Shown here: positions 1 through 64,000 of the stretch, piece by piece
Position numbering within the stretch: position 1 is the stretch's first letter
How the letters are laid out: each line of letters starts with the position of its first letter
DNA from: Calonectria ilicicola
Taxonomy: Eukaryota > Ascomycota > Sordariomycetes > Hypocreales > Nectriaceae
DNA length: 64,000 bases
Assembly (NCBI GenBank): GCA_020809705.1
Contig: CP085832.1
Span: 1,054,001 to 1,118,000, forward strand
Direction of reading: 5' to 3'
Program-made: the position numbers and the translations under genes
Notes under the pieces: generated by a model
The model's input: only the letters and a program-made list of their open reading frames with translations
Told to the model about the DNA's origin: nothing
Databases searched by the model: none

Positions 1-482
1 ATCTCGATTCGCTCCTTGCCATTTGCAATGACCTCCTGGGCCCGTAGCAGGTCATCACGAAGCTCGACAAGCTTCATCTTGACTTCTAGCAGCCGAGGCT
101 GTTCTTTTTCTTCCTCGGATGAATCATCATCAGAGTCATCATCTTCCTCTTCGGACAATTCATCATCTGGGTATACATCATCAAACAGTTCCCTGTTATC
201 AGAGCGTTCCGTCGTAATGCCAATGATGGTGGCATCACCGTTACCCTCAACATTCACAGAGTCCTTGTTGGTAGTAGGACTAAGGCCGACGATGGTGATC
301 TCATTGACACCTGGCTTGGGTAAGGGTGTTAGTACAGGGGGTCATGGCCAGAGTAGTGAACAACTTACTTTCAAAGGAATACCCTTGACATCCCGTTGAA
401 CCAGAGCTTGGTTCGGGAACAAGGTAACGGCCCGAGTAGGAAGCTCACGGAGCTTGTACTCAACTTTGTGTGCAACATCCAT
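1..482 (-). CDS. DUF4139/DUF4140 'mucoidy inhibitor A-like' protein, N-terminal part
   Basis: The gene runs off the left edge, so only the N-terminus is present. Exons are 482-369 and 314-1 (partial). The 54-base intron has a GTAAGT donor, a CTAAC branch-like site and an in-frame stop if retained. The first residues (AVTLFPNQALVQRDVKGIPL, then PGVNEITIVGLSP across the splice) match the N-terminal DUF4140 pattern, in which a VTLFP strand is followed by a G-x-N/H-x-[IV] turn. A strongly acidic stretch follows (DDELSEEEDDDSDDDSSEEE) and then the start of a charged helix. The family is known from bacteria and fungi but its function is unclear. Codon 1 is placed at 482 because the conserved domain starts there; an in-frame reading upstream to 563 lacks family resemblance. 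The 5' flank is a long CT-rich tract on the coding strand. Confidence 0.6.
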
Positions 483-2111
483 GTTGTAAGACAAGCGAAG
501 TGACGAATGCGTACCCCGAGTGGGACAGTAGGAGAACACAACAAGAGCCAAGTAGGGAGACAAAGCTGGCAGAGAGAGTGTGTAGAAGTGGGAGAGAGGT
601 GGAGGCGCTCAGGATAGACCGGAGATGGAGTAATAGAGGTAAAGATGTCCAGCAGGATAGCAAGTGCGATCTAGTCAGACGACGAGACGGCACTATAGTA
701 TCGTGTGCAGACAAGAAGATAGATGCCAGGTGGACGGGGAGTAGATTGAGGAGGAGGGCGAGGATTGGAATGAGGAGAGAGAAGAGAGGGTATCGAGGCT
801 GTCGAGAAAGGTTGAGGAGGAGGGGGAGGGCGAGATACTTATACTCGAGAGGAGCGAGGGAGGACAGGAGAGAAAGGTGGAAGAGGGAGGGGTCAAAGGA
901 AAAAGAGAGAGAGAAAGGGACGTCACTCGGTACCCAGGTTTACCAGGAACTTTACCCATCCAACAGCAGACACACGATCAGTCATCCCAAGGCTGCCTCA
1001 TATGGGATGAGTGCGAACCATTGGTGGCTCTGAGTGCCGATCTCAGGCGTGTAAGCCATTGCAGCGTAGATTTTAGGGGAAACAAAACAAGAATTTAAAA
1101 AACGACAGGCTTCGCTTGAAGATTATGTTCTGATATTATTTGAGGACCACAATCGAAAGACTTCTTTGGGTGCAGGTGCGCTGCTGGGAGAATGTGGGTG
1201 AAACGAGAGTGTGAGAGAGAAGTGAGCACGAGAGGTCGAAAGAGCTGGGGACAAGCTCCAGGCAGTATCGTCCTGGGCAGATCGCAGGGCTGTAGTCACC
1301 CAAGAATAGACGTGCTGAATCATCCATCTCGTGGCTTTGATTGGCCCTGTGGGTGGTGGTACGGCACTGAGGCCTCAACGATTGTGCTAGGGGATTTGTA
1401 TCTCCATGGATTCAGGGTATTGATTTTTTCTCTTTGAAAGACTTACGGCGTGAAAATTTCACATTCAAACATATTTATATTTATATTTAAAATCATTTAG
1501 GATTCTTGCACTTAACTTTTCGCAGCTTTTCACCCATCAATCCCAGGAATATGTGTCATGAGTACCCGTCATCTTATCAAGTTTGTTGGTGGACAGGTAC
1601 CCTCCAAATTAGTGGGGCCTTCCTTCAAGTTTCGAATCCTGTTTGGCTGTGCTTAGTTTCTGCAATCATAGTCGGCGCATTTATCGTCTAACTTGTGGTT
1701 TAATCAAATACGCCTTGTCTGCGTCTCAGGAGCTGATTGATTGCTCAAACTACATGCGAAGACAATTAAGACCCCTCTGAAATATTTTTGTTAGAAGTTT
1801 GACTATGTGCGTCATGGAAACGGGAGACGTGAACCGGTCGCTCGTGTTTGCCTCCCTCGCTCACCCTATAGTAGCTCATTCGCACAAGATGCAACGAACA
1901 GAAAATGAGCAATGCTGCGGGAGCACATCCTTAGCTGTCGGTCTATAAATCTAGGATTTTGACCTCTCTGGATCGGTTTATTTGGTTCTGCTAGATATCC
2001 TTGTCTGCTTCTTCCTTCTTCTTGATCTCTCAATTGATCACCCATTTTTTCGGATAGAGTTCCGACGCCTAGACTTGACCAGGACGGCTGGCTTTGCTCC
2101 CTGTTGAAGCG
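483..2111. other. intergenic; purine-rich tract, no gene seen
   Basis: Between about 720 and 935 the plus strand is almost pure GA. On the strand of the leftward gene this is a CT-rich tract, typical of ascomycete promoters and 5' leaders. It produces long open frames on both strands with very biased composition, which I do not treat as genes. Nothing else convincing lies before 2112. Confidence 0.5.
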
Positions 2112-2526
2112 ATGGAGTACAACACCGAAATGATGCAGCGACACGCCATTGATTTCATCTTCGGTCATCTGAGGGAGTATTCGTTTACCGGAAGATTGGA
2201 CATGTTTGAACTTCCTGAGGAGCAAATTTGCCATAGGCCAGGATTTCCACCGCATGGTCAACAGCTGGGATGGTCTAATGACTGCCGTGTGCGTGATGCT
2301 GGACAACGACGGGGGCCTTGGGTGTTCGCCTCGTCTCCTGGATCTCATCACGCAGTTTCTAGAGTGTATTTTTCGCCACGCCCAGACTCTGCTTTCCCCC
2401 AGAAAGGTCGAGTTTTTTTTCTGGCTTATGTTGGCATCTTTACATTACACCCCTTCAAAGATTGTCCCCTGTGACATCCGTACTTTTAGCAGCATAGAAC
2501 TAATCTACCCGAAGACATCAATATAA
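2112..2526 (+). pseudogene. possible decayed coding fragment, frameshifted, unknown
   Basis: Two overlapping open frames read as one protein if a single frameshift near 2200-2225 is allowed. The first starts at ATG 2112 (MEYNTEMMQRHAIDFIFGHL...) and ends in a helix-like segment. The second, +1 frame picks up with LRSKFAIGQDFHRMVNSWDG and runs on through amphipathic sequence to 2526. No plausible GT..AG intron bridges the two frames. The composition looks more protein-like than the surrounding sequence, and an AT-rich tail (2545-2630) follows. I recognise no family. It may equally be chance. Confidence 0.2.
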
Positions 2527-3274
2527 TAGTGAAGGAAAGAAAATAAATAACCAAATAAATAACCAAATAAATAATAATAAAAAAGCTTATATAATTTATT
2601 TATATAATTTTTTTCATTTAAAATTTAGTTGGAAGATTATGGGAAAAGGTAGAGGGGATACAATCTTTCAGGGATTGTACTGTACATCGACACCCAGAGC
2701 CGGGCGCAGATCCAAAGAATCTGGGGTGGGTTTTGCCGAGCGGAGCAGGATAGCTTACGGGGGCAAATACGGTACGAGATGCAGATAGAGGCTCCATTTG
2801 GGGGTACACAGCGCATGCATCTAACTTTGCGATGTGAAAGACTGTGGTGATGGCCGGAGCACCATGACTTGGATCTGGTGTTGAATGGGCGCTGACAGGT
2901 CTCCGCTTTGAGCGGTAACCTACTTAGGAGCATATGTCTTGCCAACACATTGCATACGCTCCCCCAGCCTCATCGATTCCCATATCCCCACCTTTTACCG
3001 AGCGACGGCGTCATGGGCCGCTCTCTGACCATCCACGCTGTCGCCTCACATCGCTTAATTTCACCAGCCTCTTCAACGTCTCATTTATTGTGATTTTGTT
3101 GTCGATATTCGGAGAGAAACTCTCATCCTTCTCAATCAAGAGGACCTTGGCAAATTATTCCCCAACTTTGGTCGCGTATCGTGCATCATTGCCGCCTCCC
3201 CATCAACTCCACTGATCCTCGCCTCGCTTCTTGGGTCTTGACACCGCTTTCTTCGGCGTCGGGCCGCCACCACA
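2527..3274. other. intergenic; AAAT-type microsatellite then promoter of next gene
   Basis: 2540-2580 is a low-complexity run of AAATAAATAACC-like units followed by a strongly AT-rich block to about 2630. The remainder is upstream DNA of the gene starting at 3275. A CT-rich stretch and a cluster of short pyrimidine tracts occur just before that start. Confidence 0.4.
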
Positions 3275-4428
3275 ATGTCGAACAAATCTCCCAAGACCAA
3301 GGAGCAACCCTTGAGGGCCGTAGACCCTCAGCCCATTCGAAGCAGAAGCCCATCACCAGTGAGGGCAAACTCATTTCCGCTTCCAGGGAAGTCTGAATCG
3401 CGGGCACAACCTCCGTCTCGAGCAGACACGTATAGCCAGATGAGGTACAACCCCCAGGACTATGCCTCCGGGGGCTATAATCCCCAAAGCTACAACCCGC
3501 AAGAGTATCCTCAGCAAAACTACAACACCCAGGGTTACGCTCCAGGACCTCAGAACTATGGCTCCCAGATCTACAACAACCAGTCATATAATCCTCAGGA
3601 CTACCCGCCCGTTTCTGCTGCGACAGGCCCTGCGCCCGGCGCTGGAGTCTCAGCAACTGGTATCCCGCTTCGACCGCCTTCAAACCCGCAGGCTCCCCAA
3701 GATTATGATCCGGAAAAAATGGGTAGCAAAATACCCGGTGGTATGACTGAGACAATTCGCCCTCAGTCCCAGATGGTGCCCACCATCACTCCCACGTCGC
3801 TCCGGGATCTTCGGGCGCTCAAGACCAATTGCCAACTTGGTCTCCGCGAGTACCTCAGTATCCGACGACAGCTCCAAAGTGGAGACTCTGCCCTGGCGCC
3901 TTATGAGTTGGAAGGCCGTATGCGCGATCAAACTTGGTTGCTTCTGAACGACATGAAGGTGTTGCACGATGAAGTGCGCGGCATTGCAAAAGAAGCTGAG
4001 AACCACCGCTGGCGAAGGTGGATTATCGGAGGCGCCATGTGAGTACTAATCACCGCCACAATGAGGCCTATAACTGACCGTCACCCAGCGCGACCTTTAT
4101 TCCGTTCATTAGGAGATTCTTCCGCCGAAACCACGATGAAGAATCGCAAACCTCTTCAAATGACACAGAGTACGCCTTCCGAAGGTCTCAGGGACTCCTT
4201 GAACACATCAAGGACAACGTTTTTGGTAGCGGTCACCTCGCTAAACTAGCCTTCGTTGTCTTTGCTGTGCTGTACGTATTTTCAAACGAGGTCTCGATTC
4301 GCGTCGCCAAAACGGTACAGAAGCGCCTCAAAAAGCTCACCAAGCGCATTGTAGACGGTGACCCCGAAATTAACGACAAGGACATGAAAGTACTGGAAGG
4401 ATGGCGATGGCGGGTGCTGCTCTGGTAG
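3275..4428 (+). CDS. conserved-looking two-segment membrane protein with disordered N-terminus
   Basis: Exons 3275-4038 and 4089-4428 give 367 residues. The 50-base intron is GTGAGT..CCCAG and the join keeps the frame. Residues about 1-165 are disordered and rich in Y, N, Q and P, with repeated YNPQ[DES]Y-like units (YNPQDY, YNPQSY, YNPQEY). A helical region follows (RDLRALKTNCQLGLREYLSI... and ...DMKVLHDEVRGIAKEAE). Two hydrophobic segments are visible. One spans the splice site (WIIGGAMIATFIPFI) and is followed by an Arg cluster; the second is LAKLAFVVFAVLYVF, near residue 308. The C-terminus is basic and ends in WRWRVLLW. The start ATG follows a CACA context and is the first in frame. I do not recognise the family; an organelle or endomembrane protein with cytosolic low-complexity tail is an inference. 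Confidence 0.75.
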
Positions 4429-4832
4429 ATGGGGTCATGGTGACGATTATTATTGTATGAGGACATGATTGTAACGAAGCCTCGCTCATTGCATTTTCTT
4501 TCTCGTTTAGGCCATATTCTCTCAACTGTTTGGCTTTGGCAAGCCGGCGACCAATTTGCCTTCCATTTCATAGAGTAAATCATGAATACTTTTTTTCGCG
4601 CCCGCTAGTACGTGGGCGCATGCGACACGAGCAATTTTTGACCAGCTGGAACAATTCGTTGGCGCAGAAAACTTGGTGCTGATGGGCTTGCAGCCTGCTG
4701 AGTTGTCGTGGGGCGCCGACATAATTTTATGAAAACACAATTCTAGAAACAAGGCCGCGTCGTTTTCGCTTGACGCCACCCTAGAGGCGACTGACTGCCA
4801 GTGGCGCGACCCTTGTCATTCATCCCTTCAAC
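4429..4832. other. intergenic between two rightward genes
   Basis: This 404-base gap holds the 3' flank of the membrane protein and the promoter of the METTL16-like gene. No open frame or repeat stands out. Confidence 0.4.
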
Positions 4833-6415
4833 ATGGGCATAAAGCGCAAGGCTGACAGCCAGTCTCAAGACGGACCAGAAACTTTGAATGCGAATACATC
4901 TATGGGTGCAATCATGGCGTCTGGAAAGAATGCCAGGGTATCCGATGAGGATGCTGCGCGTGATCGGCGCTTCGCTGCGCTGTACACCAAGGCCCCAAAT
5001 TTTGATGAGTTGGCCAAGCTAGATTCAGATTTTGCCCAAGTGTATGTTGGACTTCTTTACCCCGTCCGACCAATCCGTCTCATTCAAGTTTCCTAGGTGG
5101 AACAAACGAACAGCCGAATTTTTTAGTGACCCCAAATGTGTCATGCAGTTGACTAAAACACTGCTCAAGCTGGATTTCGACTTGAAGATTGAGCTCCCTG
5201 ATGATCGACTATGCCCACCTGTAGGCTACTTTCACTAGACGAACCTGTCAATTGCTCACACAATATCCTAGGTTACAAATCGACATAATTACCTCCTATG
5301 GCTCAAGGCACTGCTCGACAGTACCTCCTATGAAAAGCCAGGACGGAAGGCTGTTGGTTTGGATATCGGCACTGGAGCTAGTTGTATATACCCCCTCCTC
5401 GGATGCACTGAAAGACCTTGGTCATTCATCGCCACTGGTATGATTCTAAGTTGATTCGGAGCAGATACAAGGCTGACTGTCTGAAGATATCGATGAAAAG
5501 AGCCTGGAATATGCCAAGAACAATGTAGCCTTGAACAACTTGCAGCATCGCATCAATGTTGTTTCTCGGAAGCCTACAGACTCTCTGATACCTTTAGATG
5601 ACCTTGGAATCGACTCTATCGACTTTACAATGAATAACCCACCATTCTACAAGTCCGAGGAGGAAATGACGGCAAGTGCCGCGCAGAAGTCCCGACCGCC
5701 ATTCAGTGCGTGCACAGGAGCCAAAGTGGAAATGGTCACAGACGGTGGTGAAGTGGCTTTCGTTGATCGCATCCTCCATGAGTCCCTCGTGCTTCGCGAA
5801 AGGATCCAGTGGTATACAGCCATGTTTGGATTCCTTTCCAGCTTGACGGATTTTGTCGAGAAGTTGCACAAAAACAAAATCAACAACTATGCCGTCACAG
5901 AGTTTGTACAAGGGTCCAAGACACGGCGGTGGGCAATTGCATGGAGCTTTCGGGCCATGAGACCAACGCGAGAAGTGGCCCGTGGCATCAACACAGCTGT
6001 GGCGAAGAGCACGTTGCCTGAGATTACCGAAGTTGAGGTCGCTGCTTTCCCTCTCCCAAAGAAGATTGGGGATTTCGCAACAAGTCTTAGTAGTGCGATA
6101 GGCAAGCTGGATCTGGAATCTTGGGAATGGGATCAAGCGCTTCTTCAAGGTACTGGACGAGCACCCGACAAAGTGTGGGCACGAGCATGGCGAAGGCGGA
6201 AGAAGCGAGAAAGGGAAATTGAAAAATCCGGGGAGGGACATATGGAGGAGAGGGACGAAAAGCAAGCTTTCGCATTCACACTATTCATCCGTGTGGGTAA
6301 AGATCAGTTGACGATTAGGAGTAGGTGGCTGGAAGGCCATGATTCTACAGCCTTCGAAAGTTTTCGGGGATTTGTCAAGTCCACCGCACAGTCACTATTA
6401 AAAGCCACAAGCTAA
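4833..6415 (+). CDS. METTL16-like RNA N6-adenosine methyltransferase (DUF890 family)
   Basis: Exons 4833-5041, 5097-5220, 5272-5437 and 5487-6415 give 475 residues; the introns are 55, 51 and 49 bases. The family (human METTL16, bacterial RlmF) methylates adenosine N6 in U6 snRNA or rRNA. Visible marks are the conserved lead-in LTKTLLKLDFDLKIELPDDR-LCPPV with NRHNYLLWLK after the second splice, the SAM loop VGLDIGTGASCIYPLLG at about residues 140-156, the acidic IDEKSLEYAKNN, and the catalytic NPPF at 217-220. A C-terminal helical extension rich in K, R and E replaces the vertebrate VCR domains. All four joins restore the family alignment; alternative donors hit stops. Nuclear action on U6 is inferred from the family. 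Confidence 0.88.
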
Positions 6416-6517
6416 GGAAATACCTGGAGCAAACCGTCGGAATTCAACACGAACAAGGAATGCAAGGTCTAAGCTTCATGTACTAAATTTCGTTATTCAT
6501 TTCTCTAATTTCAACAT

Positions 6518-7732
6518 TCATGCCTTTGAATTTTCCCGGAAGGTTTCTAGATCCTTCAAGACTTCAGTTTTACTCTTTCCAGAAACAAGAGCACTGAGAA
6601 GCACATCCTGCTCCGAATCAGGGGCCATGCTGTCCGACTTGGGGGCGTTGTTGTCTAGGTTGGTGGGGAAGGGGTATCCTTCGCCAACAATGCCAACGAA
6701 TGTCTTGACTCCATCAGTCATGCCGTCCTTCTTGTAAAGAGTGGTCAATTCATCCCAAGTCTTCTCAACGAGAGGAAAAGAGTCAATCGTCTCCATTGGC
6801 TTGCCAAATGCACTGCTAATCTGCAAAAGGTTCACCAAACGGTTGATGTCTGCCGAGACATTTTCTCCCGCAGCGTGGGATAGAGCTGGGTTGAAGAAGA
6901 TGCCATCGCCCTTCTTAAGAGGCAGAGCAATGTAGTTTTGGAGGAAGTACTCGTCAAACTGCGGGAGCCGATACGCCATGTACCCGGCCGAAAAGGTCTG
7001 GCTAAAGGGCAACAGCCGCGTGGGCCCGCTTTCAAGGGGCACATCCACATGGGCAACAGCGCCCTGGAGCGTCAGGCATTGGCTGGCGACCTGCATTGCT
7101 CGTGGGTACCCGCCGCATCGTTCGGCAGACATGAAACCCAAGTGGTAGTCTCGGTGCGAGACCTGCGGGCCGGACCCGGGCTTAACGTTATTGACTTGGG
7201 AAGTGAGGCGATAGCCCGGTCCTAGCCAAGAGCCGCAGATCAGATCAAGGTAAGGGTTTGTGTAGTATTTCAGGAACGAAGCTGGGTTGGTTAGACCATG
7301 CTTGCTGAAAGAGTTCCAAATACGGTCATTCTTCCCAGCGCCCGCGAAATGGTCTCCCTGAGTCTTGGAAGCTAGCTTTTCTTGCTTGATAATATCATGG
7401 AATGTCTCTGTGGCCTCATCGATGACACTCGCATCTGTGTACAAGCTGCTTGTGACAAAGACTCCAGGGCCTTGAACAAGTACACGGTACCACTCATTTT
7501 GCAAGGCCAATTTCTGCTCCTCAGACAAGGTAGAGAAATCCGCTAATTCGTAAATTGGGACATTCTTCTCAATACTTGTGGCCAAGGGGTATTGCTCTTT
7601 CGTGGCCGTCTGGGAGCAGATAGTCTTGAAAGCGTCTATCGACGGAGCGGGGTTTAGTGTATAGAGCCGAGCGGTACCTTGGTCTGCGAGCAGGCCGCGG
7701 TCGGCAACCTGCTGGGAGTCTTTTGAGGCCAT
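6518..7732 (-). CDS. Phytanoyl-CoA dioxygenase (PhyH) family Fe(II)/2-oxoglutarate oxygenase
   Basis: A single exon of 404 residues starting at MASKDSQQ; the frame extends 18 bases upstream but without an ATG. PhyH-family enzymes use iron and 2-oxoglutarate to hydroxylate small substrates. The core is visible: the facial-triad HxD in VSHRDYHLGFM, a hydrophobic strand, the distal His in FFNPALSHAAGENVSADINR with the 2-oxoglutarate-binding Arg, and the intervening VPLESGPTRLLPFSQT loop typical of the family. The substrate cannot be read from the sequence; fungal relatives act in fatty-acid and secondary metabolism. No signal peptide or peroxisomal tail is seen (C-terminus RENSKA). It is convergent with the METTL16-like gene, with only about 100 bases between the stops. 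Confidence 0.8.
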   Translation of the reverse strand: MASKDSQQVADRGLLADQGTARLYTLNPAPSIDAFKTICSQTATKEQYPLATSIEKNVPIYELADFSTLSEEQKLALQNEWYRVLVQGPGVFVTSSLYTDASVIDEATETFHDIIKQEKLASKTQGDHFAGAGKNDRIWNSFSKHGLTNPASFLKYYTNPYLDLICGSWLGPGYRLTSQVNNVKPGSGPQVSHRDYHLGFMSAERCGGYPRAMQVASQCLTLQGAVAHVDVPLESGPTRLLPFSQTFSAGYMAYRLPQFDEYFLQNYIALPLKKGDGIFFNPALSHAAGENVSADINRLVNLLQISSAFGKPMETIDSFPLVEKTWDELTTLYKKDGMTDGVKTFVGIVGEGYPFPTNLDNNAPKSDSMAPDSEQDVLLSALVSGKSKTEVLKDLETFRENSKA

Positions 7733-9223
7733 TTTTTGAACAACAAACAATAATTTGTGTGGTGGTTACAGGTCTACGTTGCCATCGGGAAGGGAATTCC
7801 GAAGGTCTTCAAGATATAATGATTCCAAGTGGGGCAGCAACGGAATTCTGTCCGACAGGCTAACGCATTACACTACAATGGTTGGTTGTTGTAAGCATCG
7901 TGATGTCTCTGATTGGATGCGCACTCGGCGATATGATATGAAAAGAAGATAAATGTATCTGGGCAATGGGTGACCTTTTCTAGGTTCTTGATATAGACTG
8001 GTGAAGCCATCGTGATTGAAGTGGCCCACGTACCGTAATGAAGAATTGAGGGTTTAATTTCATCGCATCCGGCATGGATAGATGCAGGATCGAAGAGTTA
8101 ATCCCTGCAGTAGCGTTTAAAGTAGTGATTCGCAAGCAGGATTAAGCGTTATTTTACCTGTGTCATTGTTTAGCTCATTCAGCCATTGGCAGACAATGAT
8201 CCCGGAGAGATGCGCATAGTTATGCAAAACAAGTTGGGTTACATGCCATGTTGAATGCGACTGTTTGACGAGGATGGGAAATTATCTTTTGGCTGGGGTT
8301 GAATGACAAAAAGGGCATCTAGTATTAAAGGACTTAGCTGATGACGACGCATGCTCACCGACGCGGGGGCTGGGATCGAAAAAAGAGGTCACGCCGATAA
8401 TTTGAGCACTAGTTGCCCAGGAGGATCAGCTTTTTTACGACTTGTCGAACTCAATTCGCCGGGTGGTCCGCACTCATGCCCTACCAGCCGAATGCCTGGC
8501 CTCGAGCCCTTGGGAGATGAGGGCTTCCCAAAGCGTCCCGGTTAGTGGGTGGGGGAAGTGTTCATCCGAACCGTGGACGGACGACGCCATGGTGCTCAAC
8601 CTATGGGCGAAACCGAGCAAATTAAAGTCGCCCATACAACCACACGGCGTGGTAATTCCCCGGTCTCGGGGCCAATCGAAGCCACCCACTGGCTGGATTT
8701 ATCCATTTTGAGTTGCACATGTGAAACTGGTTGGGTTGGTGTACACACACTTGTGCTATTCTTGTGCATCAACGTCAACACACGTACCACACCACCTACA
8801 CTGGAGATTAATACAATTAATGAAATAAATGCGAAAAAGCCAAGGACCTAGAAAAGATCACCCGTCTCTGGCGCCTCGGCAGTGGCTCCATTTTGAGATC
8901 TCCGCTTCTTTCTTGATCGCAGAGCGGACCCGAACCGACGTTGTCCGGGGTACACTAGAACATTAAACTGCGGGACGCGGGGAAATAGAGTAGATCGCGA
9001 GGTAAACTCGTCATCCCCAGTTCATGGCATCGCAGGGCGTGGTCTCTGGCTCTTTGGTGTACCCGCTTTGTCGGACGATCTTGCGGGGAAAAGTATGTGG
9101 GGAGCCGAACGTATATCGTAGGCCACATCCCGATGCCACATCCCTGCGCGAGCCCCCTTTGGTGTAGTTGCGCTTGCGTAAACTTTCAACATGATGGAAT
9201 TTGAGCAACGTTGGAAAATTCAT
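7733..9223. other. intergenic between divergent genes
   Basis: About 1.5 kb between the leftward dioxygenase and the rightward secreted-protein gene. Open frames here are short and of mixed composition, and I see no family. It presumably holds both promoters. Confidence 0.4.
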
Positions 9224-9230
9224 TATATAA
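9224..9230 (+). promoter_or_regulatory. TATA box of the secreted beta-helix gene
   Basis: TATATAA lies 120 bases before the ATG at 9350, a normal distance for a leader of roughly 90 bases. The inference rests on the motif and its spacing only. Confidence 0.45.
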
Positions 9231-9284
9231 CTTGAGGATGATGTGCCGTCAAGAAAAATGTTTTTTGGATTCAAGCAGGCAACT

Positions 9285-9314
9285 CAGCTCCAGCTCCAGC
9301 TCCAGCTCCAGCTC
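9285..9314 (+). repeat. hexanucleotide repeat (CAGCTC)x5 in the 5' leader
   Basis: Five exact copies of CAGCTC lie between the TATA box and the start codon of the gene at 9350, followed by CAACTC and a CT-rich stretch. It is a slippage-prone microsatellite in a likely 5' untranslated region. Confidence 0.85.
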
Positions 9315-9349
9315 CAACTCTGACTCTCTCCTCTCTGTTGACATCTACA

Positions 9350-10864
9350 ATGGCTTCTTACTTCGCTCTTGCCGCGCTCCTCCGAGCAGCAGCTGCTACC
9401 ATCACTATCAATGATCCCTCGGATACCATTTCCCCAAGTGATTGGGTGGCTGATGATGCGCTCCTGGCTGATTACAACATTCCCTACATTTCCGTTCAGC
9501 CCAGAGACAGTAAGTTGCTAATTCTTGGCCGCTTATTAAAGGGATTTCACTAACAAGTTGTGCTCAAAATAGTCGAGTCACTTCTCACCTTCAGCTCTGG
9601 CTCCAACAAGATCTCCCACGAGACCTACTCTGTGAACGAGAACGACACGACTGTCATCCTTGTCTCTGAGGGAGCCAGCCTGACTGCGTCCCACGTCAAC
9701 ATCTTGAAGGAGGGTTACTCTACTAACCTCAACGAGGCTAGCTTCTACGGCTTCAACGCCGCTGTCAACGTGGTATGTGTTCACCATTTACAGATCCGAC
9801 TAAGCTCAATGCAATGCATCATATAGATTGTTAACTTAGTCACCTAGGCCAACGCTTCCACTGCTACTTTGGAACATGTGAACATTACTGTGCACAACGG
9901 AGCTGCCAACATCTACGCCTACGGCACAGGAACCACTGTCAAGGTCAACAACGCCTGGCTGTATGCCAGCGGACCTGTCGCCCACGGTCTCTACGCCTCC
10001 GGCAACGGAACCATCATTGGCCGAAACATCCACCACTACTCTGGTGGTACTCGATCTTCCGCTTTCTCTGGTGACGGCCCCGCTGGTGATGTTTACGTCT
10101 ACGACTCGACCTCTCACGTCGCTGGAGTTGGATCTGCTACTTTCTACGCCCTGGGATTGATCTACGCCGAGAATGTCATCTCTCACTCTGAAAACGGCCC
10201 TGTCGTCTTCATGGACGGCAAGCAAAACGCTACTCTCGTTAACTGCGATGCTACTGCCGGTCTTCTCGGTGGAGTTGCCATCTTCAGCTCATCGGAGCGA
10301 ACCTCTGGTGCCAAGCTTGTCCTTAAGGACTCCAAGATCACCACTCTTGGAGAGACCATGCCCGGTCTCTGGTTCGGTAACACCATCATCGATGTTACCA
10401 TTGACAACACCCAGATCAACCACACCTCCGGTGTTCTCGTTTCTGCCAACTTCTCCCAAATCACTCAGGACTTCAACCACTACGCCAGCTACGAGGACAA
10501 CACTAGCCTGAAGCCCGCCATCGTCACCGCCAAGGTCAAGGAGTCTGCTCTCACCGGTGACCTCGTCGCTTACAACGGAAGCTCCATCTCTTGGACCCTG
10601 AACTCTTACAGCTCCTGGACCGGCACTGCTTACTCCGGATACGGAAGCGCTAGCTTTGATGTTGCCCTTGACAAGACTAGCAACTGGACCCTCACTGCTG
10701 CTACCACTGTCCAGAACTTCACTGACACCGACAAGACCCTGTCCAACATCTTCAGCAACGGATACAACCTTTACTACAACTCCAGCGCCACCAAGAACCG
10801 CTGGCTCTCCGGCAAGACTATCAAGCTTTCTGGTGGTGGCTCTGCCCAGCCCATTTCTGCGTAA
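9350..10864 (+). CDS. secreted right-handed beta-helix-like surface protein
   Basis: Exons 9350-9509, 9573-9772 and 9848-10864 give 458 residues. The introns (63 and 75 bases) have GTAAGT and GTATGT donors; an earlier AG at 9825-9826 would run into a stop. The N-terminus (MASYFALAALLRAAAATITI) is a likely signal peptide. The rest is rich in N, T, S, G and V in alternating strand-and-turn rungs (for example ATLEHVNITVHNGAANIYAY, LVLKDSKITTLG, VTIDNTQINHTSG), as in pectate-lyase-like or adhesin-type beta-helices. There are many N-x-[ST] sites. Third-position C/G bias is much stronger than in most neighbours, suggesting high expression. No GPI signal or lyase catalytic residues are evident. An adhesin or cell-wall role is inference. 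Confidence 0.75.
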
Positions 10865-11932
10865 GCTCTAGCTTAGTTAGCGTTGTATTCATAATACAAT
10901 ATTATTATACCCTCTAAAACTGGCTTTGGCCCCAACTTGTGAACTGTGAGATTTGCCGCGCCCCACTATGCATGTTGCTCAACATGTATCGTTTTATGTG
11001 CTGTGATTGGCAAGATGAGAATTTTTGGCACTATTTTCTGGCTAAAATAGGCAACAGAAACAAATGAATGGCACAATAGGATTGTCTAAATGTCTTGACG
11101 TCACACGTGGAACCGCCCAGTCTCCCGCGTGAGATTGTGACGCATGCCGAGAATTAAGACAACCTTGGCAAGCCACATTCCAAAAGGCCTTCTCGCATCG
11201 CTCGATTGGTGCGTGAATTAAGCTTAAATTTCACGATCGTTTTGACCGACTCAAAATGTTCTTTTATGGGTAAAGTGGAGGTTTATTTGTGTTTGATGAA
11301 CGACAGTATTTTTCTTTTAGAATCATTTTGCCAAGCTAAAACAGTATCTAAAGATACAAGGTGATGGAAGAGTTAATTATGGACATGAGAGACATTTGGA
11401 AGGTGTCCATTGTCGGCCAGTTATTTTTATTTATTTATCTTTTAAGCAGGCCTTTCCCCATAAAAAGTAAGGGTTCGGTTGGCATCATCGAACCTGCACA
11501 ATCCTTCTTGGCCTTTGTTGATCAAGACGTCAGCCGCCAGTGTCGAATCCAGAAATTGGCCATGTGCACCACTCATTCAAAGGAATTATCTCTTGGCTGC
11601 TTCAGAAAGTACCTGAGGATGGCGTCATAGCTGAGGCGCCGAGATTTCATTTCACCGAAACTTGAACCGTTCAACCATAGGGCTCTCTTGAGGATTGTTG
11701 ATCATCTTGGCAAGCAGAAAGGTCTCCACATCTCCACACACCGAATCGTCGACTTGTTGGCTCGTCGGATTATTGCCCTGCAAATTTGGAGGGGTTAGCA
11801 TGATCTATAAGTTTGTCGTACCTCTCTGTCAATTTGACCCTAGGATGTATAGGAATTATTGGATGCAAGGCTTAATTCATCTATTCTCTGATAGACACTC
11901 CCCGCTCTATAAAGATCCTTTTGGCTTCCGAC
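10865..11932. other. intergenic; promoter of the transporter
   Basis: Moderately AT-rich, with a short T-rich run near 11425-11440. The open frame at 11361-11630 has no family resemblance and atypical composition, so it is not called. TATAAA at 11908-11913 lies only 20 bases before the called start of the transporter. Confidence 0.4.
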
Positions 11933-14028
11933 ATGCCTCCTCCACGAGCAGACGAGGAGTCATCCTCGAACATCGATCAACCTAACCGGAGCTCAGGTAG
12001 CAATGGCACCAACGAAGAAAAGTTTCATGATGGTCGTAGACAATCCACTACGGCGGCTCTGTTGCGCAACCCATTAGCCGACATGACCCGAGACGAGCTT
12101 TTGGCAGATGTTGATATGTTCGTCGAGGAGAAAGGACTGAGCGAACATCGCGAAGATTTCCGGAAGGGAGCCCTTATCGCCCAAGTGAGCAACAAGAAGG
12201 GCGGGTTTGAGAACATCGACATCCTCAACGAAGAAGAGAAATGCATCCTTCGCAAGGAAGAATCGAATCGCTGGCATCAGCCATTTATGCTGTACTTTTT
12301 ATGCACCCTATGTGCTGGCTCTGCAATCGTTCAAGGAATGGATCAAACCGCCGTTAATGGCGCCCAAGTAGGCATTGCGAACCCACGAAAGCATCATGTG
12401 CATTAACAAAAGGAATAGGAATTTTACTATCAAGAATTTGGCATTACAAATCTGTGGATGAGAGGACTTCTCAATGGAGCACCGTACCTCTGTTCAGCTC
12501 TTGTTGGATGTTGGACCAATCCAATTCTCAACAAGTGGTTTGGGCGGCGAGGAACAATCTTTATTTCTTGCTTCGTTTCAGTAGTTACCGGATTTTGGAT
12601 GGCTGTCTGTGAATCGTGCGTATGAACTATTTGATTTATTTTCCTCTTTGCTAACCAGATGAAGATGGGGTAATTTGCTTGCAGCACGTTTTATGCTTGG
12701 ATTTGCGGTTGGTGCAAAATCCAGTACTACCCCGGTATACTCTGCCGAGTCCACACCCAAGAACATTCGCGGAGCTCTCACCATGATGTGGCAGGTGTGT
12801 CTTCCCCAAAGTAAACGTTTTGCTGCGTTGGCACTGATAAGACTTGAAGATGTGGACTGCCTTTGGAATTGCTCTTGGCTTCATCGTCTCAGTTGCATTC
12901 CAAAACACGGACTTTTTGGGCGAAAATTCGCAATGGCGATGGATGTTGGCATCAACCTCGATTCCACCTCTTATAGTTATGGTTCAAGTCTACTTCTGCC
13001 CTGAGAGTCCTCGTTGGTATATGGAGAAGGGTCGCTATGACAAAGCGTACCGATCAGTGACGCGATTGCGACACCATCCCATCCAAGCAACTCGTGACAT
13101 GTATTACGCCTATAAGCTTTTGCAGATAGAGAGGAAACAACGGGAGGGAAGGAACCTTCTTAAGGAATTTTTCACCGTTCGCCGCAATAGACGCGCCGCC
13201 CAGAGCGCTTGGTTTTGTATGGTGAGTGGATCTTGTCATCAGTACGCCTCGCCGACTCTAACGGGACCATAGTTTATGCAACAATTTTGCGGTGTCAACG
13301 TCATTGCATATTATTCCACTTCAATTTTTATTGCTAGTGGATACTCAAGATCCTCAGCGCTTCTGGTGTCCATGGGCGGCGGATTGATTAACTGGTTGTT
13401 TGCAATCCCGGCGATTTATACCATCGATACTTTTGGTCGACGCAATCTTCTCCTCGTCACATTCCCTCTAATGGCAATTTGCCTATTTTTTACGGGATTT
13501 ACCTTCCTAATTAATGACCAGCAGACCAGGTTGGCATGCGTCACTACAGGCCTCTATCTCTTCATGGCAGTTTACTCTCCCGGAGAAGGCCCAGTGCCCT
13601 TCACCTACAGCGCCGAGGCATTCCCTCTCCATATCAGAGACATAGGCATGTCCTCAAGTACAGCAATTACTTGGGGATTTAATTTTATCATTAGTCTCAC
13701 CTGGCCAAAATTGGTCGATGCATTCGGAGATACTGGCGCCTTTTGTTGGTATGCAGGTTGGAACATTTTTGGATGGATCTTTGCCTACTTCTTACTCCCA
13801 GAGACCAAGAACCTCACGCTGGAGGAGCTGGATAATGTTTTCAGCATGAAGAACCGAGAACATGCAGGGTATTACACCAGAAAGCTGCCGTGGTACATCA
13901 AAAAGTACATTCTACGACAAGATGTAGAGTACTTTGCGCCGTTGTATGAGTTTGCGGAGGATGCGGATGGCTCTGCCTCATATAACACTCGACCTTATCA
14001 CAACGAGAGAGTTGTTTCATCCACTTAA
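11933..14028 (+). CDS. MFS sugar/polyol transporter
   Basis: Exons 11933-12367, 12419-12615, 12665-12794, 12850-13221 and 13273-14028 give 629 residues; the introns are 49-55 bases. It is a plasma-membrane proton symporter of the sugar porter family, judging from MDQTAVNGAQ in the first membrane segment, RFMLGFAVGAKSSTTPVYSAE, the mid-loop PESPRWYMEKGR, QQFCGVNVIAYYSTSIF, and the closing PETKNLTLEELDNVF. The long N-terminal cytosolic tail contains NPLADMTRDELLADVDMFVE, a hallmark of one fungal subfamily close to myo-inositol-type transporters. The third exon start (after AAG at 12664) is set by the frame; neighbouring AGs give stops. The substrate is not decidable. The tail after the last membrane helix is about 70 residues. 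Confidence 0.88.
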
Positions 14029-14293
14029 GGGAGTTTTAGTTGTTAGAAGCCAGAGAGAACAGGGTTGTGTTTTAATTTTATGCTAGCCATTGCGTAGTTA
14101 AACGTGGGGGGATCGAACGTCACTTGTTTAGTTATTTCAAGACATTGGTTTAAAATCGAACATGTTAACATGGTATAAAATTAAAATACAGCGCCGATAT
14201 ATCAAATACCCAATAAGACTGTGATAAATTCAATACATTAAATTCCGAGACATTCTATAGACCCTTTACCAAACCTGAACTTCCAAAATATCC

Positions 14294-17107
14294 CTAGCCT
14301 CTACGCCCATGTCCCATTGATGTCTGTGGCACGACAGATTGCTGTGCTGGTGAACTAAACTGGATAGGACACCCTGGAATTAGAGGGACCATTATATAAG
14401 GAACATTGTTGAGCATGCCGTTTGTGGAGCTCAATTGGAGCTGCTGAGACGCTTGAGGCGATTCCCGATTAACAAACGCTGGCGGGAAGCCGGCAACCTC
14501 GCCAGAGGCTAGACGGCGACCGTTGAATACTTGAGTTTCCTGAGAGTCTCGCCAACCGCTGGGCTGCGGTGGTGCTGAAGGAGGCGGCGTTGGGGCCGGA
14601 GGTCCAGATGGAGGTGGCTGCATCTGCCTTGGCAGACTGCGAAGGCGTTGCTGCCCTTCTGAACCAGATTGGTCCTCCAAGAACTCTCCACTCATGGCCC
14701 TGGCACCACTTCCCGTGCCGGGTTCACTTCTGCTCTGACCATCTCCGGCCATGTCGCCATGGACTTCCTGTCTACTGCTATCACGCTGGGTTTGATGCTC
14801 GATGTCGGTCAGATGGCCAGAATTCTCAAGCCCAGAGCTGGAAGGTGGTGTGTGAATGGGCTGTGTCGGAGACTCTAGACTCTGGACACTCGCCCCACCA
14901 CGAGCTGTCACATAGCCATCTGGGGTGTACAAGCGCTCCCCGGGGGTCACATGTGGTCCATTTCCGTTCGGGAAATCTTCTGGGAAACTGACACTGGACT
15001 GTGCATCCTCGTTACCAGAATGATCCGCCACACTTGCCCTCATGTTGTAGTACTGCTGGAAAGGCGCTTCGGGATCTGGCTGGGGGGGCATCTGGGTTCT
15101 TTCGGGAGCTATCCTTTGGTGTTGTCGTTCCCGGTATGGATTCCGAGGGGACAATCCAGGGATATTACTGGAACCAGAGCCTCGATTGGAGCGGTCGAAG
15201 TTCCTTGGGGTTGGTGGTACAGATGATGCCGTGGATTCATCATCAGTGGAGAAGTATTGTTGGGAAGGAAGATAGGCTGAAGGGTGCGACCGGAGCTGTG
15301 CCTGATCTTCATGCCCCCAGTTATTCTGCTGCTGCACTTCGCCGAAGTATTGCTTCTCCCCAAGTCCTGCAAATTGGAAACTCTCCTGTGAAGATTGCGA
15401 ATCCCGAATGTGAGGTCGAAAGGAAATTTGCGGTCGGACGTTGGAAAATGGATTGGAAGCTGGTAGCTCATTTGCTGGATCCGGGAGGGCTGGGGCCTGG
15501 GTTCCGACTACAATTCGCGGCTTTTGATGTCTCTGTATGTTGTTGATTTGCAGGTCGGCTAGAGTTCCGTTGGTGTGTCGTCGCAGGTCCTGATAGATCT
15601 TTTCGTTTTCAGCCTTGAGCTTCTCATCCAAACTCTGTTTAACCATTTCAGCAATTCGCTTGCGCATCTCCTCGTCTGCCGCCCGCCGGCTCGCTTCTTG
15701 TCGTTTAGCATCTTCCATAGTCTGCTGGAGTAACCGCTCCTGTTCTTGTTTCTTTTTCTCCTCACGAATCCGTTCTTCCTCTCGAATGCGGATAGTCTCC
15801 CTTATTTCGGCTTCGATTCTCTCCTTCTCCTCACGCTCCTCTTTCAACCTTAATCTCTCTTCCTCTGCCCGCCTCTCAGCTTCCATCTGCTCCTGGAGGG
15901 CCATTTCGTCTCTCATACGCTGTAGAGCCTCTTTCTCCATCTGCTGTGCTCTTTCTTGCTTTATTCTTTCCTCCTCTTTTTTCTCTTCAATAAGCCGAGC
16001 GGCTTCCTTCTTTTCCATGACAGAAACCTGGTTCCCAAGCTTTTCCATCATTTGCTGAAGCTGTTCCAGCCGAGCTAGCTGCAGCCCCTCCTGGGCTTTC
16101 TTCTCATTCTCTACTCTTGCCAAGATGGCCCTTTCGGCTTCTTTACGGACCTCATCCTCACGCTTGCGAAGGGTTTCTTCTGCCAAAAGATCTGCTTCGG
16201 CTCTGCGCTTCCAGTCATTTTCGGCTTCGCGAATCGCTTGAGATTGTATTGCTTCCTTCTCAATCTCAAGTTTCCTCGATCGTTCCTTTTCAGCTTGAAG
16301 TTCTTCTATGATAGCTTTCAAATCTGGTTGCTGGTAGCTTTCGGAAGGTTTATCAATCCTGCCATGATACATCCTATCGTGTTGTTCTGATGGATATGTT
16401 TGTGCTGGTTCCTTGGCGTTGGCTTGTTTTCTCTCCCGTTCCGCTTTTAAAGCCTGGAGCTCCCGTGTTACCTTTTCTAATTCACCTTCGATTCCAGCAA
16501 GTCTTTCGGGTTCTGATCTCGAGGGTATTTGCGAAGGGGGAGGAGGAGGCGAACTGAAGTTCGGCATCTGCCTCGGGTAAGTGGAGTAGCTAATTGGATC
16601 GGATGGCGGATAGCCATAGGATAGGTTCTGGTCGAATGGTTTCGATTGATATGGGACTGTTTGTGCACCAGGTCCTACGTATGACATATAACTATCTCCA
16701 GTTGGCCTTCTATACAAGTCTCTCTCTCCTAAACTTGGGTTGTAAGTGTAATCGTCCATATCGACCCGAGGTCGTATTCTTTGGCGACGAGGTTCGGGGG
16801 CGGGCGGTTTTGGAGCCACAAGCTCGATGGTTACTGCAGGCTTCTTTCCAGACCTTCTATTTGACTCGGGCGGCTGAATTCGAGAAGCGTGACGTGGAAT
16901 AGAGTTATCGCGGGATGTACTGGTTCCGCCGTATGTTCCCGATGTAGAGGTTTCGAGACGAGGTCGTGAACTATCTTGACTGTCTAAAGTCGGTCGGTTA
17001 CGAGGAATGGTGCTTAATTGCAGACGACTTTCGTTTTCGGCGTCTGAGGAAGCGGATGATTCAGAGTACGAATTGACGACTCGAGCAGGATTGCGTCGCT
17101 CGGCCAT
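14294..17107 (-). CDS. long disordered/coiled-coil protein, unknown
   Basis: A single exon of 937 residues starting at MAERRNPARVVNSYSE. Residues about 1-200 are disordered and rich in S, R and P. About 205-530 form a long, highly charged coiled coil (many ERE, EEK, KRAEA and EEERIR units). The rest is again disordered and ends in a hydrophobic patch (NVPYIMVPLIPGCPIQF) before the C-terminus. Caldesmon-, trichohyalin- or cell-end-type proteins share this composition, but I see no specific domain. The GC-balanced codon use fits its neighbours. It is convergent with the transporter. Function unknown. Confidence 0.75.
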   Translation of the reverse strand: MAERRNPARVVNSYSESSASSDAENESRLQLSTIPRNRPTLDSQDSSRPRLETSTSGTYGGTSTSRDNSIPRHASRIQPPESNRRSGKKPAVTIELVAPKPPAPEPRRQRIRPRVDMDDYTYNPSLGERDLYRRPTGDSYMSYVGPGAQTVPYQSKPFDQNLSYGYPPSDPISYSTYPRQMPNFSSPPPPPSQIPSRSEPERLAGIEGELEKVTRELQALKAERERKQANAKEPAQTYPSEQHDRMYHGRIDKPSESYQQPDLKAIIEELQAEKERSRKLEIEKEAIQSQAIREAENDWKRRAEADLLAEETLRKREDEVRKEAERAILARVENEKKAQEGLQLARLEQLQQMMEKLGNQVSVMEKKEAARLIEEKKEEERIKQERAQQMEKEALQRMRDEMALQEQMEAERRAEEERLRLKEEREEKERIEAEIRETIRIREEERIREEKKKQEQERLLQQTMEDAKRQEASRRAADEEMRKRIAEMVKQSLDEKLKAENEKIYQDLRRHTNGTLADLQINNIQRHQKPRIVVGTQAPALPDPANELPASNPFSNVRPQISFRPHIRDSQSSQESFQFAGLGEKQYFGEVQQQNNWGHEDQAQLRSHPSAYLPSQQYFSTDDESTASSVPPTPRNFDRSNRGSGSSNIPGLSPRNPYRERQHQRIAPERTQMPPQPDPEAPFQQYYNMRASVADHSGNEDAQSSVSFPEDFPNGNGPHVTPGERLYTPDGYVTARGGASVQSLESPTQPIHTPPSSSGLENSGHLTDIEHQTQRDSSRQEVHGDMAGDGQSRSEPGTGSGARAMSGEFLEDQSGSEGQQRLRSLPRQMQPPPSGPPAPTPPPSAPPQPSGWRDSQETQVFNGRRLASGEVAGFPPAFVNRESPQASQQLQLSSTNGMLNNVPYIMVPLIPGCPIQFSSPAQQSVVPQTSMGHGRRG

Positions 17108-19037
17108 GTGGGGTGTATTGGTTGAGGACTGCCTTCAGCCGCCTGGTCAATCAAATTGAACCATGGGCAACTTATCAGCGGATCGAAAAGAGATGACTTT
17201 CGTCTGGGTGGTTTGAGAGAGAGGCGACAGCGAAGCGACTCTTGAATTGTATCGGGATGGAATCGTGCAAGATGGAAGTGCGTCTGGAATAGCCAGGCCT
17301 TGAACCTGTTGGGTGGCCAAGGTGATGCCAGTACTTCCCCAGGCCATCAACCAAACCCAACACATAGCCCCCCTCCACCCCTCCCTCCATGACGTCCCCC
17401 GGAGGCCGCTGCGGGGGTCCCATGACTGCATTGCACCCTGGACGCGACATATTGGTGCTGCACAAAGCTGTGCACGGCGGCTCCTGGCCCTCTACGCGCT
17501 CCGCGGCCAGTCGTTATGCACCTTGTGTAGAATCACACCACACCATCTGCAAGTGTCGCCAATCAGAGCTAGCCCTTCTCAATAGCGGCAGCACTCAGCC
17601 CGTGCCGCTGTCATCCACAGCCTCACCGGGGCGGCTGCCTTTCTTCCCCACAGCGGTTGGTGGCGAACTGGGGCGCCCTACACTTGCTTGTCTCACTGGT
17701 TTGGTCACAGCGTTGTTTCTCCAGTGAGCAATGAGAGCCTGATGATGCGATATGAATATGAAAGAGCACTTGAGATAAATTCGTCTTGTTCTCCCCAATC
17801 TGCAGACAAGATTGAAATCCAAATTGGTATTCCTCGTCGTATGTCATTTCTGTGACTTGAAACACTGCCGCGTTCTCCCCGCCTTAGTGGATAGGCCGTT
17901 CAAATCGCTGCGGGGAGGTAAGTGAAACCGACCCAACACGCATGAGAATCATGACCAACTATCCAATCAGCTCAGTTCAAAAAGAAAAAGAGAGAAGAAA
18001 AAAATTCCTTCGTCGCTGTATGTTCTCAATACTATCCAAACGGGTTGAAACTAGACAGCAATCAAATCGTACAGCACTTGGTCGGTGGTAATCTGTTGAC
18101 TAACCCGGCCTGGCCCGCCTTGTTTCATCGGCAGCTATCTATCAATATCGACATGTGAAAATTGAGAAAACGCAACGGACCCCAAAACCTTTGTCTGATG
18201 CTAATGCAAGAAATCCCAAGTGTAACAGCATTCGAGTGTTCACCGGTCCAAAACTAATCTGTGGTGCTGCGATTGTTGCGGCAGGCACCCGTGCTGAGAG
18301 CGATAAGGTCCAACCGTCCTTCTCTTCTCCAGATCCAAGGAGAAAATGGTGTGGAGGATCCGGTTTTCTTTCTCAAGTGATTGACTCGGTGGAATCCTTC
18401 CCGTCGCCTTATAGCAGCCCCAGAACAGACATGCCAGTCCTAGGTCCACAATGATTCACTTGGACCGGATGCATGCTGGCTTCAGACCATGGTCGGCATC
18501 CCATTGTAGAATGGCGCCGTGAGTGTGAGCTTGCTTTAGCGCCTATTGAAACCATATCCGCCTTGTATTTTCTTTGGGTGTCGTGCATTGCTCGCGGTTG
18601 GCGTGGGGGCTGGAGATGGCTGGGCCTGTCTGACCACCCCTGTGGATAGTTAGTCTAGGCAACGGTGCAGGGAAGGGTGCGGGTGCCAACCGCAGCAGCA
18701 TGTACTGTAGGCAGAAGACAGGATTTATCAGCGATACCTGCTTGTGACCCAAGGGTTACAACACCCGCTCCGCGTACGACACTAGCCATATTTTCGCAGA
18801 GCTCCGAATGGAATCCGTTGCTGGCTCGCATGGCGCATCAATGCCTGTGAGTCACTAACGCGCTCCTGCTGGGGGTTTTTAATCGCCAAGTTCATGAGAG
18901 GTATATATCGCCACTCCCAGGTTTGGCCGGGCCTGTTCGTCCTTCTCCAACCAACTGCGAGGCGATTTTTTGGCTATCCGATTGCCGAACCAGTGTCACA
19001 CGAGCCCACAGCGTACACTTTGAAGAAGCTAGGAGAC
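17108..19037. other. intergenic, 1.9 kb, no gene supported
   Basis: No open frame has coding character. An in-frame ATG at 18894 could extend the next gene upstream by 48 residues without a stop. Otherwise the region is ordinary unique-looking DNA. Confidence 0.4.
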
Positions 19038-19605
19038 ATGGCTCCCATGAAATCAAGTGGCGGTGCTACCACAACCACCACAACCACCACCCTATCCTAC
19101 GGACCCGGTAGGAGGTTGGATGGGAAGGATGTCGCCCCGCCACACCCTCAGAAGGTGGGTGATTCCAGGATACCGAGAGATGCGCATTTCATTAATGTGC
19201 ACCTTTGACAGGATACTATCAATATCACTTCAGAGAAAATCATTTCTGTGGGGGGTGAGGCCATTAAATCGGTTATCGCGCAGGAAGTTGTCAGCAAAAA
19301 CATCAAGTTCTGTATGTAGCCGCGGATAGGACGACCAGCAACCCCATGCTAACTGTTGCAGCGGGCGTAATACCCTCAATAAAAGATCAAGTACGTATAA
19401 ATACTGACCATAGACTATTTATTTCTTCATTCATATTTTTTTTTAAAAAAAAAAATCTAATATCTTATAGGAGAGCATGCCGAAAAATCCTAAAACAGCT
19501 GGCAATGTGCCAGGAAAGCGCCCTGATGTTGAAGTGAAAGGCACCGTCGTCATGTCAATTGTCGCGGCCAAAGTCGAAGCTGATACCTTTGATTTCAGCT
19601 CCTAA
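19038..19605 (+). CDS. small protein with two copies of a putative amyloid-forming motif
   Basis: Exons 19038-19154, 19212-19311, 19362-19390 and 19471-19605 give 126 residues. All three joins keep the frame, with good donors (GTGGGT, GTATGT, GTACGT) and acceptors. Residues 1-48 are low-complexity with a run of eight Thr encoded by an (ACC)n-like repeat. Two related segments follow: EAIKSVIAQEVVSKNIKFSG (55-74) and GTVVMSIVAAKVEADTFDFS (106-125), separated by a Pro/Lys-rich linker. The second ends one residue before the stop. Both have alternating hydrophobic strands and polar turns and share the S-[VI]-[VI]-A core with the C-terminus of the next gene and the N-terminus of the receptor at 22605. 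Two repeats with a flexible linker is the layout of HET-s-type prion domains. No effector domain is visible; the ATG at 18894 would add 48 residues. The prion role is inference. Confidence 0.55.
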
Positions 19606-20271
19606 GGGGTAGAATTAATATTTAATGAGGCGCACTCAAAGTAGCCAAAAGAATTATAGCGGACGCTTGTCTGCCTAAATAGTCAAGGCACATCAAGCCA
19701 ACGGAAACGGTTTGGAGGAGATGAAATGTGCGTGTGAGAATGGGGCGCACAATGGTTTTGCCTCTATCAGCAGAGACATGGGGCAGGTTTTAGATGTTCA
19801 AATTTAAACAAATGATACACTACCACGTTTTTTGATAGGAATATAAATTTTGACGAATGTTTTCTGATTTGCCACTTTGATTTGGTGGTTTTTACGTTGG
19901 GCGTGAGTACTCTGCCACTCGCGCTGAGCTAGGCTCGGGCGCAAAGGTGGATTATGCCTCGATGCCCGCCCTGTTCTTCTAGTGGTCGAAAGAACTTGAA
20001 CGAAAGCAATATCTCATTTTATTTCATGTTCATTCTTCTCTGTCATGGACGACATCGAGAAACGTGGCAAGGCTTTCAGAAGCGAGGTAGGCGGTGCCAC
20101 AGTGTAGCCGCTTGGAGTAGAGGGTAGCAGCTTAGTGGGCCCACGTCCTACGGCCACATCATGCACGCTCGTGGGAAGCCTCAGGCTGGGAATTCGATGC
20201 CAGACAGAAAATCATCTTCCGTCTACTCCGAGTCAACAAACTCAAGCCTGGATCCTTGAACCATCGCAAAT
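19606..20271. other. intergenic; promoter of the hydrolase gene
   Basis: AT-rich in the first half. A short open stretch from ATG 20046 (MDDIEKRGKAFRSE) ends in a GTAGGC and could be an upstream exon or a chance frame; I did not join it. Nothing else is seen. Confidence 0.35.
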
Positions 20272-21596
20272 ATGTTGAAGCTTTGGCCGTATCTCAGAAC
20301 AAAATCTTCAACGAGCATATCGGATGTCGCAAAACCGAGCGACGAAAAGTACGGGTTGAAGGCATGGAGTGACCCGTCAGAGGCCATCGTCGAGTAAGTC
20401 CCACCAAATCTGCATGGCCGACTGGGCTTGCTACTTATCATTTACCATCAGCGTTGTCTTCGTCCACGGCCTAAGTGGTCACCGAGAGCGTACCTGGTCC
20501 ATTAAAGATGGCGTTGGTTTCTGGCCAAAGGAATTCCTGGCCCCTCAGCTCCCCAAAGCTCGCATTTTGACCTTTGGCTACGATGCCAACATTGTCAAAA
20601 CGGACTCTCCTGTCTCGAATAATCGAATCGGAGACCACGCACAAAATTTACTTTCGACGCTGGCAGATTACCGCGAAAGGGATGAAACAGTAATTCTGCA
20701 TTTCTACTAACCACTATTGTTGGAAGGCTTTTGTTAATTCGGCGTAGACGACTCGTCCAATATTATTTATTGCACACAGTTTAGGCGGCCTGGTTTGTGA
20801 AGATGTGGGTTCACCACCGCGCATATTGCTACGAACTAAGACAATTAATAAATTCTCGATTGAAATCTAGGCTTTGGTCGCCTCAAGAGCAAGCGCTGAG
20901 GAGCACCTACGACGAATTGGATATTGTACGCGGGGAATCGCCTTTTTTGGCACTCCTCACACCGGAACCGATCTCGCATCATCCATGGACCGCATTGTCA
21001 AATGGGTCGCCTTTATCCGACAAGTGAATATCAGAATTGCCAAAGTTCTATACAAAGACTCGGAGGTCCTCGCACGGATACGAAGCGACTTTCATTCCTT
21101 GCTGCGGTCTAGGGCTAATGAAGGATCCCCACCAATATTTATCACTTGCTTCTACGAAGAACTCCCTGTGCCAAGATTTGGCGAGGTAAGAGAATATGCG
21201 CTGTCATTTTATGCAATTTCTTGAACTATTTATGAATTATGCAAGGTAATGTGCAAATAATTAATGGTATTTTAGATCGTACCGAAACAGTCAGCAATCC
21301 TCCCATCCTACCCATCGATTGGGATCCACAGGAACCACAGAGATATGGTGAAATTTCCGACCGATCATGATCCCGGATTTTTAAGCCTACTTGATGAGTT
21401 ACAGAGGTGGATGAAGGATATCCAAGCACACGAGGGGGGAATGCATGGGTACGCGGATGCTCTCCCCTCTCAGATCCCATCAAACGAACCCGAAAATGCT
21501 GTATCGAGGGGTCAAATACTGGTCGGAGGGAAGGTTGTCCAATCAGTCATCGTAAATGGCTGCCAAACCATCAATGGTGACCTTTCATTCGCGTAA
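20272..21596 (+). CDS. SesB/lipase-type alpha/beta hydrolase with C-terminal amyloid-like motif
   Basis: Exons 20272-20393, 20452-20689, 20748-20804, 20871-21185 and 21276-21596 give 350 residues. The N-terminus (YGLKAWSDPSEAIVD, then VVFVHGLSGHRERTWS) is typical of the fungal hydrolase domain that is often fused to NACHT receptors. The nucleophile elbow AHSLGG puts the catalytic Ser at 131; GIAFFGTPHTG and the His-containing GIHRNHRDM (about 260-267) complete the fold. The C-terminal 30 residues (321-350) lie outside the hydrolase and read SRGQILVGG then KVVQSVIVNGCQTINGDLSF: alternating strands and Gly/Asn turns that resemble the N-terminus of the receptor encoded just downstream. A membrane-active lipase effector switched on by amyloid templating is the inference; SesB proteins are the precedent. 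Confidence 0.8.
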
Positions 21597-22421
21597 TCCA
21601 AGCCACCCCCAAAAGTTGTGCGACAATTGCATCATGATGAGCATCCGATTTACGAAGAATGGCATAGGAATGAATTAAAAGAGACCAGATAGATTAATCG
21701 ACACCATTGAACGATTCAGAGACCCTCCCAATATGCCTTATGGGCTCGTGAGCGACAGGGCATTTTCCCCTCTCCATGGTTCCATTTATCCCGCAGCTGG
21801 CTGACAGGAACTCCGCCCAGCCCTAGACCTTGAAATGTATTTATTGGGAGCTGATCAATTGCTAGAGCGGTAAAATCGGGTCGCGCTTCATGAATTGATT
21901 GCCTAACCTGAAGTGCGTGGGGTTTTAGCAACCGTTTGGGAGACAGCCATCGCGGACAAGCGAACTAGAATGCGCGTGTTTGGAGGCGGGGTGCATGCAT
22001 GGCGCAACCAGAAGCGTCCACAGTTCGGTGTTCCCACTAGGATTTATCAACCAGAGCGGCAGGCTGCTAACCCTTGGGGAGGCTCAATCCCTGACCCGTC
22101 TCACCCTGGCGCTTGCGAGGGAGGGCTGCTAGCGAATCCGCATAAAAGGTGGTGTCACCACGCCTTAGCAGCGTTCCTCCAACTGCGCTCTTTCCACCTT
22201 CACACTCATTTCGTTAGATTACTTGGAATAGCCTTCAAGAAGTTGTGCGTATTCCAGAGTGTCGAACGGTTGGATAGAGAAGATAGCTTGAACCACAAGT
22301 GGTCGTTGAAAGGGCAACGTTCGTGATGGCAGTGACAACTCTCCAAGATGTAGAGGTAATGTAACCTAAATTGAAAAGAATAGCCTAGTTTGCGTTATGC
22401 AGAAGATTAACTCTTAGTTAG
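21597..22421. other. intergenic between hydrolase and receptor
   Basis: About 0.8 kb with no supported gene. A 13-base palindrome GTGGTGTCACCAC lies at 22149-22161. The open frame at 21913-22326 has no coding character. The stretch may be an insertion separating a once more compact locus, but no terminal repeats or target duplications are visible. Confidence 0.35.
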
Positions 22422-22536
22422 ACCGCTGCTGCAAACAGCGCTCCTCGTCCGTCAAAAGGCCAGGTTATGCTGGACACTGTGAATCAATCCGTTGTTGCGA
22501 GTGAAATCCATACCGGAGAGGCCAAATTTGGTTCGT
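22422..22536 (+). pseudogene. orphan copy of the amyloid-like motif ending in a stop
   Basis: A short open stretch bounded by stops reads APRPSKGQVMLD and then TVNQSVVASEIHTGEAKFGS before TGA at 22534. It aligns with the hydrolase C-terminus over S[KR]GQ[VI][ML]...V.QSV[VI], and even better with the last exon of the small gene at 19038 (RP...TVVMSIVA...F.S, stop). I could not build a complete gene around it: no upstream exon joins in frame. It could be the last exon of a decayed duplicate, or an unannotated small open frame from ATG 22467 (23 codons). Confidence 0.45.
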
Positions 22537-22604
22537 GAGATTATCCCGCATCTCCATAGAGATGGAATCGTGTCGCGCTTCTGCCATTTATAGAGCTTGT
22601 GTCC

Positions 22605-25600
22605 ATGGATGCTGACCATGATGTGACGATAGCGGCCCATGGTGACCAAGATGGCATCAATCAGTCCGTGATTGCGATGGCTGGAAGTAATGTGACAATA
22701 CACGGTGGCGTGCACCATGGTAAGCATATAAAATTATCCTGATCGCAAGCAATCTTTGCGAGAAAAGAGATGACCAACAATTGCCTTAGAGTTAAATTCG
22801 CCAGGTATGATAAACCATCTATTGCCATCACAATCCCATAGCTGACCAAGTAGTGCACAACGAGCGATCCATGATCTTGAAATGGCTTTATCAATTCTCT
22901 TCATTTCCATTTTCGCAGCGACATACAAACTATCTCGAAGTCGCCAATAGGTTTCCCGGGACCGGGGCATGGCTGCTCGAAAATGAGAGATTTAGAAATT
23001 GGAGAGATGAAGCCGGTTCACGCTTGTGGTGCCGTGGTATCTGTAGGTTTCAAGTTGTTATGAAACAAACAGAATAAATAAATACTAATGAACCTTATAG
23101 TTGGATCTGGAAAGACCATCCTTACGTATGCATCCCCATCAGCGAAGCTCTACCTATATTTCGTTGCAAGCCATCCCTCAATGGGTGTACTGACTTTTTG
23201 CAGCTCGATCATTGTCAGCCATCTCAAAGATCATTTCCCGAAAGAAAATGGAATTGTTCCTTGCTTGCATATCTATTTCGATTACCGCGATTTCGAAAAT
23301 GCCAACGAGTCCACCATCGTGGCTAGATTAGTCGCCAGCTTGTTGGCCCAGGTTGTCGATTATCAACAAAAAGTCTCGCATCACACACATAAAGCATATC
23401 AAGACAACACCATCAAACAAACGATTCCAAGTTTAAAAACTCTTACCGATATATTTGAGCATGAAGTCAAAAAGTTCAAACGAATCTTCCTGGTAGTTGA
23501 CGCATTGGAAGAATGCCCAAGGGACCCTGGCATGAACTGCAGGGGACAATTCCTCAATGTGGTTGCCCAACTACCATCTCATCTTAATGTCCTCTTCGTC
23601 TCTAGAACCGAGTGGAGTCTGGAGAATGAAATCGGCATCGATGATCCCATTGAGATTTCTGCCAAAGAGAGCGATTTGAAACTTTACATCAACCATCGAC
23701 TCAGCAGCTGTGAAGGATTTAAGAAGGTAATGAACATGACTGAACGAGACGAATTTTCTCCAGAGGCTGTGATCGAGACGCTTGTAGAAAGATCGCAAGG
23801 AAGGTGGGTTGATTAGAAGATCATTAATTGTATGCCGATACTTACTTGCATGACTAGGTTCCTTCTTGCACACCTTCACACGGAACTTCTCGTCAAGGAA
23901 TTCACTGTCGATGGTCTACGGCGAAGGTTGGATAACCTTCCAGATAGCGCGGATAGCATCTTTGAAACTGCAGTTAGGCGGATTCAGAGCCAGGATCGAC
24001 AAAGAAGGGCGTTGGCATCCGAGGTTTTATCATGGGTTCTTTATGCTTCGAGACCTCTGACAATATCTGAACTTTGCCATGCCCTTGCAGTCAAGAGTGG
24101 AGATGATCGTCTAGAAGATCTTCAGGGCCGGCTAGTTGACGAATATGACGTGACTTCGGCCTGTGGTGGAATAGTAACTGTTGATCGTGAAACATCGATT
24201 GTTCAGCTAGTACATGCCACGGCCAAACGTTATCTACAAGAGCGCATCAGAGAGCATGGTATCCTAGAGCCATCCCAGAAAGTACTGGCGAGAAAGTGTC
24301 TAGAATATCTTTCTATCGGAGAGTTTTCCGCACAGTGCTCATCAACTGAAGCGCTCAACTGTCGAATTGAGAGATATCCTCTATTTAATTATGCTGCTGA
24401 TCACTGGCATGACCACCTGAAAGCCACGTCAGACGAAGCACTTAACTTCCTAGCTTCTGCATACGTTCTGGACGAACAAAAGGTACTATCGGGTCTGCAA
24501 GTAATGTCAGACAAGACCATCGCGTTTGATAGAGACATCTCGAGCTTACACCTTGCTACATATTTCAACTTGAAGGCGCTTGTCGACACACTAATTGCGA
24601 ACTCAATTGGAATCAACTACAAAACTTCGAGAGGCGAGACCGCTTTGCATTGGGCTTCGTCTTTTGGCTTTCCCGAAATTCTACATGCACTGTTAGAAGG
24701 TGGTTTCGATATCAACGAGACGGATAAAGGCGGTCGAACTGCGCTCCACAAAGCTGTTAAGTGTCAAAGAACAGGCACTCTGCTAGCTCTGCTAAAGTAC
24801 AGGGACACTATCGACCTCAACATCGTCGATGCCTCTGGTTATACACCTCTGAGACTTGCTGCACACTACGGTTATGAACCGCTTGTCAAATTGCTCGTCA
24901 AGAACGGTGCAAATGTTAATGTTCTCGGAGGAGAATGGAATGCCCTGCGAGATGCAGCTCTCCACGGCCATGAACGCATTGTCAAATACTTGATCTTAAG
25001 GGGAGCAAAACATGTTATTCAAACACCAACTGGCCCATGGTTTGTCCTTTGTTGGGCTGCCTCAGAAGGCTATACATCAATAGTATCGTTGCTGATGGAG
25101 AGAAAGACCGATGTCAATGCTACAAATAGCGAGGGTCATTCGGCCTTGAGACGAGCAATAGACTACGGCCATGGAAAGATCGTCTGGCTTCTCGTGCAAG
25201 ATGGCCACAAAATTGACGTCAATTTACCAGACCATGATGGATGCACGCCACTGCATGCGGCAGTTAAACGAAAGAAGATACGCCATTCAACCATATTCTG
25301 GCTCCTCCTAGAGCAAAACGCGAACCCAAATGCGCAAGACAATAAAGGTCGAACACCGTTGCATATTGCAGTAGAAGAAGGCGACTTTTCTGTTGCCCAG
25401 GTTCTCTTGGAACACAGCAAGACGGATCCAAATATCCAAGATAACGAAGGAAAAACGCCATTGCACCTATGTGCGATGAAGGGTGATTTTGTGATAGCGA
25501 GAGCCCTCTTAGGAAATCGCACTACGAACCCGAACTTGAAAGATAATGACGGCCGAACAGCCTTGCACATTGCTACACAAAATAGCAAGAATTCAGTTGC

Positions 25601-26360
25601 CTTGGTATTATTAGAGAAGGGCATTGCGAAGACGGATCCCAATGTTCCCGATAAAAAGGGTAAAACGGCTCTACACCTTATTGCAGAGAAGAATGACATT
25701 GCGGCTGCTTGGGAATTGATCAAAAAAGGTGCTGATGTGAACCTCAAAGACAAAGGAGGTAGAACCGCTCTGCATCACGCCGCCCATCTTGGTCATCATC
25801 AATTTCTCAGCTTTCTTCTTGAGTACGGCGCCGACCCAGGAATTTTAGACGGAACCCAGAAAACACCCCTTCATTGGGCAATAACAGAACTAAGCTTCGG
25901 TTCAAAATCCCACGAAAAAGTGGTATATCAGTTAATAAAGGGGGGCAAGGATGTGAACAGACAAGATGATGAAGGTATGACGGCTCTTCATATCATATCT
26001 TCAGGAGGTGACATCTCTCCGAAAGATCGTCTCGCTTGTGTGGTATATCTACTCCAAGAGGGAGCGACACCGGATTGTGAAGATCTGGAAAAGAAGCAAA
26101 CCCCTCTACACCGAGCTGTGTCTGAGAGACACCATAGCCTTGCCTTGGCCATGATTAATGCCGGTGCAGACGTAAATAAGCAGGATGAGAAGGGCCGGAG
26201 CTCTCTTCACCTGGCAGGGGAATGTGGAGATCAGGTTCTCCTTGATATTATACTAAAAAGCGACAAGGTCCAGAGGCATATACGAGATAATGACGGATTG
26301 ACACCTCGCCAGTTCGCAACCCGAAATGGTCACGAGAATCTTGATTGGGGAATGTACTAG
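22605..26360 (+). CDS. NACHT-ankyrin NOD-like receptor with N-terminal amyloid-like motif
   Basis: Exons 22605-22719, 22842-23042, 23101-23125, 23204-23803 and 23858-26360 give 1147 residues. Residues 1-38 have no NLR domain but a strand-turn repeat: DVTIAAHGDQD, then GINQSVIAMAGSNVTIHGG. After a linker (ILKWLYQF...ANRFPGTGAWLL) comes the NACHT ATPase: P-loop GIFGSGKT (104-111) and Walker B IFLVVDALEEC (208-218). A winged-helix-like region follows (LASEVLSWVLYASRPLTISELCHAL). From about residue 545 to the C-terminus are 18 ankyrin repeats (TALH/TPLH cores). Such receptors sense non-self or pathogen cues and trigger regulated cell death. The first intron (122 bases) is the least certain; the others restore the family alignment. 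The start is the only ATG that keeps the motif. Confidence 0.8.
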
Positions 26361-26612
26361 CTAGACATTTAGTTCTCTGTATTATATCCTTCACCAAAAT
26401 TAATCTCTCAATCCTTCCATCATCTTAATCTCTGTTGTTGGGACAACTAGCGAACTCGCTCACTACAATTATTTATGGACAATGTGTAATATGTAATTTT
26501 ACTGTTATTTTTGACGAGACTATGGTCGCTAACTATTCGTCATTTTATGGGCATTATTATCCCAAGTCATTATCATTCGCTGAATAAAACATTTTCCGTT
26601 TTCCCGTTTTAC

Positions 26613-28353
26613 TTAGTGGTCCAGGTTGCCAATAGTGATGCTCTTAATGTTCTGGTACTCCTGCAGACCGTACAGACTACCCTCCTTACCGTAGCCACTC
26701 TCCTTGACACCGCCGAAGGGAGCCTCGGCAGCGCTGATCTTGCCGGTGTTGGCACCGACCATTCCGACCTGGAGCTTGTTGGCGACGCGCATCACACGGC
26801 CGATATCCTTGGAGAAGAAGTAGCCGGCCAGACCGAACTCGGTGTCGTTGGCCATGCGGAGAACCTCCTCCTCGGTCTCGAAGACGAAGATGGGGGCGAG
26901 AGGACCAAAGGTCTCGTCCTTGGCGACAGCCATCTCCTGGGTAACACCGGAGAGGACGGTGGGCTGATGGAAGAAACCGGGGAGGTCGGGGGTGCTGCCA
27001 CCAGCCTCAACCTTGGCACCCTTGGCGAGGGCATCGGCGACGTGCTCCTTGACCTTCTCGACAGCGGCCTTGTTGACGAGAGGACCCTGGGTAGTGGCAC
27101 CGTCAAGACCACCACCAACCTTGAGGGCGTTGACCTTCTCAACGAGCTTGGCAGTGAAAGCGGGAGCAATGCCCTTCTGGACGTACAATCGGTTGGCGCT
27201 ATAAGTTGAGTTAGTAATTTGTGAAATGGTCATAAACCTAGAAGGAACTTACCAAACGCAGGTCTGGCCAGAGCAGCGGAACTTGCAGAACATGGCACCC
27301 TCGGCAGCGAGCTCGACATCGGCATCGTCGAAAACGATGAAGGGGGCGTTGCCACCAAGCTCCAGACTCATCTTCTTCAGAGTACCAGTGGCGAGCTTGG
27401 CAAGCATCTTGCCGACACCGGTGGAACCAGTGAAGGAGATCTTCTTAACGATAGGGTTGGTGCACAGCTCGGTAGCGGCCTGGCGGTCACGGGTGGGCAG
27501 GACCTGGATAGTGGCGGGAGGAAGACCGGCCTCGAGGGCGAGCTTGGTGAAGGCAAGGCAGGAGTAGGGAGTCTCGGAGGGGGGCTTGATGACGACGGAG
27601 CAACCGGCAGCCAGGGCGGGGGCGATCTTGCGGGTGATCATGGCGGCGGGGAAGTTCCAGGGAGTGATGATACCGCAGACACCGACGGGCTCGCGGACGG
27701 TCATGAGGGTGGTGTGGGGGGTGGAGGAGGGAATGGTGACACCGTAGCTTCGAGTGGCCTCCTCGGCGAACCAGGAGATGAAGTTGGCAGCGTAGACAAC
27801 CTCGCCGGTGGCCTCGGCGATGGTCTTGCCATTCTCGAGGGAGAGAATGATAGCCACTACACGAATTTGGTCAGTTTGTGAGGGGCTTGGGAGGGCAGTT
27901 CTTTCACATACAGTCATCCTTGTTGGCAATGATGAGGTCGTACCACTTCCTTAGAAGGGCACCTCGGCTAGTACCAGTTGTGCTCTCCCAGAACTTGGTC
28001 TGGGCAGATTCGGCGCTCGTGATGGCGGCCTGGAAATCCTCAAGGGTACAGTTGGCAACCTGGCCGAGGACGGTGGCAGTGGAGGGCTCTGTCGCATCTC
28101 GTTAATTTTTGGAGCTGTGGAAAAAGCTATCTGGCTCACGAACCGAAGACGTCAAATTTCTTCTCCTTGGCAACCCACTTGCCATCGATGAAGGCATCCT
28201 GAATGAACAGGCTGGAGTCCTTAAGCTGAAGGTTTAAAAAGATTTTGGGTTAGCTACGAATGTCTCCTTCATGGTGAGGGGTAGCAACAGCCCCTCGGTG
28301 CTGCAGAGAGTACTTACGCCAGCCAGGGCCTGCTTGTGGTAAGTCTCAGCCAT
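26613..28353 (-). CDS. succinate-semialdehyde dehydrogenase (GABA shunt)
   Basis: Exons 28353-28318, 28225-28144, 28088-27912, 27856-27253 and 27198-26613 give 494 residues. The enzyme oxidises succinic semialdehyde to succinate with NAD(P)+, the last step of GABA breakdown. Family marks are ITPWNFPAAMITRKIAPALA, FTGSTGVGK, the catalytic Glu264 in LELGG, and the catalytic Cys298 in CSGQTCVCANRLYVQKG, a signature that separates SSADH from other aldehyde dehydrogenases. The C-terminus is EYQNIKSITIGNLDH. Codon use is strongly C/G-ending, suggesting high expression. The second intron uses a weak GTTCGT donor; the alternative GTGAGC breaks the frame. No mitochondrial presequence is seen, so a cytosolic enzyme is likely. 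A yeast-UGA2-like role is inferred from family. Confidence 0.9.
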
Positions 28354-30379
28354 TATGTCTGTTTAATTGAAAGTAAATAAAAATGCAGAAGAAACCTTTT
28401 GGCCGCTGAAGGGAGGGAATGACGCAGAATAAAAGGAAGAGGTTCAATGGGGAATCGAGCTACAGGAAAAGGGTTTCAGTTGGCTCCAACTAAGCTCTGT
28501 ATGGGGATCCCCCTCTCACTACAGCTGCGCTGCCCGCACATAACGTCACATGGGGCGCGAGAATTTCTACCCCGCCGGACATTGATTTGTCGTGTCTCGT
28601 CCGTCACGCCGCGAACCGCGTTCCATCAAGGGGCCAGCCACCGAGGTCGGGGTAGCAACCAGCCCAAGCCATGATGAAGCTGCCTTCTCATAGCTCGGGA
28701 CCCTGCCCCCGCGGTAGGCCACCGCGGGACCTTAGTCCCGCGGACCGGAACCGGAACCGGGCCGGAGGCTGAGGTGCGGGGCCAGTCCCGGAGGCTCGAC
28801 TGTAGAAAAAGCAACAGGCTCGCTCAGGTGCAAAATAGCTACCCCATATGGAAGCAAGTGAGCCCCAGCGGACGCCAAAGCGGCGCGCCGAAGAGGGGCC
28901 AGCAGAACTACCGGTTTAGGTGGCGATGCGAAACCCGGCATCTATCGGGAATCTGTTCCTTGCACCCCTGCGAGCGACACCGAGATGTGCACCTGCGGCA
29001 TCAATCTTTCAGGGCTAGCTCAGCCATTGGTCCTCTTCTGGCTGCCATCTGGGGATTGTGGAGAAGCTCTGGGATCGCACTGGCTTTCATGAACCAATGG
29101 TTCGAGCATTGACGCGTTTTGCTGGAAGCTTCCTGCGACGATTCCATGTAGTACGGAATCCTTAACCCCCCACCTCGTCTCCAGACCAGCGTGTCATGAC
29201 ATGCTGAAAAACGTGAGCACGGCGGCTGTATCATCCCAATTGTCCACAGGTGTGCTCATAAGGGTGTTTTGTTCGAATGAGCCTCCGGAAACCCGGGTTT
29301 GGCCCGACCGGCTTCAAGTGTCCCTCTTTATTGCTGCTGCTCCACAAGAGGCAAAATGCGGCATCACTCTCATCATACTCCATGAAGCTGACAAACACAA
29401 CACCGCGACTACGAGAGAGCTCCGAGCACCAATTTTTTTCAAATTCGCTTGTTCTAGTTATAAATTCGCGACAAACAAGGTCAAATGGAGCGCATTTCGA
29501 TTTCCTACTGGCCAATTTGGGGCACGGGAACCGTTGTGGCACACCCCGCTCAAGTCATGACAAAGCTAGCTTGGGGTCAAAAATGCTTGGTACTAGTGGC
29601 AACCCGCCCCCATGATGGAGATCCATCGGCCATGGGACGGGGCACGTTAATTGAGTCTTGAGGATCCGATAGATGCCGGTCCAACTTGTCAATCTGACCC
29701 AGCCGTGTCTCGGCAATGATTTCGATTGGTCCACCAGTGCATGTTCATGAGGCAACCAAGCTTGGCTCCAGCAAATCTGCGCAGTCACCGGATGTTTCTG
29801 GTGATGATGGAAGCGTCTAGCCGCCTTTAGAAACCGGCGAGAGAGCGAATACCCTTGAAGTGGAAAGGATTTTGTAGAGCAGCATTTTCCCATTTGGATA
29901 ATCCAAAGGCGAATTATTCCTTCATCGGGATTACCTTTCTCGCGATGAGGCTCATCATGCTCGGCAGAAAGCTCAAGTCGCCGAACTCAGCGAAAATACG
30001 GGAGTCATGAACGATTTGGCGAGCGTCCCACTCCCGACAGGCCGCAACGACTGCAGAGTGCCACGAACCCCGGTTAATTCGCCCAGCAGCGGTCGGGAAC
30101 GAAACCGTAGCTCCAACAAAAAATGTCACCATGCGTGTTGCAGCGCATATCCAAATATGGACATTTTACCCAGAAGCGTCATGCACACACGCCTCACTCG
30201 GGAACGAACGACTAGCTACCTACGAAATTCCAATGTCCCAAGCCCCGTCCCTGCTGGCGATCGAAACGAATAGTCTCTCAAATTAACTGGTATTTTTTTT
30301 TATAAATTCAGCTGCTAGAAACATTTTGCAAACTAGGCTCTTCCTTTCAATGCCATGAACTATTTACTCAAACACATCT
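28354..30379. other. intergenic, 2 kb; GC-rich hairpin block, no gene
   Basis: 28600-28900 is unusually GC-rich and holds two overlapping hairpins. The remaining open frames (for example on both strands at 29200-29600) are mutually antisense and have no coding character. No RNA gene was recognised. Confidence 0.4.
28708..28743. repeat. two overlapping, mutually exclusive inverted repeats
   Basis: CCCGCGG (28708-28714) pairs with CCGCGGG (28722-28728). The same right arm, read as CCGCGGGAC (28722-28730), pairs with GTCCCGCGG (28735-28743) over a 4-base loop. Only one hairpin can form at a time. It lies about 370 bases upstream of the SSADH start and is followed by CCGGAACCGGAACCGG. Confidence 0.75.
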
Positions 30380-32165
30380 TCATCCCCGCAACTGCGACAC
30401 CACAAAGTCCTTGAGCCCGTGCGCGGCAGTCAACACAGCCTCTAGCGACGATTGCCTGCCCCGAATGACACCAAAGGCACACGCCGCAATAAAAATTTTA
30501 GTGTAAATCGACGCCATCTTCAATTGACGCGAGGCCTTGAAAAGAGGCCACAGCCGGCTGCCTCCGCTCTTGTTAAAAGCTGACCAGTCAGGCACCAGTG
30601 TTGCGAGCCAGAATCCTCGGGCGAATCCAGGCCACGATGCGGCGTTGCGGCCATAGTTTCCAATGTACCAGTTGGAGCAATCGCCAGCGAATACGGTGTT
30701 TGATAGCTCCTGGTGGATGGCATTGGTTGTACGGTCCTCAACCGATCGCTTCACCTCGATGATGTCAGCCTCCCGATCGATCAGAGGCTTGAACAAAGAC
30801 TTGACAGCATAATCGGCTTGCGTCTCGCAGGCGAAAAGAGCCGAGTTGTTTGCAGGGAATGTGTTTGGACCAAACAGAATGGCTAGGTTGGGGAAGTTGT
30901 GGACATGAGTGCCCAAGTAAGCCTGTGCTCCGCGGCATTCTTTCCACTGGTCGTGCAGCGAGACCCCCGTTGAGCCTACAATGTGCATTGGGGTAAGAAA
31001 CTCGGACACTTGGAAGCCAGTGGCGAGGACGATGATGTCAAAGTCATCTTCAATTCCAGAGCTGCTGATGATGCCAGTCTCGGTAAGCTCCTGGATACCT
31101 TCGGGCAATAGCTCAACGTTGGGCAGGTTCAAGCTGTCGAGGTAGCCAGGGTCAAAGATGCGGCGCTTGCAACCCAAGGGGAACTTTGGGATAAGTGCTT
31201 CGCTATATTTCGGAGGGACCTTAGATCGGATGTACCTCTTGGACTCCTCCTCCATTGCGGCTCGTAACTTCAATCCCTGTTGGGTGGGGAAGTAGGTTGT
31301 GGTCTCTTCATCAGCATCTAGGAAGATCTTGAGACGCTCCCAGCGCTGATAAAACGGAACCCATTTGTACAAAAACTTGTCAAACTCGGTATAGTTGCGG
31401 TTGGGGCGGTCGTGGAACCATTGTCCACTGCGAGCATACTGCTTAATAAAGGCTGCATCCTTGGAGAGGGCGGGAACAACCTGTGCAGCGCTGCATCCGT
31501 TTCCAATAACAGCAACTCGCTTGCCCTTCCAATCAACGCTATGATCCCATCGAGCGGTGTGGAACATGTCACCCTGGAAATCCTCCATCCCCTTAAACTT
31601 GACATTGCGGGGGAACGAGATGGCACCAACGGCCGAAACGAGAATGGTGGCCTTTCTGGAATACTCAATGCCAGACTTTAGGTCCTTGAGGTTGACTTTC
31701 CACTTGTTCTCCTCGTTGATCCACTCTGCGCCAACGCACTCTACAGAAGAATGAACATGCTTGCGCAGGTCAAACTTGTCGACGGTATCCTCCATGTCTA
31801 GACTAGGTCAGCGCCTTGTCACTCCTTAAGGTATGCTGTTATGGAACTCACACTGAAGGATTTCTGGCTGCTCACAGAGTTCCTTGGACCAATTTGGGTT
31901 GGGGTTGAAGCTGAAAGAATACAAGTTCGACTTCAGATCGCAACCGCTGCATATTGTGTTAGAGATGATTTCCCATCAAACGCGGACACAAAACTCACCA
32001 TCCAGGGTAGGAGTTGGCGCGCCATGTTCCACCCACACCATCAAGCTTTTCGTAGATAGTAAAGTCGTGGAACCCCAACTCATGCTTCAGCCGGTATCCG
32101 ATAGAGATACCAGATGGGCCTGCGCCGATGATGATTGCATTCAGCTCCGTGGCGTGCTTAGACAT
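30380..32165 (-). CDS. type I Baeyer-Villiger-like flavin monooxygenase
   Basis: Exons 32165-31999, 31946-31852 and 31797-30380 give 559 residues. The enzyme class uses FAD and NADPH to insert oxygen into ketones. Visible marks are the FAD-binding IIIGAGPSGIS (residues 11-21), GVGGTWRANSYPG, the Baeyer-Villiger fingerprint FQGDMFHTARWD (161-172; F-x-G-x3-H-x3-W), the NADPH-binding VAVIGNGCSAAQ, and the late VLATGF motif. The last intron acceptor is the second of two close TAGs (plus strand 31798-31799), fixed by the conserved EILQYMED. The C-terminus has a hydrophobic stretch (IYTKIFIAACAFGVI) that could associate with a membrane. Substrate unknown. It is the outermost gene of a possible cluster with the transketolase and dehydrogenase genes. 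Confidence 0.88.
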
Positions 32166-32898
32166 GTTGGTTTTGCAGATCGGTACTTTCAACAAGCTGG
32201 GATGATGAGAGGGATCTGTAGAGTCCTGTCTGCTTCAAAACAACGAGCAGAACTCGAGTTATACCTCGACCAGGGCGGACTACTCCGCCCGACAGTGGTA
32301 CGATTGGAAAATAGTTCCAGTCCGTGGAGGCAGTTTCCGTGCCGGGCCTGGAATTCTCGTCATCATGATAGCCACCCTCCCATCATGCCTCATGACACTA
32401 AGAAATTAGCTTCGGACGCCTACAAGATGCAGCCACTCAGGGTTTCCGATGCCTGCGCTTTGGTCAATTCCGCATCACCCTACACCAATCAATGTGTACC
32501 GGAAATTCGCGACCGATGCACTACCCCACACATGGATTAGATACCCCGGATGACAGTTTGCAGCCTGCTAACGGATCTCAGTCCAAATGGTCCGACGGAT
32601 CTCAGACCGAGACGCGTTTTAGATTGGCACAGATCTTCTGGGGCATAGTTCGCCGCTTGAAAAAGCCAAATGCCGATATGTCAGCCGAAAAGATCCAAAG
32701 CCACGTGTACAGGACAAAGGCTCATCAAATGTTGAATCGTGATGACTACACCCAAGTGATTAAATCAATTCAGATATCAATCAAGCCAGGTATTAAGCTC
32801 ACTACTACGGATAGAAATAGCATAATTGTAGACATATGTATATATTGGTCAAATTGTATATTTAAGTACCTAAACATGACAGCATATTCTAATCAAGT
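32166..32898. other. intergenic between two leftward genes
   Basis: 733 bases holding the promoter of the monooxygenase and the 3' flank of the transketolase-like gene. The overlapping plus-strand open frame is mostly the antisense of monooxygenase exon 1 and is not a gene. Confidence 0.4.
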
Positions 32899-35133
32899 CT
32901 AAAGCTGTCTCCAGCCAGCGATTCTAGCATTTTCATCTCCTAGATCCTCGAGGTATTTCTTAACCTTGCCCACGATTCCCTTGGTATCCAATCCAAATCT
33001 CTCATAGTTGCTAGGATTAGAGGCTGAGTAGCCAAATCCTTTCATGCCAATGCTGGCTGTGACATATCTTGCCCAAGTCGTAGCAATGTACTCTTCTACA
33101 CTAACAATTGGAGTCCCGTCCCGCGGGAAGACACTGTCACGGTAGGACTTGTCTTGCTGATCAAAGTGCTCGAAGCTGGGACAGCTCACGACCCGAGTTG
33201 CAATACCCTCAACAGTAAGCGCCTCGGCTGCGGCAACGGCATAGTGGAGATTAGTGCCGCAGCTAGCAAGAGTAAGCTTAGCATTGGGTTCACTCTTCAC
33301 CACATAGGCTCCCTTTGCAACACCGAGCCTACTAGTCAAAGGGACTGGCCCAACCGGATCTCTACCAAGAGATAGCAGGGTGGGGCCGGTTTTCTTTGAT
33401 AGCGCAAGAATCCATGCACCAATGGTTTCCTCGGCATCGCAGGGCCGGATGTAGGTCAGGTTTGGCATAGCACGGTAGAGCGAATCAATTTCAACGGCCT
33501 GATGCGTTGGGCCGTTTTGGCCTTCAGCAAAAGAGTCGTGGGTCGCAAAGTGGATCACTGGCAGGTGGCTGATCGCGCCCATGCGAACTCCTGGGGCAGC
33601 CTATGCAGAGGGATATTAGTGATGAATCATTGGATGGAGTGATTGGATGAAATACATACGTAGAGGTAGAAAATTAAAAATGTTGCCGTAATAGGCAAAA
33701 AGGTGCCTGGGTTGTAAGCGGCAAGACCGTTCGAGATGGCAGTCATGGCATGCTCTCGAATACCGTAACGGATGTATCGGCCAGCATAGCTGACTGTAGG
33801 ATGGAAGACATCTGAGTCTGTGTATGCCACCTTGTTGGAGTTGACCAAATCGGCGCCTCCACCACACAGGGCGGGGTGGACTTTCCAGATCTTTTCAATG
33901 AGCGCTCCATTGATATCGCGAGTCGCTTGACCCTTGAATTCGGTGCTATCAATGTCTTTCAGAATATTTAGCCACTCATCTCCGCTGTCGCCTTTGCGGG
34001 CTCGATCAAGGGATTTGGCCTCTTCGGGGTGAGCAGCACTGTATTTAGCCACAAGGCTGTTCCACTCTGCTTCTATGGATTCTCCATGGGTCTTGCGTTC
34101 TCTAAAATAGGACAGAGAAGCCTCCGGGATTGTATGAGTGACCGAAGGATCTTGACCTGCAAGTCGCTTCGACTCCTCAATACTCTCTTTGTCGAAAACA
34201 CCATGGTGGGCCTTGAATGTACCAGCCACTTTGGTTCCCAGACCAATGACAGTGCGGATATTAATAAAAATAGGTTGCTTCTTGACAGTTTTCGCTAGAG
34301 TCAGGGAAGCTACGATTGCTTGAACATCATAGCATCCATCCAAGACATCAATGACGTGCCATCCGCAGGCTCGCATCTTCGTATTAACATCTTCGGTATT
34401 AATCCAGTCGAGCGGCCCGTCACATGTCACTTGATTGTTGTCGTAAAGGATCACCAAGTTGTCAAGCTCTAGGCTTCCAGCTAGGGAAATAGCTTCCAGA
34501 GCCACGCCTTCCATCAAGCATCCATCTCCCACCATGCAATAGATTCGGGATTGCACAATATCAAAGTCCGGGCGGTTGTATCGCGCGGCTAGGTTCTTGG
34601 ACGCAATGGCCAGTCCGACGGCATTTGCGACACCCTGTCCGAGGGGTCCAGTTGTAACCTCAACACCGGGGATTTCGATCTCGGGGTGGGAGTGGCAAAT
34701 GGTTGTGTATCCGTTCGTCTTCGCGCTTCCGTATCCCTTAAGCTCGTCCATGGTCCAATTCTCAAACCCAGTAAGATGGTTAAGAGCATACAAAAACATG
34801 GAGGTGTGACCTAAAAACAATTAGTCATTAGAATGAAATACTTCATTGGACGTTTGCGACGAGCTTACCATTGGACAGCACAAATCGGTCTCGGTCAAAC
34901 CAGTCTGGGTTGGTTGGGTTGTATCGCATCACATGCTTCCATAATGCAACTCCGATAGCAGCCATGCCAATAGCTGAGCCACCATGGCCACCACCATTTT
35001 GATGGCACAAATCAAAAACTAGGTTGCGGAGTGCAAGGACGGCATGGTCATCCGCGTCGAGGTTCTGGCCCTTGGCTTTGCCAGGGTGGCTCGCAGCACC
35101 ATTGGATTGAGAGGTAGCAGCTGAAGGCATCAT
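32899..35133 (-). CDS. dihydroxyacetone synthase-like transketolase
   Basis: Exons 35133-34869, 34810-33660 and 33600-32899 give 705 residues, the usual transketolase length. Such enzymes move two-carbon units with thiamine diphosphate; dihydroxyacetone synthase uses formaldehyde as acceptor. Marks are NGGGHGGSAIGMAAIGVALW at the N-terminus, the thiamine-binding GDGCLMEGV...LYDNNQVTCDG, the catalytic Glu in YIRYGIREHAMTAISNGLAA, and HDSFAEGQNGPTHQAVE in the second domain. The length of the middle domain and the HDSFAEGQNG block look closer to dihydroxyacetone synthases than to housekeeping transketolase. The C-terminus is GWRQL, not a canonical peroxisomal signal. It shares a 524-base divergent promoter with the dehydrogenase at 35658. 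Formaldehyde as substrate is inference. Confidence 0.82.
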
Positions 35134-35657
35134 GAAATCAGTACACTTGGGGCAATTGCATCAGGTAACATGGGGCGTGGCGATGCAGGCTTTGAATATT
35201 GTTTTATTATGTCTCCGCTGACGTCGCGACACAAGACTCCGTGTCTGTGCCGGAGTTCGATCAACCGATCTGCAGACCATGGTTTCCGACGCAACATGAT
35301 GCCAGTAGCTGGTGTTGGAGCACTCCCGGATGATTGTTGTTTTTGCAAAGGTGAATCCACGCTAGACATCTCCACGTTGGGGGATTGGAGGTGACCTTTT
35401 CCGCACCCCGCACTAAAGGGGGCTAATCCCGGGGTCTCGACTCGTTGGCGTCGGGGCGCAAAATCCGGGGTCAAGACACCATTGGCGCGGGATTGAGTAA
35501 GAAGGTCCGAACCGGGCTGATATTCCCTTGAAGTGGAAGAATGGGACTCTATCCTGCGAAGTTATTATGATGCCACAATTGAGGTGTCCCCTGCATTTTG
35601 AACCCTGGCATCTGTCTCCTTCTCCTGCGCATTCAAGACCAATTTAGCATCTTTACC
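35134..35657. promoter_or_regulatory. divergent promoter, transketolase-like and dehydrogenase genes
   Basis: 524 bases separate the two start codons, so both genes must be driven from here; co-regulation is an inference from layout. I see no unmistakable operator. A CT-rich pyrimidine tract lies close to the rightward start. Confidence 0.5.
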
Positions 35658-36683
35658 ATGTCTGCCCCACAGCCCGACCCCAACCGTTATCTTAAGCATT
35701 CTGTGCATGATCTCTTGTCTCTCAAGGGACGCACAGTTGTCATTACTGGAGGCGCTCGCGGTCTTGGCCTTGCATTTGCTCTTGCTGTGGCCGAGGTTGG
35801 CGGTAATGTTGCTGTTCTTGATGCCGCCGAGAAGCCGCATGAGCATTTCTATGAGATCCAGAAAAACTTTAATGTCAAGCTTGAATTTTACCGGTAAGCA
35901 ATTCCAAGAGCTACAAATAACTTGAAAAAACGCCTGCTAATGCGACGCCAATAGTACCGACGTGACCAAGTACGATTTACTCAAGGAGACATTCGACAAG
36001 GTCGTTGCTGACTTTGGACGAATTGATGGCCTGTATGTTCGCGAATTCCTTCAAAAGTCTGCCCATTTGCTAAATTATCACAGAATTACTGCTGCTGGCA
36101 TTTGTCCAGATGAGCCTTTCCTTGAGCGAAACCCCGAGTCCGTTGCACGATGCATGAATATCAATGTTTTGGGCACCTACTACGCCGCTCAATTGGCGGC
36201 TGCCCAGATGGATAAACAGGAGCCTACAGATTTTAACCCTCGAGGAGGCTCTATCGTTATGATTGCATCTATTGCTGCTTATGTTGCCAGCAAAGGACAG
36301 TTTACTAGCGATTACTGCGCCAGCAAGGGTGCCGTGGTGTCTCTCGCCAAAGCTCTCGGAGTGGAGCTTTGCGCCAAGGGCATTCGCGTAAATAGTATTT
36401 CTCCTGGGTTAGTAGTCTCTTTTTCATTTTCGAATTCTTTCCATGAGGACAAAAGCTAATTTGGGCGATACCTAGTTACATGGTGACGGATATGACTCTT
36501 GACCTGTGCAAGAAATTCCCACACTTGGGCGAGATTATGAACAATGAGCCGCCAATGCGGAGAATGGGAGACCGAACAGATCTCAAGGTTCCTGTTGTTT
36601 ATCTCTTATCCCAAGCCAGCGCGTACCACACTGGTGATGATATTTTGATTACTGGAGGTATCCACGCGGGTAGACTGCTGTAA
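35658..36683 (+). CDS. short-chain dehydrogenase/reductase (polyol/sorbose reductase-like)
   Basis: Exons 35658-35893, 35955-36032, 36084-36407 and 36476-36683 give 281 residues. It is a classical NAD(P)-dependent SDR: the dinucleotide loop TGGARGLG (residues 30-37), NVLG in the central strand (about 132-135), catalytic Ser167 in MIASIAAY, and Y182-x3-K186 in DYCASKGAVVSLAKALGVEL. The closing GDDILITGGIHAG matches mannitol, arabinitol and sorbose reductase-type SDRs. All introns are 51-68 bases. Being divergent from the transketolase-like gene, it may act on ketose or polyol products of that enzyme; this is inference. The C-terminus GRLL carries no targeting signal. Confidence 0.87.
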
Positions 36684-37418
36684 AGAAAACAACCAACGAA
36701 ATTGAAATATAGTAGCCAATAAAACACAATTTTAAAGGGCAATTAAACGAATATTCTACGTAACATCTGATTTCATGATAAAAAATAAAACTAGAAATTG
36801 GACTAGAACACGAGGCTCTGAAACAGTCCACGTGATGCTGAACGAGATCGCGATCTTGCACAAGCTGCACGATTATTCATTGACCAGGCGTGCTGCAAGA
36901 TTAGCGAATGCCGATTTGGCAGCGACATCGGAAGCGGTTTTCTTTCCTTACAGAAGCCATCGTCCTTGATCGGAGAGGGTTTTGTTGGAGTGCGCGACTA
37001 TTGGATCGCGAACACGCGGCGAGAACTCCTTGCTTGCGAGTCCTGCCACTCAACGGATTATGATGCATTGGCCCTAGAAGTTTGCTGCTGCGTGCATAAA
37101 CCCGCTAGAAACAGTGCAGCAGCACTAGACTAGGCAGTCCAGCCACCAATAGCACTCATGACAGCGGAAATACCAACGTGAATTATTTTAGTCATGCAGA
37201 GTGGCAATTTTCATCTAGTCACGATGCCTCGTCTCCCCAATTTCCCCGCATCTCGTTCCCCACAGCTTGGCCCCGGTCCTGGTACATACATAGCGCAGTG
37301 TGGAGTCAACGCCCAATCTTCAACCTTGAACCTCTCCCCACTCTCTCCGTCTCTCGACCAAACCGCCTTCTTGCGGTTCCCGTGCTGAGTCAGGACGATC
37401 AAATCGAATCGCCTCATC
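36684..37418. other. intergenic, promoter of the regulator gene
   Basis: 735 bases. The first 130 bases are AT-rich 3' flank of the dehydrogenase. A CT-rich block (37215-37400) precedes the ATG at 37419. No further gene seen. Confidence 0.4.
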
Positions 37419-40340
37419 ATGCCGTCGTCTGCGTCGGGCCAACCGCGGCGGAAGCATGTCACCACCGCCTGTGTGTCATGCCGCGAGAGCAAGGTCAAGG
37501 TGAGCGCCGCCCCTGATCGGCCTTCCCAGCGAGGACGTGCTGTCTAACTTTCGGCGCGTTCAGTGCGACGGCGTTGCGCCAACATGTGCGAATTGCAAAA
37601 ACAAAGGCAAGGAATGCCGCTACCAGGCTGGCGATGACAAGCGCAAGTATGAATCCCTTCATTGCTGCAGTCTTGCTCGTCTCAGGATTACTGACTCTCT
37701 TACCGCCAGGCTCTCTCTGCGTGTAGCTATCGAGCTTCTCTCAGGCAGGATCGAACAACTAGTCAAGTTTATTCATGAAAATTCACTTCACCCACCTTGT
37801 ATGCAAGAGGATGAACAGGCCGCTCTAGTCAAGGTGCTCGGCCACCTGAAACTCACTCACACATACGCCATCAAAGATGCTTTAGGCAAACCACCATCAA
37901 TCTCAAGTCATTCACCAAATACAGCATCTCCAGACAACAACCAGGCCAACACGGACTCACCAGCAACTCAGGATAAGAATGGAGAAGGCGCCAACGTGCA
38001 TCAACCAGGAGCCTCGGCTTCTGCCGCGGCGTGGGACAAGCTTGGCGAAGACTTGGTTCCTCCATTCAATGCAGACGCCATAGTTCCGTCGAAGGCCGTC
38101 CTAGAGTCAGAAGACACCCAGATTATTGGACAAAAGACCCCCGAAGATGCCATCACAGCAGTCGTGCCTCCCCCGAACTGGACATGGAGCAATCCTGAGG
38201 ACCCAGGATTTAGTTTCCACCCGGCCTTCCCTGTCGACCCTGAAGCCATAGGGGAAATGCTGAGCTTCCCAACCACCGACTCTGGAACAGGAAGGGAGCT
38301 TATTAGACTCCCTACTGAGTCAATTCATCCTGACGAAGGAGCAAGCGATACTGAAAGTACAGAGGCGCTTGTCGATCAGCTTTCAGAGCGAATAGGATCA
38401 CTACAAATAGGACCAGATGGCCAGGTTCGCTACTATGGACCTACTTCAAACTTTAACCTGGTCGAAATGCCCGCCCCAGATAACTTGACTGTTCACCGCA
38501 CTATTCGAAACGATGGACAGGAGCATCTCGACCGTCTAGGAATGGGCAAGGCAGTACCGCCAGAGTTGGAAGAGCACCTAGTAAACCTCTACTTCACCTG
38601 GCAAGACCCGGCCTTCCATGTTGTCAATCGCTCCATGTTTGAATCTGCCAAGACCAGCTGGAAGGAAAACAATGAGGATACGCCTTATTACTCCGAAGCT
38701 CTCCACAATGCTATGTGAGTCTATACCCTATGATGTGACTGAAGGATGCGTCGCTAACATAAAGAAGATGCTGTCTCGGTGCCGCTTTTGAGTCAAGACA
38801 TCACCCGACCTTCGTAACATTTCCCAAATCTCTTTCAGACTTTTTCGCGGACAGAGCAAAGGCACTATTAGAGATTGAACTGGATTGTCCTTGTGTGGCA
38901 ACGGTGCAAGCCATGGTTGTGCTCTGCAGCCACGACATAGGATGCAAGAGAGATGCTCGCGGATGGCTCTACAGCGGTAAGTATTCTCCATTGTCAGAGG
39001 AATTAAACACTTACAATTGGCAGGCATGGCTATGCGATTGGCGTTTGACCTGGCCCTCCATGTGGATGTGAGCCGATATGTTGCTAAAAAGTCTCTCACT
39101 CAGGCCGAGGCCGACTTGAGACGGGACGTTTTCTGGGGCGCATACACAGTTGACCAGTAAGTCACATGTTGGCATTGTTTTTGTATTGCATTCCTAATGG
39201 GGCGTAGTATGTGGAGTTTCTACCTTGGACGCCCGTTCAGAATCAACATGGAGGATGTCACTGTTGAAAAGCCAAGAGGTGGAACGAATAGTGAGTGTGC
39301 TGGCCAGTGGATTCCCTACATCTCGCTTCGGTCATTTGAGGAACACACTCCACTACCCGACTATACGAACGAACTACATCGACAAAGGGTATTGTTGTGT
39401 GAAATCATGGCTCCACTAGGTTATGCCTTGTAAGTTCTCATTAAAACTTTACTAGATCATTCCCGCTAACCAGGCTCGTCTCTAGATACGGAAGCCTAAA
39501 AATACTCCCCGATTCCCTTCATACACTGAACGTTGTCACTGTGGAAGCTCTTCTCAATTGGCAAGCCAACTTGTTGCCAGAACTCCAAATTGATCTCGAC
39601 GACCGCGAGACCAAACGTCTTCCTCATGTTATTTTACTACAGTACGTTTTCCCTTCGTCTCAATCTCCGTTACGTCTTGGCGCTCATAATTTATTAGCAT
39701 GCAATATCACCAAAACATTATTCATGCACATCGGCCATGGATGTCTAGGACATATGCGCAGCCAAACCCACCAAAGGGCCCCGGCTCAACGCATGCACGC
39801 ATGATGTGTATTGAATCAGCATATGCCATTGCAAAGTTACTCCAGATTTACGAAATCCAATACTCTCTGCGTAGAATGAATATCCAGGGAGTCAGTATCG
39901 CCTGCTCGGCAGCATTGCTTCTAATCTTCGCAAACGTCACCAATTACAAGACTCACATAAATGCCGATGTCGGCATCCACCTCAGCGCATGCTTCAGGGC
40001 CCTGGATGAGTTTGGTTACTCCTGGGAGAGCTCAAAGCGAGCAAAGGATTTCCTCGTCTTGCTACAACGGCAGTGGGAGCTCCGGGGCAAGGCGGTGCGT
40101 CTTCGCCGAGCGTCACCAACAGATCCGCAAGACTATCAATCGTCAAGAAAACGAACACGGTCGTCGATCGACCAGAGCCAGTCAAAGGGACATGACAGCC
40201 AAGATATATCGCCTCAACAGCCACACCCTGCGTTTTCAAGTACGACTGGACCAGTAGACCTCGACATGGGAATCGACCTGGACTGGATCCTGGCTGGTGA
40301 CTCGTATCCGCTGCCACAAGCCCCGATAGGAAGTCTATGA
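37419..40340 (+). CDS. Zn(II)2Cys6 transcription factor with fungal_trans domain
   Basis: Eight exons: 37419-37499, 37564-37646, 37710-38714, 38768-38976, 39024-39156, 39208-39429, 39486-39641 and 39698-40340, giving 843 residues. The binuclear zinc cluster CVSCRESKVKCDGVAPTCANC plus KNKGKEC is split by the first intron, as in many fungal regulators. A basic linker and possible coiled coil follow (LSGRIEQLVKFIHE). The middle holds the fungal-specific transcription factor domain: NAICCLGAAFES, GWLYSGMAMRLAFDLALHVD, VFWGAYTVDHMWSFYLGRP. The C-terminus is acidic (LDMGIDLDWILAGD), a likely activation region. It lies next to the transketolase/dehydrogenase pair on the same strand as the dehydrogenase and may control them; this is inference from position. 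Confidence 0.88.
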
Positions 40341-40953
40341 ATGGGAATAAGGTCGACATGTTTTTATTAGGGTTCCGGAGGATTTTGATCTCAGGTGTCT
40401 TTTTGGGTGTTAAATGTATAATTGGAAGCACTGTTTAAATGTTTCGGGTTGTTTGGTTATGATGGACTGGGCTTTCTGTAATGACCGATATGGACTTTGC
40501 TTGTTTGGAGAGCGATGAGTGACAAATAGCGGTACTGATTCTTGAGCGTATTTTACTCTGCTTTTGGAGTGAGATGTAAAGGATTTATGACATCAATTAT
40601 TTTAGTCCCGACGTTGGTGGCATGAACTCTTGGGTGATGTTATTTTTAGCTTGGCGTCAGCAATCCCTCAACTTTTAGGGATCAAACCAATGCGACACAT
40701 TTAGCACAATGCGAAAATATTATATCTTCAAATTGAATATCCAATGCCGCTAGAAGAAGAAAAGAAGAAGAAAAAAAGAAAAAGAGTCGCCTTACGGAGC
40801 TTATGCCTGCTTAAACCTGACTGATCATAATCACGTCCCTGGCCCATACCCTAAACCGTTCCAAAAGTGCACCACCACCCTATGTGATATACAAAAAAGA
40901 AGAAGAGAAATCAGCAGTCCAAAACCAGGACCAAAAAGAAAAAAAGAAAACGC
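40341..40953. other. intergenic between converging genes
   Basis: About 610 bases. A purine-only A/G run (AAGAAGAAAAGAAGAAG and similar) occurs near 40752-40788, with another near 40898-40950. No gene seen. Confidence 0.4.
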
Positions 40954-42319
40954 CTAGAAGGTGGGCTCCCCGCGATACGCTCTCGAAACTGACCTGCGAC
41001 AGGCCTCGTGCTGCATGCGCTCGCCGTCCCACATGACGTACCCAATGCCCCTCAGGCCGTAGATGAACCTCATGGACGCCATCGCATGCGCCCCGAACCT
41101 GAAGCGCCCGCGCACCCGGTCGTAGTAGATCTTGCTCCACATCCTGCGCGGGTAGTCGTCCGTCTTGTCGTCGGAGTCGACTTGCCGCGCCAGCCTGTCC
41201 ATCTCCTCGACCCGCCACACGCCATGCGCCGCGTCGGGCCGCCGCGCCCGGTTGTAGGCTTCCAGGTCGTCCTCCAGGCAGCTCTGGCACAGCGTTTGCG
41301 CCTCGGCCACCGAGCGCTGCCACTCGTTATAGTCTGAGGCCTGGAGCAGGTGGTGTAAGCGCGTTAGCCCGAGCGAAAGCTGTTGGGCACCTTATTAGCC
41401 GTCTGTTTCCCCTCACCATATATGCCCAAAAAAGAAAAGAAACCAAGGCCTCGCTTACACAGCGCTGCTCCTCAAACAGCTGGCTCCTCTCCGTTAACCA
41501 ATCTGTCAGATTCTGCCCCCACTCGAAGCCGTTGACGACCACCTCACGACACGCTGGAGTCGCAGTCAAAATCGTCAGTACCACTAATTAAACCATCATG
41601 TTAAAAAAAATTGCTGCATCTTCCTAATAGAAGGCTGTTATGGGCCCTGTAGAGTGGGGAGGGGAGGGGAGGAGAGAGCACGCACCTCCAGTCAACCTCA
41701 TCTCGAGATGGTCGTAGACGCAGGCCAGCTGCTCATTGACCCACGGCGAATGGCGCCCAAAGAAGAGGGCCTTGTCCGATTCGCTGCACTTGTCCGCCTC
41801 ATCCTGGCCAAGGAACAGGTTCCCGTAGATGTGGAAGCGGTACATGGCCCGCGACACGCGGTACAGCTCCCCCGCAGAGAGCTGCTGCTGCGCGCTGTCC
41901 ATCGGGTCATCCCGGGACAGCCCGTACAGCTTGCGCAGCGACGCCTCGCAGTACTCACCCCGCAGCGCCGTCAAGGCATCGTCGAGCCGGCTGATGAACA
42001 GCGCCTGACCAAGACTGAGTCGCCCCGCGCCGCCGATCGCTTCAAACGGCTTGTCGTAGAATTCGTTGAGGAATCGCGCTGTGTCGATGCCGTGTTGCGA
42101 CCGAAACGCCCTTTGCGACGTGTAAGCGGCCACTGCGAGGTCCAGCAAGTCTTCGGGGAGCTGGCATCGCAAGAGGTCGAGAACGAGCGACGGGGTGTCG
42201 AGAAAGGCCGTGTAGAGGATGCGGTGGCTCAGCAGCACATTGGGTAGTTCCTGGACATTTCCTAGCATGCAAAGGATATCAGCGACCAGATGGAGGGGTA
42301 GCGACACGAGAGAGGCCAT
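40954..42319 (-). CDS. F-box-like protein, unknown target
   Basis: Exons 42319-41686, 41583-41459 and 41379-40954 give 394 residues. The start SLPLHLVADILCMLGNVQEL followed by SHRILYTAFLDTP is an F-box-like helical pair (LP..[LV]...IL..L...DL...L..CR type). The rest is an unannotated helical domain, with FRSQHGIDTARFLNEF, YRVSRAMYRFHIYGNLF and a last exon rich in charged residues. F-box-like fungal proteins act as substrate receptors in SCF ubiquitin ligases, but the target is unknown and the F-box match is weak. Both introns keep the frame. GC content is higher than in the flanks, especially in the last exon. Confidence 0.65.
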
Positions 42320-43004
42320 TGCACAAGTCGAAGAGCGTGTGTATTAGCTATCGAGAAATCTAGCGAAGCTGAGCCAGCTCCCCAGCGATATATACTCAGA
42401 TTACCCTATTAATAAAACAGCCAAGTAATGGCAAAGTACGGGGTATGGGGTGAGGTGCCAGGCCATCATGAGATGGCACGACTTGTCCTGGCCCATGCAC
42501 GTGAAGTAAACACTATTGACGTGGGTGGCCCAGAATGGTATCATTTCCCATCGCCTCATCATCTCCCCACGCCCGCGCCAGCCATTGGTGGGGAGACTTG
42601 TGAGACTTGTATGGCTTCATGACTTGCTTATTGGTTGTTGAGTCTATGCGATCGTCAAAAGACTAAAAAAAATGGCGGCACGGCCTCACACCGGCCAAGC
42701 TGATTCTATCCTGTCTAGTTGCGCCTATCTGTTGCTATTTGCTTTTTTATCAGTGTCTCGCAAAATGTAGTGGTCTATCCATCCCTGTCCATTTACCCAT
42801 ATCGTTTCTTCTGCTTCTCAATTCAACTGGTCAAAGTTAAAACATCAAAGACAGCAAAATTGACGGCTCATTTCATTGCCCAAGTGTCGGAACCCCTGCG
42901 TGGGCCTGTGTTTTGTGGCTCCAATAGGAACAATCCCGCGTCCTGCAACCCAACCCATCTCTGAGCTGCTGCAATGAAACGGATGCGTGCCGTTGTCAAA
43001 CATC
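42320..43004. other. intergenic between two leftward genes
   Basis: 685 bases, promoter of the F-box-like gene and 3' flank of the HAD gene. No supported frame or repeat. Confidence 0.4.
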
Positions 43005-43994
43005 TCAGACCGCAACCACGCTACCCGACTCCTCCTTCATGCAGGGCTCCTGCTCGACATCAACTGGAGGGATGCTAATTCCAAACTTCTCAAAGGGGAA
43101 ATCGACTAGGTTGAGGAGGTACTCGGCCCAGCCGTCGCCAATCTCACCAACCTGGTGTAGATCGATATCACCCGCCTCGCCGGTGCGGCCGGCAAGGACG
43201 TCATCCTCCCGACCAGTGTATTCCTTCTTGAGCATGGGGTGAGGACACCAAATGACGCGCATACCAGCACGGCGACCGGCTTCGACACCTGGAACAGAGT
43301 CCTCAAAGACAAGGCACTCCTCGGGGGTGATGGGGGCCTCTCCAGCGGGGAGGGAGTCATTGATAGTCTTGAGAGCAAGCAAAAAGATGTCGGGCAGAGG
43401 CTTGCCGCGGCCTGCCTGCAAGCGTTTGTCGTCGCCCATCACACGTCGGTTGGTGGGGAAGATGGAAAAAAGCTCCTGGAGGTGGTTGGTCTTGACCTGG
43501 AAGTTTCCGAAGTGGGAGCTCGTGGCGAGGGCAATATGGACGCGGTGAGGCTCACGGCCGCTGCCGTTGGCTTTGGCTTCGGTGGCAGCCGCACCCTCCT
43601 TGACATCCCAGTATCGAGTTCGGCCGAGGTGGCCAAGCAACTCGGGGACTCCAGGCAGCGGCTTCGTGTTAGGAAAGAGCTGCTTCTGCAGAGCCGTGTT
43701 CTGGGCTACATACTCTTCCTGGGTGATGGGTAGCTGAGCCCAGTCGTGGAAGAGCTTGTTGGCGGCGGGGCCCGGCCGGCCCTGGAGCTTGGCCTTGATG
43801 GACCAAGGGAGTGTTCCCTTGCCGTATTTCTCGAGGATCATGTTGACGCAAAGAGTGTAGATGTCTTCGGTATCGAGGAGGAGGCCGTCCATGTCAAAGA
43901 GACAGGCCCTAACGGGAGGGAAGCTGAATGGAGACTTGCGTCAGCATTGGATCGCGAAACGAGGGGAAACGACCTACTCAGTGCGTGGAGCCAT
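43005..43994 (-). CDS. HAD-superfamily phosphatase (pseudouridine-5'-phosphatase/DOG1-like)
   Basis: Exons 43994-43978 and 43923-43005 give 311 residues. The first exon encodes only MAPRT plus two bases; splicing gives MAPRTDFPPVRACLFDMDG. The catalytic motif is DMDGLLLDTED (nucleophile and acid Asp). The cap domain has ILEKYGKGTLPWSIKAKLQG. Motif II is HIALATSS, the motif III Lys is in AGRGKPLPDIFLLAL, and motif IV is CLVFEDSVPGVEAGRRAGMR. The cap and the GRPGPAA segment match the HDHD1/yeast YKL033W-A group that dephosphorylates pseudouridine 5'-phosphate or sugar phosphates. Substrate remains uncertain. It is a cytosolic soluble enzyme. Confidence 0.85.
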
Positions 43995-44615
43995 TGTGCG
44001 CTTGGAGAGAGGCGTTGTAATGATTAAAAGGACGGGAATAAAAGGTGACGATGAATTAGTGATGGTTTGGTGCGATTGAGAGTCCGAAATCTTGGGAAAC
44101 GGTGACGGAAAAGGTCCCGGCCAGCAGAACAAAGAAAAAGAAAGATAGGCTAGAAATCCGAACGTCGTGGGGAATGAGTCGGCGCGGGGTGTAACGTTGA
44201 CGAGCGCGGGGCACTGGCGCGATAAGATAGCGAGCAAGATAGTGAGATGGAGATGGTTGACAGTCCTGGCTCCTAATTGCACAATCCGTCTCACCGCTCA
44301 AATGGATTATTCGCTATCGCGTTACATTCAAGCTCTCGAGCACAAGCTGAAACCTTTTTTTCCGTCTGATTGAATCACTTATGCAGGCACAGAACTCTCA
44401 CACTGGCCACCATTGCTGGTGGTGGACGCCACAAAGTCTCCACCCTACCAATTAAAGAACTTGGACGACGAAGCGCGATATCAGCCATCAAAGAGTCGGT
44501 CACCAACCTAGGCGCATTCAAATTGAAAAGTTTTCGTAATCCTTACAGAAAATTCTAGCTAACCCATAATTAGTTGACTCTACAAAGCAGCTCTGCGATG
44601 CCTTCAAGTTGTGAA
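43995..44615. other. intergenic between two leftward genes
   Basis: 621 bases, promoter of the HAD gene and 3' flank of the 2EXR gene. Short opposing frames have no coding character. Confidence 0.4.
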
Positions 44616-45641
44616 TCAAGCGACTGCCCGGTTGAAGGCTAAGCGAAGGTGTTGCCAGACCAGCCGAGCACGTACATCTCTGGACCATTCTTTATCTCTG
44701 TATGCCCAGATCTTTCTCCAACAAATAGACTCCCCTGAAGGGGAGCTATCCATTTCTCCCGGTCTAACTATCCAGACACGCGCCAACCCCATCAGAGACG
44801 CCCCCCTAAACCTCCGGTGGGCGCCCAGAACAGGTGCAACTTCGCTGTGGGGCAAGATGGTGTGCTCGACGTGCTCCGTGCCCGTGTGATATCTAAAGCC
44901 CAGAACCCCCGAGTTGACAGAGGACAGGCCCGGATCCTGGACGGCATACTTGAGCTTTCCTCCAGGCTCAAAAAGACAGATTGTCGCGCTCCGGTAAGCT
45001 ATCGTGTATTCACGAAGGTTTCGCATTTTCTCTAGTTGAAGAGGGTTTAATGGTAGAGTATCTGCGAGGTTTGGTTTCTCGTATATCCCTTTGTGGTCTG
45101 CTAGTTTGGTATATTCAGGGGAGATATCCTTTTGCGTGATAGTTATTTCCAAGTCATCAAATGTCGAAAATATATTCTGAAATGGAATCTCGTCTTTGAA
45201 TTCGGGGGGGAACTCCAACTCATGTGTCAAAAAAAGTGTGTGGGCAGGGTGAAATCTTAATTTAGCCATGTAATCTTTTGCGGTGAACTGGCCGGGATAC
45301 CTTGTTTTGAATACCTCTCTGGATTCCCGATTGGCGCGTGAAATCTCTTCTTTGTCTTTGATCGCCAATGGTCCGAGAAAGCTCACTAGGACTCTCGCCG
45401 GCTCAGATTTCCGGCTTGAACGATTAAACCGCACGATACGAAAGTTTATAGTTTCGAATTCAATCATTCCAAATGCATATTCCCAAATTCGAACTCGCAG
45501 ACGACGAGGCAAGTCCTGAAAGCGTGGAAATGTAGTGGGGGGTGACTTGACATAGCCGTATCGTACGGAAGGAGACTGCAGAAACGGCAGATGTGGCGTT
45601 GGCCCCCGATGGAGACGAGCGCGATCTCGGTTTTCAGCCAT
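44616..45641 (-). CDS. 2EXR domain protein
   Basis: A single exon of 341 residues. The 2EXR signature is near the N-terminus: FPRFQDLPRRLRVRIWEYAF, followed by a segment containing RVSR-like NRESREVFKTRYPG. This domain is abundant and lineage-specific in filamentous ascomycetes; function is unknown, and some members behave like F-box-type adaptors. The C-terminal half has WIVRPGEMD and a tryptophan-containing end (VWQHLRLAFNRAVA). The ATG at 45641 is the first in frame. No signal peptide or membrane segment. Confidence 0.75.
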   Translation of the reverse strand: MAENRDRARLHRGPTPHLPFLQSPSVRYGYVKSPPTTFPRFQDLPRRLRVRIWEYAFGMIEFETINFRIVRFNRSSRKSEPARVLVSFLGPLAIKDKEEISRANRESREVFKTRYPGQFTAKDYMAKLRFHPAHTLFLTHELEFPPEFKDEIPFQNIFSTFDDLEITITQKDISPEYTKLADHKGIYEKPNLADTLPLNPLQLEKMRNLREYTIAYRSATICLFEPGGKLKYAVQDPGLSSVNSGVLGFRYHTGTEHVEHTILPHSEVAPVLGAHRRFRGASLMGLARVWIVRPGEMDSSPSGESICWRKIWAYRDKEWSRDVRARLVWQHLRLAFNRAVA

Positions 45642-46820
45642 GATTTAAAACTTGATAGAGGCTTATAATAGTTGATGAGGTAATATGCAACTTACTGACA
45701 ACCTTGGGTGCCCAAGGAGGGAAATCGGGTTGTGCACCAAGGAATTCTTTCGAGAGTTTTGGGGCATTTGAATCAAATATTGGAGAATGACAGAGGCAGA
45801 TGTATCATATTTATATTTTGGATCTGGTATATATCAGTGATTCACTCTCATGGAATCCTTGATACTACGCGCTTGAACAATGAGACTCAAATGGAGCTCC
45901 AAAGTCATGTTCTTTGTTTCCAAATATTTCCTTCAAGCTAGGAAGATATTACCGGAGCCAATTCACCCATTGCAGCAGAAGCCCTTTGTTATTTTGGTAA
46001 ATCGTGGGCTCGGCCAAGAGGGAGCTCCAAAGTCACAACGGTGATAGATACAACCAAGGTTGGCCATGATTTATCCGACCAAAAAACAATCAACTGCCCT
46101 TTGTTATAAACCTAGAATTTTCCGACAAAAAGCTTCAAGTAGACACTTGGCAGCGTCGCTTACATCATGTCAAAGAAATTGGTCACGGAGGCATTGACCA
46201 AATGTCGCATTGGGTGTCAGTACAATCCTTGGAAGGTTCCGCCTCTACCTTTTCCAATCATCTTCAAGTTGATTTATAAATAAATAAATAAACGTTATCT
46301 CAATGACATACTATAAAAGAAACCAATTCAGATGTGAGGGAAACTTTTTTTTTTTGTAATTATATTAGTATTTTATATTTTAGGGAGGATAGGCTGGCGT
46401 TGAAGGTGAAGTAGCCACAAGGCACAAAATCTTGAAGGGGCAGCGGATTGTAGTGCACTACCATCGCTAGAATTCTCCACTTTGCTCACTTTGGCGCCCA
46501 CTAATAACCTCTTTCAGTGGCTGGTGCGGGGAGTCCTTTGTGAGGTGCGGGGCGATCTTCCAACCTCCAATAGTGAATGACGTTCAGCATACACTGATGC
46601 TGCCCAAGACAAAGAAAATTCACCCCTCGGCGGAATTCGTGGCCGCTTCGCTATTATCAACGCTGCAATCCACATCGAAACTCATTAGCCTAGAGCCCAT
46701 TCAAATAGTCCAAGCCTTCAGTTTTCACTTTTTCCTTTGTCCCAGTTGCCCTTGACAGCGGGCGGGAAGAGCGAGGGAAGCTGAGTTGACGAGTTGAGCT
46801 TGGAGGCGAGATACACAGCT
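45642..46820. other. intergenic between divergent genes; ATAA repeat and AT-rich patch
   Basis: 1.18 kb. AAATAAATAAATAAAC lies near 46277-46293 and a T-run with AT-rich patch at 46340-46380. The open frames inside are short and not supported. The last 300 bases are the promoter of the TPR gene. Confidence 0.4.
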
Positions 46821-47863
46821 ATGCCATCAGAAGCGCCCACCACCACCGGTGACGGCAAGGCGCCCGACGCAAAGGCGCCGCAAAAGGTCGAAAATAGTGA
46901 CCCCAAAGACTCCTCTGTAGCCGAACCAGATGGCGAAGAACTGAGGTTCTCACCAGAGGAGGAGGCGGTAAGTAAATTCTTGATGCGACACACCACAACA
47001 GCAGAAGCCATACCTTGCATAGTATCTGCATCTATCAAAACATAACCTCAAATTATACTCCACTACCGCCAAATCTAACCTGTTTTTAGGCTCTTGTTGA
47101 AGAGTCCAATGCTGCCAAAGCCGAAGCCAACTCCCTCTTCTCCGCCAAGGAATATGAAACCGCCCTGGAAAAGTACGATGACGCCATCAACTCATGTCCC
47201 AAGTATCTGTTTTATCCTCGTGCAGTCATTAACAGCAATATTGCTGCGTGCCATCTCAAGCTAGAGCAATGGAAAGAGGCCATCAAAGCAGCCACCGATG
47301 CTCTTGATGGTCTCGCCAAGCTTGAGCGTGAGGACCCTCGTTTGAACCCAGACGGCAAGGATAAGAATGAAAAGGGAAAAGAATCCGAAAAGGACAAGCC
47401 AGAGACCAAGACCGAAGATGATGACGTCGAGGAGGAAATTATCAGCTCTGGCGCCTCCAAGGCCGCTCCTCCTCCACCTACTCCAGCCGAAGAGTCCCGG
47501 AAATCTCTCCTTGCCGACATCCAGCGCATCCGCTCCAAGTCTCTCATGCGACGTGCCCGCGCCCGTTCGGAAGCTGGGGGATGGCAAAACCTGGCTGGCG
47601 CCGAAGAGGACTACCGCGCTCTAGCCGCCACTCCTGGACTCCCGGCCGCCGACATGCGCATCGTCCGGGCCCAGCTACGCGATCTGCCCCCGCGGACCAA
47701 GGCTGCCCAGGAGCGTGAGATGGGCGAGATGTGGGGGAAGCTAAAGGATCTTGGAAACGGCATCCTCAAGCCTTTTGGTTTGAGCACTGAGAACTTTCAG
47801 ATGGTAAAGGATGAAAACACTGGCGGATACAGCATGAACTTCAAGCCAGGCGGTAGTTCTTGA
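46821..47863 (+). CDS. TPR protein, TTC1-like
   Basis: Exons 46821-46967 and 47090-47863 give 306 residues; the 122-base intron begins GTAAGT. The start MPSEAPTTTGD follows an acidic tail. Tetratricopeptide repeats are visible at KAEANSLFSAKEYETALEKY and in NSNIAACHLKLEQWKEAIK, and a third after the acidic insert (SKSLMRRARARSEAGGWQNL, then EEDYRAL). The insert is KE-rich. The C-terminal segment (LKDLGNGILKPFGLSTENFQ) matches the conserved end of TTC1-type proteins, which link Hsp90/Hsp70 to partners. A co-chaperone role is inferred from the family. Confidence 0.82.
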
Positions 47864-48137
47864 TCACATTCAATTGCCCATGTCATTATTCGCCTGATCT
47901 GAATAAGACTATACGTATACTATTCAGACCCACCAGCCTGTCTGTTGAAGTTGGCTCAGCTTGTTTGCAGCAATCATGGACCACAAGCATGTATGAATAA
48001 GATGAAACCTCTGTGTACCAAGTGCCCCATCCCTCTCATCAATCGTATTCTGTTGTCGCAGTTACACCATGTTTTCATTTTGGCTCTGCTTAATTTCCTA
48101 GAAGCGAGATCATTGTCTACGTCAAACACGTCTGTCA

Positions 48138-50658
48138 TTACCATTCATTGTTTGCCTCTGAGCCCAATCTGTTTGCCGGCTCATACCAGTTCTGGTACGG
48201 ATGGTTCGGCAAGCTGAAATCTGCAAAACTCAACGGGTTCACCGATGCCATGGCGGCAACCGGAGGGGTCAACACTCGTGTGACCGCCATGAGTGGCGTG
48301 ATTGGGTTCGGCAAGCTTCTCATCCCGGATGGTCGCAAAGGCGGCGGCATGGCGCAGCTCTCCCCGTACAGGTTGCCGAATCGTGGTATCAAAAGTCTGC
48401 TGGGCTCCCAGCCCCAGGCTCGCTTGAGTTCCATTTCAACCGCTCCGAGGTGCCACCCGCTATGTTTCTTGATTTTATCCATCATCTCGAGCACCTCAAC
48501 CTGTTCCTTGGGCTCGGTGAGAACCGCAGCAGCAGCGGCCAGGCAATGGATGGCGACTGGAGCGATGCCGTGGTCTTGGGAGTGAGCAACAATGCCGCAA
48601 ACTTGGTGGGAATGGTGTAGCCGCATCACTTTTGTGCCTTCGGAGCATCTTACGTGTTCTAACGGGTGATGCTGCGCTAGGAGGCATTCTGCCGTGTGGT
48701 AGAAAAGTCGCCCAAGAATCGCAGTTCTTTGCATCAACCTTGTGGCGGGGATTAGCCAGGCTACTTACTTGTAATTTTTGGCCGATGGCTTACCAGATAT
48801 ATGGGAACAAGGAATTTTCTGGGGAGTTCGATGGCCCTATGTATCCATACGATCGCATTGTTCTCGGACAGTGACGGTTCCATCGCTCGCACAGATGCTT
48901 CAGATCCTGCCACTCGCTGCATCGTGAGCCTCGCCGCTCTTCGCTATTCTGGTCTATGCCCTCATCAGCATTTAGTATTCTGGCCCGGAAATTGACGATC
49001 CTGGCGATAATGTATAAAATCATGTGGACAAAGACTTCATCTGACGCCAACCGCAATTCTTCCTCCCCTTCCTTGATCAAATGGTGATTCAAGCCCCATT
49101 TTTCAGGGTCCCAGCTTGTCAGCCAATTTTTAGAAAGACAGATCAATACCTCCATTGTGATATTCTGCCAAAAGCACGCTCTTCCAGTGCCTGAACTATT
49201 CGCGTTCCATCCACATTCTAATATCAGAGCCCGAGCTCCGCCAATGTGTCGCATTCGCTGTGCCGGCTGCTCGGACATGAACTCGTAAACATTTAGAATT
49301 ACCGCCGTTGTGGCGCACTCTTCCGTGTTCCGATCCGGATTCTGCAAGCTTCGGAGGAGCTGCGAGGTTGCTGTATTATGGTAAAAGAGGGCTTTATCGC
49401 CCTGGTCTGATGAGGTCAAAGAGACATGTTTGGCGCCACATGCTAGTAACGCGTTCAACAACATTGTGGATTTGAGTGCATAGTGCGGGATCAAGAGGCT
49501 AAAATATCTTTCCTTGTTGAAAGAATCCAGCCAAATGCCTACCTCTTCTACAAACGCCTGCATATAACGTATCTCTTCTGAGGTGTTGAGACAGTCGCGC
49601 TCAGAAGTTTTGGAATTGCCAATCATCGGTGCTTGGAGTGGCGCATTCTCGGGAACATTGAAGGAAAATTCGAAGTCGGTCATGGGCGTAACGGTCGCCG
49701 GGGTCCGAATTGAAAAGGGAGAAAATGGTTCGCTGTTCCGGTATGGGGAAGATGGCTTTCCTCCAGTGACTGGCAGTTTCATTGGCTGCTCGCCATACGG
49801 CGTGCTGGACTGGCACGACGATGGTGGAGTCGCAACGTTGGAGACATCGCAATTGGTCTGCGGGTGGCAGTATTCGTCTTGATAGCTGAAATTTGTCTGT
49901 TCATTCTTCCAGTCGGCGGTCGGGGCTAATTTGAGATTAAATATCTCCTCGGTCTGCTCCTGCTTCAGATTCTGGAGAGCCAGCCGCCGTCTGGGGCTAC
50001 GCTCGCTCGACTGCTGTCGACAAGTTGAGTGGGAAGACTTCACCTCGCCGTCCAACCGAGCTCTATTACCTGAGACCCCGTCTTTCGAATCATATGGGGC
50101 GTATCGGCTTAGACCACCACGATATTCGGACGCGATCTCGCGAGACTCGTCTTGAAACTCGACTAATGACTTGGGGGTCAGCATGACATGCAGCCCATTC
50201 ACAAAGATGGCCATCTCACCAGTCCAATCTTCTAGTTCTGCAACATGCTCTGGACTATGGACGTTGATGTCGAGGAAATTCAGTCTAATCCCTCGTTTAC
50301 ATTCTCGGCCACGCTTGCGACAATTCATGCAGTCTGGCATCGCTTCGTCGCACTTCAGGTGCCTCTCTCTGCATGTTAGGCAACCCGTTCGCACCCTTCT
50401 AGCTTTGTTCGGCGGGGGGTTTGATCCGACAGCAGATTTTTTCTTGGTGACAGATGCAATACTCTTGGACGGCAGTCCCGCCGTCACCGGCACCGGTTGT
50501 GGCTTGCCATCATTCGAAAAGACGGCCACATCCTTCGCCATTGGCGAGGGCTCTGGACAGATTTCTTGTCCCGTGGGATTCTGATAGGAGCATTGAAGTG
50601 AATAGGTGTCCCACATTTGTGAAAATAGCAGTCTACCTTGGATGTCTTCATGATGCAT
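48138..50658 (-). CDS. Zn(II)2Cys6 transcription factor (ARCA/UPC2-like)
   Basis: Exons 50658-48794 and 48738-48138 give 821 residues. The binuclear cluster is CLTCRERHLKCDEAMPDCMN then CRKRGREC. A long Ser/Pro-rich linker follows, then the fungal_trans_2-type region: RYMQAFVEEVGIWLDSFNKE, LNALLACGAKHVSL, YHNTATSQLLRSLQNPD, MRHIGGARALILECGWN. The splice from FPYIW into LMQRTAILGRLFYHTAECLL is forced: the nearer AG gives a stop. The start is uncertain: 50658 (MHHEDIQG) is the first ATG after the last clear non-coding stretch, but MWDTYS or MAKDV further in are possible. The last 55 residues lack resemblance to the family. It is convergent with the TPR gene. Confidence 0.78.
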
Positions 50659-52544
50659 CACTGCACCAAAACAAAACAGGGTCGACAATGTTGTCTTCGG
50701 TACGATCGGCAACACTTGTAAAATAAAATAATAATAAGCAATCAGATGTATCACTGTAATGGACATGAATGATATCGTTCGACAGGTTGATTTGGAAACG
50801 ACGATACTCTTTGAAGATGGCAAGTTCTGCCGCCCGGCTGAATTCTACGCGTTCACAACCTTGACTGCCATCTCCAAGGCGCCTCTCAAATGACGGATCA
50901 AATAAGGCGCTAGGCAATGAGATCTCTTCTCTTGAAGATCCAATACCATGCGGTAGGACAGGGCAGTACAAGCGACACAGCTACCGTCACTAGACAATAC
51001 ATCGGGAGCGGGGGGGATGCCTGTAATAACCGAGCCTCGTTGTCGCTCGCACCGCCCATTCGTGTTGTAACTGTCTCACTGTGGAGCGGAATGTCTCTGA
51101 AAGCTGTGCGCCTTCAGCTGTGATGCGAGCCACGCATTCTGACACGCGCATACCCAGACCGGCGCATGGAGGCGACATACCATATGCATGGTGGTGAGAT
51201 GTTAGGGCAACACGAGACGCACACATGGATTGCACCCTGTCCGCATGGCCAATTATTCTGAATCACTCTGGCCCACTCTGGCGAGTTGAAATAAAAGCCA
51301 AGTCGCAGAATGCGTCATATCACCAAGTTGAATATGCAAGCTCCTCCAAGCACAACATCTCGTGGTTGTCGGCTGCCTTATATCGCCTAGTGGTGGTGTC
51401 AGCACAAAGCCCAGCCAACGTTGACACAGGTAGATCCCGATCGTATTTCGCCAATATTATGCCTTGCAACGCCACACATCCACTATAATCGAAAGCTGAC
51501 CACCCCATGTTCATCATTCGCTACCATGACGGACCGGCTGTGTGAGGCTCTGTGAGGCTCAACCAACTAACACTGTCTAGCGCGTACACCTTGGATGCCT
51601 AGAACATTCGGGGTTCTCTCTGGCCCCCAAATAAAAAATTTAAAAAAAAAAGCCCATCCTGCTAAATGCTCATTCTCAATAACTCGTCTCCAGTTTAATT
51701 GAGACATGTAATGTGAGCATCTTACTTGTCGATCTGCGACCAGTCACGTTCCACTGCTTTAGTTCGTCGCACCATGTTCTTAAAATATGCAGTCTCGATA
51801 ACGCGAATATGTCAATTCGGCAGATTGTTGTTTTGACCTCTAGCAGTCGTGTGAAGAACAATGGCACACAACGCGACAGGCTCTCATCAGTGCGTAAAAA
51901 GAAATGAATAAATAATCAAATAGCCTTTTTCTTTATGTATTAGGGTTGTATCTACTAAGACTTTATTTATTTATTAATCGAGTTTTCGCACAGGATAGAA
52001 CCGGTCACTAAAGAGCAAGGGATCGGGGAGGGAGAATTAGCGTCACATTGGAACACAAGGCCAAAATGGCATTCCATCGTTTTGATACCTTGGTTTTATG
52101 TCAAGGAAGAACCAAAAAGAAAAAAAGAAATTACTGGGTCCTGCGTTTATCGTGTTTCACGTCCGTAGAGGAACAGAGAGGGAAAAGGAGACATCCGTTT
52201 TACGGAAAGAAATAATTACAAGGTCCCAAACCCAAGCACATGCATTATCCGAAGTAACATTAATTCTAAAATCCCAACTTCCAGGACAATAAATAAAATA
52301 AGCGCAGGATAACAAATATAGGAAAGAAAACGAAAGCAATAAATGAACCAAATGGAGGGCAATGGAACCAACGACAAATATAACCAATGCGACAAACAGA
52401 CTCGGAAGATGAGCCCAAGGGTGCGTCATTCTGCTATAAGAAGGGCGCGAAAGGTGGCCAATTCGTAAAGACTTTCCCCTAACTCTAACCCTAAGATTGA
52501 GTTCGTCTTCAAAAGGGTGTACAGCCGAAAATATCTCCCTGACA
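50659..52544. other. gene-poor stretch, 1.9 kb
   Basis: No supported gene. TTTATTTATTTATTA lies near 51961-51976. Two frames at 51020-51240 overlap antisense and have no coding character. It marks the left part of a degenerate block extending to 58557. Confidence 0.4.
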
Positions 52545-53780
52545 TTAGCATAACCTAGACGCTTTTGTACCGAAAGGCCATTGCTTGCGGCGGTAGCAAT
52601 CGGGGGTGTTCCAAAAGGCGACGGAAAACTCCTTTAGTCGAGGGAGTATGGTCAGGTCAGGCCGAAGGAGGAAAGGTCTTGGTGGTTGAAAAACCACCAG
52701 GTTAGAGTCTGAGTTGTCACTCGAGGCGGACTCGTCGCTGGACGTGTATTCCTCGCTTGAGGTGGAGTCCTCGTCCAAGTCGGCAGGTATGGTCAAAGGA
52801 GTGCTCGGTTCGGCTCCGGTAGGGTTGGCAAACATCCGGTAGCGCATCCTAGGCATGAAGCCTCTTGTGGATATCAATTTCACACAAGCCAGAACTTCCA
52901 ACCGACCAACATATTCCAACAAGGGTACGGCCCCTGCAAAGGCGGCATACATGGCTGGTTTTGAACGCAACAGCCCAACTGCGGTCTATCTGGAATGCGA
53001 GAACGAATCGTGCAAGTGAGGTCATGTGGACGGTGTTGCTCGCGTTGAAAGGCTTGAAATGTTTCATTGCCAAAAAATACTTTCTCCTTCTCGACTGGCC
53101 GCACATATAATCGACATATTCGTCGTCGAATAGTGCGATCGTGACGAAAATTTCGTGCATGTCTTGAGATATCAAAAGTCTTCTGTGAGAGTATAAGTAT
53201 TTGTTCGTGAGGGATGATGAAGGTTTCTTGATGAACACACAAATAAATAAGGAAATAAATAAATAAAATTAGGGAAGAAAATAAAGACTTACCGATGACT
53301 TTTGCCCAGACGTTGGGCCGGATGGGTTAAACCGCCATCTCAGCAGATTCCTGCAGCATGATTTTTCTTGTTGAACCATCTGACCAATCTCGAAACTGAG
53401 GTCTCACCTCGATCACCGTCATAGGGTCATCGCAATCTAGCATGGAAAAATACCCGTCCGTTCTCGCTTCAAATAGCTTTCTGTCGGCTTTCTTGCCACC
53501 TCTTTTGGCACCAATTTTCTCCGCCGTGAAGGGCAGTCGGGTAAGATCCCATCCTCCGATGGAATCTTCATAATGCAATGATGTGGCGTTGAGGAATATC
53601 AATAGGGTCATGTTTACCGTCTGCTCGTCCTTGATGCGCGGCAGATCCTTCACAGAGGGTTCCGCATCGGCGTCTGAACCCGACCCCGGCAGAGTACGAC
53701 GGGTCTGGTCCCAACACCTCTTCAGGTTTCTGTGCTTCTTCATTCATGATGGCCTCGATATTGGCGTCTTCGTTTTCCAT
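52545..53780 (-). pseudogene. broken PD-(D/E)XK nuclease-like fungal gene, copy 1
   Basis: Read leftward, three frames carry one protein. From 53780 a frame begins MENEDANIEAIMNEEAQKPE and loses sense near 53695, where a second frame takes over: ADAEPSVKDLPRIKDEQTVN ... RTDGYFSMLDCDD and TVIEVRPQFRD, with the Asp and Glu-x-Arg of a PD-(D/E)XK core. It ends KIMLQESAEMAV and a stop, just before the intron donor shared with the relative at 55115. The next exon (from 53182) reads LLISQDMHEIFVTIALFDDE, YVDYMCG, FKPFNASNTVHMTSLARFVL. A last, strongly acidic part (52545-52970) lies in another frame. An alternative start at 53743 would avoid the first frameshift. The premature stop and frame changes argue for a dead gene; the function was probably of mobile-element or effector type. 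Confidence 0.6.
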
Positions 53781-54421
53781 CCGCGTCGCCTTTCGCTTGC
53801 TTGATCGGAGTTCGCGGGACGTTTGGTTAGAAGGTGGTTGTTGAACCTTGGGGTGTGACTCTATTCATTGCTGTTGTCTAACTAACTGTGCCTCCGGCAC
53901 AGGGCTCTAGCCTGAAGTGATGAGGGGCGCGTGGCTGAGTCAGCCACCATCCCTCAACAGTGGTGAATAGTTATCCCCGTGTATTGTTTTCAGCTGATAT
54001 AGGCGGATCATTGCGAATGCTCCAGGGAGTATCCATTGTTGTGGATGTAGGGGGCGGTTTTTTCAGTCCAGAAAGCTTTTCGGGGACTACCCTGGCAACG
54101 CTCTGGTAGATCAGAGCTTCCAGTAGGTAAAAAGTTGTCCCAGGGTGGCCTCGGAATGTGGGTTGAAATGGGAATAGGTTTGTCTTCTGTAACCCAGCAT
54201 CTTGGGCATGGCCTTTCCACACTCGCTGACTTGGGCAAAAACGGGTGTCGTAAGAATTGCAAAGATCAGATACTTCCAGAGCCCACAGAGTTGCAGAGAC
54301 CAAGTGCTGGTAAAGATCATATGCTAGCAGAGATCAGAATGTTGCAGATGAAGAAAAGAAATCGAAGAATAATGGGGATTGGAGTGAATTTTATACTTGG
54401 GGCAATACGTCTGCGTAACAA
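53781..54421. other. intergenic with transposon-like palindromes
   Basis: TGTGCC-TCC-GGCACA (53887-53901) and the palindrome GTGGCTGA-G-TCAGCCAC (53931-53947) lie close together. The frames at 53971-54320 are short and antisense to each other. I see no transposase. Confidence 0.4.
53887..53947. repeat. two adjacent short palindromes
   Basis: TGTGCC(TCC)GGCACA at 53887-53901 and GTGGCTGA(G)TCAGCCAC at 53931-53947 are perfect inverted repeats with 3- and 1-base centres, 29 bases apart. Such GC-rich palindromes are common at ends of fungal DNA elements, but no matching second end is found here. Confidence 0.6.
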
Positions 54422-54491
54422 TGATTCACAGCCAACGCTTTTCTATGACGGATGTCTATTTGCGCTCGCTTAGGAAAATGGCTGTGAATCA
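54422..54491. repeat. 13-base inverted repeat TGATTCACAGCCA, candidate miniature element
   Basis: TGATTCACAGCCA (54422-54434) and its exact complement TGGCTGTGAATCA (54479-54491) flank 44 bases. A third arm GGCTGTGAATC lies at 54598-54608, and related GTGATTCAC words at 56215-56226 and 56249-56260. The pattern suggests terminal repeats of small non-autonomous elements; no target duplication was confirmed. Confidence 0.6.
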
Positions 54492-55114
54492 CCTCTAATA
54501 ATATTTGGAAAATGGTAGTAACCAGAAAACAGACATAAGGTTTGTTAAGCAAGTGAAAACATCGTGCCTGAATCAACATCGCCGAGGTAGAGGCACCGGC
54601 TGTGAATCTCTCATTTCTGTCTAATCAATGCAATTCTTGAAAGTTTGTGCTGTCTCTATATTTTCGTTCTATCCTCCAACCAACTTCTAAATAAATAAAT
54701 AAATAAATTCATTTAAATACAGGTCTCTTTACTTATTTTTATTTCCTATGTTCTTGGGATGATGGATTTGGTGCTGTTGTGTTAGAAAAGGCACACATCA
54801 CTTGGAATATCGGACGAACACATTTCACTGGTCTTAAATATTAAGGGAGTACAAACACCATCCCGCGAAAAAGAAAAGAAAAAGAATTACTAGAGTAGAA
54901 GTGTGCAAGTGATGGAAGCTAAACTGATATATCACACAAGAAGCTCAAATATGAGAATCTTTCAAAGTATTATTAAGCTTCCAAGATAATACAATAAGCA
55001 TAGCATAGCAAACATAGAAAAAGGAAAAACCACAATGAATACAGAAAACACGACAGTCTTAGAAGATAGATATGAGATCTAAACAGTACAGCCTAACGGG
55101 ATTGAAATAGGGAG
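54492..55114. other. AT-rich intergenic stretch with TAAA tract
   Basis: TAAATAAATAAATAAATAAA lies near 54689-54708. The remainder is AT-rich DNA without coding character, flanking the 3' end of the broken gene on its left-hand side. Confidence 0.4.
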
Positions 55115-55560
55115 TTAGTCCCAATAAGCTCCATCGTTGGGCTGCACACCATCCCGCCTCTCGGCTTGGAAAGCCATGCCAAAATTCCGCAAAAGCTCCA
55201 TGTCGGCAATTTTCCTCATGTCAAAAGGGCCGAATGCCTTGGTCTGCAAGAATGAATTGCAAGGACCTGAGGATGGTCCTTGCATGTACTCCACATAGTG
55301 GTCGTCGAAGCGAGCGAGAAGCACAAAGATTTCATGACGATCTTATCTTATTAACAAGCATCTATAATAGTGTAAGTATATGGTCATAAGAAATTATGAA
55401 CTGAAAATTAAAAGGGAGAGTCAAGAGCTCACCGATGCTCTTTGCCCACAATAGGAGGTGGGTGGGTTGCCACCCAGGCCGCTATGTCAGCTGACTCTTG
55501 AAGCATTATTCTTCGCTCTGAGCCCTCGGTATTATCGAAGCGACACCATTGCACCCTTTC
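55115..55560 (-). pseudogene. truncated PD-(D/E)XK nuclease-like relative, copy 2
   Basis: Leftward from about 55560: EGSERRIMLQESADIAAWVA then THPPPIVGKEHR, a GTGAGC donor (intron about 55435 downward), then the next exon with LLI, an in-frame TAA where copy 1 has the Gln codon of LLISQD, and DRHEIFVLLARFDDHYVEYM, FLQTKAFGPFDMRKIADMEL, LLRNFGMAFQAER to 55115. The catalytic half (RTDG...EVRP in copy 1) is missing: sequence upstream of 55540 shows no resemblance. Both the truncation and the nonsense codon show it is dead. The CAA-to-TAA change is a C-to-T transition. Confidence 0.6.
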
Positions 55561-55775
55561 CCTTCTTTCTTATTGCAAGCAAGCGAAGTAAACTCAATCC
55601 CGCGATTCTTTTTTTAATACGATTATCTGATTACGTACGGTGCTGCACAGGCAAGATTTGGAGATACAGACATTTCGCATAATTCCCTTCGCGTGAGACC
55701 GGAGACGCTATTAGGCGAACGCGTGAGGCTGTTGTCTAGAGATGATTTGGATGGTTTCATATTGTTTGATGTTAG

Positions 55776-56226
55776 CACTCGCTTAATTCTTAAGAACAAC
55801 GAATCATGTTCATCGCCTTCCATCTTGTGCTTTTGCGTAACGTGTTAGCCTCTGTCACCCGCATGGTGCTACTCTGGTGATTTTGTTTGCTGGATGATGG
55901 ATGGCTGTGTCCGATTCACCCGGAAAAATATCAAACACAAATTTATTCATTTCATTTTCTCATTGCTTGCACTCGCCTAATCTTTAAGAATAGCAAATCA
56001 TGCTCCTTGTCTTTCCTATTGAGCTTTTGCGAAACGTGTCAGCCTTCCGTCACCCACACGCTTCTACTTCGGCGATTTTGTTGATAGGATGCTGCTCATA
56101 TCCGTGGTATAACACTTACCCTCGCTTAACCTTCAAGAATAACAAATCATGTTCATTGCCAACCCCATTGGACCTTTGCGTAACGTGTCGGCTTTCTCGT
56201 ATTCCGATATTAGTTGTGATTCACGC
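55776..56226 (-). repeat. three-copy degenerate tandem repeat, formerly coding on the minus strand
   Basis: Copies begin near 55776, 55970 and 56117 (plus strand: ACTCGC[CT]TAA.CTTAAGAA.AAC.AATCATG, then TTTTGCG.AACGTGT.[AG]GC). Spacing is about 194 and 147 bases; the last copy is shortened. Read on the minus strand, all three preserve a peptide: EHDSLFLRIKRV, EHDLLFLKIRRV and EHDLLFLKVKRG, with many differences falling at third codon positions. That suggests an exon duplicated before decay. Confidence 0.55.
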
Positions 56227-56810
56227 CTAGAAATTGAAATAGCTAATAGTGATTCACAGCTATATTAATACACCTGGCACCTCCCAACTGGATCACACAC
56301 ACTCACTCTCAATTTTCAACTCTTTCATCTACGTCATTATTTTTTTGATAGTCGGGCGAATCATATGGCCAAACTTAGTTGTGTCTGCCACTTGTGGCTT
56401 TGGAGCTCCCTCTCGGTCGAGCCCACGATTGACCAAAGAGAGGATACATGTCCTCTAACTACAGGATAAGACTGGATTCCAATGTCATACCAGAGCTACA
56501 GGCTGAATGTTAATATTTAATTGACCACAGCGATACTAAAATTTACTTTTAGTCATGCGGTTTGACTCAGGCAAAGGGGCTTCTTCACACTGATATTCCG
56601 CGCTCGAGACGACGGGCCGCAGAGCTAAGTACACCCCTTTGTCCAAACGAACCCGCCTTGAGTTCACAGTTACCCGCTGCCACCGTTGCCAACTGAGTCT
56701 CTGCTTTGAGGGCGTACAAATAAACTCAAGGTCACATGACTTGGCTATTTCATCCTCATTGCCTCGTGCACCTCATCCATTCACCACTTCGTTCTGCAGC
56801 AACCTACGCC
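56227..56810. other. promoter side of the next gene
   Basis: Contains GTGATTCACAGC at 56249-56260 and otherwise unremarkable sequence. An in-frame ATG at 56736 would extend the next gene by 25 residues. Confidence 0.35.
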
Positions 56811-57857
56811 ATGAAGTCTTTGGAGAATCGTCGCTCACCGGTACATCAGCCTTCTAATACTCAAAATGAAGAACAAAAGTCCCTTCCTATACGTCTCCCG
56901 CCCAAGGCTTACCGACTAGATGCCCCAGAAGACGGTACTTCGGAGTGTGATCTCCCAAAAGAGTTGCTGATTCGACGCCGGATGCGGTCCGTCCTGGATT
57001 ATCTCTTCAATTTTGAAGGCCAGTACATCGACGATGAGAAGCTCCAACAACTCAAGATCGCCTGCACCGATTTTGACCTCGACACTGGCGGAGTTGGACC
57101 ATCTGAAACGCGCTACATCAGTCCCTACTCTCGTGACAAAATTGAGGAAGCCCTTAAAATTACCAAACCGTGGGAGACATACGATGAAATCGATCTTGCT
57201 TCATACCAACGTCCCGAAAGTTCCGAATTTAAATCCTCTCGACGAGTGGAAGCTTCTTTCAACTTGGCACTCGTTGAGAGCTACCTCCTCACCTCCATTG
57301 ATTCCGACGACGGGATTCTGTCAACCTGCACAAATTGGGCTCCAGTAGAGTACGTTTATATCTTTTTCATTTTGTTCCATTATTACTCACCTTCCGATTC
57401 AATGAACTAACACGTTATTTCAAATTAGCGCGCCACTGTCTCGACACCTTCATCGCTTCGCCAACGGCAAATATGACTGGAATCTTGTGGACACATTTCG
57501 CCCATTCCTCGGCACTGAGAACGATTCACCAGATTTCGAAAAACCACATGCTACAGGCTTAGTAGACGACGATGCTGCCCAATGCGAGGATACCCTATTG
57601 AACAGCGAGTTAACATCGGCTTTGTACATGGCCTTCAGCATTGCTTTGACCGAAAACTACGCGTCTCATCGATTTTACCCGGTAATTTGACTTATAATAT
57701 CCACGAGATTTTGCTAATCGTATCCTAGGTCACGATTGTTTCTTTCGCGGGTCGGACAATGCGCTTTGTCCAATGCATTCTCGATTCGCGCACTGGACAC
57801 ATTGAGATCCGCAAATCTCCCATTCTGGACTTCAATCAGGGATTTCTGGCCAAATAG
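56811..57857 (+). CDS. unknown protein in a degenerate region
   Basis: Exons 56811-57349, 57429-57681 and 57729-57857 give 306 residues; the introns (79 and 47 bases) use GTACGT and GTAATT donors and keep the frame. Residues 1-70 are basic and disordered. Then come ELLIRRRMRSVLDYLFNFEG, FNLALVESYLLTSIDSDDG, DAPLSRHLHRFANGKYDWNL and a predicted strand-rich end: VTIVSFAGRTMRFVQCILDS, IEIRKSPILDF. I know no family. It lies beside the two broken nuclease-like genes and may belong to the same accessory block. The alternative ATG at 56736 sits in frame. No signal peptide from 56811. Confidence 0.55.
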
Positions 57858-58557
57858 AATGAGACAAAGTTTCTGACCGTTTTGAGTTGGTTGATGGGCC
57901 AGCCTACTGGAAATACTAAGGATGAACACCTCAGCATCAAGGATAGATCGGTTTAGATGACGATCCCCAAAGATGGCAAACGCAGGCTTTCTGGGCTCTG
58001 GAAAAAAAAGGAATAACATAGTGTCAGGACGGTGAAATATCTCTCCAGTGTCCAGCCCAATCCGAATTCGATGAGTCTACCGATCAAGACGGTGTCTCGG
58101 AGAGCGATGTGGAAGTTCTCGCATCAGACATTTTTGGCACGCCAGTTAGCAATAAGCTAGGTCCTATCGCTTTGTTACCAAAAATCGATCAAATAACCAC
58201 ACATCTTTTATTCATTTTCTTGAGTGACTGTTTTCATCGATGTAGTTTAATTCTGAAATCCTGTGCTTCACATTTCAGGAATACATTGAGAGTAACAAAG
58301 CAGTAGGTCACCTGACTTTGGCGCAGACGCTAAACCCAGGTTAGTCATCGCCTGGACACCGTCGGCAATGAAGGAATCCCCAGACTTTCGCCATCGCAGG
58401 TAGCGTTGTCTACCCCGACAGAGAGACAGGTTTTGAAGGTTCTTAAAGATAACAATAAAGCGGTTCGCTCTATCCTGACTAGTTCGTTCTAAAAACTCTC
58501 CAGGTTGGCGGATAAAAGAAAAATGCGCTGAACCTAAATTGCAATCTGATTCCTAAA
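57858..58557. other. intergenic with a possible coding remnant
   Basis: A short acidic open stretch near 58040-58180 reads QCPAQSEFDESTDQDG then VSESDVEVLASDIFGTP. It does not join the gene to its left in frame and has no start. It may be a decayed 3' exon. The last 150 bases are the promoter of the Asa1 gene. Confidence 0.35.
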
Positions 58558-60011
58558 ATGGCTGACGCAGTGCCCTCACCCAAGGCCATTCTTCGAGGGC
58601 ACAAAGCCCAAGTCCACTCGGCTACTTTTATCAAAGGCAACAGTCGTCTAATAACTGGCGATGCAGAAGGCTATGTCGTCCTTTGGGACCTCACCATTAT
58701 GAGGCCTCAGGTCGTCTGGCGAGCACATGAAAACGCCATTCTTGGTGTGCGAGGCTGGGGAAACGACAAGATTATCTCGTGAGAAATCAAGACGAACCAT
58801 CCCTCAGCAGAATCAAGCTAATTACATATAGCCATGGTCGCGACAATAAACTCATCGTTTGGAAACTCGGCCAAGATGACGAAGCCAACCTCAGCAAAGT
58901 CTTGCCTGTTGAGGACACCTCGACACCACGCGCTCAGCCATGGATTCTTCACCTCCTTGAGGTAAATACCATGAACTTTTGCTCCTTTGCTGCCTGTTCC
59001 AGCAACGGGGAGCTGTTAGATGATTCCTCCGAAATCCTCATTGCAGTGCCCAACACCTTGTTGTCCGAGGCTGTATGTAGTCAAGACCTTGATGGCACGA
59101 TTCGTCCACTTACATGATGGCAGATTGATGTTTACACTCTACCTAGCCAAACTCGAATACACACTATAAAACCTGGGTCTCAAAATGGAATGACCATGTG
59201 TCTATCCCTCTTTCATCACCATGATGCGCTCATCCTTGTAGCTGCATTCGAAAACGGCTACGCATCAGTCCACCGGCTCGACTCGAGCGGTAACTGGTTC
59301 ACGACATACCGTTCCCAACCTCACTCGCAGCCCGTCCTGTCATTAGATGTTGACTCAGATCGTCGATTCTTCCTCACATCCTCAGCAGACGCCCTCATCG
59401 CCAAACACCCGATCCCTACCGATCGCCAGGAGATCATCTCTATCCCACAAACCACCGAGAGGGTGGTAGAGATAATTGAGGAAGATGCCCCCAAACCGAA
59501 GTCGTTGCTGTCGGCCGCTCTGAAGCAGTCGTCCCCACAGGGTGAGCCGACCACCCCCAGGGTGTTCCAAGAGTGGAAGGATCCGATCAAGGTGGTCAAC
59601 ACAAAGCACTCTGGCCAGCAGAGTCTAAGAATACGGTCTGACGGACGCATATTCGCCACCGCGGGATGGGACTCCAAAGTTCGCGTGTACTCTGCCAAAA
59701 CCATGAAGGAGCTCGCGGTGCTCAAGTGGCACCAGGTCGGCTGTTACGCCGTCGCATTTTCCAGCCTCGTAACCTCAACCACCGACCCGGAATCCGAACC
59801 CCCTTCGGCCCAATATCCCTCCCCGTCGGAACCTTCGCAAACACCCTCTCAGCAAGAAGTTTCCCAAACAGGAATGCCCCGGGGCGGCGACAGGGCTTTG
59901 GTCAAAACGACAACGAGTGTCAAGGATCGGCGCATCGCACAAGCAAAGACGGCACACTGGGTGGCGGCGGGCGCCAAGGATGGCAAAGTCAGCTTATGGG
60001 ACATCTATTAA
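58558..60011 (+). CDS. ASA1: ASTRA-associated protein 1, WD40 propeller
   Basis: Exons 58558-58778, 58832-59072 and 59124-60011 give 449 residues. Asa1 is a WD40 subunit of the ASTRA complex, with Tra1, Tti1/Tti2 and Rvb proteins, in chromatin and PIKK biogenesis. The N-terminus [20 protein letters not shown] then [20 protein letters not shown] and [12 protein letters not shown] is diagnostic. Further blades include [61 protein letters not shown] and the last [16 protein letters not shown] low-complexity insertion ([20 protein letters not shown]) sits between the last two blades. Joins restore the WD pattern. The stop follows the last blade directly. Confidence 0.9.
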
Positions 60012-60499
60012 AGGCGGAACCCTACACGCAAAACGTCAGAGGCGGTTGGTGAGCACTTAACCGGGACAGCTGACACGAGGGGATCCTAGGGATCTAAGCC
60101 GTGCGAACCGCGTGGCAGCCCATACTACAAAGGACACCCACGGGGGCGGCGGCAAAAGCTACCGTCTCATTTTTCCCCCTTGGGAGCGTCGGTCAGAGCT
60201 CCTGGCGTTGCACAGCTCTGCGGACGGGAAGCTGAGTGGGTGGCTTTTTAAGATTATAGGTGTCACAAGAAAGGCGCAATTCGGGAATAGGAACCGGGTG
60301 AAAACAGATCGTTTGTCAAGCCAACCCTTCACACACTCCCAGATAGAAATACATGCATGTACCATGAATACAACCGCATTCGACCAAAACAATATTATGA
60401 CGACGACTAACGATGCGCCGCCATTTCATTATTAGTATAACAAACCCCCAATCCTCATCATTCTCCCGGCGGGACAAGTGACACTTTGTATCCCCCCGC
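60012..60499. other. 3' region between converging genes
   Basis: 488 bases between the Asa1 stop and the 3' end of the leftward gene. No supported frame. Confidence 0.4.
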
Positions 60500-61336
60500 T
60501 CAAACTCGGATGGGCGTATGAAGTATCTTGATTGCTGTCGATGTGTTAGCCATCATCATATGTCAACACCCCCCTCTGCTTACGCGCAGACAGAGAAGAA
60601 AAGGCACGATGCCATACTCACCATCATCCCACTTGTTCGTACGATAGTTTCCCTTGGACAGCTCGCACCACACCCTCAGCATCCACGCTACCACCAGCGC
60701 ATCCCGCTCAGTCACCTCCATCTCAGCCGTCACCACCAGGCTCATCAGCTCGTCCGTCTCGACCTCGCGCGCCAGCAACTTTCCCTCGCCGTCCCTCCAC
60801 TCAAACCCCACGGCCCGGTCCCGCGACGGCGCCGCCATAAAGAGCACATCCCGCTCCTCCATGCGCCGGTCGGTACCCCGCCCCGCGCGATGCACTCGGT
60901 ACCCTTTGCCCTTTGCGCTCCCCAGGCTCGCCAGCAACCCGCTCCGCGGACGGAACGGCCGGATCCCCAGCGAGCAGAGCGCACGGCGTGAGGTCGACTC
61001 CGCATGGTAGGGAAACGTAGGGAACTCTGCCTTTGTCGGGTGCTTGAGGTCAAACAGGTGGCGCTTGCGGGTCTGCACCTTGGGCAGGCTGTCCTGCTGC
61101 ACCACGACCTGGTCCAACCGCTCGACTTTTACGGTGCGGTCGTTGTCGCCGAGGAACCCGATCGAGTGCGAGAACTCGTATAGCGGCGGCGCCCCAGCGT
61201 CAGCGGAATGGATAAATCGCCCCGCGACGTGCAAGGTTGCAGGACCGAGCTTTATCTTGTCGACCTTGCCTTCATTGGCCAGGTCGTCGTAGGACGGCGG
61301 CGGCAGGCTGTCGTCTGCTACATAGGATTCGTCCAT
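60500..61336 (-). CDS. conserved-looking fungal protein, unknown
   Basis: Exons 61336-60622 and 60534-60500 give 249 residues; the frame extends upstream of 61336 only without an ATG. The second exon adds just AIKILHTPIRV after the GTGAGT..GACAG intron; if the intron is retained, the frame runs 19 codons further to a stop at 60563. Sequence: PPPSYDDLANEGKVDKIKLG, FIHSADAGAPPLYEFSHSIG, VERLDQVVVQQDSLPKVQTR, KRHLFDLKHP, AVGFEWRDGEGKLLAREVET, LVVAWMLRVWCELSKGNYR. This alternation of strands and the DALVVAWMLRVW helix are reminiscent of small scramblase-like or lipid-binding folds, but I cannot assign it. GC-rich with biased third positions. Confidence 0.65.
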
Positions 61337-61684
61337 TTCTGACGTCTTTTTTAACACACGACCAAGAGACTGCTAAAAATCACCATAAACCTGACTGAAG
61401 AAGTGGGAGCAAGGTCACGATCTGGTGCGTGCACGAGCAGTCTACCCAGAATTAGATATGACGTCGCATGAGTGCCCATGACAGTTTATATACTGCTTCG
61501 CCACACAAATCCTGCCAACACCAAGACTGAGACTCCTATTGTCTTGGATTCTTGTCGGTTCCTCGGTGAAAATATATCATGTGAATTTTTTTCTCGAGTC
61601 TATCTTGCTAAACCTTCAAAAGCATTATATACGCCAGTCGCCGTTGTCATGATGGGGAAAAAGCCTCAGTGAACCCCGCCGTAA
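61337..61684. other. intergenic between two leftward genes
   Basis: 348 bases, promoter of the preceding unknown gene and 3' flank of the aldehyde dehydrogenase. Nothing else. Confidence 0.4.
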
Positions 61685-63307
61685 TTAAATGCGAGTCCCA
61701 AGGTTCACATGCACAGCCTTGACGCTGCTGTAAGCCTCCAAGCCTGCCTCTCCCAACTCCCGCCCAATGCCGCTCTGCTTGACACCGCCGAATGGAACAC
61801 TGGGCTCGCAGTCTTGGCTGCTGTTGATCCAAACCATACCGGCTTGAATTTCCGAGGCTACTCGGTGCGCACGCTCAATGTCCTTGGTAAAAATGGCAGC
61901 ACCCAAGCCGTAGGCTGAGTCATTGGCGAGACTGAGGGCCTCCTGTTCCGTGCTAAAGCGGCTGATGACGACGACGGGGCCAAAAATCTCCTCACGGAAG
62001 ATGCGCATCGAGTCCTTGACCTCTCCAAACACTGTGGGCTCGACAAAAAATCCCTTACCACTTACATCCTTAGGCTTACCACCAGCCAAAAGCTTCGCGC
62101 CCTCTGCTTTGCCAATCTCAATGTACTCGAGAATCTTGTCGTACTGCATCTTGGAAACTTGGGGGCCTTGGTAGGTATCAGGATCCCACTGGTCACCAAC
62201 TTTGCTCACCGTCGACGTCGTCTCGAGGAAGCGGCCGACAAAATCATCGTAGACCTCGTCCTGTACCAGAATTCGGGAAGTAGCAGTGCAAATTTGACCC
62301 TGGTTTGACATGATGCCCATGTGAGACCACCTCGCAGCCTGCTCGAGATCGCTGTCGGCAAAGACCAACAAAGGAGATTTGCCTCCAGTTTCCAGGGTAA
62401 TGTTTTTCAAAGTTGACGCCGCCATCTTCATGATTTGAGTGCCGGTAGCCGTTGATCCTGTGAATGCTACTTTGTCCACGAGAGGGTGTTCAACCAAAGC
62501 AGAGCCTGCGTCGCGTCCGTAACCATTAATGACATTGAATACACCAGGAGGGAACCCCACATCCTTGACGGCGTTTGCCAAAAGTAGGATACTCAACGGC
62601 GTCTGCTCGGCAGCTTTGAGGACAATGGTATTTCCACATGCCAAAGCCGGGCCAATCTTCCAACTAGCCATGGAGAGGGGAAAGTTCCATGGGATGATCT
62701 GTCCAACAACGCCGATAGGCTGTCGAATAGTGTAAGCGAACTTTTGGGGGTTAGTTGATATCGTTTGGCCATGAGTCTTATCAGCCCAGCCAGCATAATA
62801 ACGTATAACGTTGACGACTTCGACCAGATCAAGGTTAAGCGCATCGGCATAAGTCTTGCCTAGGGAGGAATGGTCAGAATTTGCATGTTTCTAAATAAGG
62901 CACCTTGGATATTATTACCATTATCCCAAGCCTCTGATGTAGCGTAAATCTCCTTCTGTTGCTCAATGCGGTCCGCGAGTTGGTACAGCAGATGTCCTCT
63001 CTGAGAAGCGGGCATCTGCTTCCAATCGGAGCTGTTGAGTGCGGTGTGTGCCGCGCGAACGGCCTTGTCTACATCAGTAGCATCGGCGGCTTGGACTGTC
63101 GCAATCTCCTTCTCAGTGCTATATATATCTGTAAGTTACCGAGAAAGCCGATGGGTTACACCAAAGTCAAGTGGGCACCCACGCAGGATCAATGGACACG
63201 ATAGTCTGGCCAGAAGATGAGGGGACGAATTCATTGTTAATGAAAAGACCAGTGGGCTGCGAATACTTGACGCCATTAGGCGCCTCGAGGTTTACAAAGC
63301 TGGCCAT
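61685..63307 (-). CDS. aldehyde dehydrogenase, NAD(P)+-dependent (ALDH1/2-type)
   Basis: Exons 63307-63183, 63118-62919 and 62859-61685 give 499 residues, the usual size. It oxidises aldehydes such as acetaldehyde to acids. Marks are IIPWNFPLSMASWKIGPALA, FTGSTATGTQIMKMAAS, the general-base Glu265 in LETGG, and catalytic Cys299 in SNQGQICTATSR. The C-terminus (SGIGRELGEAGLEAYSSVKA, then VHVNL) is typical of fungal aldA-like enzymes. The N-terminus at 63307 (MASFVNLEAPNGVKYSQPTG) matches relatives. An in-frame ATG at 63376 adds 23 residues rich in Arg and hydrophobics that could be a mitochondrial presequence. The first acceptor, in an ATATATATAG, is fixed by IDPATEKEIA. Confidence 0.9.
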
Positions 63308-63376
63308 TTTGAAATTTGGGTGTCTGGCGATTATGTCTCGACAGAGAACCAAGGTGGGACGAAAGATGGCCGACAT

Positions 63377-64000
63377 TGTGACGAGGAACCGGAGGAGCGA
63401 CAGAAATTATTATAATAGCTTCAAAAGTCGCCTAGGCTGCCCCGGGAAGTCAAATCATTAGCCAATTGGGCGCTTGGCGATATGTGTCGACGAATTACTC
63501 AAGAAACACGGGATGCGTGTCAAGGTGAGGGCGTTGCTGGCCGGCGGCGCTTCCTCCGCATTTTTGGTGATGTTGGGGAAACTCAGAGCGCTAAGAGTGG
63601 AGGAAGGGCACAACCGCATTAGGAAATATGCCCTGGACGAAGTGGGTGCAGCAGCAGCAGCAGGGAACGCGTAAATTTAGCTGGAGTGGGAGAGACACGC
63701 GGAGGTGATGATGCATGACCGTTATGCGTTGTATTTTTGCTTTTGTCGATTTGACTGAGCATTTATGTTCCCAAAAACTGCGTTTCCAAGTGGTCGAGGG
63801 TGTGGGTTAGCGTGCAGCATAGGTGAGGCTCTGCGGGATACTTTGTGACATGCAGTTCAGCTGTTGGTTCAGTGGTGCCGCATCCGACTTGGACCGCTGC
63901 GCACTCCAGCTTTAGCCCACTACAATTGAGAGCTTCGGCCTTGCTCCTCAAGCGCAACACCCAGATTGACAAACGCCAGGCCCGGTCAATGGCTCCGATT
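63377..64000. other. intergenic at right edge; short GCA repeat
   Basis: About 620 bases to the edge. GCAGCAGCAGCAGCAG lies near 63646-63662. The frame at 63474-63674 is GC-biased and unsupported. Nothing else is seen. Confidence 0.4.

Follow-up and report, generated by a model that had tools for sequence, protein, structure and literature searches.

A candidate amyloid-signalling locus of Calonectria ilicicola grouping a SesB-type hydrolase, a small motif-bearing protein and a NACHT-ankyrin receptor

Introduction

Fungal amyloid signalling sequences have been assigned to five families, namely HRAM, sigma, PP and PUASM 1-2, with GDQN as a provisional sixth (PMC12261475); statements taken here from this paper and from PMC3321046, PMC4518210 and PMC9815663 refer to excerpts of them. 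HRAM sequences are recognised by hydrophobic residues at positions 5, 8, 10, 16 and 18 and a glycine at position 19 (PMC4518210), PUASM by the pattern FxGxGxQxxGxGxF together with a PNP_UDP effector (PMC9815663), while PP is the name given to Pfam PF17046 (PMC12261475). Among the described loci, the s locus of Nectria haematococca comprises sesA, sesB and het-eN, the last encoding a NACHT protein with ankyrin repeats, and the Podospora protein NWD3, which has a sesA-like N-terminal domain, is not its receptor (PMC3321046). A first-pass annotation of the DNA studied here, which took NWD3 as the receptor of the sesA/sesB locus and ankyrin repeats as a departure from known systems, has thus to be corrected on both points.

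Within a window of 64,000 nucleotides of the Calonectria ilicicola genome (the whole stretch of DNA analysed), we describe three plus-strand genes, encoding a small protein, a SesB-type hydrolase and a NACHT-ankyrin NLR, with a related short motif in each. Like the Nectria s locus, whose motif is sigma, this locus associates a SesB protein carrying a C-terminal motif, a second motif-bearing gene and an adjacent NACHT-ankyrin receptor with an N-terminal motif (PMC3321046), but its motif lacks GxGxQF and GGTQN (0/24 homologous tails, 0/5 locus copies) as well as any Pfam NACHT_sigma match, and no recognised domain accompanies the two motif copies in its small protein. A two-repeat protein (here the small protein) and a receptor with a related motif also recall the HET-S/NWD2 and HRAM loci of Podospora and other fungi, whereas no HeLo domain match was obtained here. 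Loci with the PP motif (HeLo/Goodbye-HeLo, SesB, STAND) similarly show SesB homologues with a C-terminal motif beside a STAND gene (PMC3321046), in contrast with the absence here of the PP core and of PF17046. Finally, the GDQN pair of Fusarium oxysporum is likewise a newly noticed pairing of an NLR N-terminus with an effector C-terminus, but is SesA-associated (PMC12261475).

Methods

Gene models were built with in-frame introns placed by eye and by script. The profile used for background ranking was made from all 24 foreign SesB tails, the window tail being excluded, while profile A1 combined 17 of these 24 with the window tail. Residue conservation was read from alignment A2, which comprised 38 of the 120 listed SesB homologues. 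A tRNA scan and bacterial promoter and terminator scans returned nothing of use.

Results

Gene models and Pfam confirmed the first-pass proposal of three plus-strand genes with the motif at the expected ends, and the four cores then named are all present. The small gene (19038-19605; exons 19038-19154, 19212-19311, 19362-19390 and 19471-19605) encodes 126 aa without internal stops, the hydrolase gene (exons 20272-20393, 20452-20689, 20748-20804, 20871-21185 and 21276-21596) 350 aa, and the NLR gene (22605-26360; exons 22605-22719, 22842-23042, 23101-23125, 23204-23803 and 23858-26360) 1147 aa. Leaving aside the junction discussed below, all 12 modelled introns start with GTA or GTG and 10 contain a branch-like site, which is absent from the first hydrolase intron and from the intron following the NLR motif.

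The hydrolase matched DUF676 (8.7e-07) and Abhydrolase_6 (3e-06) in Pfam, with Ser131 lying in AHSLGG, and all 43 conserved residues tested (42 invariant columns of A2 and the near-invariant S137) are kept. It therefore has the DUF676/alpha-beta hydrolase core, serine nucleophile and homology to SesB-related proteins that characterise SesB-type effectors. Its homologue P0001 was modelled as an alpha/beta hydrolase whose tail (residues 316-351) is predicted to be disordered (pLDDT under 50), which agrees with the HET-S prion domain being natively unfolded (PMC4518210). The hydrolase of the locus carries the motif GQILVGGKVVQSVIVNGCQTINGDLSFA at its C-terminal end (21510-21593), and many SesB proteins have kept this ending: the same motif closes 24 of the 120 listed homologues, its matched core starting 22-28 residues from the C-terminus, and other homologues carry sigma-like or other motif-like tails at the same place, including P0112 with a Pfam NACHT_sigma tail. 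Fungi represented in the homologue list include Thelonectria olida, Podospora didyma, Rhypophila decipiens and Xylaria species. The expression that selected the 24 tails makes their unanimous agreement with the new pattern circular; over 121 proteins, P0121 among them, the reverse of this expression hit 8 within their final 60 residues, and the forward version hit 3 outside that stretch. With the profile of 24 foreign tails, which contains no window sequence, the hydrolase tail was retrieved at E 3e-10 and, once trimmed, was equalled by none of 7720 background ORF pieces; under three other SesB tail profiles, 67-197 of the 7720 pieces exceeded it. A genome search with a typed tail consensus returned the hydrolase tail as its only match (E 0.02), and such a search would also miss the NLR copy.

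No Pfam family was matched by the 126-aa small protein at E up to 1, and the 12 candidates returned by a homologue search all had E above 1. Its reading frame has the best codon score of the six (0.181, compared with 0.019 +/- 0.09 over 206 open non-coding stretches of 132 nt), and each of its three introns has a GTR donor and a branch-like site. Two plus-strand motif copies were delimited in it. The first, r1 (19242-19366), spans the intron 19312-19361, so that the NIKFSG reported by the first-pass annotation exists after splicing and is absent from the unspliced sequence; r1 also reads A-I-K-S-V-I-A, which departs from the strict pattern [VI]-x-[QKM]-S-[VI]-[VI]-[AV] proposed at that stage. 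On the SesB tail profile, trimmed r1 reached 7.3 bits (0/7720 background pieces as high), its match being limited to the first half of the profile, and r2, at the C-terminal end (19528-19602), 3.8 bits (11/7720); for the whole small protein, cut into longer pieces, 10/7720 scored as high.

The NLR successively presents a short N-terminus, a NACHT/NPHP3_N domain (3.7e-29) with an intact P-loop GSGKT, a winged helix (GPIID_WHD, 3.7e-10) and many ankyrin repeats. Its N-terminal motif N2, GINQSVIAMAGSNVTIHGGV (22653-22712, plus strand), matches the SesB tails through its second half, with 2/7720 background pieces as high when trimmed and 12/7720 within residues 1-106 (17/7720 with longer pieces of these residues). 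Several results weigh against the locus reading. In the 24-tail profile search the NLR exon obtained E 1, just above a chance minus-strand piece at E 1.2; domain i-Evalues were 3.2 for the NLR and 0.84 for r1; and the reading frame of the N2 exon shows no coding bias (0.001, compared with 0.085 for a minus-strand frame). Local alignment of N2 was not significant with either the hydrolase tail (p 0.30) or the small protein (p 0.66). A search with the N-terminal region of the NLR yielded a single protein, P0121, resembling it by eye on the NACHT side. In the genome, 111 NLR matches are listed, the window's own pieces included; three other NLR N-termini with a match near the start of the query (L046, L047 and L048) had no motif by eye, L049, L050 and L051 lying outside this comparison. 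Taken one by one, the copies of the NLR and of the small gene are weak; the foreign-tail profile places them within the top 0.25% of the 7720 background ORF pieces, a ranking that is not a formal p-value since the copies were first chosen by eye, and the three other SesB tail profiles give them no such support.

Just upstream of the NLR, a plus-strand ORF of 48 aa (22326-22538, as 22326-22355 and 22422-22538) contains an extra copy, N1 (DTVNQSVVASEIHTGEAKFGS, 22473-22535), and stops immediately after it. N1 shares its first half and NQSV[VI]A with N2, and scores weakly on the SesB tail profile (58/7720 trimmed; 85/7720 for the 48-aa ORF with longer pieces). Taken by itself, the core VNQSV[VIM] shows no genomic enrichment, occurring at 4 places (N1 among them) as compared with 7 for its reverse. 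Between 18800 and 22900, no repeated DNA of at least 18 nt identifies the 48-aa ORF as a duplicate of the small gene. A junction between N1 and the NLR would require a 63-nt intron (22531-22593) with a GTTCGT donor and no branch-point-like sequence, and because of this atypical donor and missing site we lean towards a separate short ORF; 22326-22538 may instead represent the 5' exons of a joined NLR of 1197 aa.

Likeness over the first nine residues extends to each of the 10 pairs formed by the five copies (ungapped shuffle, p at most 0.032). In the second half, ungapped tests bring N1 close to r1 and r2 (p 0.003-0.021) and r2 close to r1 (p 0.010-0.012), while gapped tests are not significant for N1-r1 (0.10), N1-r2 (0.32), r1-r2 (0.156) and N2-hydrolase (0.14), and give 0.02 for N2-r1. 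The copies thus seem to split into two subtypes by their second half in the ungapped test, without support from the gapped one.

None of the HRAM positions, the sigma repeats GxGxQFNxx and GGTQNINT, the pseudopalindromic PP core NxGxQxGxN or the PUASM pattern was found in the 24 tails or the five locus copies, in signature tests run without a positive control (the HRAM expression included); the published GDQN pattern, compared with the tails only, matched 0/24. The effector is moreover DUF676 rather than PNP_UDP. With Pfam models, PF11558 (HET-s) matched 20 genome places at E up to 1, none at this locus or in window proteins, NACHT_sigma passed its cut-off at two other genome places and in none of the 4 tail-bearing homologues scanned (out of 24), and PF17046 had no genome match at E up to 1. 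These results uphold the first-pass placement of the motif outside HRAM, sigma and PP. Nor was the motif found in the literature searched, that is, in main text apart from figures and supplements, and mostly outside subscription papers. As far as tested, it apparently belongs to an undescribed family outside HRAM, sigma, PP and PUASM.

Discussion

This region is, in our view, probably a fungal amyloid-signalling locus pairing an NLR with an effector, on a plan similar to that of the Nectria s locus. An effector gene adjoins an NLR gene, with the motif at the effector C-terminus and, through a copy weak on its own, at the NLR N-terminus. This reading is supported by the tail shared by 24 of the 120 listed SesB homologues, where other homologues have different motif-like tails, by the match of the NLR and small-gene copies to a profile free of window sequence, by the adjacent same-strand genes, intact P-loop and conserved hydrolase residues, and by the sesA/sesB/het-eN gene plan (PMC3321046). 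From the amyloid-signalling proposal of the first-pass annotation, the motif-bearing C-termini beside a receptor with a related N-terminal motif are retained, and the assembly step is carried over from known systems. By analogy with these, the ankyrin part would sense a ligand and the NACHT part oligomerise, the clustered N-terminal motifs forming a beta-arch or solenoid template. Such a template could recruit and convert the C-terminal motif of the SesB hydrolase, so that the enzyme would be clustered and activated, possibly leading to growth arrest or cell death. The small protein, with two motif copies and no recognised effector domain, would most likely act as an adaptor or amplifier nucleating or extending the assembly, which is the weakest step of the scheme. 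Taken together, the locus suggests, and does not prove, that the receptor activates its partners through tag-tag sticking.

Other explanations deserve to be weighed against this one. It is rather unlikely that pairing is confined to the hydrolase and the NLR, with decayed fragments or chance open frames accounting for the small gene and the 48-aa ORF: the small gene's want of a domain or homologue in our searches and the weak scores of N1 would fit, but the small gene's codon score, the GTR donor and branch-like site of each of its three introns, and the place of r1 among the best profile matches speak against it. That the motif is a homotypic docking peptide, acting by beta-strand pairing or by binding a common partner rather than as a self-templating amyloid, appears unlikely; the disordered tail of the P0001 model and the failure of every tested amyloid-motif signature agree with it, whereas the position of the motif and the gene plan are those of amyloid systems (PMC3321046), and at the same site the homologue P0112 is matched by Pfam NACHT_sigma.

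It is very unlikely, in our view, that the NLR copy resembles the tails by coincidence, the hydrolase tail pairing with an NLR elsewhere in the genome. The non-significant alignment of N2 with the hydrolase tail, the lack of coding bias in its exon and the 111 listed NLR matches speak in its favour; against it stand the few background pieces equalling the second half of N2, the NQSV[VI]A common to N1 and N2, and the absence of another genome match to the consensus tail, in a search that would overlook N2 as well.

Under the preferred reading of an amyloid-signalling locus, the novelty lies in the motif itself, in a motif-only small protein and, possibly, in a two-address layout, ankyrin repeats being already known. 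A motif-only small protein would represent a new role if the adaptor or amplifier reading is true. More doubtfully, the new amyloid-motif family could work as a two-part address, its first nine residues ([VI]xxS[VI][VI]A) serving as an entry half common to the copies and its second half being specific to the partner. The receptor region would then bear two addresses, N2 having a second half of the hydrolase type (GSNVTIHGG compared with GxQTIHGG) and N1 one of the small-protein type. In this way a single NLR, or an NLR together with a motif-only micro-protein, could feed two separate outputs.

In the excerpt of PMC9815663, the published pair search asks for at least 3 pairs in which one and the same motif profile matches the two partners at E 1e-2. 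The receptor copy described here scores too low for that search, so other asymmetric pairs may be missed too. Carried by 24 of the 120 listed SesB homologues and set here beside an NLR with a related motif, the motif would add a family to the known amyloid signalling sequences, and would suggest how SesB enzymes whose tails fall outside the tested signatures become switched on.

Locus and gene models

The 69.9-Mb genome (12 contigs) includes the window as G000:C8:1054001-1118000, whose introns, Zn2Cys6 regulators and NLRs identify the source as a filamentous fungus. Gene models without internal stops place the small gene (19038-19605; 4 exons, 126 aa), the hydrolase gene (20272-21596; 5 exons, 350 aa) and the NACHT-ankyrin receptor gene, hereafter NLR (22605-26360; 5 exons, 1147 aa), all on the plus strand; the first-pass annotation had proposed three consecutive genes on one strand. 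The NLR carries NPHP3_N/NACHT, GPIID_WHD and ankyrin-repeat domains (Pfam). Immediately upstream of it ends a plus-strand 48-aa frame (22326-22355 and 22422-22538). The frame could alternatively be joined to the NLR, which would yield a 1197-aa protein, through an intron whose sole possible donor, GTTCGT, occurs in 0 of the 12 other modelled introns and which contains no branch-like site, as is also the case for 2 of these 12.

The coding frame of the small gene is backed by codon usage and introns. Its product had no Pfam match at E ≤1, the homologue search retrieved none, and its single other match in the genome was weak (E 0.126); the simplest interpretation is a motif-only adaptor or amplifier.

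Elsewhere in the window, a 937-aa minus-strand open frame (14294-17107) with a Glu/Arg-rich middle and low-complexity ends coincides with a local AT skew of -0.355 and has no Pfam match at E ≤0.001, and a putative aldehyde dehydrogenase gene, identified by eye, lies directly downstream of the NLR (26613-27929, minus strand).

A conserved tail on the hydrolase

The hydrolase matched DUF676 and Abhydrolase_6 in Pfam and retained 43 of the 43 conserved residues tested, namely 42 invariant columns of a 38-sequence SesB alignment (A2) and a near-invariant serine. Its closest homologue among the matches listed was from Thelonectria olida (Nectriaceae). The AlphaFold2 model of the homologue P0001 (mean pLDDT 73.1), in which the tail is predicted to be disordered, resembles numerous alpha/beta hydrolases of solved structure, although the TM-scores are modest (0.30-0.43 to the query over the 50 matches listed).

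Sorting by tail the 120 homologues listed of 419 found, we identified 24 whose C-terminal sequence reads G-x-I-x-I-W-G-[ND]-V-x-x-S-x-V-V-x-G-x-Q-x-I-x-G-x-L-x-F or differs from it slightly, the matched core beginning 22-28 residues before the C-terminus. Their sources include Thelonectria, Monosporascus, Halenospora, Acephala, Cercophora, Podospora didyma, Rhypophila, Microdochium and Xylaria. On sequence comparison, the hydrolase tail (21510-21593) is thus a conserved family. By our own expressions and labels, 13 other listed homologues bear sigma-like, 4 PP-like and 5 another Gly/Asn-rich type of tail, and the remainder have different tails, no tail or truncated proteins; since SesB homologues also end in sigma-like and PP-like tails, the hydrolase tail occupies the SesB slot for amyloid-type motifs.

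Known motif families

Expressions for PP, RHIM, sigma, PUASM and HRAM signatures, used without a positive control, gave no match, either among the 24 tails or in any of the locus's five copies. Pfam NACHT_sigma (two places over cut-off in the genome, both on contig C11; also matching homologue P0112) and HET-s_218-289 (20 places at E ≤1, 4 over cut-off) had no match at the locus in the genome search, and Ses_B/PF17046 had none in the genome. By these signatures and models, the motif lies outside the HET-s-related, sigma and PP families, in which the first-pass annotation could not place it. The text covered of PMC9815663, PMC4518210, PMC3321046, PMC12261475, PMC12258605 and PMC5485727 does not describe it.

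Six of the 20 HET-s_218-289 matches lie ≤200 bases upstream of NLR matches, and the HET-s_218-289 and sigma matches suggest several amyloid-type systems side by side in the genome. A second SesB-like hydrolase (L001, G000:C11:1316051-1319845) has a tail over the NACHT_sigma cut-off, and another SesB-like hydrolase frame (L005, G000:C9:4271394-4275230) runs into GPVTNY/GPVTNN-type tandem repeats, an unclassified tail. Among SesB homologues, P0030, P0038, P0043 and similar proteins (13 of the 120 listed, by our own sorting) carry NRQYN...GTQK...GDQ.FG tails that by eye resemble the recently named GDQN pattern (PMC12261475), which may link GDQN to SesB; the pattern is absent from the 24 foreign SesB tails.

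Motif copies within the locus

In a six-frame search of the window, a profile of 24 foreign SesB tails had its best match in the hydrolase tail (E 3e-10). The small-gene exon followed at E 0.37 and the N-terminal exon of the NLR at E 1, with a minus-strand piece at 13553 directly below (E 1.2). The claim of a motif common to the three genes holds, with the small-gene and NLR copies weak singly. Against 7720 ORF pieces from other parts of the genome and window, pieces scoring equal to or above the trimmed copies numbered 0 for r1 (19242-19366) and 11 for r2 (19528-19602) of the small gene, 2 for N2 in the NLR N-terminus (22653-22712) and 58 for N1 ending the 48-aa frame (22473-22535); untrimmed, they numbered 10 for the small protein, 17 for NLR residues 1-106 and 85 for the 48-aa ORF. 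As the copies were chosen by eye beforehand, these ranks and the p-values below are only guides. With three other SesB tail profiles, the small-gene and NLR copies did not stand out, being equalled or exceeded by at least 181 of the 7720 pieces; for the hydrolase tail itself the number was 67-197. The short N2 exon has a codon score of 0.001, with no bias of its own and a minus-strand frame higher (0.085); N1 shows little bias (0.054), yet the best of six frames.

The first nine residues are similar in 10 of 10 pairs of the five copies (ungapped shuffle, p <0.001 to 0.032), and second halves solely among r1, r2 and N1 (p 0.003-0.021). The latter likeness is not significant once gaps are allowed (p 0.10-0.32), so the subtype split depends on the ungapped test and on split profiles, which detected the SesB-type second half in N2 (trimmed, 2 of 7720 as high; untrimmed, 12) but in none of r1, r2 and N1, and the first half best in r1 (1), more weakly in N1 (23), N2 (60) and r2 (66). 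Gapped second-half tests gave p 0.14 for N2-hydrolase and 0.02 for N2-r1. Standard local alignment was suggestive for hydrolase-r1 (0.001), r1-r2 (0.0045), N1-N2 (0.01), hydrolase-N1 (0.02), r1-N1 (0.024) and r2-N1 (0.036), and not for hydrolase-r2 (0.058), N2-hydrolase (0.30), r1-N2 (0.46) or r2-N2 (0.93).

Discussion

The locus contains the three genes, a conserved tail and related copies at the expected places. Its gene plan is close to that of the s locus, whose receptor HET-eN, according to the part of PMC3321046 covered, has ankyrin repeats. Because HET-eN already bears them, the NACHT-ankyrin receptor type is not new, and ankyrin in place of WD repeats is not the departure first suggested; the new element is the motif family.

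From the analogous systems HET-S/NWD2 and the s locus, we infer that the locus would couple sensing, oligomerisation, amyloid templating and toxicity. A ligand would bind the ankyrin repeats of the NLR, NACHT oligomerisation would follow, the N-terminal NLR motif would be templated and the hydrolase tail then converted, and clustering of the enzyme would produce a lethal or growth-altering output. The boldest reading compatible with the data, a possible one, is a locus with a two-address layout.
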